From Bacteroidia bacterium (GTDB taxonomy: Bacteria > Bacteroidota > Bacteroidia > Cytophagales > JAAEPT01): DNA of 64,000 nucleotides. Location of the stretch: positions 62,001-126,000 of the forward strand of contig JAUIJC010000005.1 of assembly GCA_030431525.1 (NCBI GenBank), read 5' to 3'. The notes beneath the pieces were generated by a model. It did no database searches and had not been told where the DNA came from. It worked only from the letters and a program-made list of their open reading frames with translations. A program made the translations under genes and the position numbers. Positions 1 to 64,000 of this stretch are shown here, in pieces; position 1 is the stretch's first letter; each line of letters starts with the position of its first letter.

Positions 1-1130
1 AGGTTTATGACCGTGAGAAGCTGATGACGCCGGACAAGCTGAATTACCGCAAGGTGTCCACCATTATTTATGCGTTTTTCAGGCCAGACCATCAAGGAGG
101 AATTCATGGCTTGGACGCCTTTGCGGATGAATTGGTGTTGAAGGGCCAACGCGATTGGCGGGCACAGGGCGATGAAGCCTATTATGTACCGGGAACTTCG
201 CTGGTGAAATTGGCGCACGCCAAAAAAGTGAAGGTGTTGATTTCGATTGGGGGCTGGGAGCATTCCAAGTATTTCTCTGCATTGGCTAGTGATTCCAGCA
301 GTCGGGTGCGATTTGCGGAGGAATGTGTGGGTTTGGTCAAAACCTATGACATCGACGGGGTGGACATCGATTGGGAGTATCCATGTTTTCGGGGAAGCGT
401 TGCGGACAAAGAGAATTTCACCTTGATGTTGGCGGAAATCCGAAAGGCTTTTGATGCTTACAATGAGAGTTTGAAACCACGCCGGAGAAAGCCTTTGAGT
501 TTGGTGATTTCTACCTCTTCGGCTCCGGAACATGCCCGAAATATCGATTGGCCGAATGTGCTTCCCTTGGTGGATTACGTGAATGTGATGACCTATGACT
601 TTTCGGGAAGCTGGTCGCCCAAGACTTCGCATAAGTCGCCCTTGTATTCGACGGAAAACCAACCCGAGTCCATTGATTCATCCATCACTTATTACACGGA
701 GGTATTGAAGGTACCAGATAGCCTTATGAATATTGGTGTGGCGTTCAACGGCAATGCGATTGTTTGTCGTGAGGGAAAAGTGGGGCTGGGGGAGTATCAC
801 CTTCGGAAATACGATAAGGGCAGTTTTCCTGCGGATCAGGGGCAACCGACCTACTACAATATTCAGAGTGGCTTAGGGCAATTTTCCCTTCATTATGATT
901 CTACAGCCCAAGTGCCCTATGCCTTGGGGCTGGAACGAAACAGCTTTCTCAGCTTTGAGAATCCACAATCAATAAACGCCAAGATTGATTTTATACGTCA
1001 GCAAAATCTGCATGGAATGGTGATTTGGGACATCACCGGAGATGCCATTGAAACCAAGGCAGGTTCGGGGTATATCAGAAAGACGCCTTTGTTGGATGCG
1101 GTTTATGAGGGGATGAAGGAGGGGGAGTGA
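1..1130 (+). CDS. Glycoside hydrolase family 18 (chitinase-like), 5' end outside the window
   Basis: The reading frame is open from base 3, upstream of the first ATG at 24, so the N-terminus lies outside the window. The family signature DGVDIDWEYP is intact (residues 111-120 counted from the ATG at 24), including the catalytic acid Glu118. The substrate-barrel strand SIGGW is at 74-78 and a Met-Thr-Tyr-Asp strand follows. Family knowledge: GH18 enzymes cleave beta-1,4 N-acetylglucosamine polymers (chitin and related glycans) by a substrate-assisted mechanism, usually outside the cell. A signal peptide, if present, would be in the missing part. It is tail-to-tail with the next gene, only 9 nt apart. 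The exact substrate cannot be told; peptidoglycan- or GlcNAc-hydrolysing relatives share this fold. Confidence 0.9.
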   Translation, partial: VYDREKLMTPDKLNYRKVSTIIYAFFRPDHQGGIHGLDAFADELVLKGQRDWRAQGDEAYYVPGTSLVKLAHAKKVKVLISIGGWEHSKYFSALASDSSSRVRFAEECVGLVKTYDIDGVDIDWEYPCFRGSVADKENFTLMLAEIRKAFDAYNESLKPRRRKPLSLVISTSSAPEHARNIDWPNVLPLVDYVNVMTYDFSGSWSPKTSHKSPLYSTENQPESIDSSITYYTEVLKVPDSLMNIGVAFNGNAIVCREGKVGLGEYHLRKYDKGSFPADQGQPTYYNIQSGLGQFSLHYDSTAQVPYALGLERNSFLSFENPQSINAKIDFIRQQNLHGMVIWDITGDAIETKAGSGYIRKTPLLDAVYEGMKEGE

Positions 1131-1139
1131 GTTCAAGAT

Positions 1140-1574
1140 TTACCAGTTCGTCCAAAGGCGAATTGAGCTTATTCGATTTTTAGCGGTGTCAATCTCAATA
1201 TGACTGTCAGTCAGAAATTGATTGAAGCTTTTCTCTACCGAGGATGTCTTTTCATAAATGTTTCCCACCTTAATCTTTGTTGGAGTTCTGTCAGAACTTA
1301 GGATGAGGCTTGAGTCTCGTATTTCGAACTCAGATAATTGGTGATTGTAAAAATCGAAGTGGGAGTTGCTGATGTAATACCTGTTGAAGTGATCGTCAAT
1401 CATTTCATTGTACAGTGTAGCTGACGAATCGTAGGAGAAAACCTTGTCTTCGGTCAGCATTACTTTTTGATCACTTAACCTGCTTACGATAAACAATTTG
1501 TCACTCCTTTTTTGGCTGGAAGAAATCATTAACCAGCTTGCCAATAGGAAAAATGCTCGTAAGGTTGGAGCCAT
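1140..1574 (-). CDS. Hypothetical secreted protein, 144 aa
   Basis: I do not recognise a family. The N-terminus has a hydrophobic stretch (residues 6-19) that looks like a signal peptide, followed by a polar, mostly beta-type sequence. It lies 45 nt downstream of the T9SS-sorted gene on the same strand and may be co-transcribed with it. Codon use and the absence of a competing frame make a real gene likely, but nothing visible gives a function. Confidence 0.55.
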   Translation of the reverse strand: MAPTLRAFFLLASWLMISSSQKRSDKLFIVSRLSDQKVMLTEDKVFSYDSSATLYNEMIDDHFNRYYISNSHFDFYNHQLSEFEIRDSSLILSSDRTPTKIKVGNIYEKTSSVEKSFNQFLTDSHIEIDTAKNRISSIRLWTNW

Positions 1575-1619
1575 GAGTAGAGATTGTGATTGTTAAAAAT
1601 CAAGGCTTGTTTTTCACGT

Positions 1620-2531
1620 TTACTCCATAATCATCACCCATCCTTTTTTCTGGTTTTTGATAAACCTATCGTCGATGTAGCAACTGAAATGTGCGGACCA
1701 ATAGTAAGTGCCTTCTGCCATGTCCTGCGCATCCCACTCAAAGTTTTCGTCTTGGCTGATGTAAACGCGATTTCCCCAGCGGTTGTAGACCTCCAAGTTG
1801 AATTCAAGGATTTTCAGGGTATCATTTTTAATGATGGCAAACTGGTCGTTGAGCCCGTCCCCATTCGGCGTGAAAACATTTGGGACGACAAAGTCGCAGG
1901 CAGAGTGCTCCAAAACGGGAGGTGTCGTCTCATTTTCTGCTAAATCAAGCTTAGCATTATCGATTAATACATTCCCAAAATATTTGGTGTTCCCGTTCCA
2001 AGTGGCTTCCATGATGAGGTTTGAGTATTCTTTATCAGCCACAAAATCAAAGGAATAGGTCTTCCAGTTTTGGTGCGTAACCGACTCAGATTCCCACACG
2101 AGATTAGACTTTTCGCATTCTGCTGTTCCAAGATAGACTCTGAGTTTTACTGGATTGGCGTACGAAATCCATTGCCAGTTTGCATTGTGTCCCCAGTCGT
2201 TGGACATGGCAAGGTCAATTTCAAAGTGGTATTTCTCTCCTTGGGTGAGCTTTTGGGTCAAAATGGTGCCCATGTCTTCCGCTGTATTTCGGTAAGGCCC
2301 ATCATTTCCCCTTGTAATGAGGTTGGTGAAGGTGTTACCGTCCGAAGCTTTTGACTGAACTCCCCAATAGCCTGGCTGAGTGTCTGGAGTGCTGTATTCG
2401 TGGCATTTATACCAATAAAAAGGAGTGAGGTTTTGCCCAGCAACATTTTCGAAACTGGGGTTCGGGAGGTATTGTCCGAAGGAAAGAAGCGATTGAAAAA
2501 GGGTAAATGCGGTTAAAAGGCGAAGTAACAT
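1620..2531 (-). CDS. Secreted protein with CHU_C / T9SS type B sorting domain
   Basis: The 303-residue product has a signal peptide ending in SFGQ (about residue 20), a jelly-roll-like region with the motif NPSFEN (residues 24-29) common in carbohydrate-binding-type modules, and a C-terminal domain starting VPNVFTPNGDGLND at about 215. That C-terminal pattern with VYNRWGN is the gliding-motility-associated (CHU_C, type B) sorting domain that directs export through the type IX secretion system. The cargo role is probably surface or matrix binding. An exact -7 box TAATTTTG lies upstream on the minus strand at 2567-2574. It is a single-cargo gene with no neighbouring T9SS machinery. Confidence 0.88.
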   Translation of the reverse strand: MLLRLLTAFTLFQSLLSFGQYLPNPSFENVAGQNLTPFYWYKCHEYSTPDTQPGYWGVQSKASDGNTFTNLITRGNDGPYRNTAEDMGTILTQKLTQGEKYHFEIDLAMSNDWGHNANWQWISYANPVKLRVYLGTAECEKSNLVWESESVTHQNWKTYSFDFVADKEYSNLIMEATWNGNTKYFGNVLIDNAKLDLAENETTPPVLEHSACDFVVPNVFTPNGDGLNDQFAIIKNDTLKILEFNLEVYNRWGNRVYISQDENFEWDAQDMAEGTYYWSAHFSCYIDDRFIKNQKKGWVMIME

Positions 2532-2566
2532 GAAAAGGGATATTGAAAAGTTATTCTTTTGGAGAA

Positions 2567-2597
2567 CAAAATTACGTTTATCGGGCTGTTAAACAAT
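2567..2597 (-). promoter_or_regulatory. Promoter of the T9SS-sorted protein gene
   Basis: On the minus strand an exact Bacteroidetes -7 element TAATTTTG (2567-2574) is preceded after 19 nt by ATTG (2594-2597), close to the -33 consensus TTTG. The start codon is 36 nt downstream of the box. Confidence 0.6.
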
Positions 2598-2700
2598 GGA
2601 GCGTTTTAGTCACGTTGTTTAAATGGGATATCTCAGCGCCTTTGGGAGGATGAAACTATTCAACCTTCAATTATCTTCCTTCTCAAGTTTTTAAGGAAAC

Positions 2701-3276
2701 ATGGATAAACGAAGGCTTCTTGATGCAATCGCCCAAAGCGGGTTTTCGCTGTCGGATGAATGTGTTGGGGAATTGATCAAGGCTTCCAGAATACGGCGGT
2801 TGGAAAAATTGGATACACTTGTGCGGGAAGGCCAACATTCGGACAAGGCATTTTTTATTATTCAAGGTAGTGCAAGGGCTTATTACTTGAAAGACGGGAA
2901 GGACATCACCGACTGGTTTGCCTTTGAACATGATTTCATCAGCTCCATCAACAGTTTTTATCAAGGTGTTGCAAGCCCTCATTTTATTGAGGTGTTGGAG
3001 CCTAGTGTTTTATTGGAGGTGTCGAAGGATGTGATTGTGTCGCTCTCGGAGAAATACCGTGAGTTTGACCGTTTGGAAAAGCAGGTGGTCACCCAGACAA
3101 TGTTGCGCCTCCAAGAACGGATTGCCTCGGTACAGTTTGAGTCCGCCCAACAGAAATACCTGAATCTTTTGAAGATTAGGCCTGACATCGTCCAAAGGGT
3201 CCCATTAACACATATCGCATCCTATTTGGGAATCACCCTAGAAACGTTGAGCCGGATTCGTCGCAAGCGAATTTGA
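2701..3276 (+). CDS. Crp/Fnr-family transcriptional regulator
   Basis: The 191-residue protein has the cyclic-nucleotide-binding-type beta barrel in its N-terminal 115 residues and a short C-terminal helix-turn-helix reading THIASYLGITLETLSRIRRK. It lacks the Cys pattern of FNR-type oxygen sensors, and the cNMP-binding Arg is not obvious, so the ligand is unknown. Bacteroidota have many such Crp-like proteins that use no cAMP. The next gene starts 24 nt downstream, so regulator and membrane protein are probably one operon. Upstream (2532-2700) is shared with the divergent T9SS gene. Confidence 0.85.
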   Translation: MDKRRLLDAIAQSGFSLSDECVGELIKASRIRRLEKLDTLVREGQHSDKAFFIIQGSARAYYLKDGKDITDWFAFEHDFISSINSFYQGVASPHFIEVLEPSVLLEVSKDVIVSLSEKYREFDRLEKQVVTQTMLRLQERIASVQFESAQQKYLNLLKIRPDIVQRVPLTHIASYLGITLETLSRIRRKRI

Positions 3277-3300
3277 CCTAAATCAAATGAGTCCTCATCC

Positions 3301-3945
3301 ATGAAGCTGATTTTTGTGGAAACCTATTTTGATATGCGACGCATCCACTACATCTCAGGACTTATCCTTACAGGCTTTATTGGTCTTCATCTGTTCAATC
3401 ACTTTTGTAGCCTTTGGGGAGCGGATGCCCATATTGAAGTCATGGAGGCGCTTCGGCCGATTTACCGAAATCCCGTTTCTGAAACGCTATTGCTTGGGTG
3501 TGTCTTGCTACAAATCATTACGGGTATAAGGTTGGTTGTAAAAAGGTGTTATAACACCAATATCTTCTTTGAGCGATTACAAGTATGGACAGGCCTTTAC
3601 TTGGCTTTCTTCTTACTGATCCATGTTTCGGCGGTGCTCGTTGGAAGGCTTGTGCTTCAGCTTGATACAAACTTTTATTTCGGTGTAGCAGGCTTGAATA
3701 GCTTTCCTCATTGCCTGTTTTTTGTGCCTTATTATGGCTTGGCCATCATGAGTTTCTTTGGGCATATCGCTTCCATTCATCATAAAAAAATGATGTGTAG
3801 CATTATGGGAATTACCCCATATCAGCAATCGGTAAGTATTCTTGTCCTTGGCGCCTGTTTGACGGCTGTAATTTTTTATGGCTTGACGAATCAATTTGAT
3901 GGGGTTGAGATTCCTTCGGCTTATCTAGTCCTGATTGGAAAATAG
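3301..3945 (+). CDS. Multi-pass membrane protein, possibly haem-binding (cytochrome b-like)
   Basis: The protein has 214 residues and about five hydrophobic helices. Histidines sit in or next to several of them (HLFNHF in helix 1, LLIHVS in helix 3, FFGHIASIHHKK near helix 4), the kind of spacing seen in di-haem cytochrome b/succinate dehydrogenase anchor folds. This is an inference; no diagnostic motif is present. The start may instead be the ATG at 3334 (Met-Arg-Arg-Ile-His), which gives a more typical N-terminus. It follows the Crp-like gene by 24 nt, so redox- or respiration-linked control by that regulator is plausible. Confidence 0.7.
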   Translation: MKLIFVETYFDMRRIHYISGLILTGFIGLHLFNHFCSLWGADAHIEVMEALRPIYRNPVSETLLLGCVLLQIITGIRLVVKRCYNTNIFFERLQVWTGLYLAFFLLIHVSAVLVGRLVLQLDTNFYFGVAGLNSFPHCLFFVPYYGLAIMSFFGHIASIHHKKMMCSIMGITPYQQSVSILVLGACLTAVIFYGLTNQFDGVEIPSAYLVLIGK

Positions 3946-4231
3946 CTCTTGCTTATGGGGTTGGGTCAGGAAGGAATTTATATCCAGCCTTGAGGGTTTT
4001 TCGTATAGAAACTGGTTTTCGTCCAACTTTGGCTTGTTTTCTGCCGATTGTGAAAAAAAATGGTTTGGTTTGCCAGTTCCATACAACGAAAACGTAGAAA
4101 CGTTATATTAGAAGGTGGGGGGTGTTGTTGGGAGTGGCTGGAAAGCCAAAAGATGTTGGGCTCGGTTTTTGACCAAGCCATGAATGTCCGCCTTTCGAGG
4201 CTTGGACATCAACGATGAAACATAAGTTGTT

Positions 4232-4648
4232 ATGAAAAATATTCTACAGAGACTCGCTTATTTTAGCATGCTGTCGGTGGCCATTGGCCTGATGGCAAGT
4301 CTTGTGAGTGCTCGCATGCAAAAGGATGTTTTGCATCAAACTGAATTGGCTTTAAAGGCGGGAGACTCCCAATCCCTCACACAATTTTTTGATAGTGTGG
4401 TGGAACTAAAGACGGACAGTAAAGAAGGCGCTTACAGCAAAACCCAAGCGGAATTTGTATTGAAGGACTTCTTCCGACGCTATCCGCCAAGCGGTTTTGA
4501 GTTTAAGCACAAAGGGTCTTCTCCAGCAGGAGCCTACTATGCGATTGGAACTTATACTTCCAGTCAGGCCACGTTCAGGGTCTATATCAAAATGCGTCAG
4601 GCGAACGGTAAGCACCTGATGGATACCTTGAGCTTCACCAAAGACTAA
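4232..4648 (+). CDS. DUF4783 protein, exported
   Basis: The 138-residue product begins with a hydrophobic signal-like segment (residues 8-27) followed by a small alpha+beta domain with the order helix, strand, KGSSPAGAYYAIGTY, then FRVYIK. This matches the Bacteroidota-specific DUF4783 family, whose fold resembles the cystatin/NTF2-like group. No enzyme residues are evident. In this phylum the gene often precedes nadC, and it does so here, but a family B repeat and a terminator now separate the two. Confidence 0.75.
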   Translation: MKNILQRLAYFSMLSVAIGLMASLVSARMQKDVLHQTELALKAGDSQSLTQFFDSVVELKTDSKEGAYSKTQAEFVLKDFFRRYPPSGFEFKHKGSSPAGAYYAIGTYTSSQATFRVYIKMRQANGKHLMDTLSFTKD

Positions 4649-4654
4649 TAAAGT

Positions 4655-4766
4655 CAGTTATCAGTTAACGGTTATCAGTTATCAACAGCCAATGTTAACT
4701 GCTAACTGTTCATTGATAACTGACAAAACAGCCAGTTGTTCACTGATAACTGTTAACTGATAACTG
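4655..4766. repeat. Family B inverted repeat, copy 1 (112 bp)
   Basis: The ends are inverted copies built from the sub-repeats CAGTTATC and CAGTTAAC; the right end reads GATAACTGTTAACTG. The interior keeps more degenerate TTAACTG units. It starts 6 nt after the DUF4783 stop codon and abuts a terminator. It shares the ends CAGTTA(A/T)C...(G)TTAACTG with the copies at 5667, 34984 and 39362. Confidence 0.85.
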
Positions 4767-4793
4767 AAAAGCCCCGCATTTGCGGGGCTTTTT
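4767..4793 (+). terminator. Rho-independent terminator before nadC
   Basis: A GC-rich stem (AAAAGCCCCGCA against TGCGGGGCTTTT, loop TT) is followed by a T-rich run. It ends DUF4783 transcription and sits directly upstream of the nadC start. Confidence 0.85.
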
Positions 4794-4794
4794 C

Positions 4795-4802
4795 TATTTT
4801 TG
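4795..4802 (+). promoter_or_regulatory. -7 element TATTTTTG of nadC, 5 nt before the start codon
   Basis: This is an exact TAnnTTTG match that ends 5 nt before the GTG start. No good -33 box is visible because the terminator stem occupies that position, and the context is T-rich, so the match could be chance. If real, the nadC mRNA is leaderless or nearly so. Confidence 0.45.
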
Positions 4803-4807
4803 CACCC

Positions 4808-5680
4808 GTGAGTTTAGAATACCTATCCGAATTGTCCCTGAATAGCTTCATCCACTTGGCCTTGGCCGAAGATGTGGGTGACGGCGACCACTCTACCGAT
4901 GCCTGCATTGGGCCGGAGGTTCAGGAGCGCGCCCAGCTGTTGGTGAAAGACAACGGCATCATTGCTGGCGTGAACATGGCCGAGAAGATTTTCTTCAAGC
5001 TCGACCCAGAATTGAAATTCAATCGCCTAATCCTCGACGGAAAGGAAGTGAAGGAGGGCGACATCGCCTTTACGTTGGAGGGCAGTGCCCGAACCATCCT
5101 TAAGGGAGAGCGCTTGGTGCTGAACTGCATGCAACGCATGAGCGGTGTGGCCACTTATACGCGCTATTTGAGCGATATGATTGCGCACACCAAGGCCAAG
5201 CTGTTGGATACCCGCAAGACGACCCCAAATTTCCGCATGATGGAAAAATGGGCCGTGGTGATTGGTGGAGGCAAAAACCACCGCTACAACCTCTCGGATA
5301 TGGTGATGTTGAAAGACAACCATATTGACTACGCAGGTGGTATTGCCAAGGCCGTTGAGGATGTTCACAAATACCTCAAGGAGAAAGGGCTGGAGCGCAA
5401 GATTGAGGTGGAGGCCCGAGACTTGGATGAGGTGAAGCAAGTGTTGGAGGTAAACAAGTCCTTCAAGGTGGACCGCGTGATGCTCGATAACATGAGCGTT
5501 GTCGATATGACTACTGCCGTAGGTCTTGTAGATGGCATCATGGAAATTGAGGCCTCAGGTGGAATCACCGAGGAAACCATCGTGCCGATTGCCGAAACTG
5601 GTGTAGACTTCATTTCCGTTGGCGCACTCACACATACCTACAAGAGTTTAGATTTAAGCCTTAAAGCAGTTAACGGTTAA
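4808..5680 (+). CDS. nadC: Nicotinate-nucleotide pyrophosphorylase (quinolinate phosphoribosyltransferase)
   Basis: NadC makes nicotinate mononucleotide from quinolinate and PRPP, the last committed step of de novo NAD synthesis in the cytoplasm. The 290-residue protein shows the family landmarks LAEDVGDGDHST (19-30), NCMQRMSGVAT, LLDTRKTTPNFR, GGGKNHRYNLSD and LKDNHID, and ends with EASGGI and ISVGALTHTYKSLDLSL. The start is GTG at 4808; no upstream ATG is in frame because of the terminator. The final residues AVNG and the stop codon are encoded by the left end of a family B repeat (5667 onward), so the original C-terminus may have been slightly different. Confidence 0.96.
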   Translation: MSLEYLSELSLNSFIHLALAEDVGDGDHSTDACIGPEVQERAQLLVKDNGIIAGVNMAEKIFFKLDPELKFNRLILDGKEVKEGDIAFTLEGSARTILKGERLVLNCMQRMSGVATYTRYLSDMIAHTKAKLLDTRKTTPNFRMMEKWAVVIGGGKNHRYNLSDMVMLKDNHIDYAGGIAKAVEDVHKYLKEKGLERKIEVEARDLDEVKQVLEVNKSFKVDRVMLDNMSVVDMTTAVGLVDGIMEIEASGGITEETIVPIAETGVDFISVGALTHTYKSLDLSLKAVNG

Positions 5681-5763
5681 TAGTTATCAGTTAACAACAG
5701 CCACTTGGCGCTGTTAGCTGAGACCTGCAAAACTGATAACTGTTAACTAATAACTGTTAACTG
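5667..5763. repeat. Family B inverted repeat, copy 2 (97 bp)
   Basis: The left end CAGTTAACGGTTAATAG overlaps the last 14 bases of nadC and provides its TAA. The right end CTGTTAACTAATAACTG is inverted to it and stops 5 nt before the ATG at 5769. The repeat fills the whole intercistronic gap. Confidence 0.88.
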
Positions 5764-5768
5764 TAACA

Positions 5769-6254
5769 ATGCAAGTAAAGACTAAAAAGTACCAACTGGA
5801 CAAGAAGGAATACATTTCCTTGGGCATGAAACGCGTGATGAAGAAATGGTGGTGGGCCTTCTTGATTCCTGCCGTTATGATTCTCGTTGGCGCATTCCTT
5901 CCAGAGGGTTGGAGCCTTGGCGTTATCATTACAGCCGTGGTCATCACCATCCTTTATGTCTTGTTTTGGGGTATTCAGTTTTCGGGCGCTCCGCATCTGG
6001 AGCAGATGAAGCCGATGTTCCAGAAAATGGCCTACCAGATTGATTCGAAACAACTCACCATGTTGGTGGGCCCAAACCAAGGGATGATGATTCCTTGGGC
6101 ACAAATCGAGCGCATCGAGTTTTTGCCAGATGCCTTTGTGCTTTACATCGGGGTGGCGCAGATTATCCACTTGCCACACAGCATTTTTACCAATCAGCAC
6201 GGACTCAAATTCACGGAGTCTATCCTCAAGCGCGAGGCTGAGAAGAGGAAATAA
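5769..6254 (+). CDS. YcxB-like membrane protein
   Basis: The 161-residue protein has a short basic N-terminus, two adjacent transmembrane helices (about residues 27-43 and 48-68), and a C-terminal soluble domain. That domain contains WAQIERIEFLPDAFVLYIG, the strand pattern of the YcxB-like C-terminal domain, a PH-like fold of unknown function. It follows nadC across a family B repeat and may be read from the nadC promoter. Nothing indicates a substrate. Confidence 0.7.
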   Translation: MQVKTKKYQLDKKEYISLGMKRVMKKWWWAFLIPAVMILVGAFLPEGWSLGVIITAVVITILYVLFWGIQFSGAPHLEQMKPMFQKMAYQIDSKQLTMLVGPNQGMMIPWAQIERIEFLPDAFVLYIGVAQIIHLPHSIFTNQHGLKFTESILKREAEKRK

Positions 6255-6279
6255 GGGGAGGTAGGAGTTAAGATTGGTT

Positions 6280-6358
6280 TGTATTAAGTACAATGTATTA
6301 TGTACAATGATTGTCCCGCTGTAGGGTTCATTGTACTTTGTACATAATACATTGTACC
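6280..6358. repeat. Family C inverted repeat, copy 1 (79 bp)
   Basis: The arms consist of TGTATTAAGTACAATG-type units facing CATAATACATTGTAC units around a short unrelated centre. Copies occur at 24438 and 55841. This one lies between the YcxB-like gene and accD. Confidence 0.85.
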
Positions 6359-6391
6359 AATTAACTTCTTAACTCTAAAGAGAGAAATGGG

Positions 6392-6399
6392 TATATTTG
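6392..6399 (+). promoter_or_regulatory. accD promoter -7 element TATATTTG
   Basis: Exact TAnnTTTG match 87 nt upstream of the accD ATG, with a weak TTAA at the expected -33 position (6369-6372, 19 nt upstream). Confidence 0.6.
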
Positions 6400-6486
6400 T
6401 CGTTTGATTTTGAAAGTCTTAGGGCTGAATCGACCGAAATAGACACTAAACACCGTTCTCAATGCACGGTGAGATAAGATAAGATT

Positions 6487-7329
6487 ATGGCTTGGTTTAC
6501 CAGAAAGGAAAAGGGAATCGTCACGCCTACTGAACTCAAAAAAGAGGCGCCAGACGGTCTTTGGTACAAGTGTCCAGAGTGTAAAAAAGTGATGCAGTCC
6601 CGTGAGCATGTCTTGAATGCTTACACTTGTATGGGCTGTGGCTATCACGCTCGAATCGGCTCCAAGGAATACTTCGAGTTGTTGTTCGACGATAATAAGT
6701 TCGCTGAGCTTGATTTCGACCTTAGCTCTGGCGACCCATTGGAGTTCACAGACACCAAGGCTTATCCAGACCGCGTAAAAGCTTCTCAGCTGAAAAGTGG
6801 TTTGATGGATGCTGTTCGTTCCGCCACTGGCGAGATGAACGGATTGAAAATCACTATCGCGTGTATGGACTTCGCTTTCATCGGCGGTTCCATGGGTTCT
6901 GTGGTAGGTGAGAAAATCGGTCGTGCCATCGATTACGCTCGCAAGCACAAACAGCCGTTCTTGATGATTTCCAAGTCTGGTGGTGCGCGTATGATGGAGG
7001 CTGGATTCTCCTTGATGCAAATGGCGAAGACTTCCGCTAAGTTGTCTTTGTTGGCTGAAGAGGGACTTCCTTACGTGTCTTTGTTGACCGACCCGACGAC
7101 TGGTGGTGTAACCGCTTCTTACGCTATGTTGGGAGACTTCAACATCGCTGAGCCAGGTGCCTTGATTGGTTTCGCTGGTCCACGTGTAATCCGTGAAACT
7201 ATCGGTAAGGATTTGCCAGAAGGTTTCCAAAGCGCTGAATTCGTGCAGGAGCACGGCTTCTTGGACTTCATCGTTGACCGTAAGGAGATGAAGGACAAGC
7301 TTCATTCATTGCTTTCCATGTTGAAATAA
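6487..7329 (+). CDS. accD: Acetyl-CoA carboxylase, carboxyltransferase beta subunit
   Basis: AccD forms, with AccA, the carboxyltransferase half of acetyl-CoA carboxylase, which makes malonyl-CoA for fatty acid synthesis. The 280-residue protein has the N-terminal zinc ribbon (Cys29, Cys32, Cys48, Cys51) and the crotonase-type core with [33 protein letters not shown] and [12 protein letters not shown]. Length and motif order are normal. It has its own promoter (6392) and a terminator downstream (7366), so it is monocistronic. Codon choice is strongly biased to frequent codons, consistent with high expression. Confidence 0.97.
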
Positions 7330-7365
7330 TTTTCAAACCGATTTCTCGGTTTTCATAAATTTGAG

Positions 7366-7401
7366 AAAGGCAAGAGCGCGATGTGTTCTTGCCTTTTTTT
7401 G
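7366..7401 (+). terminator. accD terminator
   Basis: Stem AAAGGCAAGA against TTCTTGCCTT with an 11-nt loop, followed by a run of Ts. Confidence 0.85.
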
Positions 7402-7465
7402 TATTCGGTCGGTATAAAACCAACCGCTATGGACGACGTTTTCGAATGTCATCAACGAACGCCAA

Positions 7466-8437
7466 ATGCGTCTACGGTCAAAACCTGTCCTTTGTAATTA
7501 TTACCTGACTTACCGCTGTAATGCCAGCTGTTCGTTTTGTGACATCTGGGAGAAGCCCTCTCCATATGCCACAAAGGAGACGGTATTTCAAAACCTTCGG
7601 GATTTGAAGGCGCTTGGCGTAAAGGTGATTGACTTTACGGGTGGAGAGCCTCTTTTGCACCGCGAGATAGACGTGTTTTTGGAAGAGGCCAAGCGTTTGG
7701 GGTTCATCACCACCTTGACGACGAATTGCCTGCTTTATCCCAAATGGGCAGAGCGATTGAAGGGCAAGGTGGACATGCTCCATTTTTCATTGGATTCCAT
7801 CCATAAGGAGGTCCATGATAAAGGCAGGGGAGTAGCTTGTTACGATTTTGTAATGGATTCCATCCGTATCGCTAAGGAGCTTGGTGAGCGTCCAGACATT
7901 CTTTTTACGGTCTTTGAGGATAATGTCAATGAGATTGAACCACTCTACAGTCAGATTACCCAGCCCAATGGCTTGATGCTGATTCTAAATCCTGTTTTTT
8001 CCTACAATGAGGTAGGCAGTGGCTTGTCTGAAGAGGTGTTGGGAAAGCTATCCCAATGGGGACGAAAAAAGGGCGTGTATTTGAACGAGGGCTTTTTGGA
8101 GCTTCGCCGTGATGGAGGAAACCACATTGAAGACCCAGTGTGTAAAGCTGGGAGCACGACCTTGGTCATTTCTCCCGAGAATAAACTAATCCTCCCTTGT
8201 TACCATTTGGGAAAAAAGGAGTTCGCTATCGAGAACAAACTCAAAGCCTTGTACGCCTCTCATGAGGTGAAGCAACAAATTGCCACCGAAGGGCGCCTGC
8301 CCGAATGTGAAGGCTGTGAAATCAATTGCTATATGCAACCTTCCTTTGCCGTGGAATTGAATAAATATTGGTGGAAGGCTTTGTCCAGTACCCTGAAGTA
8401 TAATTGGGAGAAGGGGACGTGGAAGGAGCTTTTTTAG
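7466..8437 (+). CDS. Radical SAM protein with C-terminal auxiliary cluster region
   Basis: The 323-residue enzyme has the [4Fe-4S]/SAM motif CNASCSFC at residues 18-25, the SAM-binding GGEP (59-62), and a TIM-barrel middle region. In the C-terminal third, cysteines in DPVCKAG, LPCYHLG and CEGCEINCYM are arranged as in SPASM/twitch domains that bind one or two extra Fe-S clusters. Such proteins modify peptides, lipids or cofactors; the substrate cannot be predicted because no precursor peptide or partner is adjacent. The C-terminus (NKYWWKALSSTLKYNWEKG) is aromatic and basic and could touch membrane. Confidence 0.88.
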   Translation: MRLRSKPVLCNYYLTYRCNASCSFCDIWEKPSPYATKETVFQNLRDLKALGVKVIDFTGGEPLLHREIDVFLEEAKRLGFITTLTTNCLLYPKWAERLKGKVDMLHFSLDSIHKEVHDKGRGVACYDFVMDSIRIAKELGERPDILFTVFEDNVNEIEPLYSQITQPNGLMLILNPVFSYNEVGSGLSEEVLGKLSQWGRKKGVYLNEGFLELRRDGGNHIEDPVCKAGSTTLVISPENKLILPCYHLGKKEFAIENKLKALYASHEVKQQIATEGRLPECEGCEINCYMQPSFAVELNKYWWKALSSTLKYNWEKGTWKELF

Positions 8438-8456
8438 AAGTTTAAAGAGTATAAAA

Positions 8457-8526
8457 GGTATCAGGTATCAGGTATCAAGACACAAGATCTCGAAAGTCTT
8501 GTGTCTTGATACCTGATACTCGTACC
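8457..8526. repeat. Family D inverted repeat (70 bp)
   Basis: Tandem GGTATCA units lead into GACACAAGA, a 9-nt centre, then TCTTGTGTC and inverted TGATACC units. It fills the gap between the radical SAM gene and the converging DUF805 gene, ending at that gene's stop codon. It may act as a bidirectional terminator hairpin. Confidence 0.8.
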
Positions 8527-8943
8527 TTATTTAAACCCATCCTTGTCCAGAATATCATCCCCAGCATCGTGATAGCCAAGTGAAGGGTTGATAGGGTCTG
8601 GTCCGTATTCGTTTGCTCCTTCATCCCCCCGAAGAATAAAGAGCACCAACAGCCAGATGGAACCAATAATTGGAATCAGAGAAAGTAATAGCCACCAAGC
8701 ACTTTTTCCGATATCATGAAGTCTTCTTGCACCCACTGCCAAGCTGGGAAGAAAGACCGCAAAACTGTAAATGGAGCGGAGCAAGCCACCTTCTTCAGGT
8801 TCTGTTTTAAAGACCATCACATCAATCGTACTCAGTACGATGAGAATCAGGAAGTGAAACAGGGTGAACATCCAAAACTCCTTTCTTCGAGCCCTCCCCT
8901 CAAAGTTCACGTAGTTCTTGATAACATGTAGATACCAGTTCAT
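8527..8943 (-). CDS. DUF805 membrane protein, paralogue 1
   Basis: This 138-residue integral membrane protein has the DUF805 signature: an N-terminal FEGRARRKEFWMF (residues 14-26), four hydrophobic helices, and the loop AVGARRLHDIGKSAWW. The acidic C-terminal tail ends DAGDDILDKDGFK. The family is widespread and its function unknown. It is the last of three tandem paralogues on the minus strand (8.5-10.2 kb), each with the same tail pattern (GY-A-ILD-), which points to local duplication. Confidence 0.88.
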   Translation of the reverse strand: MNWYLHVIKNYVNFEGRARRKEFWMFTLFHFLILIVLSTIDVMVFKTEPEEGGLLRSIYSFAVFLPSLAVGARRLHDIGKSAWWLLLSLIPIIGSIWLLVLFILRGDEGANEYGPDPINPSLGYHDAGDDILDKDGFK

Positions 8944-9003
8944 AAGGCCACTTTTTTATAGAACTAACGAAGGGAAGTGGGGGCAATCTTGTGTTCGGGG
9001 AAT

Positions 9004-9033
9004 AAAAAAAGCCATCCCAAATTGAGATGGCTT
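9004..9033 (-). terminator. Terminator of DUF805 paralogue 2
   Basis: On the minus strand, stem AAGCCATCTC against GGGATGGCTT is followed by a T run. Confidence 0.75.
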
Positions 9034-9056
9034 CGACAATCACTGTTGGTAATTGT

Positions 9057-9470
9057 TTATTTCAATACACCGTTGTCAAGGATATCACCCTCGGCATCAG
9101 CGTAGCCAGAATTGGCAGTTTTTGGGTCTGGTCCGTACTGGTTTTCACCATGTTCGCCTTCAGTGGCAAGAAGGACAATTTGCCAGATACCACCGATGAA
9201 TGGAATCAAGGCTACAAGAAGCATCCAGCCACTTTTTCCAATGTCGTGCATTCGGCGAACGCCAGCAGCCAATGAAGGAATCATAGTTCCTAAAGCATAA
9301 ATAGCAGTGAAAGGACCAGGAATTTCCATGGAAGCCAAAATGCCGTCTACGACCATACAGCCGACCATGAAAATCATGTTGAAAAGGTAGAACATCCAGT
9401 ACTCCTGTCTGCGTGCTCTGCCATTGAAGTTAGCGTAGTTTTCCTTGATAACTCGTAGATACAATTCCAT
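9057..9470 (-). CDS. DUF805 membrane protein, paralogue 2
   Basis: The 137-residue protein has the motif FNGRARRQEYWMF (residues 15-27), four hydrophobic segments, the loop AAGVRRMHDIGKSGWM and the tail GYADAEGDILDNGVLK. It is closely similar in layout to the genes at 8527 and 9771. It has its own terminator, so it may be transcribed separately from paralogue 1. Two perfect palindromes lie 90-135 nt upstream of its start and could be operator sites. Confidence 0.88.
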   Translation of the reverse strand: MELYLRVIKENYANFNGRARRQEYWMFYLFNMIFMVGCMVVDGILASMEIPGPFTAIYALGTMIPSLAAGVRRMHDIGKSGWMLLVALIPFIGGIWQIVLLATEGEHGENQYGPDPKTANSGYADAEGDILDNGVLK

Positions 9471-9563
9471 AAGGATGAAGTTTGATTGATTCCCTACTCA
9501 TAAGGCTTTTCGGTTCCGCCCCGTTTTTTAAAAAGTGATGGCTGGACTTCACTCAAAAATGGA

Positions 9564-9602
9564 TTACCAAATGTTTTGGTAAAAATACATTTAGACGTCT
9601 AA
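9564..9602. promoter_or_regulatory. Two perfect palindromes upstream of a DUF805 gene
   Basis: TTACCAAA-N3-TTTGGTAA (9564-9582) and TTAGACGTCTAA (9591-9602) lie 8 nt apart in a 300-bp spacer. Short symmetrical sites like these are typical of dimeric regulator binding sites. The rest of the spacer 9471-9770 holds a hairpin at 9721-9753 and nothing else I can name. Confidence 0.35.
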
Positions 9603-9770
9603 GATATTGATTTGCTTAGGTTTGGGCAAGAAATGTATTTATAGCTCATATTTTCCTCACAAAGGAAACCCTTCCATTTTTCCTTTGGTTCAACGCTGAG
9701 TTAATTATTTGTGTACAAATGAACGAGGCCACCTTTTTGGGATGGCCTCGTTCATTTTCGTGCTTATTAT

Positions 9771-10159
9771 TTAAGCCAGAAGGCTATTATCAAGGATTCC
9801 GTCTTCCGCATTCGCATATCCTGTGGATTTTCCTTTGGGGTCAATTCCATAATAGTTTTCCCCAGCTTGTCCATCAGTAGCCATTAGTACGATGAACCAG
9901 ATTGGGCCAGCAATTGGAATAAAAGGAATTAAGAGGTACCAAGCGCTTTTTCCAAGGTCATGAAGGCGACGAGCCCCTACAGCCATGCCAGGTAAAAAAG
10001 TGCCCCAAGCAAAGACGGTTCGAAGAACGCCACCTTGTAACGGGTTCACATCGAAATTGATGTAATCCAGAAGCATTAAGGTCAATGAAATTAGAGCGCT
10101 ATATAGGGTGAACATCCAGTATTCCTTTCTTCTCGCTCTGCCTTTAAAAACCAGTTCAT
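9771..10159 (-). pseudogene. DUF805 paralogue 3, N-terminus damaged by a frame-losing deletion
   Basis: From the ATG at 10115 there is an open frame of 114 codons with the DUF805 core (VGARRLHDLGKSAWY) and the paralogue tail GYANAEDGILDNSLLA. The essential N-terminal motif FKGRARRKEYW is also encoded, but upstream of that ATG and in a frame that meets a stop codon (TAA) 20 codons upstream of the ATG with no ATG, GTG or TTG. A paralogue-like start, Met-Asn-Trp (ATG at 10159), sits only 11 nt before the Phe codon of that motif and in another frame, as if about 34 nt had been deleted. Most likely a decaying copy; expression from the internal ATG would lack half of the first helix. Confidence 0.65.
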
Positions 10160-10225
10160 ACTTGTCGTTATTTTAATATTGTTTTCCTGCAATATCGCTC
10201 TATTTCAGCTTAATGGGAATCAATG

Positions 10226-13200
10226 TTATCGCATTGTTTCCCCGGTGGGTTCAGCAAACCCCTCCATCAATTTCCGATACACCTCATCCCTTTCCAGAAT
10301 AGTTTTGTTGCCAAGACAAACCAATTGTTTCTTGGCTCTGGTCAAGGCTACATTGAGTTTTCGGTCAATGCGCTGGCCATTTTCTTCAGCCATGCCCGAC
10401 ACCAAATTTTCCAGTTGGTAGGGGCTATTCACACAAAAGGAGATAAAAATGTGGTCCCGTTGTCCGCCTTGGAAGCGTTCCACGGTGTCCACGGTTATCT
10501 TGTCGTGGTTTGGAATGCCGTCGGCTTCCAGCTGTTGGCGAATACGCGCCAGCTGGTTGCGGTACGGAGCGATGATGCCCAATGTTTTTTCGGGATCGAA
10601 GTCCTTTCCATTTTTCCCATACAGCTTAATCAAAGCCTGCGTCAATTGTGAGATGGTTTCCGCCTCGTAGGAGTTCACCTTGTCGGAGCGGTCATCAGGA
10701 TGGCGCTGAGAAGGGAGGAATGCCAAGCGTTGGTTGGCCAGTAGTTGCTCAAAGGCGTTTTCTGCATCAAACTGTTCCAAGCCCAAGGCTTCCAGTTGGT
10801 GGGGAAGTCCCACAGGCTGTAAGATGCCCTCATAGAACGATTGGTTCGGGAAGGCCATTAACTCAGGGTGCATGCGTCCTTGATAGGTTAGCGTGCCGAT
10901 GGCATGGTGCCAGCCCTTCGTTTTGCACAGTTCAAACATCCGCTCGAAGTAGGAATTTCGACGGTCCGTCAAGCCGATTTCCTTAAGGAGTGGATCGTCG
11001 ATTTTGGAGCGAACGGGATCTTGGATCACTACGGCGGGCAATTGCTTGTGGTCGCCGATAAGCACGAACTTTTTGACCTTGGGGAGAATCCCCACCAATT
11101 GGGGTTCCAACACTTGGGAGGCCTCGTCGATGATGGCCACGTCAAAGTTTTTGAGGCGGAACAGTTCTGGCTTCCCCGATAGCGAGGCCACGGTGCCCAC
11201 GAAAATGCGGTGCTCGTCAATGGTCTGGCGGATTTCCTTTCGGTTTTTGCAGGCGCCAATAACTGTTTTTAACAGGCGTGGTCGGAAAGGCTTGGCCGTG
11301 GAAAGTTCTGACCCGACACGAATAAACGGATGCTCGCCGATGGCTTCACAAATCTCGTCCACAGCGCGGTTGGTAAAGGCCAAGAGCAAGATGTTTTTGC
11401 TGGTATCCTTGTGGAGTTCCTTGGTCAGGTTTTTTAGAATGAAGGATGTCTTTCCCGCTCCCGGCGGACCCACCAAAAGGAAGTAATCTTTGGCCGAGAG
11501 GATGTTTGAAATGAGGCGGTTTTGCTCCTTTCGGCTCTCAGCATTGATGTTGTCGGCTTCTCCGATGCCGTCAAAGATGACCGGCGGATTTTGCCTTGGC
11601 TCCTTCAGCCCAAGAATGATTGCCTTCTTTTCAGGCTTTTCGCGGAGTAGCGCAAACAGGGAGCGGTACATGTCGGCAAAGCCGATTTCCATCATGTCTG
11701 GCTCCAAGCACCACTCTTGGTGACGCTCAAAATAATGTGTGTTGCGCTGGCGGTAGCGGAGCCGAATGGTTACCGCATCCCGTCCAATTTGCTCGATGCT
11801 TCCTTTGATGACCTGATGCTGGAGCACCGAATCCTCCTTGGTGGTTTTGGGATAGAGCACGACAATATCACCTTGGCGGAAATTGACGAATTTTTCCTCC
11901 TGAGGTCGTTTCAGGGTGATGCACATGCCTTCGCAATCGGCTTGGTTGTCCAAAATGGCGAGGCTGTCCAACAGCTCAAAGGCTTGTTCCTCCGCGCGGT
12001 CGTTGCGGTTCCAGAGATTGGATTGCCCACGGCTGTAGTTGCCGTCTCCAACCTTGGCGAGTTGTTGTTCCTTGGCTACAAAGGCTGTGAAGGCGAAGAA
12101 ATAAGCCTTTTCCAGGGCTGTGGCTTGCGCCAATACGTCTTGGAACAAAATGAAATCGCTGGAGACAAAGTCCAACATTTGCGCCTCGGCCACATTGAGT
12201 TTTTCTGGGGAAATACCCTCCAAGATGCGCTTGGTCTTGTCGCCGTCATCATCGGCGATGTGGTGCTCCAAGGCCACAATCCTGTTCCGAAGGTTGAGAA
12301 TTTCTTGGTCCAAGGAAGCCACGGGCGCCACATAGCGAAGGTTGGTGCCTGTGGTCTGTGCAGTTGAGTAGCAGATATAGGGGAATACCTCGTCGTGCTT
12401 TTTCCCAAAAACAGATTGGATCAACAGGCGGTAGATGGTCGCCTGTGCCTTGTGGTTGGTGTTCACCTTGCTGGCATTCGTCGAAGGAAACGGGAGTTTC
12501 CCCGATTTCAATTCCACGATGTTGAACTTATCGCCGGAGGCCTCAAAAAGGTCAAGACGTCCTTGCAGACCATAAGTTTCCGAGATGAAGGACGGCTCCA
12601 AGGTGGCGTGTTCCTTTTCCACCAAACTGTCATGCCCCTCAAATTCATTTTCGACAACCCGCCGTAGGTTGTTGTACTGCACTTGGCATTCCCGCTGAAA
12701 GTTTTTGAATGCCTCGGGGCTGTTCAGTTCTTCCAAGGTGACGTACTCAAAAGGGGCTTCTTTAAATGTCTTGGCGAAAAGTTCGTTGAATGATGGCGCC
12801 GTGCCATTGGCATTGACCAATTCATCCAAAAAGAAGTTGGCGATGTTTCCCTTATGAATGGCCGTGGTATGTGGGCGTGGCTTGAACTTGGACAACAGGA
12901 AAAAATAGGGATGCCAAATGTCTGCGCCCCGTGAAGGCTTCGTGCTCTCGGCCACTGCGGATGCATCCAACAAGTAATCCGGCTCCAAAATGAAATGCCT
13001 TGGCTGGAAAACGCCTTCCTTATCGACTTTTACATCCAGCAAATTCAGCTGTGCGCCCGTCCAAAGGGCTTTGATGGTGGGGTTATAGGCCTCGTTCAGT
13101 TTTGGAATGCCGAAACGGACACGGATCCCTTCCTCTGTCGGAGCTTCTTGGTCACGGCAGTGTAAGATGTTTTCCTCGGTGAGGATGTCAATTACCTCTA

Positions 13201-13627
13201 CTCTCAGTTTTGCATAATGTTCGCCTTTTTCCCTTCGGCTGGCCTCCAATTCCCTGTCCTTGGGTAATACGGCCTGAAGTGCCTCTGGTATTTCAAGCTT
13301 GTAGAAAAAAGCGATGGTCTCCGCCAAGATTTTCAGCGAAGCGAAATACTCTTCCTTTTCAGGAATGATGGCCTTGCGGACATTATCGCTGACGATGCGG
13401 AAATGCTGTAACTCCCACTGCTTCCTTTTTGGGAAGTTGTGCTTGTGGCTGATGAATACGATTCTGGAAAACAGGTTGGAGAACTGCACGTGCTCGCCCA
13501 CGGTCAGGTCGTGGCAGATGCGCTCCAATAGGCTCCTCAAGGCAGGGTACTTGTGGAAAATCTCGTAGGATTCCCGCTGGTGGATGTCCACCAAGGTTTC
13601 AATGAAAAGGGTGCCTTTGTTTTCCAT
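10226..13627 (-). CDS. Dna2-like fused RecB-type nuclease and SF1B helicase
   Basis: This 1133-residue protein combines two machines. The N-terminal half carries a PD-(D/E)XK RecB-type nuclease core: GLQGRLDLFE near 352, IVELKSGK near 368-375 and a downstream HKAQATIYR helix. The C-terminal half is an SF1 UPF1/Dna2-like helicase with Walker A GPPGAGKTS (about 717), IIDEASQ (about 830), IGDHKQLP, VDTVERFQGGQRDH (about 1045) and NVALTRAKKQL. Family knowledge: Dna2-type enzymes trim flaps and resect DNA ends. The Fe-S-cluster cysteines of eukaryotic Dna2 are not evident. It stands alone, so repair rather than phage defence is the simpler reading, although similar fusions occur in defence islands. 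Confidence 0.87.
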   Translation of the reverse strand: MENKGTLFIETLVDIHQRESYEIFHKYPALRSLLERICHDLTVGEHVQFSNLFSRIVFISHKHNFPKRKQWELQHFRIVSDNVRKAIIPEKEEYFASLKILAETIAFFYKLEIPEALQAVLPKDRELEASRREKGEHYAKLRVEVIDILTEENILHCRDQEAPTEEGIRVRFGIPKLNEAYNPTIKALWTGAQLNLLDVKVDKEGVFQPRHFILEPDYLLDASAVAESTKPSRGADIWHPYFFLLSKFKPRPHTTAIHKGNIANFFLDELVNANGTAPSFNELFAKTFKEAPFEYVTLEELNSPEAFKNFQRECQVQYNNLRRVVENEFEGHDSLVEKEHATLEPSFISETYGLQGRLDLFEASGDKFNIVELKSGKLPFPSTNASKVNTNHKAQATIYRLLIQSVFGKKHDEVFPYICYSTAQTTGTNLRYVAPVASLDQEILNLRNRIVALEHHIADDDGDKTKRILEGISPEKLNVAEAQMLDFVSSDFILFQDVLAQATALEKAYFFAFTAFVAKEQQLAKVGDGNYSRGQSNLWNRNDRAEEQAFELLDSLAILDNQADCEGMCITLKRPQEEKFVNFRQGDIVVLYPKTTKEDSVLQHQVIKGSIEQIGRDAVTIRLRYRQRNTHYFERHQEWCLEPDMMEIGFADMYRSLFALLREKPEKKAIILGLKEPRQNPPVIFDGIGEADNINAESRKEQNRLISNILSAKDYFLLVGPPGAGKTSFILKNLTKELHKDTSKNILLLAFTNRAVDEICEAIGEHPFIRVGSELSTAKPFRPRLLKTVIGACKNRKEIRQTIDEHRIFVGTVASLSGKPELFRLKNFDVAIIDEASQVLEPQLVGILPKVKKFVLIGDHKQLPAVVIQDPVRSKIDDPLLKEIGLTDRRNSYFERMFELCKTKGWHHAIGTLTYQGRMHPELMAFPNQSFYEGILQPVGLPHQLEALGLEQFDAENAFEQLLANQRLAFLPSQRHPDDRSDKVNSYEAETISQLTQALIKLYGKNGKDFDPEKTLGIIAPYRNQLARIRQQLEADGIPNHDKITVDTVERFQGGQRDHIFISFCVNSPYQLENLVSGMAEENGQRIDRKLNVALTRAKKQLVCLGNKTILERDEVYRKLMEGFAEPTGETMR

Positions 13628-13639
13628 TCTGGAGATGTT

Positions 13640-13728
13640 AGACCGCTTCGCTTTTAGACATTAGAGGGTAGCTCCCTGCACTCTTGGTGCTAATGTCGAA
13701 AGTCTAACCTCTTAGAGCGGAGCGGTCT
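13640..13728. repeat. Family A inverted repeat, copy 1 (89 bp)
   Basis: The ends AGACCGCTTCGCT and AGCGGAGCGGTCT are inverted to each other; inside are TTAGACATTAGAG and its rough complement. It lies between the helicase start and the terminator of the structured RNA. Related copies: 19440, 23382, 33600, 37938, 56741 and a half copy at 63141. Confidence 0.85.
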
Positions 13729-13732
13729 TATT

Positions 13733-13768
13733 AAAAAAAACCCTCCAAGAGAAAACTCCTGAAGGGTT
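13733..13768 (-). terminator. Terminator of the structured RNA
   Basis: On the minus strand the stem AACCCT/AGGGTT plus GAG/CTC is followed by eight Ts. It gives the RNA encoded at 13773-13973 a defined 3' end. In the plus direction no T run follows, so the transcript runs on the minus strand. Confidence 0.75.
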
Positions 13769-13772
13769 GAAA

Positions 13773-13973
13773 TACCTTTAGAAAAGACCGGGAAGGGGAA
13801 AAGCCTGCTTCAAACAGGATTTGACCATCAGCTTTCGTCGCGACCTTCCACTGTGAACTCTCCGAGGAGAAGCCCATCCGAAGATGGGTGCGGCCTGCTC
13901 TTGACGGACCTCCGGTCGGTATGTTGATAATGTTGACTCTCCCGCGTATGGGTCCCGGTCAGGTTTAAAGGTA
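13773..13973 (-). ncRNA. Unassigned structured RNA, about 200 nt
   Basis: The two ends pair: TACCTTTA with TAAAGGTA (13966-13973 and 13773-13780), then GACCGGGA with TCCCGGTC (13953-13960 and 13786-13793). Inside, several short hairpins can be drawn, including CCCATC-TTCG-GATGGG at the exact centre and CTCC-TC-GGAG. GC content is clearly higher than in neighbouring spacers, no convincing ORF exists, and a strong terminator follows on the minus strand. The closed multi-hairpin design suggests a housekeeping small RNA, a ribozyme or a riboswitch-like 3' element of the upstream barrel gene. I checked by eye for tmRNA, RNase P, SRP and TPP motifs and found none that fit. Confidence 0.55.
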
Positions 13974-13990
13974 CGAAAATTTTTAGGGAA

Positions 13991-14078
13991 GTGTTGGAGT
14001 GTTCCAGTGTTGGGGTGTTGAAGTTTTCTTGTGGCCTGAACAACTTCAACACTATAACACTTCCGCACTACAACACTC
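13991..14078. repeat. Family E inverted repeat (88 bp)
   Basis: Tandem GTGTTGGAGTGTT-type units on the left face inverted AACACTATAACACTT-type units on the right, around TTTTCTTGTGGCCTG. It abuts the stop codon of the PorT-like gene and separates it from the structured RNA. A single copy of this family is in the window. Confidence 0.8.
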
Positions 14079-14711
14079 TTAAAACTTGAATCCAACAACC
14101 AAAGACCAAGAATCAGTCTTAAGGTCGAAGAGGTCTTTGCTTACGCTCTCTGCATCTTCAACGGTCAAATCCTCGCGAACAATATCGAAGAGACCACGAT
14201 TATAGTTGATACCTGCGAAAAGAGAGTGTGTGCCGATTTCGAACTCAGTGCCAAGACCCAAAAGGATACCAGCATCCATCAGTGAAGTGTAGTCAGCTTT
14301 GAAGCCGTCCAATTTTTCAGCCACCTTGATGTCCAAGGTACCACCAGCTTGGAAATAGAGTTTCATCAACGGTGTGATGTTGTCCGTATAAAGCTTCAAC
14401 GCGATAGGAAGCTGGATGTACTGAAGGTTCAAGGTCTGTACCTCTTCGCTGATTTTGTAATTCGCAGCTTTGGTTACAAAGAACCCACCAGTTGTCAAGG
14501 CGAATTTCTCAGTAAGAAAAGCGTCCACCATCAAGCCCGCTTTGAAACGCAACTTTGAGCTTTCTTTGAAGATGTTAACACCTTCCTCGGCGAGATTCAA
14601 ACGAGTTACGGAAAGGTCAGGTGAGATTTGAACACCAAGTTTCAATCCTTGAGCGTGGAGGCCAGCAGTCAAAAGGAAAAGGGCCGCAATGGTAGTAAAA
14701 AGCTTTTTCAT
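14079..14711 (-). CDS. PorT-family outer membrane beta-barrel protein
   Basis: The start is placed at the ATG at 14711, because the 210-residue product then begins with a clean signal peptide (MKKLFTTIAALFLLTAGLHAQ would be cleaved after about residue 20). The rest alternates polar and hydrophobic residues with GLKLGVQISPDLS, a repeated barrel-strand pattern, and ends in an aromatic residue (VVGFKF), as outer membrane barrels do. The family (PorT-like, outer membrane protein beta-barrel) is common in Bacteroidota and often of unknown function. A -7 box TATATTTG lies on its strand at 14801-14808. Confidence 0.8.
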   Translation of the reverse strand: MKKLFTTIAALFLLTAGLHAQGLKLGVQISPDLSVTRLNLAEEGVNIFKESSKLRFKAGLMVDAFLTEKFALTTGGFFVTKAANYKISEEVQTLNLQYIQLPIALKLYTDNITPLMKLYFQAGGTLDIKVAEKLDGFKADYTSLMDAGILLGLGTEFEIGTHSLFAGINYNRGLFDIVREDLTVEDAESVSKDLFDLKTDSWSLVVGFKF

Positions 14712-14800
14712 CGGGGTTTGCGTAAATTGGTCTCGAGTATCGAGTTTAAAATTCAGTGTACGGAGGGCATGTAAGAGTTTTGCCGTTCCGCACTTCTTTA

Positions 14801-14808
14801 CAAATATA
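14801..14808 (-). promoter_or_regulatory. -7 element TATATTTG for the PorT-like gene
   Basis: Exact match on the minus strand, 89 nt upstream of the ATG at 14711. No convincing -33 box; the box lies just upstream of the divergent gldB start. Confidence 0.45.
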
Positions 14809-14814
14809 AACAGG

Positions 14815-15843
14815 ATGAAACGAATTGTTTGGAATCGTTGGGTGGCTTTGTTGATGCTTAACCTTGTGTTAATGTCTTGCGGAGGCAATGATTGTCAACT
14901 TCCAGAGGAAGTGAAAGCCATTCCGATTGAGGCTTCCATCAACCGATTGGACAAGCAAATGCTTGAGATAAAAAGCCCAGTAGATGCCAAAGCTTTTGTG
15001 GAAAAAAACCAAGTTTTCACCAATTACATGCTGGGTCGAGGGGGGATTTTCCCGAGTAAGGAAATCTTTGCAAATGAATTATATAAGACGGTGAACGACA
15101 AAGTCTTCATGAATTTGGTAGATACCTGTTCTCTTGTCTATGCCGACATGTCTTCGACTCAAAAGGAGATCACCACCTTATACAAAAGGTTGAAGCACTT
15201 TGATGAAAGTTTCACTGGTCCAGAGGTCAATACGTTTGTATCAGGATTTCAAGGCTTTGACTTTTATGTGGATGATAAGATGGTGTTAATTGGCTTGGAC
15301 TATTTTCTGCCCAAAGACAGCGCGACGATCAAGAAAGGCTATATGCCGGATCCGAAATATTATCCGCAGTACAGGTCTTTGCGCGACACCAAGGAGCATA
15401 TCCCGTCCCGTATGGCGCTATTCTTTTCGGAGAAGTACAATAAGAACAGTGTTCAGGATCAGACGATTTTGGCGGATATGATTGCCTCGGGAAAGGCGCT
15501 GTATTTTGTTGAAAAAATGTTCCCCTGTATCCCTGAAAAGGATGTCGTCGAGTACAATGACCAAGAGATAGAATTTGTCAAAAAGTTTGAGAAAAGCGTC
15601 TATGAGCACTTTGTGGCCAAGCAGTTGTTTTTCAGTCAGGACTTCAACTTGTCAAAAAAATACTTGGATGAGCGCCCGAAGGTAACCGAAGTGGCAGACA
15701 ACTGTCCGGGGCGGATTGGGCAGTGGTTGGGCTGGCAGATTGTTCGTAGTTACATGAAGAACAACCCAGATATTTCTTTGGAGGCCTTGATGGCTGAAAC
15801 CGATGCCAACAAAATCTTCAACCAAGCGAAGTACCGTCCGTAA
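14815..15843 (+). CDS. gldB: GldB-like gliding motility lipoprotein
   Basis: The ATG at 14815 gives a 342-residue protein with a lipoprotein signal peptide and lipobox LVLMSC (Cys22). The body matches GldB in layout: an early FDK/RLDKQMLEI-type segment, GFQGFDFYVDDKMVLIGLDYFLP, IPSRMALFF, and a C-terminal GRIGQWLGWQIVRSYM then DANKIFNQAKYRP. Family knowledge: GldB is required for gliding in Flavobacterium and is found in most T9SS-bearing Bacteroidota. It is anchored in a membrane facing the periplasm; the biochemical role is unclear. It overlaps the convergent glycosyltransferase gene by 26 nt. Confidence 0.82.
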   Translation: MKRIVWNRWVALLMLNLVLMSCGGNDCQLPEEVKAIPIEASINRLDKQMLEIKSPVDAKAFVEKNQVFTNYMLGRGGIFPSKEIFANELYKTVNDKVFMNLVDTCSLVYADMSSTQKEITTLYKRLKHFDESFTGPEVNTFVSGFQGFDFYVDDKMVLIGLDYFLPKDSATIKKGYMPDPKYYPQYRSLRDTKEHIPSRMALFFSEKYNKNSVQDQTILADMIASGKALYFVEKMFPCIPEKDVVEYNDQEIEFVKKFEKSVYEHFVAKQLFFSQDFNLSKKYLDERPKVTEVADNCPGRIGQWLGWQIVRSYMKNNPDISLEALMAETDANKIFNQAKYRP

Positions 15844-17185
15844 TTCTTGAACGGTTGGATTTGAGTTCCCAGAGCAACCAGCCTATTACAAGAATAAACT
15901 CCACAGCCACCAGCCAATAATTTTCTCTGAAGGGAGCATAGGAATAGGTCAGGTAGGTGAAAGGAAGAATGGCCGTCCAAACAAAAATATAGCGGTAGGG
16001 GGTAAACATCCCAAAGGCCGTTAAGCTGGCGATGTACCAAGGGTGGACGGTATTCGAAAACAGAAAGTAGACAGTGAGTGCAAGCAGGGCTTTCCTAAAC
16101 AGGGAAGCCCATTTTTTGTCGTGTTTCCAAAGCAAAATGACCAAAATCAACAGCAGGGAAATAGCCTTAAAGAGCATTGGGAAAACCTTAGAAACATGGT
16201 AGTACAGCCATTTGTATGCAAAGAAAATCCCGCTGTTAAATTCCAGATGGTCGCCCTCGATGGCGGAATAGAGTTTCAGGCTTGCGCCGATATTCGAAAG
16301 CAAGTCTTTGTGATAGAACGGTGCGAAGAGAAGCAAAACCGATAGTCCAGCGATTCCTGTGAAAATGATGGCTTGCTTTTTCTCCATCCTTTTAACCAGT
16401 AAGGGATAGAGCAATGCTGGAAGAAATTTGGTGCAAAAGGCCATGGTAAATAGGCCACCAGCCAGCCAACTCCTTTTTTCCACTACCATGGCAATGCTGA
16501 GCAGGCTGAAAAACACCATGGCCGTTTCAAAATGAAGGTTCCCCGTAAACTCCACAATGACCAATGGATTGAGGGCATACCATAAGACCTGTTTCTCGTT
16601 CAAGCCAATTCTTGTTAGTAGGAACCGAATCAGAAAAATGCTTCCAGCCTCCATCGCCAAAAAAATACATTTCATGATAACCACGGCGCCCCAAATGCTT
16701 TTGGGAGAAAGTGAGGCGCCAATCAATGAAATGAATTGGCAAATGGGTGGATAAACGGAGTAATAGCCTTGGGAATTGAGTTTTTCAAACAAGGCTTGGT
16801 CATCCAATATTCCTTGGTTTAGTGCATCGAGCGGTATGAATGCATAGGGAGAGTTTCCCGTCAACATCAGTTTCGCATCCCAAATGAATCGGTAGAAATC
16901 ATCGGATAGAGCTGGAATGGAAAACAGGAAGATGGCTCTGAAAAACAGTCCCAGCCAGACGCCTTGTTTGATGGAAATATTGCGGGTCAAAAAATAGATG
17001 TAACCGAGGAAAAGAAGAGTGAAGCTTCCTGCGGTGAAGAGGAAGTTTTCTCGGGGGATGAAGTAGGCTAAGCCAAGGTAGATGAGAGAGGAAAAAATTA
17101 ACGGGAGAAACAGACCTGACAGGTTTTCAAAACCTGTCAGGTCTGTTTCTCCCGTTAATTTCAAAGAAGGTCTATGAATTTTCAT
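15818..17185 (-). CDS. GT-C type membrane glycosyltransferase (mannosyltransferase-like)
   Basis: This 455-residue protein has about ten transmembrane helices and an early loop motif SDDFYRFIWD (about residues 94-103), characteristic of polyprenyl-phosphate-sugar-using GT-C enzymes. Its start codon overlaps the stop of the preceding gene as ATGA (17182-17185), which argues for translational coupling and for this start. It is the third gene of a glycosyltransferase operon. Oddity: residues 9-30 (LKLTGETDLTG... to LPLIF) are encoded by a perfect 67-bp palindrome, so the N-terminus contains an inserted repeat ahead of the first helix. Confidence 0.82.
   Translation of the reverse strand: MKIHRPSLKLTGETDLTGFENLSGLFLPLIFSSLIYLGLAYFIPRENFLFTAGSFTLLFLGYIYFLTRNISIKQGVWLGLFFRAIFLFSIPALSDDFYRFIWDAKLMLTGNSPYAFIPLDALNQGILDDQALFEKLNSQGYYSVYPPICQFISLIGASLSPKSIWGAVVIMKCIFLAMEAGSIFLIRFLLTRIGLNEKQVLWYALNPLVIVEFTGNLHFETAMVFFSLLSIAMVVEKRSWLAGGLFTMAFCTKFLPALLYPLLVKRMEKKQAIIFTGIAGLSVLLLFAPFYHKDLLSNIGASLKLYSAIEGDHLEFNSGIFFAYKWLYYHVSKVFPMLFKAISLLLILVILLWKHDKKWASLFRKALLALTVYFLFSNTVHPWYIASLTAFGMFTPYRYIFVWTAILPFTYLTYSYAPFRENYWLVAVEFILVIGWLLWELKSNRSRITDGTSLG
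17095..17161. repeat. Family G perfect palindrome (67 bp) inside a coding sequence
   Basis: Two 33-bp arms with no mismatch surround the single base 17128. The core AGACCTGACAGGTTTT and its complement is a palindrome I recall as recurrent in Bacteroidota genomes. Here it is translated as part of the GT-C enzyme. Confidence 0.92.
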
Positions 17186-18657
17186 CTGGCATGTTTCAAC
17201 GTATAGACGAAAATCCCTCCATAGCCTAAAAACAGCATCATGTGGAACGGCAACAATCCATAGTCATCGAGGTAAATCCCAATGCCAATACCACACAAAA
17301 AGAACAGTGCCAATAGACCTTCGGCCAAAGTAAGTGGCGGTAGCTTTTTGAGAAGATAGGTATTGTCTTTCCAGCCATCTTTTTTGTCCATGATATTGAA
17401 CTTTGGGGTCCGCACAAAGGGACTTTTTTTGCCAATCAATCCTTCAAAAACCGCGATTGCATTATGAAGTGAGAGCCCCATGGACATGGACATGAACATC
17501 GGGAAGGCCATTAGGAACCTGCCAAATTTGCTCCATGAGAAGGTTCTGAAACGGAAATAGGCCGTGGCATAGTGAAAGCCCAAGGTGAAAAGGCTGAGGA
17601 GAAAGACGCCTGCAACTTTGAACAGGAGGTCAAGTTCTGGATGCTGGTCTTTGACAAATAACATTGGGACGCTGAGAAGCGCCGTAGTCAGTACAGCCAA
17701 AAAGATGCAACTGTTCAATAAGTGGAAAGTTGAATGAATCTTGGTGCCCCAAGGAACATCTTTGGCTGACAGGACGCGCTTCAGGTTTTTACGGGCAGTT
17801 TCGGCACCGCCTTTCGTCCATCGGAATTGCTGGGATTTTAAGGCTTCCATGCTGGCAGGCAATTCCGCAGGAGATTCCACCTCTTCCAAAAACAGGAATT
17901 TCCAGCCTTTGAGCTGGGCGCGATAACTGAGGTCCAAATCCTCGGTCAGTGTATCAGCCTCCCAGTTGCCAGCATCCAAAATGCATTCCTTTCGCCAGAC
18001 ACCAGCCGTGCCATTGAAGTTGATGAAATGCCCACCGATGTTTCGGGCAGTTTGCTCGATGGTAAAATGGGCGTCAAGGGCAAATGCCTGAAGCTTGGTC
18101 AGGGAAGAATAGTTGCGGTTCAAATGCCCCCAACGTGTTTGCGCGACCCCCAGCTTTTGATTGGCCACCAATGGAGGGATGGTCTTTTTTAGGAAATCGG
18201 CTGAGGGTAGAAAGTCAGCGTCAAAAATGGCGATGAACTCCCCTTTGGCGATTTCCAGTCCATATTTCAATGCACCAGCCTTATAGCCTTGTCGGTTGGG
18301 GCGACGAACAAGCTGAATGTCGATGTTGGTGGATTGGAGGGATTGAATTTTCTTTTGGAGCAATGCCGTGGTTTCATCCGTGGAGTCATCCAGAATCTGG
18401 ATTTCCAGACAATTCTTCGGGTAGTCCAAAGCCACAATGTTGTCCAACAGGCGTTCAACCACATACTTTTCATTGAAAAGAGGCAGTTGAACGGTCACCA
18501 TAGGCCACTGTTCAGGAAGAGCGTGGGACGCTTGCTGAGCTTTCTGAAAAGCCTTTCGCTTCCGCCAATAGATGGCCAAAAGGTGAAATTGGCTCAGGCT
18601 GTATGAAAAGATGAAGCAGAGCGCAATGCCGTAGAGGCCAATGATTATCCAATCCAT
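17182..18657 (-). CDS. Processive family 2 glycosyltransferase, cellulose-synthase-like
   Basis: The start is set at the ATG at 18657, giving 491 residues. The protein has an N-terminal membrane helix, a GT2 (GT-A) catalytic domain and several C-terminal helices. Motifs in order: ILDDSTDET, IFDADFLPS (the DxD), TEDLDLSYR (catalytic TED) and QQFRW (the Q-x-x-R-W of processive synthases). It uses a nucleotide sugar and probably builds or extends a polysaccharide or glycolipid across the inner membrane. It overlaps the upstream gene by 13 nt and the downstream gene by 4 nt, so the three genes are tightly coupled. Confidence 0.88.
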   Translation of the reverse strand: MDWIIIGLYGIALCFIFSYSLSQFHLLAIYWRKRKAFQKAQQASHALPEQWPMVTVQLPLFNEKYVVERLLDNIVALDYPKNCLEIQILDDSTDETTALLQKKIQSLQSTNIDIQLVRRPNRQGYKAGALKYGLEIAKGEFIAIFDADFLPSADFLKKTIPPLVANQKLGVAQTRWGHLNRNYSSLTKLQAFALDAHFTIEQTARNIGGHFINFNGTAGVWRKECILDAGNWEADTLTEDLDLSYRAQLKGWKFLFLEEVESPAELPASMEALKSQQFRWTKGGAETARKNLKRVLSAKDVPWGTKIHSTFHLLNSCIFLAVLTTALLSVPMLFVKDQHPELDLLFKVAGVFLLSLFTLGFHYATAYFRFRTFSWSKFGRFLMAFPMFMSMSMGLSLHNAIAVFEGLIGKKSPFVRTPKFNIMDKKDGWKDNTYLLKKLPPLTLAEGLLALFFLCGIGIGIYLDDYGLLPFHMMLFLGYGGIFVYTLKHAR

Positions 18658-19346
18658 TTTACCTTGAAAATGGTCCAAATGATTTTGTAGCCCGCCAAGA
18701 TAGTACCTTTTACGGTTCCCGAAATTTTCGAGAAGCCGATACGTTTGCGGTAACTGACGGGGACTTCTGTATAAGGCAATCCGAGTTTTCCTGCTTTGGC
18801 CTGCATTTCCACGGTCCAGCCGAAAGTTTGGTCTTGCATGTTCAAGGCCAAAAGCTTTTCCCAGCGAATAGCTCTGAAAGGGCCTAAGTCGGTGTAGCTG
18901 ACGCCATAGACCATTTTGAGCAATCGGGTGGCCAGCCAATTCCCGAAAATTTGGGGGACTGTCATGGAGCCTTTTTCCCGCTCGCCCAATTCCCGTGAGC
19001 CGATTACCAAATCCCGATTTTCATGGAGGATTGGTGAAACAAGGGATTCCAATTCATTGGGATGGTCGGAATAATCGCCGTCCATAAAAACGACAATGGA
19101 GGGACTTTCAGTTTTTGACTTTAAGTAGCCGATGCCTTTGAGGCAAGCAAAGCCGTAGCCTCTGCGGGATTCACGGAGCACTGTGGCGCCAGCGTTTTGA
19201 GCTTGTTCCTCGGTCTTATCTGTTGAGGCATTATTGATGACAACCACCTCCGAAACTAATGTTTTGGGGATGTCCTTTATCACCTTGGAAATGGCTTCCT
19301 CCTCGTTGAAAGCGGGAATCAACACCACAATGTTTTGCCTCATCAT
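18645..19346 (-). CDS. Dolichyl-phosphate-mannose-synthase-like GT2 glycosyltransferase
   Basis: The 233-residue soluble protein has the GT-A fold: LIPAFNEEEAI at the N-terminus, VVINNASTDKT, the metal site MDGDYSDHP, and the acceptor region GPFRAI. It resembles DPM1/GtrB-type enzymes that load a polyprenyl phosphate with a hexose. In this operon it would supply lipid-linked sugar for the GT-C enzyme two genes downstream; that link is an inference. The start may be either of two adjacent ATGs (19346 or 19343). A -7 box ends 4 nt upstream. Confidence 0.87.
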   Translation of the reverse strand: MMRQNIVVLIPAFNEEEAISKVIKDIPKTLVSEVVVINNASTDKTEEQAQNAGATVLRESRRGYGFACLKGIGYLKSKTESPSIVVFMDGDYSDHPNELESLVSPILHENRDLVIGSRELGEREKGSMTVPQIFGNWLATRLLKMVYGVSYTDLGPFRAIRWEKLLALNMQDQTFGWTVEMQAKAGKLGLPYTEVPVSYRKRIGFSKISGTVKGTILAGYKIIWTIFKVKWIG

Positions 19347-19350
19347 CCTA

Positions 19351-19358
19351 CAAATGTA
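19351..19358 (-). promoter_or_regulatory. -7 element TACATTTG of the glycosyltransferase operon
   Basis: Exact minus-strand match ending 4 nt before the first of two ATGs. No clear -33 box. If active, transcription would start at or within the first codons (leaderless). Confidence 0.45.
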
Positions 19359-19395
19359 GCATAAACAATCGCGATGAAGTGTCTTGCCACGGACG

Positions 19396-19433
19396 CAAAA
19401 AAGCCTCTGCGAGCATTTTCACAGAGGCTTTTT
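19396..19433 (-). terminator. Terminator of the tail-specific protease gene
   Basis: Stem AAAGCCTCTG/CAGAGGCTTT with T or A runs on both sides, so it can work in both directions; on the minus strand it ends the prc transcript before the glycosyltransferase operon. Confidence 0.8.
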
Positions 19434-19439
19434 GGGGGG

Positions 19440-19511
19440 ACTTTAGAGGGTAGACGTTAGACATTAGCGACAGTTAGTGCTAAAGTCTAACGTCTAAAAT
19501 CTAATGTCTAA
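19440..19511. repeat. Family A inverted repeat, copy 2 (72 bp)
   Basis: TAGACGTTAGACATTAGC on the left faces GCTAAAGTCTAACGTCTAA on the right. It ends about 3 nt beyond the stop codon of the protease gene. Confidence 0.82.
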
Positions 19512-19514
19512 ATA

Positions 19515-21632
19515 TTAGCTGTCAATATCACGAATAACTTCCATGGCTTCTTTCAAGTATGGATCCTTGCGAAGCTCCTTGTGCCATTCTTCGTTGAGGG
19601 TTTGCTTGGTCGTGTCAGACTCAATGGTTGGCAAATCAATCTCCAAGGTCTGAATCTCCAAGTTTGGAATCTCCTGATAGACATTTTGGTATTTGTCTGC
19701 TTCTTCCTTCTCCTTTTCCTTGGTCATTTTGTACTCAGAAAGTTTCAAGGAGTACTCCGTCTTGTCCTGTACCTGCTTTAGACGTTTGGCGTTCGCCTCA
19801 ATCTTAATGAAGGTAGAGTCTGTGGATGTACGGGCGTTACTTTTCTCTCTGAGTTCATCAAGGTCATCAACCTTGTCTGTCTCGTCGTAAAGGGCAGGAG
19901 CGATTTCATCCCATGGCATCACATAATCCATTTCCTTTTCGCCCATTTCCACATAAGTGTACTCATCTGGAAGGATGATGTCTGGAGTAACACCTTTCTT
20001 TTGGGTAGCGCCACCGTTGATGCGGTAGAACTTTTGGATGGTGAGCTTCATGGCACCCAAAGGCTTCACTTGGTTTTCGCCTTGGAGCAGTTGGTCCAAA
20101 TCGATGAAGCGCTGTACAGTGCCTTTTCCGTAAGTCGGGCTACCGATGATTACGGCACGCTTGTAGTCCTGCATGGCAGCGGCCATGATTTCAGAAGCGG
20201 ATGCACTGAACTGGTTGACCAAAATCACCAATTTTCCGTCGTATTGTACGCGTGGGTCGGTGTCGGGATGGGTTCGAATGCCGCCAGCGTTTTTACCGCC
20301 GTTAACCTGTACGATTGGTCCTTGCTCGATGAACAAACCAGCCATTTCAACTACATCAGCTAAGGAGCCTCCGCCATTGTCACGCAAATCGAGGATGATG
20401 CCGCTGATATTCTCTTTTTTCAGCTTTTCAATTTCGAGCTTTACGTCATTGGCGCAGCTACGTCCGCCAGAACGGGTGAAGTCGGCATAGAACTTAGGCA
20501 ATTTGATGTAGCCCACACGCTGACCCGTTTCCTTGTCAACAGCCACAGCAGACTTGGCGTAAGTTTCTTCGAGGATGACCACATCACGGATGATTGGAAT
20601 GACGATGGTTGTTCCGTCGAGTTTTTTCACCGTAAGGCGAACTTCGGAGCCCTTTGGACCACGGATGAGTTTCACCGCGTCATCGAGGCGCATGTCCACG
20701 ATGCTAACTGGCTCATCACGACCTTGTGCTACTTTCAAGATAATGTCGCCAGATTTCAATTGGCCTTGACGCCAAGAAGCACTGCCGGGAACGATTCGGG
20801 TGACTTTAATCAAGCCATCCTTTTCTTGAAGCGTTGCGCCGATGCCCTCCAAACGGCCAGACATGGCGATGTCGAAGTTCTCTTTGTCCTTTGGTGGGTA
20901 GAAGTTGGTGTGCGGGTCATACACCATGGTTACGCTGTTCCAGTAGGAGGAGAGGCGGTCGCGCTCGTCGATTTTCTCCATGCGGTGGAACCAGTCGTCA
21001 TGGCTCTTCAAGATTTTCTTGCGGGCTTCGGCCTCCAGTTCAGCGTCGGTCATTTTGGCGATAGCCGCTGTGTCACTGTTCTTAATGGCCTCCTCACGTT
21101 CTTTCTCAAGGTCAAGAATCTTGTTGAGGGTTTGGTGTTTGAGCGACTCTTCCCATCGCTTTTCCAATTTTTTGGTGTTGCTGGCCCAGTCGGTTTTCTT
21201 AGGGTCCAATTCGATTTTTCCACTTTTCTCCAACTCAAATGGTTGGGCCAAAATGGCGCGGTAGTAACCTTGAGCCTCCGTCACACGTTGCTCGATGATT
21301 TTGTTGGCCAAGTTGAAGAAGGTGTAGTCGCCACGAATGAGCTGGTCATCCAAGTCGTCCTTGTATTTTTCAAGCTCCTTAACATCCTTTTTCAAAAGGA
21401 AGCGCTTGTTGTAGTCGAGACGCTCCAAATACGTATTGAAGACATCTTCTGAAAAATCGTCGTCCACATTTTTGGGCGCGTAATGGTAGTTGCTAAGGCT
21501 GCCCAAAATGGTGTGCGCCAACACTTCTTTTTTGTGCTGGTTGACATTTTGCTGATGCGGGTACGGATAGAAGGCCGCCAATAGGGCGCCTATCAAAATG
21601 ATGGGCAGGTACTTTAGGAATCGAGCATTCAT
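19515..21632 (-). CDS. prc: Carboxy-terminal (tail-specific) processing protease, S41 family
   Basis: The 705-residue protein has an N-terminal signal anchor, a long helical region, a PDZ domain (GIGATLQEKDGLIKVTRIVPGSAS, about 260-350), and the S41 catalytic core with LDLRDNGGGSL, nucleophile Ser in NQFSASASEI (about 475) and the Lys in PTYGKGTVQ (about 502). A C-terminal extension matches the Prc/Tsp-specific domain (DUF3340-like). It acts in the periplasm, trimming or degrading proteins from their C-termini, including cell-wall hydrolases in other bacteria. It is monocistronic with a terminator at 19396. Confidence 0.95.
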   Translation of the reverse strand: MNARFLKYLPIILIGALLAAFYPYPHQQNVNQHKKEVLAHTILGSLSNYHYAPKNVDDDFSEDVFNTYLERLDYNKRFLLKKDVKELEKYKDDLDDQLIRGDYTFFNLANKIIEQRVTEAQGYYRAILAQPFELEKSGKIELDPKKTDWASNTKKLEKRWEESLKHQTLNKILDLEKEREEAIKNSDTAAIAKMTDAELEAEARKKILKSHDDWFHRMEKIDERDRLSSYWNSVTMVYDPHTNFYPPKDKENFDIAMSGRLEGIGATLQEKDGLIKVTRIVPGSASWRQGQLKSGDIILKVAQGRDEPVSIVDMRLDDAVKLIRGPKGSEVRLTVKKLDGTTIVIPIIRDVVILEETYAKSAVAVDKETGQRVGYIKLPKFYADFTRSGGRSCANDVKLEIEKLKKENISGIILDLRDNGGGSLADVVEMAGLFIEQGPIVQVNGGKNAGGIRTHPDTDPRVQYDGKLVILVNQFSASASEIMAAAMQDYKRAVIIGSPTYGKGTVQRFIDLDQLLQGENQVKPLGAMKLTIQKFYRINGGATQKKGVTPDIILPDEYTYVEMGEKEMDYVMPWDEIAPALYDETDKVDDLDELREKSNARTSTDSTFIKIEANAKRLKQVQDKTEYSLKLSEYKMTKEKEKEEADKYQNVYQEIPNLEIQTLEIDLPTIESDTTKQTLNEEWHKELRKDPYLKEAMEVIRDIDS

Positions 21633-21978
21633 GGGCGAAATGGGAAGAGTAAAAATTGCGGCTCACTGCATTGGAGCCGAAACCAAATTTGACATCGGTG
21701 CTCAGGCAAGAATATACGGTACCTAAGCAGTTTGGGTTACTAAATCGTGTGACGATGGGAATCCAAGCGTCCAATATACAGAATTTAAACATTGAAGTGT
21801 CGTCAAAAATTCCCTCAGAAAGCATAGCCGTGCCTTTTTCTTTGAAGGGGTGTAATTGATGTTAATGAAAGAAAATAGGTGGTTTCTCGCTGATTTTGGC
21901 TTAAAAGTCACATCCTTAATATGTTGTTTTTCCCTCGCTGAGAACGATGCTTTTTTTGGTACTCTGCCCTTGCCGAAC
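21633..21978. other. Long spacer between prc and glyA
   Basis: About 470 bp (21633-22103) lie between two divergent genes. The last 125 bp carry the glyA promoter and leader. In the remainder I see only short open frames without family resemblance or a start context, and no clear repeat or RNA structure. Confidence 0.5.
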
Positions 21979-21986
21979 TAATTTTG
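21955..21986 (+). promoter_or_regulatory. glyA promoter
   Basis: TTTG (21955-21958), 20-nt spacer, TAATTTTG (21979-21986). The leader to the ATG is about 110 nt and contains the palindrome AACCGGTT. Confidence 0.65.
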
Positions 21987-22103
21987 CAAAAAACTTATTT
22001 ACCGTAACCGGTTGATAGTCATGTCTGTTTTGCAAGTGGCACATTATGAGCGACTAACAAATCGGGGTAAAGGATTATTAGCCTGTAACTTACATTAAGC
22101 ACC

Positions 22104-23375
22104 ATGCGTCGAGATACCGAAATCTTTGACCTTATTGAAAAGGAGGCCGCCCGTCAGGAGCACGGCATCGAATTGATTGCTTCTGAGAACTTCACTTCTA
22201 AGCAGGTGATGGAGGCTATGGGAAGCGTGTTGACCAACAAATACGCCGAAGGCCTTCCAGGAAAAAGGTATTACGGTGGCTGCGAGGTGGTTGATGACGT
22301 AGAGACCCTTGCTATCGAGCGTTTGAAAGAACTCTTCGGTGCCACTTGGGCTAACGTTCAGCCTCACTCTGGTGCTCAGGCTAACGCCGCTGTGATGTTG
22401 GCTTGCCTTCAGCCAGGCGACAGCATTCTTGGTTTTGACCTTTCTCACGGTGGACACCTTTCGCACGGTTCCCCTGTGAACCTTTCTGGTAAATATTACA
22501 ACGCCAACTTCTACGGTGTTGAGAAGGAAACTGGCCGCATCAGCTGGGACAAAGTTGAAGAGCGCGCACTTGAGGTCAAGCCTAAGTTGATCATCTGTGG
22601 TGCTTCTGCTTATTCCCGTGACTGGGATTATGTTCGCCTTCGCGAAATCGCTGACAAGGTTGGTGCCTTGTTGTTGGCTGATATTTCTCACCCTGCTGGT
22701 TTGATTGCCAAGGGCTTGTTGAACAACCCAATGCAGCACTGTCACATCGTGACGACAACTACGCACAAATCCCTCCGTGGACCACGTGGTGGTGTGATCA
22801 TGATGGGTCAGGACTTCGACAACCCATGGGGTTTGAAGACGCCAAAAGGTGTTGTTCGTAAGATGTCGGCTATCCTTGATTCTTCGGTATTCCCAGGTAC
22901 GCAAGGTGGTCCATTGGAGCACGTTATCGCTGCTAAGGCTGTTGCTTTCGGTGAGGCTTTGTCTGACGAGTACGGCGACTACGCTAAGCAGGTGATCAAA
23001 AACGCTTCTGCTTTGGCTGAGGCAATGGTGGCTAAAGGTTACAGCATCATCTCTGGTGGTACTGACAACCACTCCATGTTGATCGACCTTACTTCTAAAG
23101 ACGTGACTGGTAAGCTTGCCGAGAATGCTTTGGTACAGGCTGACATCACTGTGAACAAGAACATGGTTCCTTTCGACACTCGTTCTCCATTCGTGACTTC
23201 GGGTATGCGTTTGGGTACTTGTGCCATCACTACTCGCGGTATGAAAGAAGGCGACATGGCGAAAATCGCTGAGTTGATCGACCGCGTGATCACCAATCCT
23301 GAGGACGAGGCTGTTTTGGCTGAGGTTCGCAAGGAGGTGAACGAGTGGATGAAAGAATTCCCTTTGTACAAATAA
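22104..23375 (+). CDS. glyA: Serine hydroxymethyltransferase
   Basis: GlyA converts serine and tetrahydrofolate to glycine and 5,10-methylene-tetrahydrofolate, the main source of one-carbon units. The 423-residue protein is full length and shows [47 protein letters not shown] and the PLP-lysine motif [14 protein letters not shown] (Lys222). Codon use is highly biased, as in accD and nqrF, suggesting high expression. It has its own promoter with a long leader. A family A repeat and then tatC follow; no terminator was seen between them. Confidence 0.97.
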
Positions 23376-23381
23376 TTAGGG

Positions 23382-23486
23382 GACATTAGAGCTTGGACTT
23401 TAGATAATAGACGTTAGACGTTAGCTTTTCCTACCAAGGGAGCTAATGTCTAACGTCTAAAGTCTAAGGTCTACTTTCTAACGTCT
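23382..23486. repeat. Family A inverted repeat, copy 3 (105 bp)
   Basis: Many TTAGA/TCTAA units (GACATTAGAG, TAGACGTTAGACGTTAGC, then GCTAATGTCTAACGTCTAA) form a long imperfect hairpin. It occupies nearly the whole glyA-tatC gap and ends 10 nt before the tatC ATG. Confidence 0.85.
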
Positions 23487-23496
23487 TCTCCCCAAC

Positions 23497-24423
23497 ATGC
23501 TGGACCAACTCGACGACAAGGAAATTGACCGATTGGCAGCCGAGCACCGAAAAAAAATGGAGCTTGAGCGTCAGGCGAAGGAAGGAGGCAATACGGCTCC
23601 TGCACCTGAGCCAGAGCCGGAGGAGGAAGAGGAGATGGGCTTCTTGGACCACCTCGAGGTCTTGCGTTGGCATTTGGTTCGTTCGGCCATTGCCGTTGTG
23701 GCTTTTGCCGTTGCCGCCTTTATCTTTCCAGAGTTTGTCTTTGGTGAGTTGTTGTTGGGACCCTCAAAGGCCGACTTTTGGACTTATGAGGCACTTTGCA
23801 AGTTGGGCAACCAGATAGGTTCTGATGTCCTTTGTTTCGACATCAATGTCGATTTGCAAAACCGTACTATGACAGGCCAGTTCTCGGCCTATTTCACAGT
23901 TTCCCTCATCTTTGGTTTTGTAGCATCCTTTCCCTACGTTTTTTGGGAAATCTGGCGATTTATTCGTCCGGGGCTCTATAATCATGAGCAACAAGCGGCC
24001 CGTGGCACTGTATTTTATGTGTCAGTCCTTTTTGCTATCGGAGTACTCTTCGGCTACTACGTTGTGGCTCCGATGTCCGTCAATTTCTTGACGAATTTCC
24101 AGATTGACCCTTCCATTGCCAACCAGATTGATTTAAGCTCATACATCAGCACTGTAGCGGGATTGACCTTTACCTGTGGTCTGATGTTCCAAATGCCAGT
24201 CGTTTCTTACTTCTTGGCAAGGGCTGGGTTGTTGACGGCCGAAACCATGACCCAATACCGCAAGCACGCCTTGGTGGTGAGTTTGTTCTTGGCGGCTGTT
24301 CTCACTCCGCCAGATGTGTTGAGTCAGGTGATGCTTGGAGCACCGCTGTTTGGGTTGTATCAATTGAGTATTGGAATTGTTCGTCGGGTGAACAAAAAGG
24401 ACGAGGAGGCTGTTTCGAGTTAA
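23497..24423 (+). CDS. tatC: Sec-independent protein translocase TatC
   Basis: TatC is the signal-peptide receptor of the twin-arginine pathway, which exports folded proteins. The 308-residue protein has six transmembrane helices and the family motifs MGFLDHLEVLRWHL near 47-60 and FPYVFWEIWRFIRPGLY. An unusually acidic, proline-rich N-terminal extension (about residues 28-46, PEPEPEEEEE) precedes the conserved core, as in several Bacteroidota. tatA/B are not adjacent. It lies in line with glyA and rpiB, separated from both by repeats. Confidence 0.95.
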   Translation: MLDQLDDKEIDRLAAEHRKKMELERQAKEGGNTAPAPEPEPEEEEEMGFLDHLEVLRWHLVRSAIAVVAFAVAAFIFPEFVFGELLLGPSKADFWTYEALCKLGNQIGSDVLCFDINVDLQNRTMTGQFSAYFTVSLIFGFVASFPYVFWEIWRFIRPGLYNHEQQAARGTVFYVSVLFAIGVLFGYYVVAPMSVNFLTNFQIDPSIANQIDLSSYISTVAGLTFTCGLMFQMPVVSYFLARAGLLTAETMTQYRKHALVVSLFLAAVLTPPDVLSQVMLGAPLFGLYQLSIGIVRRVNKKDEEAVSS

Positions 24424-24437
24424 AAGGAGCTGAAATC

Positions 24438-24520
24438 TATTGTATTATGTACAATGTATTAAGTACAATGAGCTTAGTGCTGTTAAAATCATTGTACACT
24501 TTACATAATACATTGTACAA
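24438..24520. repeat. Family C inverted repeat, copy 2 (83 bp)
   Basis: TGTATTATGTACAATG units on the left and CATAATACATTGTACA on the right. It lies between tatC and rpiB and ends 17 nt before the rpiB ATG. Confidence 0.87.
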
Positions 24521-24537
24521 CTGACGTCAAAAACGTT

Positions 24538-24987
24538 ATGTCTAAAAAAATAGCAATCGGAGGCGATCACGCCGGTTTTGAGTACAAGCAAGAGGTTGTT
24601 AAGCACCTCCAAGAGAAAGGTTACGAGGTGAAGGATTACGGTCCGTTCTCTGCTGACTCTTGCGATTACCCAGATTATGTCCACCCATTGGCACAGTCCA
24701 TTGAGGGCAATGAGAATGAGTTGGGCATCTTGATTTGTGGTAGCGGAAACGGTGTGGCCTTGACTGCCAACAAATACGCAGGTGTTCGCGCTGCTTTGGT
24801 GTGGGAAAAGGAGTTGGCCGAGTTGGCGCGTCAGCACAACAACGCTAACGTTATAGCTCTTCCTGCCCGTTTCATCAGCTTGGACAGCGCCATCGAGTAC
24901 GTTGACGCTTTCTTGACTACTGAGTTTGAAGGTGGCCGCCACGAGCGCCGTGTGGAAAAAATCGCTCCTCAGACGGTAAGTAAATAA
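24538..24987 (+). CDS. rpiB: Ribose-5-phosphate isomerase B
   Basis: RpiB interconverts ribose 5-phosphate and ribulose 5-phosphate in the pentose phosphate pathway. The 149-residue protein carries IAIGGDHAGFEYK (Asp10-His11 of the phosphate site), Cys67 in ILICGSGNGVALTANK (the catalytic base region, usually CGTGIG) and NVIALPARF. Length is typical. The CGSGNG variant is common in Bacteroidota. It is followed by a strong terminator. Confidence 0.93.
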   Translation: MSKKIAIGGDHAGFEYKQEVVKHLQEKGYEVKDYGPFSADSCDYPDYVHPLAQSIEGNENELGILICGSGNGVALTANKYAGVRAALVWEKELAELARQHNNANVIALPARFISLDSAIEYVDAFLTTEFEGGRHERRVEKIAPQTVSK

Positions 24988-25014
24988 GGCTTTCTTGCCG
25001 ATTTGAATATTGAA

Positions 25015-25051
25015 GACGCCAGTGTCATTGGATTGACGCTGGCGTTTTTTT
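25015..25051 (+). terminator. rpiB terminator
   Basis: Stem GACGCCAGTGTCA against TTGACGCTGGCGT with a run of seven Ts. Confidence 0.9.
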
Positions 25052-25068
25052 GTGGGGAAGGTTTGAGA

Positions 25069-25737
25069 TTACTCAGTGATTACCCAATCGATAAACTTGT
25101 AATCTTTTTTATCTAATGGACTTGAGAAGTCAAGCTTTGTGTCTTTGGATACTACCCTGAAATAGCTGAGTTGTCCCTTGCCTTTTTTTCTTAATGGGTT
25201 GCCGCTTTGGGTTTTGATGAATGCTCTGTCTACCTCAAGGTCATTGATGGTTACGGGTTCGTCCAAGGTGATGTACAACCAGTCTTTTTCTTTTGAGAGG
25301 GAAACCCTTTTTTCCACTTTGCCTGACACTGGAAAGATGTTTCCCAGTTTATTGTTTTTACTTCCCTTTCGGAAGGTGACGGTTTCACCTACAATTTCTG
25401 AGACCTGAAGTATTCTCACCAAACCAAACAAGAGAATAGGTGTGAGGTTGAGGTATATGCCTGAGTTGTGATTTAATGTTAGCCCTATCTTGATTGGTAT
25501 AATTTGACTGAGGTCCCAAATAGGTTCAATAATTATAATTTGTGCTGCTAGCCAAAAGTAAAGGAACTTTGTGAAGTGCCTTAGTTTCAGGAAATAGAAG
25601 GTTACTCCAATAATGCCTATCAATGAGGTGATGGCAATTGGATACTGAATAAAATTTAGTTGAGATTTTAGGGTAAATAGTGAGCTGATAAGAACGACTA
25701 AGGGGAAAATCGTTTCGGTGGATAGGAGTTTTTTCAT
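25069..25737 (-). CDS. Hypothetical membrane protein with soluble C-terminal domain
   Basis: I do not recognise a family. The ATG at 25737 gives 222 residues: four hydrophobic helices in the first 115 residues, then a beta-rich charged domain (VSGKVEKRVSLSKEKDWLYI...) of about 110 residues. A -7 box TAACTTTG (25756-25763) ends 18 nt upstream of this ATG, which favours this start over a TTG seven codons earlier. Base composition is clearly more AT-rich than its neighbours, which may indicate recent acquisition. Confidence 0.65.
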   Translation of the reverse strand: MKKLLSTETIFPLVVLISSLFTLKSQLNFIQYPIAITSLIGIIGVTFYFLKLRHFTKFLYFWLAAQIIIIEPIWDLSQIIPIKIGLTLNHNSGIYLNLTPILLFGLVRILQVSEIVGETVTFRKGSKNNKLGNIFPVSGKVEKRVSLSKEKDWLYITLDEPVTINDLEVDRAFIKTQSGNPLRKKGKGQLSYFRVVSKDTKLDFSSPLDKKDYKFIDWVITE

Positions 25738-25755
25738 AGTCTTGGTTTTATATGA

Positions 25756-25763
25756 CAAAGTTA
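25756..25763 (-). promoter_or_regulatory. -7 element TAACTTTG
   Basis: Exact minus-strand match 18 nt upstream of the membrane protein ATG at 25737; predicted leader of only about a dozen nucleotides. No clear -33 box. Confidence 0.5.
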
Positions 25764-25816
25764 TGAAGGGTTTTTAAGGGGTGTATATAATGAAATCCCA
25801 AAGTCCTATTCTAACA

Positions 25817-26020
25817 TCAATTAAAGAAGGAGAAGAATAGCTTTCCACCCAAAAACACTAGCGGTAGAAAGAAAAGGACGAGAAAGAAGTACCTCTTGTA
25901 TTTGTCCTTCACGCGAAGCAAAAGAAGCTTGTTTAGCCCTATGCTTGCTACGATGGCAAAGATGAATCCGATTGTCAACGCAATCTTCATCAAGGCGCCG
26001 ATATTACCTGTTAAGAGCAT
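25817..26020 (-). CDS. Small two-helix membrane protein, 67 aa
   Basis: The protein consists of two hydrophobic helices (about residues 10-30 and 45-63) joined by a basic loop RVKDKYKR. No family is recognised. An internal Met at residue 11 is an alternative start. It lies in an AT-rich patch with the preceding membrane protein. Confidence 0.45.
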   Translation of the reverse strand: MLLTGNIGALMKIALTIGFIFAIVASIGLNKLLLLRVKDKYKRYFFLVLFFLPLVFLGGKLFFSFFN

Positions 26021-26151
26021 GGTGTGATTTTTTACTTCAACTGGTCAGGACCTTGATTGGGAGGATTTGAAGATGATCAGGATGCAGCCAATGTCAGCCC
26101 TGATTACTTGGACAAAGGCTGTCTAACTCTTGGCTGCATCCTAAAAATCCC

Positions 26152-27015
26152 TTAATCAAGTCCATCAAGGTACAGACGCCCCACTTCAGTCCGTGTCTCA
26201 ATCGCCCCAGCTTCAGTCAACACATCCATCACATTTTCCAACACGCTTGGGTCAATGTGTCCATCTGTGGCCCATTCAGTGTCGGCGTACCATGCTTTTA
26301 CATCCTCCTTTTGGAGTTTATAGCGCTCGGCCACCAAGTCGATAGCATCAGGGCGTTGCATAAAGTTGGAGCATTCGGCGTTGATGATGTCCAACATCTT
26401 TTTGACGGCCTCGGCATTGTTTTCCAAGACCTCTTCGCGGACAAGTACCACAAAACACGGCCATGGCGTTGGGCATTCGCCCACGCGGCGGAAATCGCCT
26501 GCATCCACGAGGGGTTTGGTGGTGAATTTTTCCCAGAGAAAGCCTTCTGCCTCGTTGGCCACGAGGGCTTTGTGTGCGCCATCCAAGTTGTTGATGACTT
26601 CAAAACGCAAGCTGTCAGGTTTCCATCCGTGTTTCATGGCTTCTACGAAGGCCATAAGATGAGAGCCTGAGCCATAGCGGCTGATGGCCCAACGCTGTCC
26701 CTCCAAGTCTTCAGGGCGTTGAATCGCAGAATTTACGCCAGTATGAATGCCCCAAATGAGTGGGGATTTGACATACCACTGGACGATTTTGCTGGGGTTA
26801 CCTTTGAGAATGTCAGCCACAGCTCCTTCTGTGAGCACGATGGCAATATCGAGTACGTCATCCCGCAGATCCTTGCACATGGCGCCAGTGCCAGCCGGAT
26901 AGTCGGTCCATTCGAGGGCGATGCCTTCTTGGTCAAACTTTCCCGCTTCGTTGGCGAGGTGCCAAGGCAGGTTGAAATGTTCGGGAACGCCGCCGATGCG
27001 TAGAGTCTTTTTCAT
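26152..27015 (-). CDS. Periplasmic-binding-protein-like (NMT1/THI5-type) protein without signal peptide
   Basis: The ATG at 27015 gives 287 residues starting MKKTLRIGGVPEHFNLPWHL, with no signal peptide or lipobox. The two-lobed substrate-binding fold of the NMT1/THI5 kind is suggested by NLPWHLANEAGKFDQEGIALEW, VLDIAIVLTEGAVADI and later helix-strand order. No ABC permease or ATPase is next to it. Either it is cytoplasmic and has an enzymatic or sensing role (the PBP2 fold is used by MqnA/MqnD and THI5-type enzymes), or it serves a transporter elsewhere. It is divergent from the MscS gene. Confidence 0.72.
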   Translation of the reverse strand: MKKTLRIGGVPEHFNLPWHLANEAGKFDQEGIALEWTDYPAGTGAMCKDLRDDVLDIAIVLTEGAVADILKGNPSKIVQWYVKSPLIWGIHTGVNSAIQRPEDLEGQRWAISRYGSGSHLMAFVEAMKHGWKPDSLRFEVINNLDGAHKALVANEAEGFLWEKFTTKPLVDAGDFRRVGECPTPWPCFVVLVREEVLENNAEAVKKMLDIINAECSNFMQRPDAIDLVAERYKLQKEDVKAWYADTEWATDGHIDPSVLENVMDVLTEAGAIETRTEVGRLYLDGLD

Positions 27016-27150
27016 AATTGGCAGGCAAGTTAAAAAATCTTGAGGGAGGATGGGGTGGGTGCGCCTTGTCAAAAGAGTTTGTCAAAAGGATGCCTCTATG
27101 CGATGCAGACATTATCTTCACTTAAATTCTTATCCAAAAAAGAAGTAACA

Positions 27151-27969
27151 ATGAACGACCTGTTGAACTCTGTGTCAAAACCCGACTTGATTGAGAAATA
27201 TGGCTTTCCGTTGATGTATGCCATTGTCATTCTGGTGGTGGGATATTTCGTGTCCAAGCTGATCACCTTGGCCTTCAAAAAGGTACTTGAAAAGACCAAG
27301 TTGGATGCCACTTGGGTTGGGTTTATTCAAAATGTGGTAAACGCTACCTTGCTGATTTTTGTGGGATTAGCGGCCTTGGAGAAGATTGGGGTTGAAACTA
27401 CCTCTTTCACGGCAATGGTTGCGGCTGCTGGTTTGGCCATTGGTTTGGCCTTCAAGGATTCCTTGTCAAACTTGGCTGCGGGTGTGATGTTGGTATTGTT
27501 CCGTCCGTTCAAGGTTGGGGATTTTGTGGAGGTATCTGGAACTTTGGGCACCGTGGAGCGCATCCAGATTTTTCACACAAATTTGGTGACGCCGGATAAC
27601 AAGGCCGTTGTGCTTCCAAACGGCACGATCACCAGCGGAAAGATTACGAACTTCTCGGCCAAGCCAATCCGTCGTCTTGATTTGGTGATTGGTGTGTCTT
27701 ATGGGGATAACCTCGGCAAGGTGAGAACGATTTTAGAGTCCATTTTGCAAAACTATGAGCCTATCCTCAAGGACCCTGCATATACGATTGGTGTGGATAA
27801 TTTGGGAGATAGCAGTGTTGATTTTGCTGTGCGCCCTTGGGTGAAGAGGGAGGACTACCTTACGACAAAGTTCTATTTGTTGGAGACCATCAAGGTGCGT
27901 TTCGATGAAGAAGGCATCAGCATTCCATTCCCACAGCGTGACATCCACGTTTTTAATGAGGACAAGTAA
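27151..27969 (+). CDS. Small-conductance mechanosensitive channel, MscS family
   Basis: The start is taken at the ATG at 27151 (272 residues). Three N-terminal helices end in the pore-lining, Gly/Ala-rich TM3 (AMVAAAGLAIGLAFKDSLSN), followed by the MscS beta domain FRPFKVGDFVEVSGTLGTVERIQIFHT and VVLPNG. The channel opens under membrane tension and releases solutes on osmotic downshock. Length is close to the E. coli protein (286). A terminator follows. Confidence 0.93.
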   Translation: MNDLLNSVSKPDLIEKYGFPLMYAIVILVVGYFVSKLITLAFKKVLEKTKLDATWVGFIQNVVNATLLIFVGLAALEKIGVETTSFTAMVAAAGLAIGLAFKDSLSNLAAGVMLVLFRPFKVGDFVEVSGTLGTVERIQIFHTNLVTPDNKAVVLPNGTITSGKITNFSAKPIRRLDLVIGVSYGDNLGKVRTILESILQNYEPILKDPAYTIGVDNLGDSSVDFAVRPWVKREDYLTTKFYLLETIKVRFDEEGISIPFPQRDIHVFNEDK

Positions 27970-27990
27970 GCATTGATTCTATAAAATGGA

Positions 27991-28027
27991 AAAGGGCTTC
28001 CCGCCAATGGTGGGAAGCCCTTTTTTT
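27991..28027 (+). terminator. Terminator after the MscS gene (probably bidirectional)
   Basis: Stem AAAGGGCTTCCC/GGGAAGCCCTTT with As before and Ts after; it separates two converging genes. Confidence 0.88.
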
Positions 28028-28036
28028 GTCAAATGA

Positions 28037-28570
28037 TTAGAACGTAAATCCTAATCTAATGCCAGCTGTTAGAAAGTCTTTGGCCTCTCTATAGGAATCC
28101 AGTTTCTGTTCAGATGTTTCTCTTATATAGGTTGTGTATCCAAACCCGCCTCTAAAATAAGGGTCAAGGGTGATTCGGTTCCAAAGCACAAATTGATAGC
28201 CTAAGCCTAATTCCCCTTTCATTCCCTCATTGAGAAACGAGTTGTCATCAATCTTCGAGTTCATTAACCAAAAAGATGCTGTTCCAGAGAAAAAGAGACC
28301 TTTCATGCGTTTACCAAAAGGATAGAATCGGATTTCTGGGCTGATAGTGAATCTGCTGTGTGGCCCGTCATTATATGTCTTGTGGAAGAATCTCAATCCA
28401 ATTTGGCCACTCCAAGAATCTGAAAAGGCTCTTTCGTAAGCAACTTCTGGCTCAAGGTTGCCTTTGATTGAATTTCCAATTCCAATTTTAATTCCGTGAT
28501 TTCGTTCTTGGGCGAATCCCCAGCCTGTAAGGCAGAATAGACAGGTAATTAAAAGTAGTCCCCGTTTCAT
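28037..28570 (-). CDS. Outer membrane beta-barrel protein (DUF3575-like)
   Basis: The ATG at 28570 gives a 177-residue product with a signal peptide (cleavage after GFAQ, about residue 21) and eight or so amphipathic strands, such as GQIGLRFFHKTYN, TISPEIRFYPFG and KGELGLGYQFVLW, ending in a C-terminal Phe (GIRLGFTF). Small barrels of this design in Bacteroidota are often assigned to DUF3575. No function is known. It lies downstream of secA but after a terminator. Confidence 0.68.
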   Translation of the reverse strand: MKRGLLLITCLFCLTGWGFAQERNHGIKIGIGNSIKGNLEPEVAYERAFSDSWSGQIGLRFFHKTYNDGPHSRFTISPEIRFYPFGKRMKGLFFSGTASFWLMNSKIDDNSFLNEGMKGELGLGYQFVLWNRITLDPYFRGGFGYTTYIRETSEQKLDSYREAKDFLTAGIRLGFTF

Positions 28571-28582
28571 GTGAAAAGTGTT

Positions 28583-28620
28583 AAAAAAGAAAAAGCCTCG
28601 TTGCGATGTGCAACGAGGCT
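28583..28620 (-). terminator. secA terminator
   Basis: On the minus strand, stem GCCTCGTTGC/GCAACGAGGC followed by a T-rich run. Confidence 0.9.
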
Positions 28621-28641
28621 TCAAATCTAAAAACTTTTCTT

Positions 28642-31600
28642 TTAATCAAGCACTACACAAGCACCTGAAATCACATCATTCTCAACCGTTTTGAACTTTA
28701 CACCTTCCTTGACGGAACCGTCAGAGTAGCGAACGTTCACACGGTCGTTACGGCCATAGGTCTTGTCAGATTTTACAGGCTGCTGTGGCGCTTCGGCTTC
28801 TTTTCTTGCTTGCTCAGCTTTTTGCTGTGCAACGCCGCCCAATACACCGCCCAAGGCGTTTGCGCTTGGGTGAGATTCTTTGATCTCCTGTGGTTTAGGT
28901 TGTGGCTTTGGCGCCTCCTCTTTTTTGGTGAGGTCCACTGGTGGACGCTGAGGTGCTTGGCCTTGGTTTGGCGCTTGCTGGCGAACAGGAACACCGCTTT
29001 TGAACAAGAAGGAAGAAACTTCAGAGTTCAACTTGGCGATAAGACCTTGGAAGAGGTCGAAACCTTTAAACTTATACTGGAGAACAGGATCCTTCTGCTC
29101 ATAGTGTGCGTGCTGAACGTTTTGTTTCAAGTCGTCCATGTCGCGCAAGTGCTCCTTCCATGATTCGTCGATCAAGGAGAGGGTAGCGAACTTCTGCACG
29201 TTTTGAACGAAGGTTTTGCCTTTGGTGGCGATCAATTCGTCCACGTCGCAGGCCACTTGCATTTGGCGCTGTCCGTCTGTCAATGGAATCACTACACGTT
29301 GGATGGCATCGCCTTTTTCGGCGCGGATGTTCTGAACCAAACCAACGATTTGGCCAGTCATGGCATCCATTTTCTTCTTGTAGTTCTCGTAAACCTCGTT
29401 GAAGAGTTTATCAGCGGCTACATCTTCTTTGCCTGCCAAATCGCTTTCGGTGAAGGATTTTGGAACGAAGCTGAAGGAAGAGAGTGCGTTGAGCTTGAAG
29501 TCTTCGAAGTCATTGCCACGAAGCTTAGCGCCTTCGATGATGTTGAGTGAACGGTCGTAGAAGAGGTTCATCAAATCGAAGTCGAGGCGCTCGCCGAATA
29601 GGGCGTGGTGACGACGCTTGTAGATTACCTCACGCTGTGAGTTCATCACGTCATCGTATTCCAAGAGACGCTTACGAATGCCGAAGTTGTTTTCCTCGAC
29701 TTTCTTCTGGGCGCGCTCGATGGATTTAGTCACCATGCCGGCTTGGATCACCTCACCTTCTTCGAGGCCAAGTTTGTCCATGACATTGGCGATACGGTCA
29801 GAACCGAAGAGACGCATCAAGTTGTCCTCCAAGGAAACGAAGAACTGCGATGAACCGACGTCACCCTGACGACCAGCACGACCACGCAACTGGCGGTCTA
29901 CACGACGAGATTCATGGCGCTCAGTACCGATGATGGCCAAACCACCTGCGGCTTTCGCTTCTGGCGTAAGCTTAATATCCGTACCACGACCGGCCATGTT
30001 TGTGGCGATGGTGATGGTTTGAGGTTTACCAGCTTCAGCAACAACGTCCGCTTCTTTGGCGTGCTGCTTGGCGTTCAATACTTGGTGCGGGATGTTACGC
30101 ATTTTGAGCATTCGGCTCAATACCTCGGAGATTTCCACGGAAGTGGTACCGATAAGGATTGGGCGGTTGGCTTCGCGCAACTTGAGGGTTTCGTCAATAA
30201 CCGCGTTGAACTTCTCGCGAACAGTTTTGTAAACGAGGTCCTCGTGGTCTTGACGCTGGATAGGACGGTTGGTTGGGATAACAACCACGTCCAACTTATA
30301 GATTTCCCAGAACTCGCCAGCCTCTGTTTCGGCCGTACCGGTCATACCCGTCAATTTGTGGTACATCCGGAAGTAGTTCTGGAGCGTAATCGTGGCGTAG
30401 GTCTGCGTGGCGTCCTCTACTTTCACGCCCTCCTTAGCCTCAATGGCTTGGTGGAGTCCGTCTGAGTAGCGGCGGCCGTCCATGATACGACCAGTCTGCT
30501 CGTCCACAATCATGACCTTGCTGTCCATCACTACATAGTCCACGTCCTTTTCAAAGAGGCAGTAGGCTTTGAGCAATTGGTTAGTGGTGTGGATGCGTTG
30601 CGACTTGGCAGCGTATTCGTCAATGATTTCCTCTTTTCTGCGGAGACGATCTTCCTCTGGGAGGTTGGTGTCTTTTTCCACCTCGTCCAAGGAGACGCTG
30701 ATGTCCGGAAGGATAAAGAAGTCTGGGTCGTCGCCCTCGCCAGTGATGAGGTCCAATCCTTTTGCCGTAAGGTCGATGGAGTTGGTTTTCTCGTCGATGG
30801 TGAAGTAGAGTGGAGCGTCAGCCTCCGGCATCAATTTGTTGTTCTCGGCGATGTAGATGTTCTCCGTTTTCTGGAGCAACTGCTTCATGCCCGCCTCACC
30901 GAGGAATTTGATAAGAGGCTTGCTCTTTGGCAAACCGCGGTAGGCGCGGAAGAGTGCAAGTCCGCCGTCTTCGTTGTTGCCTTCTTTGATAAGGCGCTTG
31001 GCATCGTTGAGGTAGCCGCCAATGACTTTTTTCTGCGCTTCAACGATGCGGTTGATGCGTGGACGAAGTTCGTAGAACTGCTCCTCTTGGTCTCCTCCTT
31101 TTGGGATTGGACCAGAAATGATGAGTGGCGTACGGGCCTCGTCAATCAAAACGGAGTCAACCTCATCGACCATGGCGAAGTGGTGCTTGCGTTGTACAAG
31201 CTCCTCCGGATGGTTGGCCATGTTATCGCGGAGGTAGTCAAAACCAAATTCGTTGTTCGTACCGTATGTGATGTCTGCCTCGTAGGCAGCTTTACGCTCT
31301 GGTGAGTGTGGCGGATACTTGTCGATGCAATCCACAGAAAGGCAGTGGAACTCGAAAAGTGGAGCCATCCATTCGGAGTCACGCTTGGCGAGGTAGTCGT
31401 TGACCGTTACCAAGTGGACGCCCAAGCCCGGAAGGGCGTTGAGGTAAGAAGGGAAGGTGGATACAAGTGTTTTACCTTCACCTGTGGCCATCTCCGCAAC
31501 TTTACCTTGGTGAAGAACGAGACCACCGATGATTTGTACATCGTAGTGGATCATCTCCCATGTGACGGTAGTGCCAGCCGCTTGCCACTCGTTGTGCCAT

Positions 31601-32070
31601 GTGGCTTTGTCGCCCTCAATAACAACGTTGTCCTTGTATTCCGCGATTTCGCGGTCCCAATCGGTGGCAGTTACCACCAATTTCTTGTTTTGCGTGTAGC
31701 GTCGGGCAGTTTCCTTTACCACGGCGAATGCCTGTGGAAGGATTTCCATCAAAATGACTTCCAGCTCTTCGTCGCGCTCCTTTTGCAAGGTGTCTACTTC
31801 GTCGAAAAGGCTTTCCTTCTCGTGGATTTGGGTTTCCTCAGCGTTTGCCTGATTGCGCTTGTCAGTGATTTTCTGGTCAAAACCCTTTAAGCGGTCAGCA
31901 ATGATGCCTTTCAATTCACCTGTCTTTCCACGCAGGGCATCGTCCGAGATGCTTTCCAACTTGCGAAACTCATCGTTTACGCGTTCCACGTATGGGATCA
32001 ATTCCTTGAGGTCCCTCTCGGATTTTGTTCCAAAAATCTTGGCTACCGCCTTGTTTATAAAATCAAGCAT
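28642..32070 (-). CDS. secA: Preprotein translocase ATPase SecA
   Basis: SecA drives unfolded preproteins through SecYEG using ATP. The 1142-residue protein is longer than E. coli SecA (901), with Bacteroidota-typical insertions. Seen: Walker A GEGKTLVS near 195, DEVDSVLIDEARTPLIISG, NMAGRGTDIKL, the helical scaffold and wing regions. The C-terminal tail is Gln/Pro-rich (about 1050-1100) and ends DRVNVRYSDGSVKEGVKFK...; the zinc-binding Cys-x-Cys...Cys-His motif that binds SecB is absent. It is monocistronic and highly expressed by codon use. Confidence 0.97.
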   Translation of the reverse strand: MLDFINKAVAKIFGTKSERDLKELIPYVERVNDEFRKLESISDDALRGKTGELKGIIADRLKGFDQKITDKRNQANAEETQIHEKESLFDEVDTLQKERDEELEVILMEILPQAFAVVKETARRYTQNKKLVVTATDWDREIAEYKDNVVIEGDKATWHNEWQAAGTTVTWEMIHYDVQIIGGLVLHQGKVAEMATGEGKTLVSTFPSYLNALPGLGVHLVTVNDYLAKRDSEWMAPLFEFHCLSVDCIDKYPPHSPERKAAYEADITYGTNNEFGFDYLRDNMANHPEELVQRKHHFAMVDEVDSVLIDEARTPLIISGPIPKGGDQEEQFYELRPRINRIVEAQKKVIGGYLNDAKRLIKEGNNEDGGLALFRAYRGLPKSKPLIKFLGEAGMKQLLQKTENIYIAENNKLMPEADAPLYFTIDEKTNSIDLTAKGLDLITGEGDDPDFFILPDISVSLDEVEKDTNLPEEDRLRRKEEIIDEYAAKSQRIHTTNQLLKAYCLFEKDVDYVVMDSKVMIVDEQTGRIMDGRRYSDGLHQAIEAKEGVKVEDATQTYATITLQNYFRMYHKLTGMTGTAETEAGEFWEIYKLDVVVIPTNRPIQRQDHEDLVYKTVREKFNAVIDETLKLREANRPILIGTTSVEISEVLSRMLKMRNIPHQVLNAKQHAKEADVVAEAGKPQTITIATNMAGRGTDIKLTPEAKAAGGLAIIGTERHESRRVDRQLRGRAGRQGDVGSSQFFVSLEDNLMRLFGSDRIANVMDKLGLEEGEVIQAGMVTKSIERAQKKVEENNFGIRKRLLEYDDVMNSQREVIYKRRHHALFGERLDFDLMNLFYDRSLNIIEGAKLRGNDFEDFKLNALSSFSFVPKSFTESDLAGKEDVAADKLFNEVYENYKKKMDAMTGQIVGLVQNIRAEKGDAIQRVVIPLTDGQRQMQVACDVDELIATKGKTFVQNVQKFATLSLIDESWKEHLRDMDDLKQNVQHAHYEQKDPVLQYKFKGFDLFQGLIAKLNSEVSSFLFKSGVPVRQQAPNQGQAPQRPPVDLTKKEEAPKPQPKPQEIKESHPSANALGGVLGGVAQQKAEQARKEAEAPQQPVKSDKTYGRNDRVNVRYSDGSVKEGVKFKTVENDVISGACVVLD

Positions 32071-32363
32071 TGTTCAATAGTTGCGGGGAACCCCCTTGAA
32101 TGTGACCGACCTATAACGAAATGCGAACCAACCATGAGTTCTATGCCAAAAAGTCATAAGGCCGTACATCTTTCCTAATTTCGACTTACAATATTAGCCA
32201 AAATTGCCTACAATCCTTTACGGTCTTGCCGATTTGGCGGATACAATGCGCTGGGGTTAATTATTGTTAAGGAACCGGTAACAATTTGGAGTGCTAATCG
32301 AGGAGATTTTGTGACTCAAAAATTCCTATACTCGTTTGTGATTTAATCCTAAAAAGAAGACCT

Positions 32364-32657
32364 ATGAAATTTCAAGAAATCGTTAGTAGTCATCCACTTG
32401 TGTTGGTAGATTTTTATGCGGACTGGTGTGGGCCGTGCAAAATGATGGCGCCTGCTTTGGAAGAATTGAAAAAGGAAATGGGGGAGAAGCTGAAGATTGT
32501 GAAAATCAATACGGAAAAGAATCAAGCCTTGTCTGCTCAGTTTAATATTCGTAGCATTCCGACTATTCATCTTTATAAGGATGGAAACCGAGTGGTGGAA
32601 CAGGCTGGTGCTTTGATGTTGCCTCAGTTGAGAGAACTGGTTGGGCGTTTTGCTTAA
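32364..32657 (+). CDS. Thioredoxin
   Basis: The 97-residue protein is a bare thioredoxin fold: LVLVDFYADWCGPCKMMAP with the redox pair Cys22-Cys25, then the cis-proline motif RSIPTIHLYKDG. There is no signal peptide, so it is cytoplasmic, a general disulfide reductant recycled by thioredoxin reductase. The nearest genes are unrelated, and it is read from its own upstream region (32071-32363), in which I see no exact -7 box. Confidence 0.93.
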   Translation: MKFQEIVSSHPLVLVDFYADWCGPCKMMAPALEELKKEMGEKLKIVKINTEKNQALSAQFNIRSIPTIHLYKDGNRVVEQAGALMLPQLRELVGRFA

Positions 32658-32738
32658 AAATGAATTAGTCGGTTGGGAAACATTTTCCTTGGCACGTTTT
32701 TTTTAAACTGTGTATTCAAATCAAATTAGAGACGCTCG

Positions 32739-33458
32739 ATGAAAAGGATTCTGTTTTTCTGTTGCCTGATGGGCTTGGTGTTTTCCGCCCATGCGGATGT
32801 GAAATCAACTTTTTTTAAGAAGGCGGATAGTTTTCTTGAAGAGCATGTGAACGAAGAAGGGATGGTGGCCTATAAAGCCATCAAGGGTTCTCCTTCGGAT
32901 TTAAATGAGTTAGTGGGATTGATTGAAAAGTTTCCCGTTGCCCAAGCTTCATCCTCGGAGAAAAAGGCTTTCTATATCAATGCTTACAATTTGTTGGTGA
33001 TTGATGGCATTGTGGCAAACTATCCCGTAAAGCAACCTCTGGATATTGACGGCTTCTTTGACAAAAAGAAAAAGAAGGTGGGTGGTGAGCAGTTGACGCT
33101 TAACCAGATTGAGAATGAAAAGTTGCGTGCGGTGTATAAGGATGCCCGCATTCACTTTGTGTTGGTGTGCGCGGCTAAGGGCTGTCCAAAGTTGATGGAT
33201 TATGCCTACAAGCCTACCGATGTTGAAAAACGGTTGACCGAGCGCACAAGGGCCACTTTGAATGATGATTATTTTATTAGGGTGAAGCCTGATGACAATA
33301 CTGTGCTGGTGTCTGAGATTTTTAAATGGTACAAGGAGGACTTTACCACGGGCGGAAAATCCATTGTCGATTACATTAATAAGTATCGCACGCGCAAGGT
33401 TTCCACCACTTATACGCAAGGTTATTATCCATATGTGTGGAAATTAAACGAGCAGTAA
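32739..33458 (+). CDS. DUF547 exported protein
   Basis: The 239-residue product has a signal peptide (cleavage near SAHA, residue 19) and the DUF547 core: KKAFYINAYNLLVIDGIV (about 75-92), then HFVLVCAAKGCPKL with two conserved cysteines, and SEIFKWYKEDF. The domain is widespread and resembles a papain/transglutaminase-like fold by family description, but its activity is unknown. It is followed by a terminator and a family A repeat. Confidence 0.88.
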   Translation: MKRILFFCCLMGLVFSAHADVKSTFFKKADSFLEEHVNEEGMVAYKAIKGSPSDLNELVGLIEKFPVAQASSSEKKAFYINAYNLLVIDGIVANYPVKQPLDIDGFFDKKKKKVGGEQLTLNQIENEKLRAVYKDARIHFVLVCAAKGCPKLMDYAYKPTDVEKRLTERTRATLNDDYFIRVKPDDNTVLVSEIFKWYKEDFTTGGKSIVDYINKYRTRKVSTTYTQGYYPYVWKLNEQ

Positions 33459-33533
33459 AAAAGGGTGTTGAAGTTGTAACTCCTTTTTGAACAGGGGTTT
33501 TGTAACAAAAACAGTTTTTAGTCGTAACATTAG

Positions 33534-33565
33534 AGGTCATCCCCTTGAGGGTGGCCTTATTTTTT
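33534..33565 (+). terminator. Terminator after the DUF547 gene
   Basis: Stem AGGTCATCC paired with GGGTGGCCT (two G-T pairs), then TTATTTTTT. Confidence 0.75.
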
Positions 33566-33599
33566 GTCACACTTTTTGATGTTTCCAAAATGAAAAGGA

Positions 33600-33681
33600 C
33601 TTTAGACCGCTACGCTTTTAGATATTAGATTTTTGCTCCCGAGTGACTGAGCTAATATCTAATGTCTAACGTCTAATGTCT
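33600..33681. repeat. Family A inverted repeat, copy 4 (82 bp)
   Basis: Starts CTTTAGACCGCTACGC and TTTTAGATATTAG, ends AATATCTAATGTCTAACG. It lies 25 nt before the Fe-S oxidoreductase ATG. Confidence 0.83.
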
Positions 33682-33706
33682 TTCCCATACTCTTTCCCTC
33701 AAGCCT

Positions 33707-34990
33707 ATGGCACAACAAATTGCATTTCTGCTGGTGTTCGTCGTGGCGAACGTGTTTGCTATCCGGAGCGCCAAGCGCATCTGGGATGATATTCATTTGG
33801 GCCAGCCCATCGACCGTACTGATCAACCTGCGGAGCGCTTCAAAAGGATGCTTCTGATTGCCTTTGGGCAGAAAAAGATGTTCAAGCGTCCGATTCCGGC
33901 CTTGCTTCACCTTTTTGTGTACCTCGGGTTTTTCATTGTCAACATTGAGTTGTTGGAAATCGTCTTGGACGGCCTTTTTGGCACCCATCGGATGTTCCAA
34001 GATTCTTTGGGAGGGCTCTATCCAGCCCTTATAAACTTCTTTGAGTTCTTTGCGGTTGCTGTCCTTGTCTCTTGCGTCATCTTCCTTATCCGCAGAAACG
34101 TGGTGAAAGTGCCTCGTTTCGAAAAGCCTGAAATGACCTCTTGGCCGAAATTGGATGCCAACCTGATTTTGGTGTTTGAAATCGCCTTGATGTTCTTCTT
34201 GCTGAGCATGAACGCCACCGACACTTTGTTGCACAATTCCGAAGGGTTTTTCTTTAGCAATATGCTCACGCCTCTCTATGCAGGCATGAGTCCAGAGGCT
34301 TTGCATATTGCCGAGCGTGTGTTCTGGTGGTCGCATATCATCGGGGTGTTCTTCTTTGCCAACTATGTGTTCTACTCCAAGCACCTTCACATCTTCTTGG
34401 CCTTCCCGAATACCTATTTCTCCAACCTTAATCCGATGGGGAAAATGGTGAATATGGATGCGGTGACCAATGAGGTGAAGTTGGCGATGGGCATGCAGGG
34501 TGATAGCAACATGGTCCCGCCAGAGCGTTTTGGAGCCAAGGATATCACGGATTTGACTAGAAAGCAGTTATTGGATGCCTATGCCTGTACCGAGTGTGGG
34601 CGATGCACGGATAACTGTCCAGCCAACATGACGGGGAAAAAGCTTTCCCCTCGAAAAATCATGATGGATACTCGTGACCGCATGGAGGATTTGGGCAAAG
34701 CCAAGCGGGAAAACGGCAAGGACCATCACGATGGAAAATTCTTGATGGGGGATTACATCTCCGAGGAGGAAATCAATGCCTGTACCACTTGTAATGCTTG
34801 TGTTGAAGCTTGTCCAGTAAACATTGATCCTCTTTCCATCATTCTCGATTTGCGTCGATACAAGATCATGGAGGAATCCAAGGCGCCAGCGGAATGGAAC
34901 ATGATGTTCCAGAATATTGAGACCAGTTTCTCGCCATGGAAATTCCCGCCTTCGGATCGTGGGAAGTGGATGAATGATATGAACAGTTAA
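33707..34990 (+). CDS. Membrane-bound Fe-S oxidoreductase, cytochrome-like N-terminus (first part of a two-gene complex)
   Basis: The 427-residue protein has about five N-terminal transmembrane helices (1-235) of the nitrate-reductase-gamma/HdrE type. A cytoplasmic ferredoxin-like region follows with two [4Fe-4S] motifs: CTECGRCTDNCP from Cys294 and CTTCNACVEACP from Cys359. Together with the CCG-domain protein at 35591 it resembles the HdrDE/DsrMK-type quinone-linked electron transfer modules of aerobic Bacteroidota. Physiological donor and acceptor are unknown; an electron-transfer flavoprotein link is one possibility. Its last residues (NS) and the stop lie inside the family B element that separates it from its partner. 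Confidence 0.88.
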   Translation: MAQQIAFLLVFVVANVFAIRSAKRIWDDIHLGQPIDRTDQPAERFKRMLLIAFGQKKMFKRPIPALLHLFVYLGFFIVNIELLEIVLDGLFGTHRMFQDSLGGLYPALINFFEFFAVAVLVSCVIFLIRRNVVKVPRFEKPEMTSWPKLDANLILVFEIALMFFLLSMNATDTLLHNSEGFFFSNMLTPLYAGMSPEALHIAERVFWWSHIIGVFFFANYVFYSKHLHIFLAFPNTYFSNLNPMGKMVNMDAVTNEVKLAMGMQGDSNMVPPERFGAKDITDLTRKQLLDAYACTECGRCTDNCPANMTGKKLSPRKIMMDTRDRMEDLGKAKRENGKDHHDGKFLMGDYISEEEINACTTCNACVEACPVNIDPLSIILDLRRYKIMEESKAPAEWNMMFQNIETSFSPWKFPPSDRGKWMNDMNS

Positions 34991-35058
34991 CGGTTATCAG
35001 TTAGCAGTTAACGCAGGTGGGTTTTGGTGGTATGATGGGGCTTTTCTGTTGAAAACTG

Positions 35059-35170
35059 CTAACTGACGATGTATGCTATGAATTGCAACGATGCTAACTG
35101 TTAACCGATAACTGCTAACTGACGATGCATGCTATGAATTGCAATGATGCTAACTGTTAACCGATAACTG
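35059..35170. repeat. Tandem 56-bp direct repeat, two units
   Basis: Units 35059-35114 and 35115-35170 differ at only two positions (Y sites in CGATGYATG and GCAAYGATG). Each contains CTAACTG and GTTAACCGATAACTG blocks, so the unit is itself made from family B end sequence plus a unique block with ATGCTATGAATTGCAA. They form the 5' flank of the four-helix-bundle gene. Confidence 0.9.
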
Positions 35171-35181
35171 CTAACTGAATC

Positions 35182-35571
35182 ATGACTCATAACAGTCTGG
35201 TCTATTCCAAGGCAAAGGCCTTTGCGATTCGGATTGTCCGTCTTTATCGGATTTTGACGGGTGAGCGAAAGCAGTGGATACTTGGTAAACAGCTATTGCG
35301 AAGCGGTACTTCTATTGGTGCCAATATTTCCGAAGCAAACGGCTGTTTTTCAGATGCAGACTTCTCATCAAAAATCTCAATCGCCTACAAGGAGGCACTT
35401 GAAACAAAATACTGGCTGGAACTGATGGTTGAGACAAGCATTCTTTCACATAGTCAATCTATCCATCAGGACGCCGATGAGCTTGCCAGAATACTCTTTG
35501 TTATTCTACGGAGCTCCAATCGCGTCAAGCCCCAAAAACAGCGGAATGTCCTACCCGTTGTTAACTGTTAA
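35182..35571 (+). CDS. Four-helix-bundle protein (S23/IVS-like family)
   Basis: The 129-residue protein shows the family pattern: AKAFAIRIVRLYRIL, LGKQLLRSGTSIGANISEANG (split here as LLRSGTSIGANI, residues 38-49), DFSSKISIAYKEALETKYWLELM. This is the four-helix-bundle/23S-rRNA-intervening-sequence (S23) group, structurally related to the Avd protein of diversity-generating retroelements. It is basic and may bind nucleic acid. Its last residues (VVNC) and stop codon are encoded by the right terminal repeat of the element. It separates two genes of one redox complex, so it is an insertion into an operon. Confidence 0.88.
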   Translation: MTHNSLVYSKAKAFAIRIVRLYRILTGERKQWILGKQLLRSGTSIGANISEANGCFSDADFSSKISIAYKEALETKYWLELMVETSILSHSQSIHQDADELARILFVILRSSNRVKPQKQRNVLPVVNC

Positions 35572-35590
35572 CTGATAACCGCTAACTGTT

Positions 35591-36370
35591 ATGGTAAAGA
35601 CAATGGCCCAGATGGCCTCAGAGGGAAAGACCCCCGAAGTTCTTTTTTGGGTGGGATGTGCCGGTTCGTTTGATGACCGCTATAAGAAGGTGACCCTTGC
35701 CTTCATTGAGATATTGAATAAGCTCAATATTGAGTTTGCTGTTTTGGGTGATGAGGAGGCCTGTACGGGTGATCCGGCCCGACGTGCGGGAAATGAGTTC
35801 ATGTTCCAGATGCAGGCCATGGCTAATATCCAGACCTTGGACATGTATAAGGTGGAGAACATTGTAACGGCCTGTCCGCATTGTTTCAACACCTTGAAAA
35901 ATGAGTATCCTGAATTGGGAGGGAACTACAATGTGGTGCACCATTCCCAGTATTTACAGGGATTAATCAATGATGGTCGTCTGAAAATTGAGGGTGGCGC
36001 CTTCAAAGGAAAGAAGATCACTTTCCATGATTCCTGCTATTTGGGTCGGGCCAACGGGGTGTATGAGGCGCCTCGTGAGGTTATCAATGCCTTGGATGCC
36101 GAGTTGGTTGAAATGAAGCGTTGCCGAACCAAAGGCTTGTGCTGTGGTGCTGGAGGTGCTCAGATGTTTAAGGAGCCCGAAAAGGGTAACAAAGATGTGA
36201 ACATTGAACGCATCGAAGAGGCTTTGGATACTGGCGCCAAAGTCGTGGCCGCTGGTTGCCCGTTCTGTATGACCATGTTAACGGATGGTGTGAAGAACAA
36301 GGAAAAAGAGAGTGAGGTCAAAGTTTACGATATTGCAGAGTTGATTCGCGATGCGACGAAGGAGTCGTGA
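35591..36370 (+). CDS. CCG-domain Fe-S oxidoreductase (second part of the two-gene complex)
   Basis: The 259-residue soluble protein has two cysteine-rich CCG-type modules: WVGCAGSFDDR and CPHCFNTLKNEY in the first half, FHDSCYLGR, CCGAGGAQMF and CPFCMTML in the second. Such modules bind a non-cubane [4Fe-4S] cluster as in heterodisulfide reductase HdrB/HdrD, GlpC and LutA. It probably docks on the membrane protein at 33707 and passes electrons to or from the quinone pool. It begins 2 nt after the family B element; before that insertion it would have followed its partner directly. Confidence 0.88.
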   Translation: MVKTMAQMASEGKTPEVLFWVGCAGSFDDRYKKVTLAFIEILNKLNIEFAVLGDEEACTGDPARRAGNEFMFQMQAMANIQTLDMYKVENIVTACPHCFNTLKNEYPELGGNYNVVHHSQYLQGLINDGRLKIEGGAFKGKKITFHDSCYLGRANGVYEAPREVINALDAELVEMKRCRTKGLCCGAGGAQMFKEPEKGNKDVNIERIEEALDTGAKVVAAGCPFCMTMLTDGVKNKEKESEVKVYDIAELIRDATKES

Positions 36371-36376
36371 TGAGAT

Positions 36377-36477
36377 CAATGGGCTAACACCCATCGTTAA
36401 CATATTTCGCCCTTTCAGGGCTATGACTCGCAGCCCTGAAAGGACGAAATATGTCAGCAATGGACGCAAGTCCATTG
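36377..36477. repeat. Family F palindromic repeat, copy 1 (101 bp)
   Basis: A core palindrome (ATATTTCG...CCTTTCAGGGCT against AGCCCTGAAAGG...CGAAATAT) is flanked by two small hairpins, CAATGGGCTAACACCCATCG and CAATGGACGCAAGTCCATTG. The design resembles REP/RAYT-type palindromes. Other copies: 40599 and 46557. An ATG in it could falsely extend the next gene. Confidence 0.85.
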
Positions 36478-36489
36478 AATAGTAATGTG

Positions 36490-37074
36490 ATGGAATTTGT
36501 GCAAAACAGCCTCCAATGGCTGTGCGATATTTTAAGGTTTGATTTGCTGATAGGCTTTGGGGTTTACTCCATAGCCTTTTCGCTTTTATGGGTGTTTCGG
36601 GTGAGGGACAGGCGTTTGAGGGCCTTTGATGAGAGTGCTTGGCGTGTGGCGATGGTTGTTGGAATTGGTGTTGGAGTGCTATTGTTTGTGCAAATGCTCA
36701 TCTATATTATGACTGCTGAGCCAGAAAAGGCTTCAGCTTATTTGCGACAACTGACAGGGCCGTATTGGTTGGGGTATATTCTTCAAATAGTCATTCCAGT
36801 GGTTTTTGCAGGGTTGCTTCGAGTTAAGATTCTGAGAGGCTGGTTAGTTTACCGTCTTCTGATGCTCTTTTTCTGCGTTTTTGGTTTCGAGCAATATGTT
36901 ATTCTTGTTACCTCATTTCATCGTGATTTCTTGCCAAGCAGTTGGGCACCATTGGGAATGCCTTCTTGGGCAGATGTTGTATTCGGTTTGCCTGTGAAGA
37001 TGTTTCTGTTTCTCCTTGTAGCTGGCATCTATTATTTTTGGAGAAGGAGGAGGGAACAAGCCGTTGGTGCGTGA
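36490..37074 (+). CDS. Hypothetical multi-pass membrane protein, 194 aa
   Basis: No family is recognised. With the start at 36490 (an upstream in-frame ATG lies in the repeat and is unlikely) the protein has five or six hydrophobic helices separated by short charged loops and ends in a basic tail (YYFWRRRREQ). It follows the CCG-domain gene and could be co-transcribed, but a family F palindrome lies between. Confidence 0.65.
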   Translation: MEFVQNSLQWLCDILRFDLLIGFGVYSIAFSLLWVFRVRDRRLRAFDESAWRVAMVVGIGVGVLLFVQMLIYIMTAEPEKASAYLRQLTGPYWLGYILQIVIPVVFAGLLRVKILRGWLVYRLLMLFFCVFGFEQYVILVTSFHRDFLPSSWAPLGMPSWADVVFGLPVKMFLFLLVAGIYYFWRRRREQAVGA

Positions 37075-37104
37075 TGTTGAAGAATCATTGAAAGAAAGAA
37101 TACT

Positions 37105-37599
37105 ATGCTTAGCAATACAGTTTTGACGATTGACCAAATGCCCGACGAGGCACGTATCTGGATTTATCAGGCCGATAGAAAGCTTTCACAAGAGGAGGTA
37201 GAAAAAGCAGAGGGCTTATTGAACGCTTTTGTGCAACAATGGGACAGCCATGGTGTGGCGGTCAAAGGAACCTATGAAATTGTAAAGGGGCAGTTCGTTT
37301 TGATTAGTGCCGATGAGCGCCAAGCTTCGGTAAGTGGTTGCTCCATCGACAAGTCTGTGGCTGTAGTTCGTCAGCTGGAAGAGGCCTTCGGTGTAAATTT
37401 TTTGGACAAGTCGAAAGTGGCTTACGAGAAGGATGGTGAGGTGAGCTTGGTGGTGTTTAATCAAGTGAAGCAACTTGTTGATGACAAGGAGATTACTCCA
37501 GATTCATTGGTCTATAACAATACGGTAACAACCGTTGGAGATTGGAAAAAAGGCTGGAAGGTTGCTGCAAAAGATTCTTGGGTGAAGCGATTTTTTTAG
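37105..37599 (+). CDS. Conserved cytoplasmic Bacteroidota protein (often misnamed ABC transporter ATPase)
   Basis: The 164-residue protein has the pattern DEARIWIYQADRKL (14-27), FVQQWDSHGVAVKGTYEI (42-59) and CSIDKSVAVVRQLE (79-92). I associate it with a small conserved Bacteroidota family that databases call ABC transporter ATPase, although no Walker A or signature motif is present. There is no signal peptide and no known role. Confidence 0.7.
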   Translation: MLSNTVLTIDQMPDEARIWIYQADRKLSQEEVEKAEGLLNAFVQQWDSHGVAVKGTYEIVKGQFVLISADERQASVSGCSIDKSVAVVRQLEEAFGVNFLDKSKVAYEKDGEVSLVVFNQVKQLVDDKEITPDSLVYNNTVTTVGDWKKGWKVAAKDSWVKRFF

Positions 37600-37618
37600 A
37601 AAAAAAGTAGCCTCAGTG

Positions 37619-37649
37619 TTTGCAGGTCAATAAAAAGCCCTTACCTTTG
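37619..37649 (+). promoter_or_regulatory. Promoter of the tRNA-Phe/tRNA-Gly unit
   Basis: TTTG (37619-37622), 19-nt spacer, TACCTTTG (37642-37649), 40 nt upstream of tRNA-Phe. Both boxes are exact matches to the Bacteroidetes consensus. Confidence 0.85.
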
Positions 37650-37689
37650 CATTGCAATTACGGAAAAGACGTAAGCGCAAACAAGCGTT

Positions 37690-37762
37690 GGTGTTGTAGC
37701 TCAGTTGGTAGAGCAATGGATTGAAAATCCATGTGTCGGTGGTTCGATTCCACTCAACACCA
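37690..37762 (+). tRNA. tRNA-Phe (GAA)
   Basis: Acceptor GGTGTTG pairs with CAACACC; D arm TAGCTCAGTTGGTAGAGCA; anticodon loop TTGAAAA with GAA; T loop GGTTCGATTCC. The 3' CCA is not encoded. Confidence 0.96.
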
Positions 37763-37787
37763 CAAAGTCTTCCACGGGAGACGGAAT

Positions 37788-37860
37788 GCGGGCGTAGCTC
37801 AGCTGGTAGAGCGGCAGCCTTCCAAGCTGCAGGTCGCGGGTTCGAACCTCGTCGCCCGCT
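37788..37860 (+). tRNA. tRNA-Gly (TCC)
   Basis: Acceptor GCGGGCG pairs with CGCCCGC; anticodon stem GCAGC/GCTGC around CTTCCAA, anticodon TCC; T loop GGTTCGAACC. It is 25 nt after tRNA-Phe in one unit. Confidence 0.96.
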
Positions 37861-37874
37861 CAATAGAGCAAAGA

Positions 37875-37904
37875 AAAGCCTGACCATCTGGTCAGGCTTT
37901 TTTT
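37875..37904 (+). terminator. Terminator of the tRNA unit
   Basis: Stem AAAGCCTGACC/GGTCAGGCTTT with a 4-nt loop and a T run. Confidence 0.92.
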
Positions 37905-37937
37905 GTGCCTTTTTTTCAATGCAGAATTTGAGAAAGG

Positions 37938-38013
37938 GACATTAGAGGGTAGACTTTAGATTTTAGCCCAATGACAATGGGAGCTAATGTCTAACGTCTA
38001 AAATCTAAAGTCT
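37938..38013. repeat. Family A inverted repeat, copy 5 (76 bp)
   Basis: GACATTAGAG and TAGACTTTAGATTTTAGC face GCTAATGTCTAACG and AAATCTAAAGTCT. It ends 17 nt before the panC ATG. Confidence 0.85.
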
Positions 38014-38030
38014 TCTCACCCTCTTTCCCA

Positions 38031-38882
38031 ATGAAAATCCTAAACACAAGAGAGGAGCTTCGTCGTTTCCATAGTGAACATCGAAGTCAAACGGTTGGCT
38101 TTGTGCCTACGATGGGCGCTTTGCACGAAGGGCATTTGGCCTTGGTGAAGCGTTCGGTGGCAGAGAATGATTTGACCGTGTGTAGCATTTTTGTCAACCC
38201 GACGCAGTTCAACAATGCCTCGGACTTGGAAAAGTATCCTCGCACGGAGGAGCAGGATGTGGCGATGTTGGAGCAGGCGGGTTGTGATGTGGTCTTTCTG
38301 CCAACAGTGGATATGATGTATCCACAGCCAGCGTCTTATTCCTTTGATTTTGGGCCGCTGGAGCGTGTAATGGAAGGTGAGTTCCGTTCTGGGCATTTCA
38401 ATGGTGTTGGGGTTATAGTTTCCAAGCTGTTCAATTTGGTGCAGCCAGATAAGGCATATTTTGGTCAGAAGGATTTGCAGCAATGTGCGGTCATCCGTCG
38501 CATGACTGAGGACTTGTGTTTCAACCTCGATTTGGTCATTTGCCCAACTGTTCGTGAAGATGATGGTTTGGCGATGTCGTCGCGGAATCGTCGTTTGACA
38601 AAAGAACACCGCGCTCAGGCGCCTGCATTGTATAAGGCGCTCAAGGAAGTGTCAAACCATTTGGTTGAAAAGGGGACGGTTGATGGTGTGATTGCTCTTG
38701 CAGAGGATAGCTTGGAAGGCACTGATTTTCGACTGGAGTATTTGCAAGTGGTCGACGTGAAGTCACTTCAACCGCTAAATTCTCTGGAAAATATTAGTGA
38801 AGTAGCGGTGTGTGTGGCGGCCTTTTTAGGAGAGATTCGATTGATTGACAATGTTTTAGTGCAATTGGGTCCGAAAAAATAA
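38031..38882 (+). CDS. panC: Pantothenate synthetase (pantoate-beta-alanine ligase)
   Basis: PanC joins pantoate and beta-alanine with ATP to give pantothenate, the precursor of coenzyme A. The 283-residue protein has the nucleotidyltransferase HIGH-like motif MGALHEGHL (His32, His35), FVNPTQFNNASDLEKYPRT, YFGQKDLQQ and the KMSKS-equivalent MSSRNRRL. Length is normal. panD, which makes its beta-alanine substrate, follows 134 nt downstream. Confidence 0.96.
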   Translation: MKILNTREELRRFHSEHRSQTVGFVPTMGALHEGHLALVKRSVAENDLTVCSIFVNPTQFNNASDLEKYPRTEEQDVAMLEQAGCDVVFLPTVDMMYPQPASYSFDFGPLERVMEGEFRSGHFNGVGVIVSKLFNLVQPDKAYFGQKDLQQCAVIRRMTEDLCFNLDLVICPTVREDDGLAMSSRNRRLTKEHRAQAPALYKALKEVSNHLVEKGTVDGVIALAEDSLEGTDFRLEYLQVVDVKSLQPLNSLENISEVAVCVAAFLGEIRLIDNVLVQLGPKK

Positions 38883-39016
38883 ATGGAACTGAAATCCATC
38901 ATTTTAGGGTTCTAACGGTGTACCTTTTTGTTAAGGTTAGTTAAATTTGAGGTTCCGAAAATTGTCAGCACAAGAATGGCGCGTTATTGCCTTGCTGACG
39001 GCCTAAATGGGGTGAT

Positions 39017-39382
39017 ATGCAGATAGAAGTATTCAAGTCGAAGATTCACAGAGCTCGAGTTACTCAAGCGGATTTGAACTATGAGGGGAGCATCACCATT
39101 GACGAGGAGTTGATGGAGGCTGCTAATATTCTGGAGAATGAAAAGGTTCAGATTGTTAATGTGAATAACGGCGCCCGTTTGGAGACTTATGTGATTCGTG
39201 GTGAGCGAGGCAGTGGCGTGATTTGCTTGAATGGTCCTGCCGCGCGTTTGGTGCAGGTTGATGATGTAATTATCATCATTTCCTATGCGACAATGGCTTA
39301 TGAGGAGGCCAAGAAGCATCAGCCGATTGTAGTGCATCCGAATGAGAAAAACCAACTGGAGCAGTTAACGGTTAGTAGTTAA
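39017..39382 (+). CDS. panD: Aspartate 1-decarboxylase
   Basis: PanD decarboxylates aspartate to beta-alanine for pantothenate synthesis. It is made as a proenzyme and cleaves itself at Gly24-Ser25 (seen here in YEGSITID) to form the pyruvoyl cofactor. Other family motifs: [28 protein letters not shown] and IIISYATM. The last seven residues (EQLTVSS) and the stop codon are written by the left end of a family B repeat; the usual family C-terminus ends around here, so activity should be intact. Confidence 0.95.
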
Positions 39383-39464
39383 CAGTTATCGACTTCAAAT
39401 TATTTCCAGTTTAACGGTTACAGTGCGCTTCAAGTGTTTGCTGATAACCGTTAACTGTTAACTG
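39362..39464. repeat. Family B inverted repeat, copy 4 (103 bp)
   Basis: Left end CAGTTAACGGTTAGTAG lies inside the panD coding sequence and supplies its stop. Right end GATAACCGTTAACTG is inverted to it and stops 6 nt before the ATG at 39471. It fills the whole gap. Confidence 0.88.
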
Positions 39465-39470
39465 AGCAGA

Positions 39471-40550
39471 ATGAAGAATGCGCTGAAGTATGGTCTTACC
39501 TTAACCTTTGCTGGGTTATTGTTATGGTTCTCGTTGTCGGGCATTGAGACTCCAGAAGGGGTGTCCAAACGAGAATTTATTTTTGGTACATGGGCCGAAG
39601 GCAATAAGTTTTATTTGTTGTTGTCTGGGGTATTGGCCTTGTTCAGCCATTGGCTTCGAGCCGTTCGTTGGCGGCTGTTGCTTGAGCCTTTGGGTTACAA
39701 AGTCAGCGCCTATTCCAGCTTTTTAGCGGTACTCAATTCGTATTTCGTGAATTTGGCAATCCCTCGTGGTGGGGAGCTAAGCCGCTGTGTGAACCTTCAT
39801 CGTTTGGAGCGCGTGCCTGTGAACACGGCTTTGGGAACGGTGATTGGCGAGCGGGTGATTGATATGGTGTTTTTGGTGCTTTGCATCGGAGGCGCTTTCC
39901 TTGTTGAATTTGACAAGTTGGTTGACTTCTTCAATCAGACGGCCTTGCTGGGTTCTGGTGATACTTCCAGCCAATTGACTGGGAAATTGGGCTTCATTTT
40001 AGGCATTGCCGTAGGCGCCTTAGTATTGTTTATTCCCCTATTCATCTTTGTATTCAAGGCCAAGGAAGGAGTGCTTTTCAAATTGGCGAATGTAATTCGC
40101 GAGTTTTTGGGTGGTTTGCGTAGCGGATTGACCGTTATCTTCCGTCTCAAGCATAGAGCCTTGTTTGTCCTTTATTCTTTTGGCATTTGGGTGATGTATT
40201 ACCTGATGCTTTATACAGTGTTCTTGGCTTTCCCACAGACTTCAGATCTCGGGATGCTGGCGGCCTTGTCCATTTTCACTATTGGAGGAATTGCCATGGT
40301 GGTTCCAACGCCAAGTGGTGCCGGAGCTTATCACGTATTTGTGTCTAGCGCTCTGATTTTGCTTTATAGCATCGACGCAGGAAAGGCGAATGCTTTTGCC
40401 TTTATTTTCCATGGTTGGCAGACGTTGGTGGTGATTGTTGTGGGCGCGATGGGACTTTTTGCCATCCAGCAACAGGTCAATGCCAAGAAAAAATTGCGGA
40501 TGGAAGAAGAGGCTTCGGGTGCTGTAAAAGAAAGCATGGATGTCTCCTAA
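39471..40550 (+). CDS. Lysylphosphatidylglycerol-synthase-type membrane protein (UPF0104)
   Basis: The 359-residue integral membrane protein has about eight helices and the motifs HWLRAVRWRLLL, NLAIPRGGELSRCVNL (the PxRxGE-like signature), GTVIGERVIDM and VPTPSGAGAYH. These match the LPG_synthase_TM/UPF0104 flippase-like domain without the MprF catalytic domain. A role in lipid or polyprenyl-phosphate transport is suspected for the family. Location after panC-panD is a conserved order in Bacteroidota. Confidence 0.87.
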   Translation: MKNALKYGLTLTFAGLLLWFSLSGIETPEGVSKREFIFGTWAEGNKFYLLLSGVLALFSHWLRAVRWRLLLEPLGYKVSAYSSFLAVLNSYFVNLAIPRGGELSRCVNLHRLERVPVNTALGTVIGERVIDMVFLVLCIGGAFLVEFDKLVDFFNQTALLGSGDTSSQLTGKLGFILGIAVGALVLFIPLFIFVFKAKEGVLFKLANVIREFLGGLRSGLTVIFRLKHRALFVLYSFGIWVMYYLMLYTVFLAFPQTSDLGMLAALSIFTIGGIAMVVPTPSGAGAYHVFVSSALILLYSIDAGKANAFAFIFHGWQTLVVIVVGAMGLFAIQQQVNAKKKLRMEEEASGAVKESMDVS

Positions 40551-40598
40551 GCCATTTGTTTGCATCAAGTCGATGAAGTAAAATCCATCGTTCATGAT

Positions 40599-40671
40599 AA
40601 CGCCCCTACAGGACTACAATGTGGTAGCCCTGTAGGGGCGTTTCTCTATAGCAAAGGACTTTAGTCCTTTG
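40599..40671. repeat. Family F palindromic repeat, copy 2 (73 bp)
   Basis: Core AACGCCCCTACAGG against CCTGTAGGGGCGTT, followed by the small hairpin CAAAGGACTTTAGTCCTTTG. It lies between two converging genes. Confidence 0.85.
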
Positions 40672-40715
40672 TCGAGCCATGATTTTTTTGATTCAGGAGG
40701 TTATTCATTCCCTCC

Positions 40716-41651
40716 CTATTTCACCTCAAAGCTTCCGCTCCCGATTTTATAGCCTTCGGCAAAAATTTCAACCCTGTAGATTCCTTCATGATATTCTCCT
40801 CCCTTGTTAAATAAAAAGGAGACATTTTCTTTCTCGTTTTTGAAGTTGATTCGTGTTTTGGTGCTGTAGAGAGCCTCTTTATTATTGGCGTCTAAGAATA
40901 CGCCGCCATCATTCGCATCAATGAGAACAGCATTTTGATCATCGATTACCCGAAGGAAAAACGTTTTGTTCCCTTTGACAGCACTGGCATTTTTGGCCAA
41001 TTGAAAATTCACTTTCACTTTGCTGAGCTTTCTGGAGCGGAACACCTTTCGGTCTGTTTCCCGTCCTTTGGCATCCACTCCGAGAATTTCCAGATCCTTG
41101 GCTTCAAGGACGGATGCCTTTTCCACGCGTTTTTCCAGCTCACGCATTTTCTCGGTCAATTCCCCTTGGATGGAGGCCATCTGTTCAGACATCGCTTGAA
41201 GGGAATCCCGATTCCTGATTAGGCGGGCGATTTGTTCGTTTTTGGCGTTTAGGTCCTTTTCAAACTTGGCAATGAGTTGCTTGAGGTTCGCATTTTCCGA
41301 TTCCGATAATTGGCTTCTCATGCTTAGGCTTGCAATTTGACGGTCCAGTTCAGCAACTTTTAATTCCAGCTCGCCTTTGCTTAGCCCAAGCGAGTCGTTT
41401 TTGGCCATCATCTCCACATAGCTTTCCTTCAAGCTGCTTAGTTCCTCGGTTCGGGTATCGATTTGAGTTCGTTGTTGAGCAAGGTTGTCCTCATGCTGTT
41501 TGATGGTTTCCCCCTTTTGGCGCACCAATTCCTCAGAATGTCTCAGCTTGTTGCTAAGAGAAAAAACAGCCACAGAAAGACATGTGATGATCAGCGCAAG
41601 GAAAATGATCAGCCCTCTGTTGTTGCGAATTGGGTTGTTTTCTTTCGTCAT
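40716..41651 (-). CDS. Membrane-anchored coiled-coil protein
   Basis: The 311-residue product has one N-terminal transmembrane helix (about 14-31), a long coiled coil rich in Gln/Glu/Leu (about 35-190), and a C-terminal beta-sandwich-like domain with KVNFQLAKNASAVKGNKTFFLRVIDDQN and YHEGIYRVEIFAEGYKIGSGSFEVK. The C-terminal domain probably sits in the periplasm. Similar architecture is common in Bacteroidota; no function is known. Confidence 0.75.
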   Translation of the reverse strand: MTKENNPIRNNRGLIIFLALIITCLSVAVFSLSNKLRHSEELVRQKGETIKQHEDNLAQQRTQIDTRTEELSSLKESYVEMMAKNDSLGLSKGELELKVAELDRQIASLSMRSQLSESENANLKQLIAKFEKDLNAKNEQIARLIRNRDSLQAMSEQMASIQGELTEKMRELEKRVEKASVLEAKDLEILGVDAKGRETDRKVFRSRKLSKVKVNFQLAKNASAVKGNKTFFLRVIDDQNAVLIDANDGGVFLDANNKEALYSTKTRINFKNEKENVSFLFNKGGEYHEGIYRVEIFAEGYKIGSGSFEVK

Positions 41652-41775
41652 AGGAGCGCGGAATCGGGAAGAAGTCTTTCCTGACTTCTCGAGGCGATGC
41701 TTGAAAGACCTATACTATGGGAACCAACGAAGCGCTATGCTGCTTTAGTGCGCAGCACTTCATCAGAAAAAATCC

Positions 41776-41783
41776 TAATTTTG
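41776..41783 (+). promoter_or_regulatory. -7 element TAATTTTG
   Basis: Exact match 21 nt upstream of the small membrane protein ATG at 41805, probably driving it and the CNNM/CBS gene. No -33 match. Confidence 0.5.
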
Positions 41784-41804
41784 ACGCTTCTTGAATAATC
41801 TCCT

Positions 41805-42011
41805 ATGAAAAAACTTCCGTTGCTCGACACCCTGTTGCTCTCGGTCTCTGTGGCCTTTTTCCTGATGGGGCTGAGCCACTTGTTCCAGTTCTTCGGGGAG
41901 AATACGCTGGATAAGCTGGACATCTATATGCTCTTCATGTTGTCCTCAGGCTGTTTTCTTTCGTTTGTGTATAGGAAGAAGATGCGTTCAGAAGAGGATA
42001 AAAGCGCTTGA
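41805..42011 (+). CDS. Small membrane protein, 68 aa
   Basis: Two hydrophobic helices (about 8-28 and 39-55) and a basic tail (YRKKMRSEEDKSA). It lies 5 nt upstream of the CNNM/CBS gene, so it is probably translated with it; a matching small gene in this position is known to me in other Bacteroidota. Function unknown. Confidence 0.65.
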   Translation: MKKLPLLDTLLLSVSVAFFLMGLSHLFQFFGENTLDKLDIYMLFMLSSGCFLSFVYRKKMRSEEDKSA

Positions 42012-42016
42012 TAGTA

Positions 42017-43279
42017 ATGGATTATACCTTATTGGTTCCCATAGCGGTCACACTTCTGTTGTCGGCCTTTTTTTCGGGAATGGAAATAGCCTTTGTATCG
42101 GCGGACAAACTGCACATTGAGCTTCAGGAAGACAAGGGCTTCTCTACGCGCTTATTGGCGGGCATGAATAAGCGCCCTGCGATGTTCATCGGGACTACCC
42201 TTATTGGAAACACGATTGCCTTGGTGTTTTATGGCATGTACATGGCCAAGGCTTTGGATCCCTTCCTCCATCAGTTTATTCCGAGTGATGTGGGTGTAAT
42301 GATTGTGGACACCATCGTTTCAACCTTGGTGGTGTTGGCCACGGCGGAATTCCTGCCGAAGAGCCTGTTCATGATCAACCCAAACTGGATGCTGACCTTC
42401 TTCGCGCTTCCTATGAAGTTGGTGACCATTGTGCTTTGGCCAGTGGTGTGGGTGACGGTGAAGGGCTCTCGCCTTATTATTACCAAAGTGCTGAAGGGGA
42501 GTTATTCTGAAAAGCGTCCCGGCTTTGGTTTGATGGATCTGAACAATTACCTGCAGGAGATTGTGACAGGCGGAGAGGTGTCTGAGGAGTTTTCTTCCAC
42601 GGATATCGACACGAAGATTTTCCATAATGCCTTGGAGTTCAAAACGACCAAGGTGCGGGAATGCATGGTGCCGAGAACTGAGCTGGTGGCCGTGGATATG
42701 GAGGAGGATATGGCTGAGTTACGCAAGGCGTTTATCAATAGTGGCCATTCCAAGGTGTTGGTTTACAAGGAATCCATTGATAACATCATTGGCTACTGCC
42801 ATTCCTCAGAGTTGTTTAAAAAGCCTAAGGGCATTGAGGATATCCTAATTCACATCAAGATTGTGCCTGAGACCATGCTTGCGCGTGATCTAATGAGCGA
42901 GTTTGTGGGTGAGCGCAAGAGTATTGCCTTGGTGGTGGATGAGTTTGGTGGAACCTCAGGTGTGGTCACCATTGAGGATGTGATTGAGGAGATTTTTGGA
43001 GACATTCAGGACGAGCATGACACCGAGGACTTGGTGGAGCAAAAGCTGGATGAAAACAACTACATCCTGAGTGGTCGTCATGAGGTGGATGACCTCAACG
43101 AAAAGTTTGGTTTTGAAATTCCTGAAGGGGATTATGATACGCTCGGAGGCTTTATTTTGGCCAATAATGAGGATATCCCAAAAGTGGGGGATCGCATTAT
43201 GATCGGCAACTTCACTGTGATTGTGAAGGGAATGGACGGCATTAAGATTGACCGCGTGCATTTGACGGTGGAGGATTGA
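42017..43279 (+). CDS. CNNM/CorC-type transporter (DUF21 + CBS pair + CorC_HlyC domain)
   Basis: The 420-residue protein starts with a four-helix DUF21 membrane domain (1-180) with LLSAFFSGMEIAF and TAEFLPKSLF, then two CBS domains (VRECMVPRTELVAVD; VPETMLARDLMSEF, then ALVVDEFGGTSGVVTIEDVIEEIFGDI), and ends in the CorC_HlyC domain. Family members export or exchange Mg2+ or other divalent cations under adenine-nucleotide control. GldE, needed for gliding, is a member of this family, but the gldD/ssb neighbourhood typical of gldE is absent, so that name is not used. The ATG at 42017 is preferred to a TTG at 42008. Confidence 0.92.
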   Translation: MDYTLLVPIAVTLLLSAFFSGMEIAFVSADKLHIELQEDKGFSTRLLAGMNKRPAMFIGTTLIGNTIALVFYGMYMAKALDPFLHQFIPSDVGVMIVDTIVSTLVVLATAEFLPKSLFMINPNWMLTFFALPMKLVTIVLWPVVWVTVKGSRLIITKVLKGSYSEKRPGFGLMDLNNYLQEIVTGGEVSEEFSSTDIDTKIFHNALEFKTTKVRECMVPRTELVAVDMEEDMAELRKAFINSGHSKVLVYKESIDNIIGYCHSSELFKKPKGIEDILIHIKIVPETMLARDLMSEFVGERKSIALVVDEFGGTSGVVTIEDVIEEIFGDIQDEHDTEDLVEQKLDENNYILSGRHEVDDLNEKFGFEIPEGDYDTLGGFILANNEDIPKVGDRIMIGNFTVIVKGMDGIKIDRVHLTVED

Positions 43280-43293
43280 TTATCGTTTTTTAG

Positions 43294-43671
43294 ATGAATT
43301 TTTTAAAGTACATCATACCGCTTGGGGTTATTTCTTTGGTGAGTGCTTGTGACCCAGCCTATATCCTCCAAGTTTCCAATTGCGGGAGCGAAGAATTCCG
43401 TCTGAAGGTAGGCTATGATCAACAAGCTAAGCAGAATGCCTTCCCAACGCCTTCAGATTTTGAGGATACCTTAAGTTCACAAGAAGAGGTCTTTCTTTGG
43501 CAGGACTTGGGTTTTCCAAATATGGCAGAGATGTATGTGGATTATTTGCTTATCAATGATTCAATCAGGATTGATCGAGAAATGCTTCTTGAGCGTATGG
43601 AAAAGCAATCTCGAGGCAATTATATTCTCCAATATTCCAGCGATTCGTCTGGAAGTTGCGTTTCCCGCTGA
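43294..43671 (+). CDS. Small lipoprotein, 125 aa
   Basis: A short signal peptide ends in the lipobox LVSAC (Cys19). The rest is hydrophilic with a second disulfide-type Cys pair. It is 14 nt after the CNNM gene and probably in the same operon. No family recognised. Confidence 0.65.
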   Translation: MNFLKYIIPLGVISLVSACDPAYILQVSNCGSEEFRLKVGYDQQAKQNAFPTPSDFEDTLSSQEEVFLWQDLGFPNMAEMYVDYLLINDSIRIDREMLLERMEKQSRGNYILQYSSDSSGSCVSR

Positions 43672-43727
43672 TTTCACCTCATTTTTTGGAATTTCCCTCC
43701 CATGCTGAAAGTATGGCCTCTCTGGTC

Positions 43728-43768
43728 TAACTTTGCCTCAACGGAAGCAGAAATCTTAGAAGGTCTTG
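43728..43768 (+). pseudogene. Duplicated proA promoter and first codons (remnant)
   Basis: TAACTTTGC at 43728, six differing bases, then GGAAGCAGAAATC at the same spacing as in the real proA 5' region at 44385. The proA ATG is ACG here, and the reading continues with Glu-Ala-Glu-Ile-Leu-Glu-Gly-Leu as in ProA (Glu-Ala-Glu-Ile-Ile-Gln-Gly-Leu) before similarity stops. It places an intact -7 box about 34 nt upstream of the next gene. Confidence 0.6.
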
Positions 43769-43769
43769 A

Positions 43770-44354
43770 ATGGGAACTGAAATGGTTCGGTATAGAACGC
43801 TACCAAGTCTTATTTTTCTCACTTTGGGTTTATTTGGTCCGCTGTTTTTGGGGTTATTAATCCAATTGATGTTGCCCTCCTTTTTACAAACACATGACAT
43901 CCTTCTTGGAGTGTGTATTTCAATTCCAGCCCTGTTTATAATTCTGGGGTTTTATTCCTTGTTGACAATTAGGGTGGTTGAATTGAGAGATGAGAGCATA
44001 GCCTTTCCTTACCTATTTCTTCCTTTCCGAAAAGAATATCCTTTGGATGAATTGGTTTCATCTACGAAAGATGTTCGGAAAATGGTGGATAACTATGGGA
44101 GTAAGGTTTATACCTATAGATCCGCTGTTTTTAGTTTTTCGAATGGTCAAAAAGTTATCATTGGAGGAGTTGGTGCAAAAGATTTTAAGCAATTGGTCAA
44201 GGCCATTAGCTTGAGCAGATGGAAATATGGACAGGTACCTGTTAAGAGACTAAGCCTAAAACAGTATTTGTTTGATAATATTGGTGGGCTTTTCTGGACG
44301 ATTTTTTTCTTAATCATGACCACAGGTCTTGCCATTGGGATATTTGGTAGGTGA
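43770..44354 (+). CDS. Hypothetical membrane protein with PH-like segment, 194 aa
   Basis: Two N-terminal helices (about 12-35 and 42-68), a soluble segment with [30 protein letters not shown] resembling bacterial PH/YcxB-type strands, and a C-terminal helix. No family is assigned. The start could be Met1 or Met5. It sits between two copies of the proA 5' sequence, so it may have arrived as an insertion. Confidence 0.6.
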
Positions 44355-44362
44355 TAGGAGTA

Positions 44363-44392
44363 TTTGCAGGAGAAAGGGATTTACTAACTTTG
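44363..44392 (+). promoter_or_regulatory. proA promoter, 5 nt before the start codon
   Basis: TTTG (44363-44366), 18-nt spacer, TAACTTTG (44385-44392), then five bases and the ATG. Both boxes are exact, so transcription should begin at or next to the ATG. Confidence 0.7.
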
Positions 44393-44397
44393 CGCCC

Positions 44398-45651
44398 ATG
44401 GAAGCAGAAATCATACAAGGACTAAAACAGGTAAAGCAGGCGAGCCGAAAGTTGGTGCGCTTGACTGACGGGCAGATTGCCGACATCCTGAACCAATTGG
44501 CCGACTTGGCCTTGGAGAAACAAGACTTCATCTTGGCCGAGAACAAGAAAGACTTGGAGCGGATGGATCCCGAAAACCCCAAGTATGACCGCCTATTGTT
44601 GAATCCAGAGCGTTTAAAGGCCATTACGGATGACTTGCGCAATGTGGCGAACCTGCCTTCCCCTTTGAACATCACCTTGGAGGAAAGAACCTTGGACAAT
44701 GGTTTGGATTTATCCCGTGTAACGGTGCCTTTGGGTGTTATCGGGATTGTCTATGAATCTCGTCCAAACGTAACCTTCGACGTATTTGCATTGACCCTGA
44801 AATCAGGCAACGCTTGTGTGTTGAAAGGTAGCCGTGATGCTAAGGACTCCAACATCGCCATAGTCAGCCTGATCAAGGAGGTTTTGGCCAAGTACGAATT
44901 AGAGGATGTGTGCTATTTGGCACCAGCCGAACGCGAGGCCTTGCCATTTATCCTCAATGCCGTGGACTACATTGATTGCGCCATTCCACGAGGAAGCCAA
45001 GGCTTGATTGATTTTGTGCGCGCCAACGCCAAGATTCCTGTAATTGAGACGGGAGCCGGTATTTGCCACACTTATGTGGATAAAGAGGCTGACGTGGCCA
45101 AGGCCAAGGCGATTGTAACGAACGCCAAGGCGCGTCGTGTTTCTGTGTGTAATGCGCTCGACTGCTTGGTGATTCACCAAGACCGTTTGGCTGATTTGCC
45201 GGAGATTATGGCTGAGCTTGGCGAGGAGCACAATGTGGAAGTGTTTGCCGATGCAGCTGCCTTTGAGAAGCTGGTTGGCCACTACCCTGACACCTTGTTG
45301 CAACCAGCTACTGAGGAGTCGTTCGGTACGGAATTCCTTTCGCACAAGATGTCCATCAAAACGGTGAAGGACGTGGAGGAAGCCTTGGATCATGTGGCGC
45401 GCCACACTTCTAAGCACTCCGAGGCGATTGTTTCCGAGGATAACGATACGGTTGAGTATTACTTGAAAAACACTGACGCGGCCTGTGTCTATGCGAATGC
45501 CTCTACGGCCTTCTCTGATGGCGCTCAGTTCGGACTTGGTGCCGAGATTGGTATCAGTACCCAAAAGTTGCATGCTCGTGGCCCTATGGCGTTGAGAGAG
45601 CTTACTTCTTATAAATGGGTGATTCGAGGTAAGGGACATACCCGAGCCTAA
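44398..45651 (+). CDS. proA: Glutamate-5-semialdehyde dehydrogenase (gamma-glutamyl phosphate reductase)
   Basis: ProA reduces gamma-glutamyl phosphate with NADPH to glutamate-5-semialdehyde in proline synthesis. The 417-residue protein has the aldehyde-dehydrogenase fold with [41 protein letters not shown] and catalytic Cys251 in [10 protein letters not shown], then the C-terminal [13 protein letters not shown] and [22 protein letters not shown]. Length is normal. Its usual partner proB (glutamate 5-kinase) is not adjacent. The ATG at 44398 is chosen for homology and because the promoter lies just upstream. Confidence 0.95.
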
Positions 45652-45672
45652 TTGCTCAGATTGATAAAAGGC

Positions 45673-45710
45673 ATCCCCTTCAAGACATTCTGTTTTGAAG
45701 GGGATTTTTT
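45673..45710 (+). terminator. proA terminator
   Basis: Stem ATCCCCTTCAA/TTGAAGGGGAT with a 14-nt loop and Ts. Confidence 0.88.
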
Positions 45711-45806
45711 ATGCCCTCGCCGAAAGAATGAAAGGCTTGGTCGAGCTTGGGCTTGGCGCCTTTTGATTTCTACGTACAACAAGGACAGGAACCATACTTC
45801 CTTGTT

Positions 45807-46541
45807 ATGGGTGTGAAAAAACGTATTCTTTTGGTGCTTTCGCTGATTTTGGGCTGTTTCTATATGGCGCAGTCCCAAAACCTTGCGGTGGAGCAGTTGG
45901 ATTTTGGAAAAAAGTTAGATGCTGGGTCGGCATTGGTGTTTCCTGTGTTTTCGGAGAAGGATGCCCAAAAGGATTTACAAGCTTATTCAAAAGAGATTCG
46001 GGGGTTCAAAATGAAGTGCAAGGGGAAAAACACCTTGGTTTCTGATGGCGCTCGATTACAGGAGGGAGGAGAGTTGGGATTACTTGTTTCGCAAACCTTT
46101 CAAAAGGAAGGAAAGCCTTATATGGGTTTAGCTTTTAAGCCTGTGGGTGAATCGAACTATGTGGGAGAGGCGGAAATGGCTGATTTGAGGCGTTTTTCAG
46201 AAGGTTTTCTTCATTATCACGATCACCGCAAGTTTGAAGCGATGGCGGATATGAAGGAAGATGAAATCAAGGATCTTGATAAGGAAATCAAGGAGTTGGA
46301 TAAAAAGGGCAGGAAGCTGGACCGCAAACTCGACAAATATGAGGATAAGATTGTCGCAAGTGATCAATCCCAGCAAATGACCATGTACCAAAATGCCCAA
46401 GGCATGGAGCAGGAAGTTGCTGATGTGTACAACGCCCAACAACCACTTGTAGATGAGCGCGAGAAAAAACGTCGGGAATTAAGTCGTTTGCGTATTGAGC
46501 AGGGGACTCGTGAAGGGCTTTTCCAGCGGATGATGTATTAG
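45807..46541 (+). CDS. Exported protein with C-terminal coiled coil, 244 aa
   Basis: The ATG at 45807 gives a signal peptide (MGVKKRILLVLSLILGCFYM, cleavage after MAQSQ). The middle is beta-rich, and residues 145-240 form a charged coiled coil (EIKDLDKEIKELDKKGRKLD). No family recognised; a periplasmic structural or scaffolding role is a guess. Confidence 0.65.
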   Translation: MGVKKRILLVLSLILGCFYMAQSQNLAVEQLDFGKKLDAGSALVFPVFSEKDAQKDLQAYSKEIRGFKMKCKGKNTLVSDGARLQEGGELGLLVSQTFQKEGKPYMGLAFKPVGESNYVGEAEMADLRRFSEGFLHYHDHRKFEAMADMKEDEIKDLDKEIKELDKKGRKLDRKLDKYEDKIVASDQSQQMTMYQNAQGMEQEVADVYNAQQPLVDEREKKRRELSRLRIEQGTREGLFQRMMY

Positions 46542-46556
46542 GCTATATATATAATA

Positions 46557-46632
46557 CAAAGGACTAAAGTCCCTTGCTAAGAAGAACCGCCCCTTCAGGG
46601 CTACCACGGTGTAGCCCTGAAGGGGCGGTTCT
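46557..46632. repeat. Family F palindromic repeat, copy 3 (76 bp)
   Basis: The small hairpin CAAAGGACTAAAGTCCCTTG is followed by the core GAACCGCCCCTTCAGGGC against GCCCTGAAGGGGCGGTTC. Compared with copy 2 the order is reversed. It lies between converging genes. Confidence 0.87.
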
Positions 46633-46675
46633 CCTCAGCGATAAGTAAAAACCCATCGGAATTGGTTCATGCGCC

Positions 46676-47776
46676 TCATTTATTGGCTATAATTCCCAAA
46701 GCCTTAATTTTTTGAGCCAGTTCTAAACCATTAATACGCTGCTGTTCTGCATTCGGGTGATAGTCACAACCAAGGCGGTCTGGGTCCATCGTTGTGAGCT
46801 GGATGTGATGGCAAGCAATGCCTTGAGCCTGTAGTTTTTGTACAGTTTCCTTCACATAGCTGTTGATATTGGTGAGCGCCTTGTCTTTTGACCAGTCATC
46901 ACTCAGCATGATTCCTGTTAGCAATACAAATTTCGCCTTTGGGTATTTTTTGTGGATGCGTTGCACAAAGGCGACATAGGCTTTCACCCAAGCACTGCGC
47001 TCTGGGCTTCCCATATAAAAGTCATTTGTGCCTAAGTGAATTACCACCAGATCAGGCGTCCATTTACCAAAATCCCAATCCTTAGGAGAATGTGGAAAGG
47101 CGAAATCATAGAGTTGAGGAATGACAGGGTCCTTAGTGTCACCTGCAAAATTCCTCACCAATCCGCGACCAGAATAGGCAACCAAGCTGGCCTCAGCATT
47201 TAGTTTTTGGGAGGCGATGGAAGCAAAGCTTTTTGAGGCATCCTCGGTACTGTCCGAGAATCCACACCATTCATCTTCTCCTTCAATGCCGTAACCACAG
47301 GTGATGGAGTTGCCGATTAATTCGATTTTCAAAGCAGCTTTCTCCGTCCAAGGGAGAAGCTTCTTTCCGCTGGCTAACCCAATGCCTTTGAACAGGCAGT
47401 TGCCGATGCTTCCTTCCGTTCGTTTGACCAGCTCCAAAGTATGAGAGCCTTCTCCAAGGCCTTTGGCCAAGGTATAGACTTCCTTGGTCGAAGAGAGTTT
47501 TAGGACATCACGCTCCTTCCCATCGATGATAACCTTGAAATGGTTGTTACCAGAAGTGCCGCTTGTCGGCTCATCCTTCATCATCAATTTGCAGACACTT
47601 CCTTGGAATTTGGCCTTGATGGTGAATCCTGACCAGCCAAAGCGGATAGCCGTTCCTTCGGGAACATATCTGCCCACGTAATGGAAGTTCTTATTGTTGG
47701 CCGTGATTTTGGTCATGGACTGGGCATGACTAAATAGCGAAATCATCAAAAAGAAGAGAAAGGAAAGGGTTTTCAT
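46676..47776 (-). CDS. CE2-type SGNH esterase (acetylxylan esterase-like)
   Basis: The 366-residue secreted protein has a signal peptide (cleavage after SHAQ), an N-terminal jelly-roll (residues 30-140, VGRYVPEGTAIRFGWSGFTIKAKFQG), and a C-terminal SGNH hydrolase domain. Catalytic blocks: IELIGNSITCGYG (nucleophile Ser), VIHLGTNDF and CDYHPNAEQQ (Asp-x-x-His). This two-domain order is that of carbohydrate esterase family 2, which removes acetyl groups from plant or microbial polysaccharides. The gene stands alone rather than in a polysaccharide utilisation locus. Confidence 0.9.
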   Translation of the reverse strand: MKTLSFLFFLMISLFSHAQSMTKITANNKNFHYVGRYVPEGTAIRFGWSGFTIKAKFQGSVCKLMMKDEPTSGTSGNNHFKVIIDGKERDVLKLSSTKEVYTLAKGLGEGSHTLELVKRTEGSIGNCLFKGIGLASGKKLLPWTEKAALKIELIGNSITCGYGIEGEDEWCGFSDSTEDASKSFASIASQKLNAEASLVAYSGRGLVRNFAGDTKDPVIPQLYDFAFPHSPKDWDFGKWTPDLVVIHLGTNDFYMGSPERSAWVKAYVAFVQRIHKKYPKAKFVLLTGIMLSDDWSKDKALTNINSYVKETVQKLQAQGIACHHIQLTTMDPDRLGCDYHPNAEQQRINGLELAQKIKALGIIANK

Positions 47777-47793
47777 GATGTTGTGGAAGGTGC

Positions 47794-48459
47794 TTACTGC
47801 AAGTTGGTCTTTTTTTCTTTTTTGGCAATTAGCCTACCACTCTTGTCTTTCTGGCCAATCATGAAGTGCTCGTTTGTAGCGTATATGGTATCCACAAAGC
47901 AATTCATAAATCCTCGAATTTTCCATGTAGAGTCAATGACAAGGCTATCAATTTTATTAGTCTTCAGATTTTTAAGGTGAATAATGGGGAAGCCCCCATT
48001 CTCAGAGCTATTTTCTCCGTTGTAGGCAATTAGGTTTTTGCTCAGTAAAACACCCTTGTCCCAATTGGTATATGGAAAAAAGTATGTGGATGGAGGGGCG
48101 TTTGTTGATATAGGGATGACGATTTCAAAGTAACATGGTGATCCACAACCCTCTCTTATCCCTAAAAATTCATCTGTAGCCCAAGCAATGTGTTTTTCAT
48201 CGAATCCTTGAAAACATTCGTCTCCAAGGGTTTTGCAAAGGTTGTAGGAGGTATCAATTGAGTTATTCGAAATGTTGATGGTATGCTGGCTGACTTTAAA
48301 ATCATATAGGATTTCTATACTGGTCCCGTTGGGAAGTACAGAGTCCAGAATAGTTTTTATAGTCGGGTCGTGGGGAGGAGTGGGTTTTGGTGATGAAACC
48401 ACAAAGGCACCAAAAAATGCTAAAACTAAAAGTCCTGATAGGATTTGCAAGGCTTTCAT
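47794..48459 (-). CDS. Hypothetical exported protein, 221 aa
   Basis: The ATG at 48459 gives a hydrophobic signal segment (residues 4-22) and a soluble, Cys-containing body (NLCKTLGDECF, REGCGSPCYFEIV), which suggests disulfides in the periplasm. No family recognised. It lies 17 nt upstream of the CE2 esterase gene on the same strand, so the two are probably co-transcribed. Confidence 0.6.
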   Translation of the reverse strand: MKALQILSGLLVLAFFGAFVVSSPKPTPPHDPTIKTILDSVLPNGTSIEILYDFKVSQHTINISNNSIDTSYNLCKTLGDECFQGFDEKHIAWATDEFLGIREGCGSPCYFEIVIPISTNAPPSTYFFPYTNWDKGVLLSKNLIAYNGENSSENGGFPIIHLKNLKTNKIDSLVIDSTWKIRGFMNCFVDTIYATNEHFMIGQKDKSGRLIAKKEKKTNLQ

Positions 48460-48464
48460 TGGGC

Positions 48465-48502
48465 AAAAAAAACACGGCAAACAAAAACTATGTCTGCCGT
48501 GT
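48465..48502 (-). terminator. Terminator of the beta-lactamase-fold hydrolase gene
   Basis: On the minus strand, stem ACACGGCA/TGCCGTGT with an A/T-rich loop, then eight Ts. Confidence 0.8.
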
Positions 48503-48511
48503 CTCATGGTA

Positions 48512-49675
48512 TTAGTAGTAATAGGTATTATCTGGATGGTTGAAAAACTCAATCGCCCCATCTATCAATGCATAAATCATTTTGTGATGTGGCGATTGTC
48601 GTTCTCCACGTTTATGTCCCAGTCGCACAATGACGATGTCGAGCTTAGGAATGACAATTACATATTGCCCTTGAATGCCGCGACAGTAATAAGCCTTATA
48701 GCCTTTGTATTCAGGGACCACCCACCACTGGTAGCCATAGTAATCTACAGGTTTTCCGTCTTTGTCGATAAGGTCATGTCCTTGGGTGGAAGCTTGAACA
48801 AAGCTTTCTGGAATGAGCTGCTTGCCGTTCCATTTTCCGCCATCGCGATAAAGCTTGCCGATGCGAGCAAAATCACGGGCTGTGGCACTCAGGCAACAGT
48901 ATGATTTCTCAATGCCATCCTTTTTGTCAAGGCTCCAGAAGGCATCGCTGGTAGCGCCCATAGGGTGCCAAAGTTTTTCAGTGGCGTATTCAGAAACTGA
49001 TTTTCCTGTGGCCTTGGCTACAACCATGGCCAATATTTGGGTGTTTCCGCTCAGGTACTTAAAGGTTTTGCCAGTTTTCTCAACCACCTTGAGATCATTG
49101 ATGATTTCTGGGAGGTCATTGCCGTAATAGGCCTTGGTGGTCATGGAAAGCGGGTTGTTGTAGCTTTCTTCCCAGTTCAGGCCTGAGCTCATGGTGAGCA
49201 GGTGCTTGATGGTGAGTTTGCTGTTTTCCCCTTCCTTAAAGTGTTCCAAGAAATCCCCGACAGGCTGGTCAACGCTTTTGATTTTGCCTTCGGCGATGGC
49301 AATTCCTACGAGGCTTGAGATGTAACTTTTAGCGACAGAAAAAGAGTTCGATGGCGTGTTGGCATTGTAGCCTTCCCAATATTTCTCCAAATAGATGGAA
49401 TCTCCCTTGATAAACAGCAGCGCTGTAGAGGAGTTCTCATGCATGTTGATGGAGAGCTGATCAGGGATTTGGCAATGGGTTACACATTTCGAACTGCCCC
49501 AAGGCTGTGGGTTTGGTGACTGCGTTAGCGTTCGATTTTCGAACTTTTTGTAGTCATCCAGATCGGGGAAATTATAGAGTACCGCTTTATAGAGATGGGT
49601 GGAGTCTGTTACCCAAATCACCAAATTGATGGTGACGATCACCCCGAGGAACCATAGGAGCTTGTTCTTTTTCAT
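48512..49675 (-). CDS. Beta-lactamase-fold serine hydrolase (class C-like)
   Basis: The ATG at 49675 gives 387 residues with one N-terminal membrane anchor (about 5-23). The beta-lactamase/penicillin-binding fold is shown by NSFSVAKSYISSLVGIA (the S-x-x-K motif), KYLSGNTQIL (Y-x-N-equivalent YLSGN) and YGYQWWVVP. Such proteins are esterases, D-aminopeptidases or carboxypeptidases far more often than antibiotic-degrading lactamases. It faces the periplasm, and the substrate is unknown. A strong terminator follows. Confidence 0.87.
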   Translation of the reverse strand: MKKNKLLWFLGVIVTINLVIWVTDSTHLYKAVLYNFPDLDDYKKFENRTLTQSPNPQPWGSSKCVTHCQIPDQLSINMHENSSTALLFIKGDSIYLEKYWEGYNANTPSNSFSVAKSYISSLVGIAIAEGKIKSVDQPVGDFLEHFKEGENSKLTIKHLLTMSSGLNWEESYNNPLSMTTKAYYGNDLPEIINDLKVVEKTGKTFKYLSGNTQILAMVVAKATGKSVSEYATEKLWHPMGATSDAFWSLDKKDGIEKSYCCLSATARDFARIGKLYRDGGKWNGKQLIPESFVQASTQGHDLIDKDGKPVDYYGYQWWVVPEYKGYKAYYCRGIQGQYVIVIPKLDIVIVRLGHKRGERQSPHHKMIYALIDGAIEFFNHPDNTYYY

Positions 49676-49878
49676 GAAACACAAATTATCGCCAAATACA
49701 ATGCAAGTTTAGTAAAAAAATCAGCACTTCAGTTATCCTGTAGGTTGCTACTTGCGTGAGTTTATTTTCCTAAATCGACAATGGAAAACGATGTCGTTGT
49801 AGTTATTTATAATGCTGTATGGAGAAAGGTTAAGGCTTAGCCTCTCTTTATGTCAACAAAGATACATCAGCAAAAGCT

Positions 49879-51519
49879 TTAGTCCACTTGTTCCAATACT
49901 TTGGGGCGCTCGAAACATATGTTTGTGTATGTTTGATATGGGAGTCCTGTTGCCCTGAAGTTTCTGATTTTTGGTTGGCAAAGGGTGTAGTTATGGTCTT
50001 GCCAAAGTGGGATGATGGATAGGTTGTCCATCGCCAGTTTTTTAGCCTGCTCAAAACTTGGTGAAGTGAGCGGGTCGCTCGCAGACATTCCTGCTGCGAG
50101 AGCATTGTCTATGGTTGGTGAGTTCTGCCCGAAGATGTTGGGGTAAGGATTGTTGCTGGATTTTAATCCCAATAGAAAATCGGCAGGGTGTGGTGAACGG
50201 AAAAACCACTCATAGAGGAAGAGTTGTGCTTTCCCTTGCATGAGGTTTTCTTCATAGTCTTTGACGGACATGGTGTTCAACACCACCCTCATGCGGAGGT
50301 TACGCTGTAGTTGCCGTTGAATCTCCTTGGCGACAATACTGTTTCGTTCGCCATCTGCATAGATAAAAAGGGCGAGAGTGGAAAGGCCTTGGCCATTTTT
50401 GAAGCCAGCTCGCTGTAGGAAAGTCTTGGCAGAATCTAAGTTGTAGCTGGGAAAATCAAGCGAATCTCCCCAAAAGCTGTTTGGGACGGTAAGGGAGTCT
50501 GTAACGTAAAGTTTTTGGTAAACCCTTTTGGGGTCGATGGCATAAGCCATGGCTTTGCGAAGCAATGGATTTTCAAGAACGCTTCCTGCACTTGGTCGGA
50601 AACCCAACATGTGGATGCTCCATTCGTTCGCCTGATGTTTTTGGAAATTATGGTACCTGCCTGTTTCAAGAGTGTCCATCACGATGGCTCGCACATCATT
50701 GTTCATCAGGCGGTAAACGGCATCCAATTCTTGGTTTCTAAATTTTCGCAAGGAGGTCTGCTTGTCCTTGATAAAGGAGTATTCGATGCCGTCCAAATAG
50801 GGGAGCTGAAACCCTGTGCTATCCGTTTGGTGGAAGTTGGGGTTTTTGCGCAATGTCAGGTGTAGGCCGTCAATCAGGTCATTGGGGTGCGCCAGCATGA
50901 ACGGCCCAGTGCCCACGGGGTTTTCACGGATGAAATCACCGTATTGGTCCACAGCTTCCTTCGGGAAAATATAGCCATAAGGTCCTGCCAATAGGTGAAT
51001 GAAATAGTTGTTCGGGCGATTCAGGCGAATTTCTACCTTGTAATTTCCAGTGATGTTGATGCTTTCAATCTGTCCTTTGACGTAGTTCCTTCCCAAGTTA
51101 TTTTTTGATGGCTCTTGCAGGCGCTCCAAACAGTATTTGATGTCACTTGCTTTCAGCTCTCTTCCCTTGTCATTGGGGAAGCATGGATTGTCATGGAAGT
51201 GGATGCCTTGTTTGAGTTCAAAGCTGAATATCGTGTTGTCTGCATTGGCTTGAAAGGATTTAGCCAAGCTCGGCTCTAATTCCAAAGTGTTTGGGTTGTA
51301 CCGAACCAACCCTTCAAAAATCTGGGAGGCGATGCGCAGGGAATAGGCATTGGCGATGCCGTGCGGATAGAGTGTGGTGAAGTATTCAGGTTCGTTGACA
51401 CGCATCATGCCTCCAATGAAGCGGTTCTTGTCATCCTCCACCGTCTTTTCCTTCTCTTCGCCACAAGAGGAAAGAAGTGTAAATAGGATGGGAAGAATAA
51501 GGAAATAGATGCGTTTCAT
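49879..51519 (-). CDS. ABC-type peptide-binding lipoprotein (SBP family 5)
   Basis: The ATG at 51519 gives 546 residues with a lipoprotein signal ending LLSSC (Cys19). The family 5 extracellular solute-binding fold (OppA/DppA) is evident from EPEYFTTLYPHGIANAYSLRIASQIFEGLVRYN, FSFELKQGIHFHDNPCF and NPVGTGPFMLAHP. It would deliver oligopeptides to a permease, but no opp/dpp permease genes are adjacent. In Bacteroidota such solitary genes are common. Confidence 0.88.
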   Translation of the reverse strand: MKRIYFLILPILFTLLSSCGEEKEKTVEDDKNRFIGGMMRVNEPEYFTTLYPHGIANAYSLRIASQIFEGLVRYNPNTLELEPSLAKSFQANADNTIFSFELKQGIHFHDNPCFPNDKGRELKASDIKYCLERLQEPSKNNLGRNYVKGQIESINITGNYKVEIRLNRPNNYFIHLLAGPYGYIFPKEAVDQYGDFIRENPVGTGPFMLAHPNDLIDGLHLTLRKNPNFHQTDSTGFQLPYLDGIEYSFIKDKQTSLRKFRNQELDAVYRLMNNDVRAIVMDTLETGRYHNFQKHQANEWSIHMLGFRPSAGSVLENPLLRKAMAYAIDPKRVYQKLYVTDSLTVPNSFWGDSLDFPSYNLDSAKTFLQRAGFKNGQGLSTLALFIYADGERNSIVAKEIQRQLQRNLRMRVVLNTMSVKDYEENLMQGKAQLFLYEWFFRSPHPADFLLGLKSSNNPYPNIFGQNSPTIDNALAAGMSASDPLTSPSFEQAKKLAMDNLSIIPLWQDHNYTLCQPKIRNFRATGLPYQTYTNICFERPKVLEQVD

Positions 51520-51592
51520 TGCCAATCAAAATGAATGTAAAAATGTGGAAGAAACAGGAGCTGATAGGCGCCTGTTTCTCATTGTAAAGATC

Positions 51593-52357
51593 TTAAAGAC
51601 TGAGTTCCAGCATAACTGGACAGTGATCTGAATGTTTGACGTCTGCCAAGATTTCACCGTGTTTCAGGCGCTCTTCCATTTCCTTTGTGGCAGCCAAGTA
51701 ATCAATGCGCCAACCCTTGTTCCTTGCCCTTGATGCTGCGCGATAGCTCCACCAAGAATAATGGTGTGGGTCTTGGTTAAAGTGCCTAAAGGTGTCGATG
51801 AAGCCATTGTCAAAAAACTTGCTCATCCATTCCCGCTCCTCTGGTAAGAAGCCAGAGGTGTTGTGTTGTTTGTCGGGGTTGTGAATGTCGATGTCCAAGT
51901 GACAGATGTTATAATCTCCGCAAACAATAAGATTTGGAATCTCCTTTTTCAAATTGTCTGAATAGGCGTAGAAATCATCCAGCCATTGCATTTTGAAAGC
52001 TTGGCGCTCATCTCCGCTTGAACCAGATGGCATATAAGTGTTTAGTACGGAGAAATCCTCAAAGTCGATGCGGATGACACGTCCTTCCTCGTCGTAGGCT
52101 TGAATGCCACAACCGTATTCAACGTGCTTTGGCTCGTGCTTGGTGAAGATGGCTACCCCACTGTAGCCTTTCTTTTGTGCCGAAAACCAATAGCTCTTGT
52201 AACCCAGTAATTCGAAGTCCAAAAGGTTGACTTGATCAGGCGTAGCCTTGGTTTCTTGGAGGCAAACGATATCAGCGTTCTCCTCTTTCAACCAATCCAG
52301 AAATCCTTTTTTTATGGCGGCGCGAATACCGTTGACGTTATAAGAGATGATTTTCAT
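51593..52357 (-). CDS. xth: Exodeoxyribonuclease III / AP endonuclease
   Basis: The ATG at 52357 gives a 254-residue protein starting MKIISYNVNGIRAAIKKG. The exonuclease-endonuclease-phosphatase motifs are all present: CLQETK, YMPSGSSG, VCGDYNICH, WSYR...WRIDYL and KHSDHCPVML. It cuts DNA at abasic sites and removes 3' blocking groups in base excision repair. Length is typical. Confidence 0.95.
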   Translation of the reverse strand: MKIISYNVNGIRAAIKKGFLDWLKEENADIVCLQETKATPDQVNLLDFELLGYKSYWFSAQKKGYSGVAIFTKHEPKHVEYGCGIQAYDEEGRVIRIDFEDFSVLNTYMPSGSSGDERQAFKMQWLDDFYAYSDNLKKEIPNLIVCGDYNICHLDIDIHNPDKQHNTSGFLPEEREWMSKFFDNGFIDTFRHFNQDPHHYSWWSYRAASRARNKGWRIDYLAATKEMEERLKHGEILADVKHSDHCPVMLELSL

Positions 52358-52437
52358 GGTGTTTTTGTGTTTTCGTAGAGACAAGGCAGTGCCTTGTCTA
52401 AATGTCCCAGAACAGGGCCAGTTCGAGAGAGGTAAGC

Positions 52438-52797
52438 TTATTCAATTAAGCCTTTCTCGTAGAAATATTCAATGATATGGCTTTTGAGCAAAGTCACCTG
52501 TTCCTTCGGAGGCAAATGAGGAAGTGGTGTTTTTAGCTCGTAATGTGGCCAGCCTTCTTCATCAATATGGGAAAATTCGTAGTAGCCAGAATAGGAGAGA
52601 ATCTCACAAGTGGCGATATGAATAAGGTCCTGCTTTTCTTCCTTGGAAAATTCACGGATTCCTTTTCCCAATTCTTGGATGCCGATCAGGTATAAAACCC
52701 CGTTCAGGTCGCCAGGTTTTTTGCCCGTGATGCCTTCAAAGGCGTCACGTACTTTAAACCACTCCTCAGTGATGTTTTGTTCATTTTTTGCCCTCAT
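52438..52797 (-). CDS. Conserved Bacteroidota protein, 119 aa
   Basis: The protein is small, soluble, acidic and helical, with KPGDLNGVLYLIGIQELGKG, HIATCEILSYSGYYEFSHIDEEGWPHYE and a C-terminal EQVTLLKSHIIEYF. I know similar proteins only as conserved hypotheticals. Its ATG overlaps the stop of the cysteine desulfurase by 4 nt (ATGA), so it is translated with the glmM/desulfurase operon. Confidence 0.75.
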   Translation of the reverse strand: MRAKNEQNITEEWFKVRDAFEGITGKKPGDLNGVLYLIGIQELGKGIREFSKEEKQDLIHIATCEILSYSGYYEFSHIDEEGWPHYELKTPLPHLPPKEQVTLLKSHIIEYFYEKGLIE

Positions 52798-53909
52798 CCC
52801 ACTATGGTTTTAAGTTTCTCCACAAGGAAGTCCATTTCTTCCATGGTGTTCATCTTGCTCAATGAAATGCGCAAGGCTGTTTTGTCCTTTGGGAAATCCA
52901 AGGCCACCATTACTTCTGAGGCTTTGCCAGCACCGCTTTGGCAGGCGCTACCACTGGATGCGGAAATGCCTTGCATGTCCAATTGGAAAAGCAACATCTC
53001 CTTTTTGGGAAGGCTTAGGCTCACCAAGGAGTATTTGCTGTTTTCAGGCTCTAAGCAAGTGCCGTTGAATCCGATTTCTGGAAGCTCTGATTGGATGCGT
53101 TTGATCAAGTGTTCCTTCAGCTGACTGATGTGTTGGCGGTTATGCTTAAGCTTGTCATAAGCTAGCTCAAGAGCTTTGGCCAAGCCAACGATTCCCGCCA
53201 CGTTTTCCGTTCCTGGTCTGGAGCCACGTTCTTGCTCGCCACCAAAGCTGAGCTTTTCCCGCTTTACAGCGTTTTTGGCGATCAATACGCCAACTCCCTT
53301 TGGTCCATGGAATTTGTGGGCGGAGCCAACAATCATGTCTACGGGAATTTCCTGAAGGTCTAATGGGTATTGCCCCAAGGTCTGAACAGTGTCAGAATGG
53401 AAGATGGCTCCATGATTTTGGCACAACTTCCCGATTTCTCGAATGGGATTAAGATTGCCAATCTCATTGTTGCCATGCATCAAGGAGACAAAGGCGTTTG
53501 GATAAGCCTTTAATAGTTCCTCTAAATGCTGTAGATCGATACTGCCTTTGGCGTCATGATTTACCCAATGCAGATGGATGCGTCCCCTTTCTGCCCAATG
53601 GCGGAGGGGTTCCAGAACGGCATGATGCTCTAATGGAGAAGTGATGACCTCGCGACGATTAAAAATGCCCGAGAGCAGTGCGATGTTGTCAGCTTCGGTG
53701 CCACCAGAGGTAAAGGTGACTTCAGCGGGGGAGACGTTGACCAGTCGGGCGACTGTTTTCCGCGCCATTTCGACGGCGGAGCGGGCCTCACGGCCAAATT
53801 TGTGGGTGGAGGAGGGGTTGCCAAACCGCTCCGTTAGATAAGGAAGCATGGCGTCAAGCACTTCCTTATCTAACGGAGTGGTGGCAGAATTATCAAGATA
53901 TGCGTTCAT
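52794..53909 (-). CDS. Cysteine desulfurase (NifS/IscS type)
   Basis: The ATG at 53909 gives 371 residues. This PLP enzyme takes sulfur from cysteine for Fe-S clusters and tRNA thiolation. Motifs: YLDNSATTPLD at the N-terminus, TSGGTEADN, HGNNEIG, the PLP lysine in SAHKFHGPKGVG (Lys199) and the active cysteine loop SGSACQSG (Cys323). It overlaps glmM by 17 nt. Odd feature: bases 53829-53878 form an 18-bp perfect inverted repeat inside the coding sequence, 31 nt downstream of the start. Confidence 0.92.
   Translation of the reverse strand: MNAYLDNSATTPLDKEVLDAMLPYLTERFGNPSSTHKFGREARSAVEMARKTVARLVNVSPAEVTFTSGGTEADNIALLSGIFNRREVITSPLEHHAVLEPLRHWAERGRIHLHWVNHDAKGSIDLQHLEELLKAYPNAFVSLMHGNNEIGNLNPIREIGKLCQNHGAIFHSDTVQTLGQYPLDLQEIPVDMIVGSAHKFHGPKGVGVLIAKNAVKREKLSFGGEQERGSRPGTENVAGIVGLAKALELAYDKLKHNRQHISQLKEHLIKRIQSELPEIGFNGTCLEPENSKYSLVSLSLPKKEMLLFQLDMQGISASSGSACQSGAGKASEVMVALDFPKDKTALRISLSKMNTMEEMDFLVEKLKTIVG
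53829..53878. repeat. 18-bp perfect inverted repeat in the desulfurase coding sequence
   Basis: Arms 53829-53846 and 53861-53878 (CTCCGTTAGATAAGGAAG and its exact complement) are separated by 14 nt. In the mRNA this makes a strong hairpin near the start codon while encoding conserved residues (about 11-27). Confidence 0.85.
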
Positions 53910-55299
53910 CAACCGATAGAGAGATGATTTCTCTGATGTCCTGAATGATTTTTTGGGCCAAGTGATTAGCCTTTGATTCAGAATCAGCTTCGGAGTAGAT
54001 GCGGATGATAGGCTCCGTGTTGGATTTACGGAGGTGTACCCACTCTTTGTCAAACTCGATTTTCACACCGTCGATGGTGCTCACTGGGTGACTCTGGTAT
54101 TTTTTCTCGATTTCCTTGAGCACGCTTTCCATGTCAATGTCTGGCGTCAAGTCAATCTTGTTCTTGGAGATGTGATAATTCGGGTAGCTGGCGCGCATAA
54201 GGCTGGCAGGCTTTCCGAATTTCGCCAAGTGAGAAAGGAACAATCCAATGCCCACCAAGGCGTCACGGCCATAGTGAGAAGTTGGGTAAATGATACCACC
54301 GTTGCCCTCGCCACCAATCACAGCGTCTTGGGCTTTCATTTGGTTCACCACGTTTACTTCACCAACAGCAGAGCTGTGGTAAGTGAAGCCATGCTTCTCG
54401 GTTACATCGCGAAGGGCGCGTGTAGAAGACAAGTTGGAAACAGTGGAACCGCCAGTGTGTTTCAAGACATAATCCGCAACAGCAACCAAGGTGTATTCCT
54501 CACCGAAGCAAGTGCCGTCGTTGGATACAAAAGCCAAACGGTCAACGTCTGGATCCACAACGATACCCAAGTCATAATCGCCACGCTCAATTTCACCACA
54601 GATTTCTGTGAGATGCTCAGGCAATGGCTCTGGGTTGTGTGGGAAGTGGCCGTTAGGGTCACAATAGAATTCAGCAACTGTGCGAACACCCAAGGCATTC
54701 AATAGTTTAGGAACTACAATGCCTCCAGAGGAATTAACGCAGTCAATTGCAATTTTGAAGTTGGCTTCACGGATGGCCTCCACATCAACCAATTCGAGTC
54801 CAAGAATGTGCTCGATGTGCTTGTCGATGTAAGTTTCGTCAGTGCTGTATTTGCCCAATTTGTTGACTTCAGCATATAGGAAGTCCTCTTCTTCGGCAAT
54901 TTTTAGGATTTCCGCACCATCATCGCCAGAAACGAACTCTCCCTTCTCATTGAGAAGTTTAAGAGCGTTCCATTGCTTTGGATTGTGGCTGGCAGTAAGG
55001 ATGATGCCTCCGCCTGCATTCTCAAGCGGAACGGCAAATTCTACCGTTGGAGTAGTGGACAAACCAAGGTCCAAAACGTCAATGCCTAAACCAGTCAAAG
55101 TTGCCGAAACGATATCGGAAACCATTTTTCCGGAAAGACGGGCATCGCGACCAAGCACGACTTTAGGGGCTTTTTCCTGACGAATGAGCCAAGTACCGTA
55201 TGCGGAAGCAAATTTTACCACGTCGAGTGGTGTCAAGTTGTCCTCGGGACGTCCCCCAATGGTTCCCCGAATACCGGATATTGATTTAATTAATGCCAC
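53893..55299 (-). CDS. glmM: Phosphoglucosamine mutase (alpha-D-phosphohexomutase family)
   Basis: GlmM converts glucosamine-6-phosphate to glucosamine-1-phosphate for UDP-GlcNAc and cell-wall synthesis. The 468-residue protein has the four family loops: TASHNP with phosphoserine Ser104, DPDVDRLAF (metal site), GGEGNGG (substrate loop) and RKSNTEPIIRIY (phosphate site). The start codon is GTG (55297-55299). It opens a three-gene operon with the desulfurase and the 119-aa protein, all overlapping. Confidence 0.92.
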   Translation of the reverse strand: MALIKSISGIRGTIGGRPEDNLTPLDVVKFASAYGTWLIRQEKAPKVVLGRDARLSGKMVSDIVSATLTGLGIDVLDLGLSTTPTVEFAVPLENAGGGIILTASHNPKQWNALKLLNEKGEFVSGDDGAEILKIAEEEDFLYAEVNKLGKYSTDETYIDKHIEHILGLELVDVEAIREANFKIAIDCVNSSGGIVVPKLLNALGVRTVAEFYCDPNGHFPHNPEPLPEHLTEICGEIERGDYDLGIVVDPDVDRLAFVSNDGTCFGEEYTLVAVADYVLKHTGGSTVSNLSSTRALRDVTEKHGFTYHSSAVGEVNVVNQMKAQDAVIGGEGNGGIIYPTSHYGRDALVGIGLFLSHLAKFGKPASLMRASYPNYHISKNKIDLTPDIDMESVLKEIEKKYQSHPVSTIDGVKIEFDKEWVHLRKSNTEPIIRIYSEADSESKANHLAQKIIQDIREIISLSVDERIS

Positions 55300-55440
55300 T
55301 TTGTTGTGTTTTGGTTGGGATAAGGCTTATGCCTCTCCCTGATCGGTTCATCGCCTGCCTCAATTTCATGGCGATGCCGACGAAAAATCTATACAAATCT
55401 ATTCCCCTTTCCCTTAGTAGCCAAGACAAAGGCGGGAAAA

Positions 55441-55497
55441 TAGTATGGAGTGTCAAGCATAGCGTTTTTACGGCTGAGCTCAACACTCCATGTAATA
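55441..55497. other. Hairpin in the spacer upstream of glmM
   Basis: TATGGAGTGT and ACACTCCATG pair across about 35 nt. It follows the NqrM-like gene on the minus strand and could end its transcript, although the T run is weak. Confidence 0.4.
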
Positions 55498-55527
55498 CAA
55501 AAGAAGGGTGTGAAGGTAAGTGAGGGC

Positions 55528-55752
55528 TTATTTGAATTTGGCCATCACCTTTTCAACTTCTGACTCGCTTGGCTTGTTCTTGCAGTCGCCCACGTCCTTG
55601 CCACAATAGCTACACGTTCCTCCCTCTTGGTTGAGGAAAGGGCTTTGCGAAGCGCAGGTTCCTTTGAATTCTCCGTCTTTAACAAGGAGAATACGAACAG
55701 ACATGAGGGCGAAGAAAAGAACAAGTCCGCCGATGGCAAGCACGTAAATCAT
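55528..55752 (-). CDS. NqrM-like small Cys-rich membrane protein
   Basis: The 74-residue protein has one N-terminal membrane helix (3-24), then KDGEFKGTC...CSYCGKDVGDC with four cysteines (C-x13-C-x2-C-x5-C). It resembles in layout the Na+-NQR maturation factor NqrM (DUF539: one helix then four cysteines after a KGSC motif), which delivers iron for the NqrD/E centre. The Cys spacing differs from the Vibrio protein, so the assignment is tentative; the presence of nqrF 6 kb away supports it. Confidence 0.55.
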   Translation of the reverse strand: MIYVLAIGGLVLFFALMSVRILLVKDGEFKGTCASQSPFLNQEGGTCSYCGKDVGDCKNKPSESEVEKVMAKFK

Positions 55753-55840
55753 TAGCGTAAGTTTATTTAAGATTGAGGTCAGGAAAATGCCTAACCCCCT
55801 ATACTTTTAACATGAATTGAAGCAACTTCGTTGTCCTCAA

Positions 55841-55919
55841 GTGTATCATGTACAATGTATTGTGTACAATGACTGCCTTTTATGGAGTCATAGTACTTGA
55901 TACATAATACATTGTACTT
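55841..55919. repeat. Family C inverted repeat, copy 3 (79 bp)
   Basis: TGTATCATGTACAATG on the left and CATAATACATTGTAC on the right. It ends about 15 nt before the mazG ATG. Confidence 0.87.
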
Positions 55920-55933
55920 TAAACCACAAAGTT

Positions 55934-56722
55934 ATGAGTTTAAAGCCGGCAAGCCAAGATCCAAGAAGAGAGAAGAAGTTACAGGCCTTTGATCGTCTGC
56001 TCACCATCATGGATGAGTTGCGGGAGAATTGCCCTTGGGATAAGAAACAGACTTGGGAAAGTTTGAGGCATTTGAGCATCGAGGAGGTCTATGAGCTTTC
56101 TGATGCCATTTTGGAGGCGGATAAAAAGGAGGTGTGCAATGAATTGGGTGATTTGATGCTCCATTTGCTCTTTTATTCCCGCATTGGCTCCGAAACCAAT
56201 GACTTTGACATTGCCGATGTGTTGGAGGGAATTGCCGAGAAGATGATTCGTCGTCACCCACATATTTATGGAGACACGGAGGTGGCTGATGAGGAGGAAG
56301 TCAAGAGGAACTGGGAGCAGATTAAGTTGAAGGAAGGCAAAAAGAAACGTGTCCTTGGCGGGGTGCCGACTTCTTTGCCTGCGATGGTGAAAGCCCAGCG
56401 CATCCAAGAAAAGGCCCGTGGTGTTGGGTTTGATTGGGACAACAAGGAAGATGTGTGGGAGAAAGTGAAGGAAGAAGTGGAGGAGTTTGAGCACGCCAAA
56501 AATGCTGATGAGCGTGAGGCGGAGTTCGGCGACCTGCTTTTCTCCCTAATCAATTATGCCCGTTTTGAGAACATCAATCCTGAGACAGCCCTCGAGCGGA
56601 CAAACAAAAAGTTCATCAAGCGCTTCAATTATATCGAGGAGAAAACAATTTCTCAGGGCCGTTCTTTGGAAGAAATGAGCTTGGAGGAAATGGATAAACT
56701 CTGGGAGGAAGCGAAAAAGTAG
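55934..56722 (+). CDS. mazG: Nucleoside triphosphate pyrophosphohydrolase MazG
   Basis: MazG hydrolyses (d)NTPs to the monophosphate and pyrophosphate, cleaning the nucleotide pool and modulating ppGpp-linked responses. The 262-residue protein has both tandem MazG domains: CPWDKKQTWESLRHLSIEEVYE...NELGDLMLHLLF in the N half and KVKEEVEEFEHAKNADEREAEFGDLLFSLINYAR in the C half, each with the ExxE...ExxD metal ligands. Length matches E. coli MazG (263). Confidence 0.94.
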   Translation: MSLKPASQDPRREKKLQAFDRLLTIMDELRENCPWDKKQTWESLRHLSIEEVYELSDAILEADKKEVCNELGDLMLHLLFYSRIGSETNDFDIADVLEGIAEKMIRRHPHIYGDTEVADEEEVKRNWEQIKLKEGKKKRVLGGVPTSLPAMVKAQRIQEKARGVGFDWDNKEDVWEKVKEEVEEFEHAKNADEREAEFGDLLFSLINYARFENINPETALERTNKKFIKRFNYIEEKTISQGRSLEEMSLEEMDKLWEEAKK

Positions 56723-56740
56723 AAAATATAATGTGGCCTT

Positions 56741-56831
56741 AGACCGCTTCGCTTTTAGACGTTAGACTTTAGCTTCCAATGTGTTGTCTTATGCGATGGG
56801 GCTAATGTCTAACATCTAATGTCTAAAGTCT
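56741..56831. repeat. Family A inverted repeat, copy 6 (91 bp)
   Basis: Starts AGACCGCTTCGCTTTTAGAC and TTAGACTTTAGC, ends GCTAATGTCTAAC and AATGTCTAAAGTCT. It lies between mazG and the tRNA-Trp promoter and shares its AGACCGCTTCGC end with copy 1. Confidence 0.85.
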
Positions 56832-56842
56832 CCCCAAAAAAC

Positions 56843-56873
56843 TTTGCGGTTCTGAATTCAATGCCTACTTTTG
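56843..56873 (+). promoter_or_regulatory. tRNA-Trp promoter
   Basis: TTTG (56843-56846), 19-nt spacer, TACTTTTG (56866-56873), 10 nt before the tRNA. Confidence 0.85.
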
Positions 56874-56883
56874 TGGCATATAC

Positions 56884-56956
56884 ACGGGCGTAGCTCAATT
56901 GGTAGAGTAGTGGTCTCCAAAACCATTGGTTGCGGGTTCGAGTCCTGCCGCCCGTG
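56884..56956 (+). tRNA. tRNA-Trp (CCA)
   Basis: Acceptor ACGGGCG pairs with CGCCCGT; anticodon loop CTCCAAA gives CCA; T loop GGTTCGAGTCC. The 3' CCA end is not encoded. Confidence 0.95.
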
Positions 56957-57078
56957 CATTTTTTCATTCCCTTCATTCTCAAAGTCGTTTCTTCCGTATT
57001 TCAGCTTGTGTGCTTGGTGTCACGCAATTTCCGTATAGGAAAGTTGACTTTTGTCGTGAACTATATTGAGGCTTTGCT

Positions 57079-57714
57079 ATGGCTGATGTAATTAAAAGTT
57101 TGCTTGAAGGGAATAAGAAATGGGTTGAGGCAATAAAAGGAGGTAGTCCAGGTTTCTTTGATGAGCTCTCTAAAGGTCAATCTCCAGAGGTGTTGTGGAT
57201 TGGTTGTTCGGATAGCCGGGTGCCAGTCAATCAAGTTACGGGTAGCGATCCAGGGACAATTTTTGTTCAACGCAACATTGCCAATATGGTGGTGTTGACA
57301 GATAACAATCTCCTTAGCGTTGTTTATTATGCGGTGAAGCACCTTAAGGTGAAGCATATCGTCGTGTGTGGGCATTATGGTTGTGGAGGTGTTCAGGCGG
57401 CTATGAGTAACCAAAGCTTTGGCTTCTTGGATAGCTGGTTGTCTGGTTTGAAGGGTGTTTATGCTAAGCATGAGCGGGAGTTGGATGGAATTTCTGATGA
57501 CTTGAGTCGTTTCGACCGCTTTGTGGAGTTGAATGTGGTGGAGCAGGTAGAGAACTTGAGCCGAGTGTTTTTCATACAGGAAGAATGGGCAAAAGGCGAG
57601 GTGCCGCAGATTCACGGTTTGGTGTTTGATTTGAAAACGGGTCAGCTTAAAGATTTGGGTGTAAGCCGAAGTTCTGGGCAAGGATTGACCGGTATTTTCA
57701 AGTTTAATTGGTAA
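57079..57714 (+). CDS. Beta-class carbonic anhydrase
   Basis: The 211-residue enzyme interconverts CO2 and bicarbonate. The zinc ligands are Cys43 (in IGCSDSRVP, with the Asp45-Arg47 pair), His99 and Cys102 (in VVCGHYGCGGV). There is no signal peptide, so it is cytoplasmic and supplies bicarbonate for carboxylases such as acetyl-CoA carboxylase. The upstream spacer has a near-consensus GACTTTTG box but no exact match. Confidence 0.95.
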   Translation: MADVIKSLLEGNKKWVEAIKGGSPGFFDELSKGQSPEVLWIGCSDSRVPVNQVTGSDPGTIFVQRNIANMVVLTDNNLLSVVYYAVKHLKVKHIVVCGHYGCGGVQAAMSNQSFGFLDSWLSGLKGVYAKHERELDGISDDLSRFDRFVELNVVEQVENLSRVFFIQEEWAKGEVPQIHGLVFDLKTGQLKDLGVSRSSGQGLTGIFKFNW

Positions 57715-57809
57715 AGAAAATTTTGCTTCGCATACTGGGTGCGAGGCACTAACGTAGCATTGTATAAGTAAGGAAAGGGAACTTGGGTTTTATTCTAAAC
57801 TCTTCTTTC

Positions 57810-57817
57810 TATCTTTG
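57810..57817 (+). promoter_or_regulatory. -7 element TATCTTTG of the DUF3127 gene
   Basis: Exact match 35 nt upstream of the ATG at 57853. A TTGGG further up is too distant to be a clear -33 box. Confidence 0.6.
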
Positions 57818-57852
57818 TGGCAATCAACCAGTAAGAATAAAATAAGCGTATC

Positions 57853-58245
57853 ATGAGCTTCGAGATTCAAGGAAAACTTATCGTCAAAAAAGACACTCGT
57901 CAGGTTTCGGATTCTTTCCGCGTTCGCGAGTTCGTATTGGAAGTGGCTCGCCAAGTGGGCGAAAACACCTATTTGAACCCTATCCAGTTCCAGGTTACTC
58001 AAGACCGTTGTGACTTGTTGGATAGCATTGAGGTGAACGAAGAGCTTAAGCTTTCTTTCGATATCCGTGGCCGTGAGTGGACTTCTCCTCAAGGAGAGAC
58101 TAAATATTTTAACTCAATGGACGCTTGGCGTGTTGAGCGCGTAAGTGCTCACGAGAATCCATTCGCCAATGAGGCTGCGGCTGCACCAGCGGCTGCTGAG
58201 GCAAGTCAGTCTTCTTCGTCATCTGAGGAGGATTTGCCGTTCTAA
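57853..58245 (+). CDS. DUF3127 single-stranded-DNA-binding-like protein
   Basis: The 130-residue protein matches DUF3127, an OB-fold family of Bacteroidota: GKLIVKKDTRQVSDSFRVREFVLE, NPIQFQVTQDRCDLLD and LSFDIRGREWTSPQGETKYFNSM. It ends with a flexible Ala/Ser-rich linker and the acidic-hydrophobic tip SEEDLPF, which copies the C-terminal tail of bacterial SSB (DDDIPF) used to recruit repair and replication enzymes. It probably binds single-stranded DNA or RNA; that is inference. Highly biased codon use suggests abundance. Confidence 0.88.
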   Translation: MSFEIQGKLIVKKDTRQVSDSFRVREFVLEVARQVGENTYLNPIQFQVTQDRCDLLDSIEVNEELKLSFDIRGREWTSPQGETKYFNSMDAWRVERVSAHENPFANEAAAAPAAAEASQSSSSSEEDLPF

Positions 58246-58264
58246 GCCATTTGGCTTTAAGATG

Positions 58265-58304
58265 AAAAGCGCCAGTTTCCTTTCGGGGAGGCTGGCGCTT
58301 TTTT
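58265..58304 (+). terminator. Terminator after the DUF3127 gene
   Basis: Stem AAAAGCGCCAG/CTGGCGCTTTT with a T run. Confidence 0.9.
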
Positions 58305-58374
58305 CTTATTTCGGGCCAATTTTCGTACTTTGATGCAAGATTTTTCAGGCTCTTCGAAAAAAAGGTTGATCAGG

Positions 58375-59877
58375 ATGGAACGGTTTGATTTGTGTGTCAT
58401 TGGTGGTGGTCCGGCAGGTTATGCTGCGGCCATGCGTGCGCTGGATTTTGGCAAAAAAGTTTTGTTGGTCGAAAAGGACCGAGTTGGTGGCGCAGGGCTA
58501 TATAATGGGGTGCTGAGCTCCAAAACGATGTGGGAATTGTCCAAGGATGTTTCCCATGCGCGCAAGCGTGTTTCAGATCTTGGCAAGGAGAGCTGTTTTG
58601 AATTGGACTATGAGGCTGTCAAGTGTGAGTTGCGCGATGCCGTGAAGGAGCGGGCCTATCAGTTGGAATCGCACTTGGAGGCGCTCAAAGATGATGAGGT
58701 CTATGAAGGGCTTTTTTCCTATCGTAAGGGAATGGGCCGATTGCTGACAGCCAACGAGGTGTTGATTGAAGGTGAGGAGGAAGAGGTGATTCATGCTGAT
58801 TACATCATTTTGGCAACAGGTAGCCGTCCTCGCAAGCTCCCTAATATTCCGATTGACGAAAAAATTATTGTGACCAGCGACGGCGTCCACGATTTTGAGG
58901 AATTACCGGAGAGCATGGTTGTGCTCGGTGCTGGTGTGATTGGCTGTGAGTACGCCACCATTTTTTCAAACTTTGGGAAGACGCAAGTAAACCTGATTGA
59001 CAAGGCTGAGCATATTCTCCCGTTTGAGGATGATGATATTTCCCGCATGATTGAGCGGAGTTTTGAGGAGAATGGGATTCACATTCACCGCAATTCTCGT
59101 TTGGAGCGGATGGAGATTGTGGATGGTGAGGTTGAGTACGAGCTTTCTTATGCCGGAGGCGCCAGTGAGGTGTTTCGTGTAGAAAAGGCCTTGGTTTCTA
59201 TTGGGCGTGTTCCTAATGTTGAGGGCTTAGGTTTGGAGGATGTTGGTGTGAAGGTGGATGCTCGAAATAGTGTGGTAGCCATTGATACCCAGACCGATGT
59301 TCCAAACATTTACGCTATTGGCGATTTGACGGCGGATATTGCTTTGGTGAACGTTGGTGAGTTGGAGGGAAGGCATGCCGTAGAAAAAATCTTTGGGGGC
59401 TCTGTAAAGAAGCTTTCTTATGACAATATCTCTTCGATCATGTTCCTCAAGCCATTGGTGGCGAGTGTGGGTATGAATGAGAAGCAGTGTCGCCAAAAAG
59501 GAACGTGTTTCCGAGTGGTGTCCATTGATTATACTGCCATTCCTCGTGCCATCGCGATGCGTAACCCTCCGGGCTTGTTCAAAATCATCGTAACCAATGA
59601 TGATGAGATGAAGGTCTTGGGAATGCGAGCCGTAGGTGTTCAGGCTTCCAGTGCTATTCAAGCGGTTGCTTTATTGATGGCGACAGGAAAAGGCATTGAG
59701 GAGATTTCTGAATTGATTCACCCACATCCATCCTTGATTGAAGGTATTCAGGAGTGTGTCCGAATCTTGTTGGGTAAACCAATCTTCAAACCGCACATCT
59801 TCAAGAAAGTCCTGAAGTGTAAGGATTATATGGATGGTGAGTATCTCGACCTTTATCAAGTCGTAGATAAGTGTTGA
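58375..59877 (+). CDS. Pyridine-nucleotide-disulfide-oxidoreductase-family flavoprotein lacking the redox cysteines
   Basis: With the start at 58375 (an ATG at 58333 is an alternative) the protein has 500 residues: FAD motif CVIGGGPAGYAAA (7-19), NAD(P) motif VVLGAGVIGCEYA, second FAD motif NIYAIGDLTAD, and a C-terminal interface domain with HPHPSLIEGIQE. The family's disulfide GG-T-C-LN-VG-C-IPSK is replaced by GGAGLYNGVLSSK (38-50), so both cysteines are lost (Gly41, Val46). It cannot act as a lipoamide or mercuric reductase. Soluble transhydrogenase (SthA)-like or NAD(P)H oxidase/quinone reductase activity is possible. Confidence 0.88.
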   Translation: MERFDLCVIGGGPAGYAAAMRALDFGKKVLLVEKDRVGGAGLYNGVLSSKTMWELSKDVSHARKRVSDLGKESCFELDYEAVKCELRDAVKERAYQLESHLEALKDDEVYEGLFSYRKGMGRLLTANEVLIEGEEEEVIHADYIILATGSRPRKLPNIPIDEKIIVTSDGVHDFEELPESMVVLGAGVIGCEYATIFSNFGKTQVNLIDKAEHILPFEDDDISRMIERSFEENGIHIHRNSRLERMEIVDGEVEYELSYAGGASEVFRVEKALVSIGRVPNVEGLGLEDVGVKVDARNSVVAIDTQTDVPNIYAIGDLTADIALVNVGELEGRHAVEKIFGGSVKKLSYDNISSIMFLKPLVASVGMNEKQCRQKGTCFRVVSIDYTAIPRAIAMRNPPGLFKIIVTNDDEMKVLGMRAVGVQASSAIQAVALLMATGKGIEEISELIHPHPSLIEGIQECVRILLGKPIFKPHIFKKVLKCKDYMDGEYLDLYQVVDKC

Positions 59878-59890
59878 TAACGAAAGTGAA

Positions 59891-59922
59891 AGCAAGGTTC
59901 TTCGGGGCCTTGCTTATTTTTT
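59891..59922 (+). terminator. Terminator after the flavoprotein gene
   Basis: Stem AGCAAGG/CCTTGCT followed by TATTTTTT. Confidence 0.82.
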
Positions 59923-59955
59923 GACCTTATTTTTTCGATTTCATTCAATTTGAAA

Positions 59956-60672
59956 ATGATGATGGATAATCAGCCAAGGCTTGACCAAATCTTGTTTCTG
60001 GATATTGAAACAGTTCCGCAGTACGAATCCTATGAGCAGGCTCCTGAGGGCATACGGGAGATTTGGGATAAAAAGGCTGGTCAATTAGATAAGACTGGAG
60101 AGTCTTCGCCTTCAGAAATGTATGAGCAGGCGGGAATCTATGCGGAGCATGGAAAAATAGTGGTGATTGGTGTGGGCTTTTTTGCTCGAGGAAAGTTTCG
60201 TGTAAAATCTCTGAAAGGAGATGATGAGGCAACTTTGTTGGAGGAGTTTAGCCAGTTGTTGGAGAATGGCCGAAATAGTTTCTATTACCTCTGCGGACAC
60301 AATTCCAAGGAGTTTGATTTCCCGTACCTCTGTCGCCGAATGTTGGTGCAAGGTGTAAAACTTCCGCCACAACTTCAGCTTTGGGGGAAGAAGCCTTGGG
60401 AGATTAAGCACATCGATACCATGGATTTGTGGAAGTTCGGGGATTGGAAGAGCTTCACGTCTCTCCATACCTTGGCGACGATTTTTAACGTACCAACCAG
60501 TAAGGATGATATTGATGGCTCTCAGGTGCGAGAGGTGTACTATCAAGAAGAGGGTGGGCTGGATCGAATTGCGACCTACTGTTCTAAAGATGTGGTGCTG
60601 ACAGCTCGTGTCTATCAGGCCATGATGGGTTTGCCAGTGCTGGAGGATGAGAATATCCATCAAGCGACCTAA
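59956..60672 (+). CDS. DEDD-type 3'-5' exonuclease (PolB exo-like)
   Basis: The start is the ATG at 59956 (first of three consecutive). The 238-residue protein is a stand-alone proofreading-type exonuclease domain of the DNA polymerase B exo2 group. Exo I is LFLDIETVPQ (Asp-x-Glu), Exo II GHNSKEFDFPYL, and Exo III YCSKDVVLT. No polymerase domain is attached. It probably trims DNA or RNA 3' ends; the substrate is unknown. Confidence 0.88.
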   Translation: MMMDNQPRLDQILFLDIETVPQYESYEQAPEGIREIWDKKAGQLDKTGESSPSEMYEQAGIYAEHGKIVVIGVGFFARGKFRVKSLKGDDEATLLEEFSQLLENGRNSFYYLCGHNSKEFDFPYLCRRMLVQGVKLPPQLQLWGKKPWEIKHIDTMDLWKFGDWKSFTSLHTLATIFNVPTSKDDIDGSQVREVYYQEEGGLDRIATYCSKDVVLTARVYQAMMGLPVLEDENIHQAT

Positions 60673-60692
60673 AAATGGAAGCCCTTAAACGC

Positions 60693-60720
60693 AAAAAAGC
60701 CACCAATAAATTGGTGGCTT
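60693..60720 (-). terminator. Terminator of the tRNA-Asn unit
   Basis: On the minus strand, stem AAGCCACCAAT/ATTGGTGGCTT followed by six Ts; it follows directly on the second tRNA-Asn. Confidence 0.85.
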
Positions 60721-60723
60721 CTG

Positions 60724-60797
60724 CTCCCCCTCTTGGACTTGAACCAAGGACCCTCTGATTAACAGTCAGATGCTCTAACCAACTGAGCTAAGGAGGA
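60724..60797 (-). tRNA. tRNA-Asn (GTT), copy 2
   Basis: Minus strand: acceptor TCCTCCT pairs with AGGGGGA (one G-T), anticodon stem TCTGA/TCAGA around CTGTTAA, anticodon GTT. It is identical to the copy at 60875. Confidence 0.95.
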
Positions 60798-60874
60798 AAA
60801 TTAATTGTTTGTAAAATAGTAGGAATGATATTCGCTATTTTACGGTTTAGTTGGTCCGACTGACCAGCTTGCTG

Positions 60875-60948
60875 CTCCCCCTCTTGGACTTGAACCAAGG
60901 ACCCTCTGATTAACAGTCAGATGCTCTAACCAACTGAGCTAAGGAGGA
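60875..60948 (-). tRNA. tRNA-Asn (GTT), copy 1
   Basis: Same 74-base sequence as the copy at 60724, separated from it by 77 bp and transcribed first from the promoter at 60964. Confidence 0.95.
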
Positions 60949-60963
60949 GTGTTTTTGCGTGTG

Positions 60964-60994
60964 CAAATATAGGGGGGTATCTTTAATTCGTCAA
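60964..60994 (-). promoter_or_regulatory. tRNA-Asn promoter
   Basis: Minus strand: TTGA (60991-60994), 19-nt spacer, TATATTTG (60964-60971), 15 nt before tRNA-Asn copy 1. Confidence 0.85.
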
Positions 60995-61022
60995 CACTTC
61001 AGACAATAAAATTTTAAAAATC

Positions 61023-61592
61023 ATGCGTGTTTCTTTCAGGTTAATTCTGCTGTCAATGCTCATGGGGTTGAGCCTCAGTGTTTTTGCTCAAAAAACGGTT
61101 TCAGGCGTGAAACTGGCTAATTCTGTAACAAAGGAAGGAAAGTCACTTCAATTGAATGGTGCGGGTGTCAGAACCAAGTTTTTCATCGATCTCTATGTGG
61201 GTTCTCTTTACCTCTCGAAGAAGAATAGTAGTTCAAGTCAGGTTATCAATGCCGACGAGCATTCCATGGTACGGTTGGATATTGTGTCATCTTTGATCAC
61301 TAAAGAGAAAATGAGGGATGCTGTAAAAGATGGGTTTAAGAATTCTACTAATGGTAACACCAAAGCTTTACAGGCTCGCATCGATCGCTTTATCAAAATT
61401 TTTGAGCGACCTATTAATGTAGGGGATGTTCTAGAGTTGGTCTATGTGCCAGGGACGGGAACGAAGGTGTATGGCAATGGCGAGTTGTTGGACACTATTC
61501 AAGGATTAGATTTTAAACAGGCGCTCTGGGGGATATGGATAGGTGATAAGCCTGCTCAGGATAGTTTGAAAAATGAAATGCTTGGGAAGTAA
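61023..61592 (+). CDS. Chalcone-isomerase-like exported protein
   Basis: The 189-residue product has a signal peptide (cleavage after VFAQ, about residue 22) and the chalcone-isomerase fold signature: LQLNGAGVRTKFFIDLYVGSLYL, AVKDGFKNST and the C-terminal KQALWGIWIGDKPAQDSLKNEMLG. Bacterial members of this group (Chalcone_3) do not make flavonoids; fatty-acid binding has been proposed for the fold. Its location is presumably the periplasm. A terminator follows. Confidence 0.88.
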   Translation: MRVSFRLILLSMLMGLSLSVFAQKTVSGVKLANSVTKEGKSLQLNGAGVRTKFFIDLYVGSLYLSKKNSSSSQVINADEHSMVRLDIVSSLITKEKMRDAVKDGFKNSTNGNTKALQARIDRFIKIFERPINVGDVLELVYVPGTGTKVYGNGELLDTIQGLDFKQALWGIWIGDKPAQDSLKNEMLGK

Positions 61593-61610
61593 GTCTAACG
61601 TTATATGTGA

Positions 61611-61647
61611 AAAAAGGCGCTGAATATTTCGGCGCCTTTTCTGTTTT
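61611..61647 (+). terminator. Terminator before nqrF
   Basis: Stem AAAAGGCGC/GCGCCTTTT with a T-rich tail. Confidence 0.8.
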
Positions 61648-61726
61648 GGTTAATTGTTTAATGCCGTGAACCTTTGTTTCTCGGGATAGTTTTTTGTTTT
61701 TCTTACTTCCTTACTCCATTCTTCCC

Positions 61727-61734
61727 TATATTTG
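61727..61734 (+). promoter_or_regulatory. nqrF promoter -7 element TATATTTG
   Basis: Exact match 69 nt upstream of the ATG at 61804; only a weak TTAC near the -33 position. It gives nqrF its own promoter. Confidence 0.6.
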
Positions 61735-61803
61735 TGGCGATAAAGCAAGGAGTCGTCGTTTTTGACGATTGCTCCAGAGTTTACTTATTTCAAACACAAG
61801 AAA

Positions 61804-63066
61804 ATGGTTGTAGCGGCTTCGATTATTGCCTTTACCTTGGTCATCTTGGCCTTGGTCTTCATCCTTCTTTTTGCGCAAGCCAAATTGGTTCAAAGCGGTG
61901 ACGTAACCGTAAGCATCAATGGTGAGAAAGACATCACTGTTGCTGCGGGTTCTACGCTTTTGAACACGCTTTCTGCGCAAAAGATCTTCCTTCCTTCCGC
62001 CTGTGGTGGAGGCGGAACATGTGCCATGTGTAAGTGTCAAGTTCTTGACGGTGGAGGCGACGTGCTTCCTACTGAAGAGGGCCACCTTTCCCGTAAGGAA
62101 AAAGGCGACAATGTTCGTCTTGCCTGTCAGGTGAAGGTGAAGCAAGACATGAAAATCGCCGTTCCTGAGGAGGTCTTCGGAATTAAGAAGTGGGAATGCG
62201 AGGTTGTGTCCAACTACAACGTGGCTACCTTTATTAAGGAGTTCGTTGTGAAGCTTCCAGAAGGCGAGATTCTCGACTTTGAATCTGGAGGATATATTCA
62301 GCTTGACGTTCCTGCCATTGAGGTAGACTTCAAGGGTATGGACATCACGGCTCACCCACGTATGGGTAAGAAGCCTGATGAGTACCAAGAAGAGTGGGAC
62401 AAGTATGGTTTGTGGGACTTGACAATGAAGAACCCAGAGCCAATCTTCCGTGCCTACTCCATGGCTAACCACCCAGCAGAGGGTAACATCGTGATGTTGA
62501 ACATCCGTATTGCCACTCCACCATGGGATCGTGCTAAGAATGGTTGGATGGATGTGAATCCAGGTATCTGTTCTTCTTACGTGTTCTCTCGTAAACCAGG
62601 TGACAAGGTTACTGTTTCTGGTCCTTACGGTGAGTTCTTCATCAAGGAAACTCCAAACGAGAAGATTTACATCGGTGGTGGTGCTGGTATGGCTCCACTT
62701 CGTTCACACATCTTCCACCTCTTCCACACTGAGAAACGCAAGGATCTCAAGGTGAGCTACTGGTACGGTGGTCGTTCTACGCGTGAGCTCTTCTACACTG
62801 AGGACTTCCGTGAGATCGAGGAGAACTTCCCGAACTTTAAGTACAACATCGCCCTTTCTGACCCAACTCCAGAAGATAACTGGACTGGTTACACAGGATT
62901 CATTCACCAAGTGGTGCTTGACAACTACCTCAAGCAGCACGAGGAGCCAGAGGAAATCGAATTCTACCTCTGTGGACCTCCAATGATGAACGATGCTGTT
63001 CTTAAGATGCTCGACGAATTGGGTGTTCCAAAAGAAAACATCGCATTTGACGACTTCGGTGGTTAA
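61804..63066 (+). CDS. nqrF: Na+-translocating NADH:quinone reductase subunit F
   Basis: NqrF is the NADH-oxidising entry subunit of Na+-NQR, passing electrons from NADH via FAD and a [2Fe-2S] cluster into the complex. The 420-residue protein has an N-terminal helix (about 5-27), the ferredoxin cysteines Cys67, Cys73, Cys76 and Cys108, the FAD motif RAYSMANHP, the NADH motif [13 protein letters not shown] and [11 protein letters not shown]. Oddity: the other nqr genes are not adjacent; a terminator, an exported-protein gene and its own promoter lie upstream. Highly biased codons indicate strong expression. Confidence 0.96.
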
Positions 63067-63081
63067 TGCATCAATATTTCC

Positions 63082-63116
63082 AAAAAGGGAGGAGCGATTG
63101 CTTCTCCCTTTTTTTA
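63082..63116 (+). terminator. nqrF terminator
   Basis: Stem AAAAGGGAG/CTCCCTTTT with a long T run. Confidence 0.88.
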
Positions 63117-63140
63117 TGCTTTTTTGTGAAAAGGAGAAGC

Positions 63141-63172
63141 ATTAGGCTAAAGTCTAAAAGCGAAAGCGGTCT
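63141..63172. repeat. Family A half copy (32 bp)
   Basis: GCTAAAGTCTAAAAGCGAAAGCGGTCT matches only one arm of the AGACCGC type of family A (it is the complement of the left ends at 13640 and 56741). The other arm is missing, so this is a truncated copy. Confidence 0.7.
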
Positions 63173-63203
63173 GATGCCTGATGTATAAAAAATCCTATTT
63201 GTC

Positions 63204-64000
63204 GTGGACTTTGCATTGCTTTTTGATCCTCTGGAGGATGAACTTTGTGCCGAATTGTTTACGGATGCGGCCTATTTGAAGGAAAGCCAAGTGTATTGGT
63301 CGGAGGGAATGCCCAAATGGGAGGAAGCCGATATTGCCTTGGTGGGGGTGGTGGATAATCGTGGGACGCACCGAAATAAAGGTGTGGAAAAAGGGCCCGA
63401 TGAATTCCGAAAGAAGTTCTTTAGACTCAAGCGGGGGACTGGTCCTATTAAGATTGTTGATCTTGGGAACCTGAAACCTGGTTTTGCGTTGGAGGATACC
63501 CGCCATCGTTTGGCCGAGGTTTGTGAAACGCTTTTGTCTCATAAAGTGTTTCCCTTGGTAATTGGCACCTCCCATGATTTGAGCTTTTCCCTGTGTGAAG
63601 GGGTCTGGCAGGAGACGGAAAAACAGGTCAATCTGGTGAATGTTGATTCACGCATTGATGTGGAGTCTTATGGAGGGGAGGAAGAAGGTTTTCTGAAAGG
63701 CTTATTGGAAGGTTCATTGCCTTATGGCTACGCTCATTTAGCGCATCAGGGCTATTTGGTTGAGGGGAATGTCCTGCGGGAGGTGGAACAGCGAAATATG
63801 GAGTTGTTCCGATTGGGTGATTTGCGAGATGATTTGCGAGAGGCCGAACCTGTGTTGCGTGGGAGTGAGGTGATGGCTTTTGATATGTCAGCCATTCGCA
63901 AGGCAGATGCTCCAGGGCATGCTGATGCTTTGCCCTTTGGGCTTACGTCCGAGGAGGCGTGTAAGTTGGCGTGGTATGCTGGGCAGGCTGATAAAATGAA
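63204..64000 (+). CDS. Arginase-fold protein (formimidoylglutamase-like), 3' end outside the window
   Basis: From a GTG at 63204 the frame is open to the window end (265 codons). The order IALVGVVDNRGTHRNKGVEKGP, VIGTSHDLSFSL, LVNVDSRIDVE and AFDMSAIRKADAPG is that of the ureohydrolase fold, and the family in Bacteroidota is named formimidoylglutamase. The metal-ligand positions are altered: GGDHS is GTSHD, DAHxD is DSRID, and SxDxDxxDP is FDMSAIRKADAP. The binuclear manganese site therefore looks lost or changed, and the protein may not be a hydrolase. No ATG is available in frame near the start. Confidence 0.8.
   Translation, partial: MDFALLFDPLEDELCAELFTDAAYLKESQVYWSEGMPKWEEADIALVGVVDNRGTHRNKGVEKGPDEFRKKFFRLKRGTGPIKIVDLGNLKPGFALEDTRHRLAEVCETLLSHKVFPLVIGTSHDLSFSLCEGVWQETEKQVNLVNVDSRIDVESYGGEEEGFLKGLLEGSLPYGYAHLAHQGYLVEGNVLREVEQRNMELFRLGDLRDDLREAEPVLRGSEVMAFDMSAIRKADAPGHADALPFGLTSEEACKLAWYAGQADKM

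Follow-up and report, generated by a model that had tools for sequence, protein, structure and literature searches.

A single-copy gene of a very probable divergent 6S RNA in a Bacteroidia bacterium, predicted to mimic an open promoter

Background

A structured stretch on the minus strand at 13733-13973 of 64,000 nucleotides of Bacteroidia DNA (hereafter the window) raises the question which RNA it encodes. The initial annotation, made from the sequence letters, left a lineage-specific small RNA, a 6S-type RNA and a ribozyme as options. The locus is very probably the single-copy gene of a divergent Bacteroidota 6S RNA, a predicted open-promoter mimic. 6S RNA slows transcription globally. Both the primary sigma factor and the promoter of Bacteroidota are unusual, so that their 6S RNAs form the natural test of how promoter imitation adapts to different promoters.

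6S-Flavo RNA (Rfam RF01685) was described by Weinberg et al. 2010 (PMC2864571), its 6S identity originally being assigned by comparative genomics. The 6S RNA of Bacteroides thetaiotaomicron and its product RNAs (pRNAs) have been seen by RNA-seq (PMC7366714), and transcription of 6S RNA has been seen in Flavobacterium psychrophilum (PMC9723704).

Results

Gene context, strand and ends

The RNA locus is intergenic, with a porin-like gene (14079-14723) on one side and a large helicase-nuclease gene (10226-13627) on the other, the latter on the same strand as the RNA and starting about 100 nt past the terminator. The minus strand of 13733-13973 is a structured RNA gene with its own terminator, as had been annotated. 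Including the terminator it folds at -91.1 kcal/mol (z -3.76), with 0/200 dinucleotide shuffles as good; the fold of the plus strand, for which the terminator was left out, does not stand out (z -1.54). A covariance model of 24 sequences (R3) matches at 13948-13794 with 106.7 bits, its only match in the 64-kb window. The earlier statement that the locus holds no ORF is not literally true, as two mechanical frames with TTG/GTG starts, 106 and 74 aa long, overlap it on the minus strand; the homologs, however, differ by indels and by compensatory changes of base pairs, which speaks against coding. The strand is settled as minus by the agreement of three sequence signals, i.e. promoter boxes, U-tracts and an asymmetry of 91 G-U versus 34 A-C cells in the 24-sequence alignment. 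These signals place the transcript on the predicted strand, contrary to an opposite-strand-only transcript, which had been named as a possible refutation.

13733..13964, minus strand: predicted 6S RNA transcription unit (R3 match, promoter, terminator)
13966..13973, minus strand: putative promoter -7 box TACCTTTA, TAnnTTTG at 5 of 6 positions, in register with the boxes of 47/47 homologs
13733..13769, minus strand: intrinsic terminator, 8 T and a 13-pair stem, supported by its position, not by the scan

TAnnTTTG is the -7 box of the primary sigma factor of Bacteroidota (PMC7366714; PMC9723704). Each of the 47 homologs matches it at 5/6 or 6/6 positions within the 70 nt that precede the core; the match is perfect in 35 of 47, and shuffles produce a perfect match in only a few per cent of cases. 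A -33 box (TTG at 17-23 nt) occurs in just 16/47 homologs and is not claimed. Both blocks of end pairing given in the initial annotation, TACCTTTA/TAAAGGTA and GACCGGGA/TCCCGGTC, exist, but the outer helix of TACCTTTA and TAAAGGTA is not accepted as a conserved part of the structure: TACCTTTA (13973-13966) is probably a promoter box outside the RNA, because the box holds its position in 47/47 homologs and because the 8-nt downstream complement is exclusive to this genome, being 3-5 nt in nearly all other homologs. With TACCTTTA as promoter box, the RNA would start just before GACCGGGA, and the spacing from the -7 box suggests a 5' end at about 13964-13960. The 3' end is either the U-run after P1 (about 13782) or the terminator (13733). 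This terminator, correctly recognised beforehand by its eight Ts on the minus strand (13769-13733), is a single-site pattern match in the scan for intrinsic terminators, with 1 found versus 1.4 expected by chance. The gene stands alone with a promoter of its own, a general 6S trait, as it has a TAnnTTTG-like box in 47/47 homologs and variable neighbours.

Repeats occur on both sides of the gene. Between the terminator and the helicase gene, 13640-13728 holds an inverted repeat with the arms AGACCGCTTCGCTTTTA / AGACCGCTCCGCTCTAA; the same arm is found again at two sites, 33604-33620 and 56741-56757, each accompanied by a palindrome of similar TAGACATTAG/CTAATGTCTAA type (mean by chance 0.17), and the element looks like a small dispersed repeat. 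At 13990-14077, immediately upstream of the promoter, octamer-like repeats (AGTGTTGG), arranged head to tail on the plus strand, lie opposite the same repeats on the minus strand and form a long hairpin, possibly the terminator of the porin-like gene.

Structure and covariation

13953..13960, minus strand: P1 closing stem, 5' strand GACCGGGA, pairing with 13793-13786
13786..13793, minus strand: P1 closing stem, 3' strand TCCCGGTC, then TTTT; in most homologs this strand runs directly into a U-tract
13935..13943, minus strand: P1b, 5' strand GGGAGAGTC (helix 1 of alignment A4)
13797..13805, minus strand: P1b, 3' strand GGCTTTTCC, pairing with 13943-13935
13918..13934, minus strand: central bubble, 5' strand AACATTATCAACATACC, unpaired in the consensus, 15-21 nt in 24/24 sequences
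13806..13822, minus strand: central bubble, 3' strand AAATCCTGTTTGAAGCA, 17 nt in 24/24 sequences
13914..13917, minus strand: P2 (base of the terminal arm), 5' strand GACC, pairing with GGTC 13826-13823 (helix 2 of A4)
13823..13826, minus strand: P2, 3' strand GGTC, pairing with GACC 13914..13917
13897..13900, minus strand: P3, 5' strand GAGC, four covarying pairs with 13845-13842
13842..13845, minus strand: P3, 3' strand GGTC, pairing with GAGC 13897..13900
13890..13896, minus strand: conserved AGGCC core (AGGCC invariant in 24/24) and P4 5' strand CCGC (13893-13890)
13846..13857, minus strand: conserved core TTCACAGTGGAA (ACAG and GA invariant in 24/24) and P4 3' strand GTGG (13851-13848)
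13873..13888, minus strand: hairpin A, CCCATC-TTCG-GATGGG (helix 6 of A4), two-sided changes in 5/5 pairs
13858..13872, minus strand: hairpin B, CTTCTCCTCGGAGAG (helix 7 of A4), two-sided changes in 4/6 pairs

The RNA ends are joined by a closing stem, as in 6S RNAs generally. P1 is kept in 44/47 homologs at -10 kcal/mol or better, with a duplex mean of -20.4 kcal/mol for own partners versus -10.8 for swapped partners, and in relatives it may serve, mostly with the U-run 3' of it, as the terminator. P1b covaries, with two-sided changes in 8/9 pairs and 85% of cells paired. The closing stem seen earlier, GACCGGGA/TCCCGGTC, is thus conserved, but the helix 13943-13935/13805-13797 had been missed. 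Two further general 6S traits are present under the consensus structure: a large two-strand central bubble in 24/24 sequences, its 3' strand carrying the motif (A/U)AANCYUGU with invariant C, U, G and U, and a long, branched or interrupted terminal arm, in which P2, P3, P4 and two hairpins covary. P3 is AACC/GGUU, AGCC/GGCU, GGCC/GGCC or AACA/UGUU in homologs, and has a G-G mismatch at its third pair in the window. The UUCG-capped stem reported at the centre is hairpin A (13888-13873).

Under the consensus structure (P1b, P2, P3, P4, hairpins A and B), 82% of the cells in the 24-sequence alignment are paired, a figure favoured by the choice of the structure by eye on the same alignment, and the 24 sequences are related. 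Two-sided changes occur in 27/35 pairs, and the number of pair types is large. The covariation score is 0.529 versus 0.249 +/- 0.015 in shuffles, of which 0/500 reach 0.529; when the structure is slid along the alignment the maximum is 0.265, with a large fall-off already at one-column slides. Conservation and covariation, whose lack in relatives the initial annotation had named as a refutation, are thus both present.

Distribution of homologs

A plain DNA-level search of 59 relatives matched the window alone. A covariance model of the window sequence alone (R1) matched a homolog in another family of the order with 65.9 bits (E 9e-18), which retains AAGAGCAGGCC and ACAGUGGAAGGUCG and in which helices are swapped by compensatory changes. 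R1 matches of 14-24 bits in the genomes G044 and G046 were rejected as simple hairpins or as lacking the conserved core. A two-sequence model (R2) has matches in 40/391 genomes, and R3 in 92 of 391 sampled genomes of the order and 33 of 130 genera, a lower bound given that few candidates were scored per genome under strict filters. Wherever R3 matches, there is exactly one copy per genome. Trained on this order alone, R3 also matches other families of the phylum (f26, Flavobacteriaceae-like).

When the neighbouring helicase was used as a synteny marker, it led only to proteins of 38-39% identity, with no RNA nearby. The nearest named relatives of the helicase are Saprospiraceae MAGs, which would make the order probably Saprospiraceae/Chitinophagaceae-like. 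The 6S gene is syntenic only within groups, because its neighbours differ from group to group (nadC-like, universal stress protein/flippase and serine-biosynthesis genes, often convergent or divergent). In one genus group (L051, L053, L056, L059 and others) the gene is flanked on one side by a universal-stress-protein gene in divergent orientation and on the other by a flippase gene in convergent orientation; in other genera it lies near serine-biosynthesis genes.

Matches to Rfam families

At the Rfam 15 cut-offs the RNA locus has no match, and the window sequence itself lies below the gathering cut-offs of all 6S models. Models of RNase P, tmRNA, SRP RNA and riboswitches (Rfam or ARAGORN) do not match the locus, as the first reading had supposed, and ARAGORN detects no tmRNA in the window. 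A permissive Rfam scan gave matches to His_leader, trpB and miRNA models, all dismissed as chance or terminator matches. Scanning the order with RF01685 gave nothing above the cut-off, and the general 6S model (RF00013) has no match in 59 genomes of the order, with matches in 4 control genomes. A gathering cut-off reflects curation, not biology.

The RNA of the window is linked to the Rfam 6S families by homologs of intermediate divergence. Out of 20 scanned R3 loci of the phylum, 8 are RF01685 6S-Flavo loci above the gathering score, with the same coordinates and strand. The best sub-threshold match of RF01685 in the order (G012:C77:12901-13024) is the R3 match G012:C77:12891-13030 (69 bits), and sub-threshold RF01693 matches in G049, G090 and G442 coincide with R3 matches; in G442, R3, RF01693 (sub-threshold) and RF01685 (above cut-off) all meet at one locus. 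In the homolog L038 the permissive scan gives weak co-linear matches to 6S-Flavo (26.5 bits) and Bacteroidales-1 (19.2 bits), and a family member aligns co-linearly to both Rfam consensuses, with AAUACCGAG..AAGC and CUCAAAUCYUGUC in common. R3 loci coincide with RF01685 and RF01693 loci and the alignments are co-linear, which makes the RNA a homolog, in sequence and in structure, of the 6S RNAs of Bacteroidota.

Other parts of the window gave matches of their own. Acido-Lenti-1 RNA (RF01687), a family described from Acidobacteria and Lentisphaerae, matches at 36432-36477 and 46557-46602 with 40.7 and 39.6 bits, just over the cut-off of 37; each match is adjacent to or part of a hairpin of the GCCCTGAAAGG type, and the two may represent a dispersed hairpin repeat. 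Three DUF805 genes are arranged in tandem on the minus strand (8527-10115), and just one of them is preceded by a DUF805 RNA that scores above cut-off (9487-9557). Two tandem tRNA-Asn (GTT) genes of identical sequence lie at 60723-60948, spaced by about 76 bases.

Discussion

Proposed mode of action

The analysis shows the gene, its strand, its structure and its homology to 6S-Flavo; from 6S RNAs elsewhere we infer RNA polymerase binding, the polarity of the bubble and a pRNA. The gene is read on the minus strand from a TAnnTTTG-type promoter. In the folded RNA, the closing stem (P1, P1b) is followed by a central bubble with two strands of about 17 nt each, and this by the long terminal arm (P2-P4) with its two hairpins. 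By imitating an open promoter, such a 6S RNA would occupy RNA polymerase with the primary sigma factor as cells slow; its release would come about when polymerase copies a short pRNA from the 5' bubble strand, here predicted as a plus-strand product from about 13932 upward, GTTGACTCTCCC... E. coli 6S RNA uses its 5' bubble strand as template for the pRNA; by analogy, the 3' bubble strand here, (A/U)AANCYUGU, would take the place of the non-template -7 strand (TAnnTTTG). Four or five of the six positions of TAnnTTTG are matched by this strand in 16/24 sequences, but just 3 of 6 in the window's own bubble AAAUCCUG; the resemblance to a -7 box is suggestive.

Alternative readings

Points against the 6S reading are that RF00013 has no match in 59 genomes of the order, that no Rfam 6S model reaches its cut-off at the locus, and that sequence conservation is strongest not in the bubble alone but also in the distal arm (AGGCC...ACAGNGGAA). 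Bacteroidota 6S RNA might have gained a second functional site, a two-hairpin junction of the terminal arm that binds a dedicated protein or ligand, flanked by the invariant AGGCC and ACAG..GA, which would make the RNA more than a promoter decoy; we regard both the site and this wider role as unlikely. It is improbable that the RNA, though 6S by descent, has become a trans-acting structured RNA with a changed main role, e.g. protein or ligand binding via the conserved distal arm: the invariance of AGGCC and ACAG..GA round the two-hairpin junction exceeds what 6S arms need, yet almost all homologs retain both the bubble and the closing stem, the C-Y-UGU motif of the bubble hardly varies, and the 6S RNA of Bacteroides still yields pRNAs (PMC7366714).

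The RNA could instead be a cis-regulatory leader, a riboswitch or attenuator, for the helicase-nuclease gene that lies downstream on the same strand and starts about 100 nt past the terminator; this reading is already disfavoured by the comparison of neighbours and very improbable, given that homologs adjoin unrelated genes, often convergent or divergent, and that their own P1 plus U-tract ends the RNA. Least credible is a ribozyme or an unrelated lineage-specific sRNA, to which a missing Rfam match at gathering score would correspond: the RNA is homologous to the RF01685/RF01693 loci and occurs in 33 genera of the order as well as in additional families of the phylum. Among the three options of the initial annotation, it is thus the 6S-type RNA that gains support; a ribozyme does not, nor does a lineage-specific RNA, with homologs across the order and in other families.

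Comparison with known 6S RNAs

The 6S assignment in this order and the evidence uniting 6S-Flavo and Bacteroidales-1 are new. Rfam 15 lacks the order-wide family: it misses 6S RNA throughout this order, which is large and environmental, and it lists 6S-Flavo and Bacteroidales-1 separately. The covariance model annotates 6S RNA in at least 33 genera of the order. A literature search did not find '6S RNA' and 'Chitinophaga' together, and an earlier manual annotation of some relatives is possible in Wehner et al. 2014, reportedly a survey of 6S dissemination, which PMC7366714 cites.

Closest to the RNA of this order is 6S-Flavo, whose RF01685 loci coincide with R3 loci on the same strand and with the same order of parts; common to both are the AACUCAAC bubble entry, the GGGUGA arm base, the arm core and the ACUUGU bubble strand. 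The 6S-Flavo model has 108 positions, whereas the RNA of the order has a longer arm with two hairpins and a core of about 155-175 nt, and members score 26.5-33 bits against the 6S-Flavo cut-off of 85. Bacteroidales-1 (RF01693), labelled '6S-Bacteroidales RNA suggested' in Rfam, has weak co-linear matches at the same loci and shares AAUACCGAG..AAGC, GGCC..CA and CUCAAAUCYUGUC; its model gives 19-31 bits on members of the order versus a 60-bit cut-off, and no match in the genome of the window. The order alignment supplies joining intermediates and is evidence that 6S-Flavo and Bacteroidales-1 are one family. The general 6S RNA (RF00013) of E. coli and B. subtilis has the same plan of closing stem, bubble and terminal arm.
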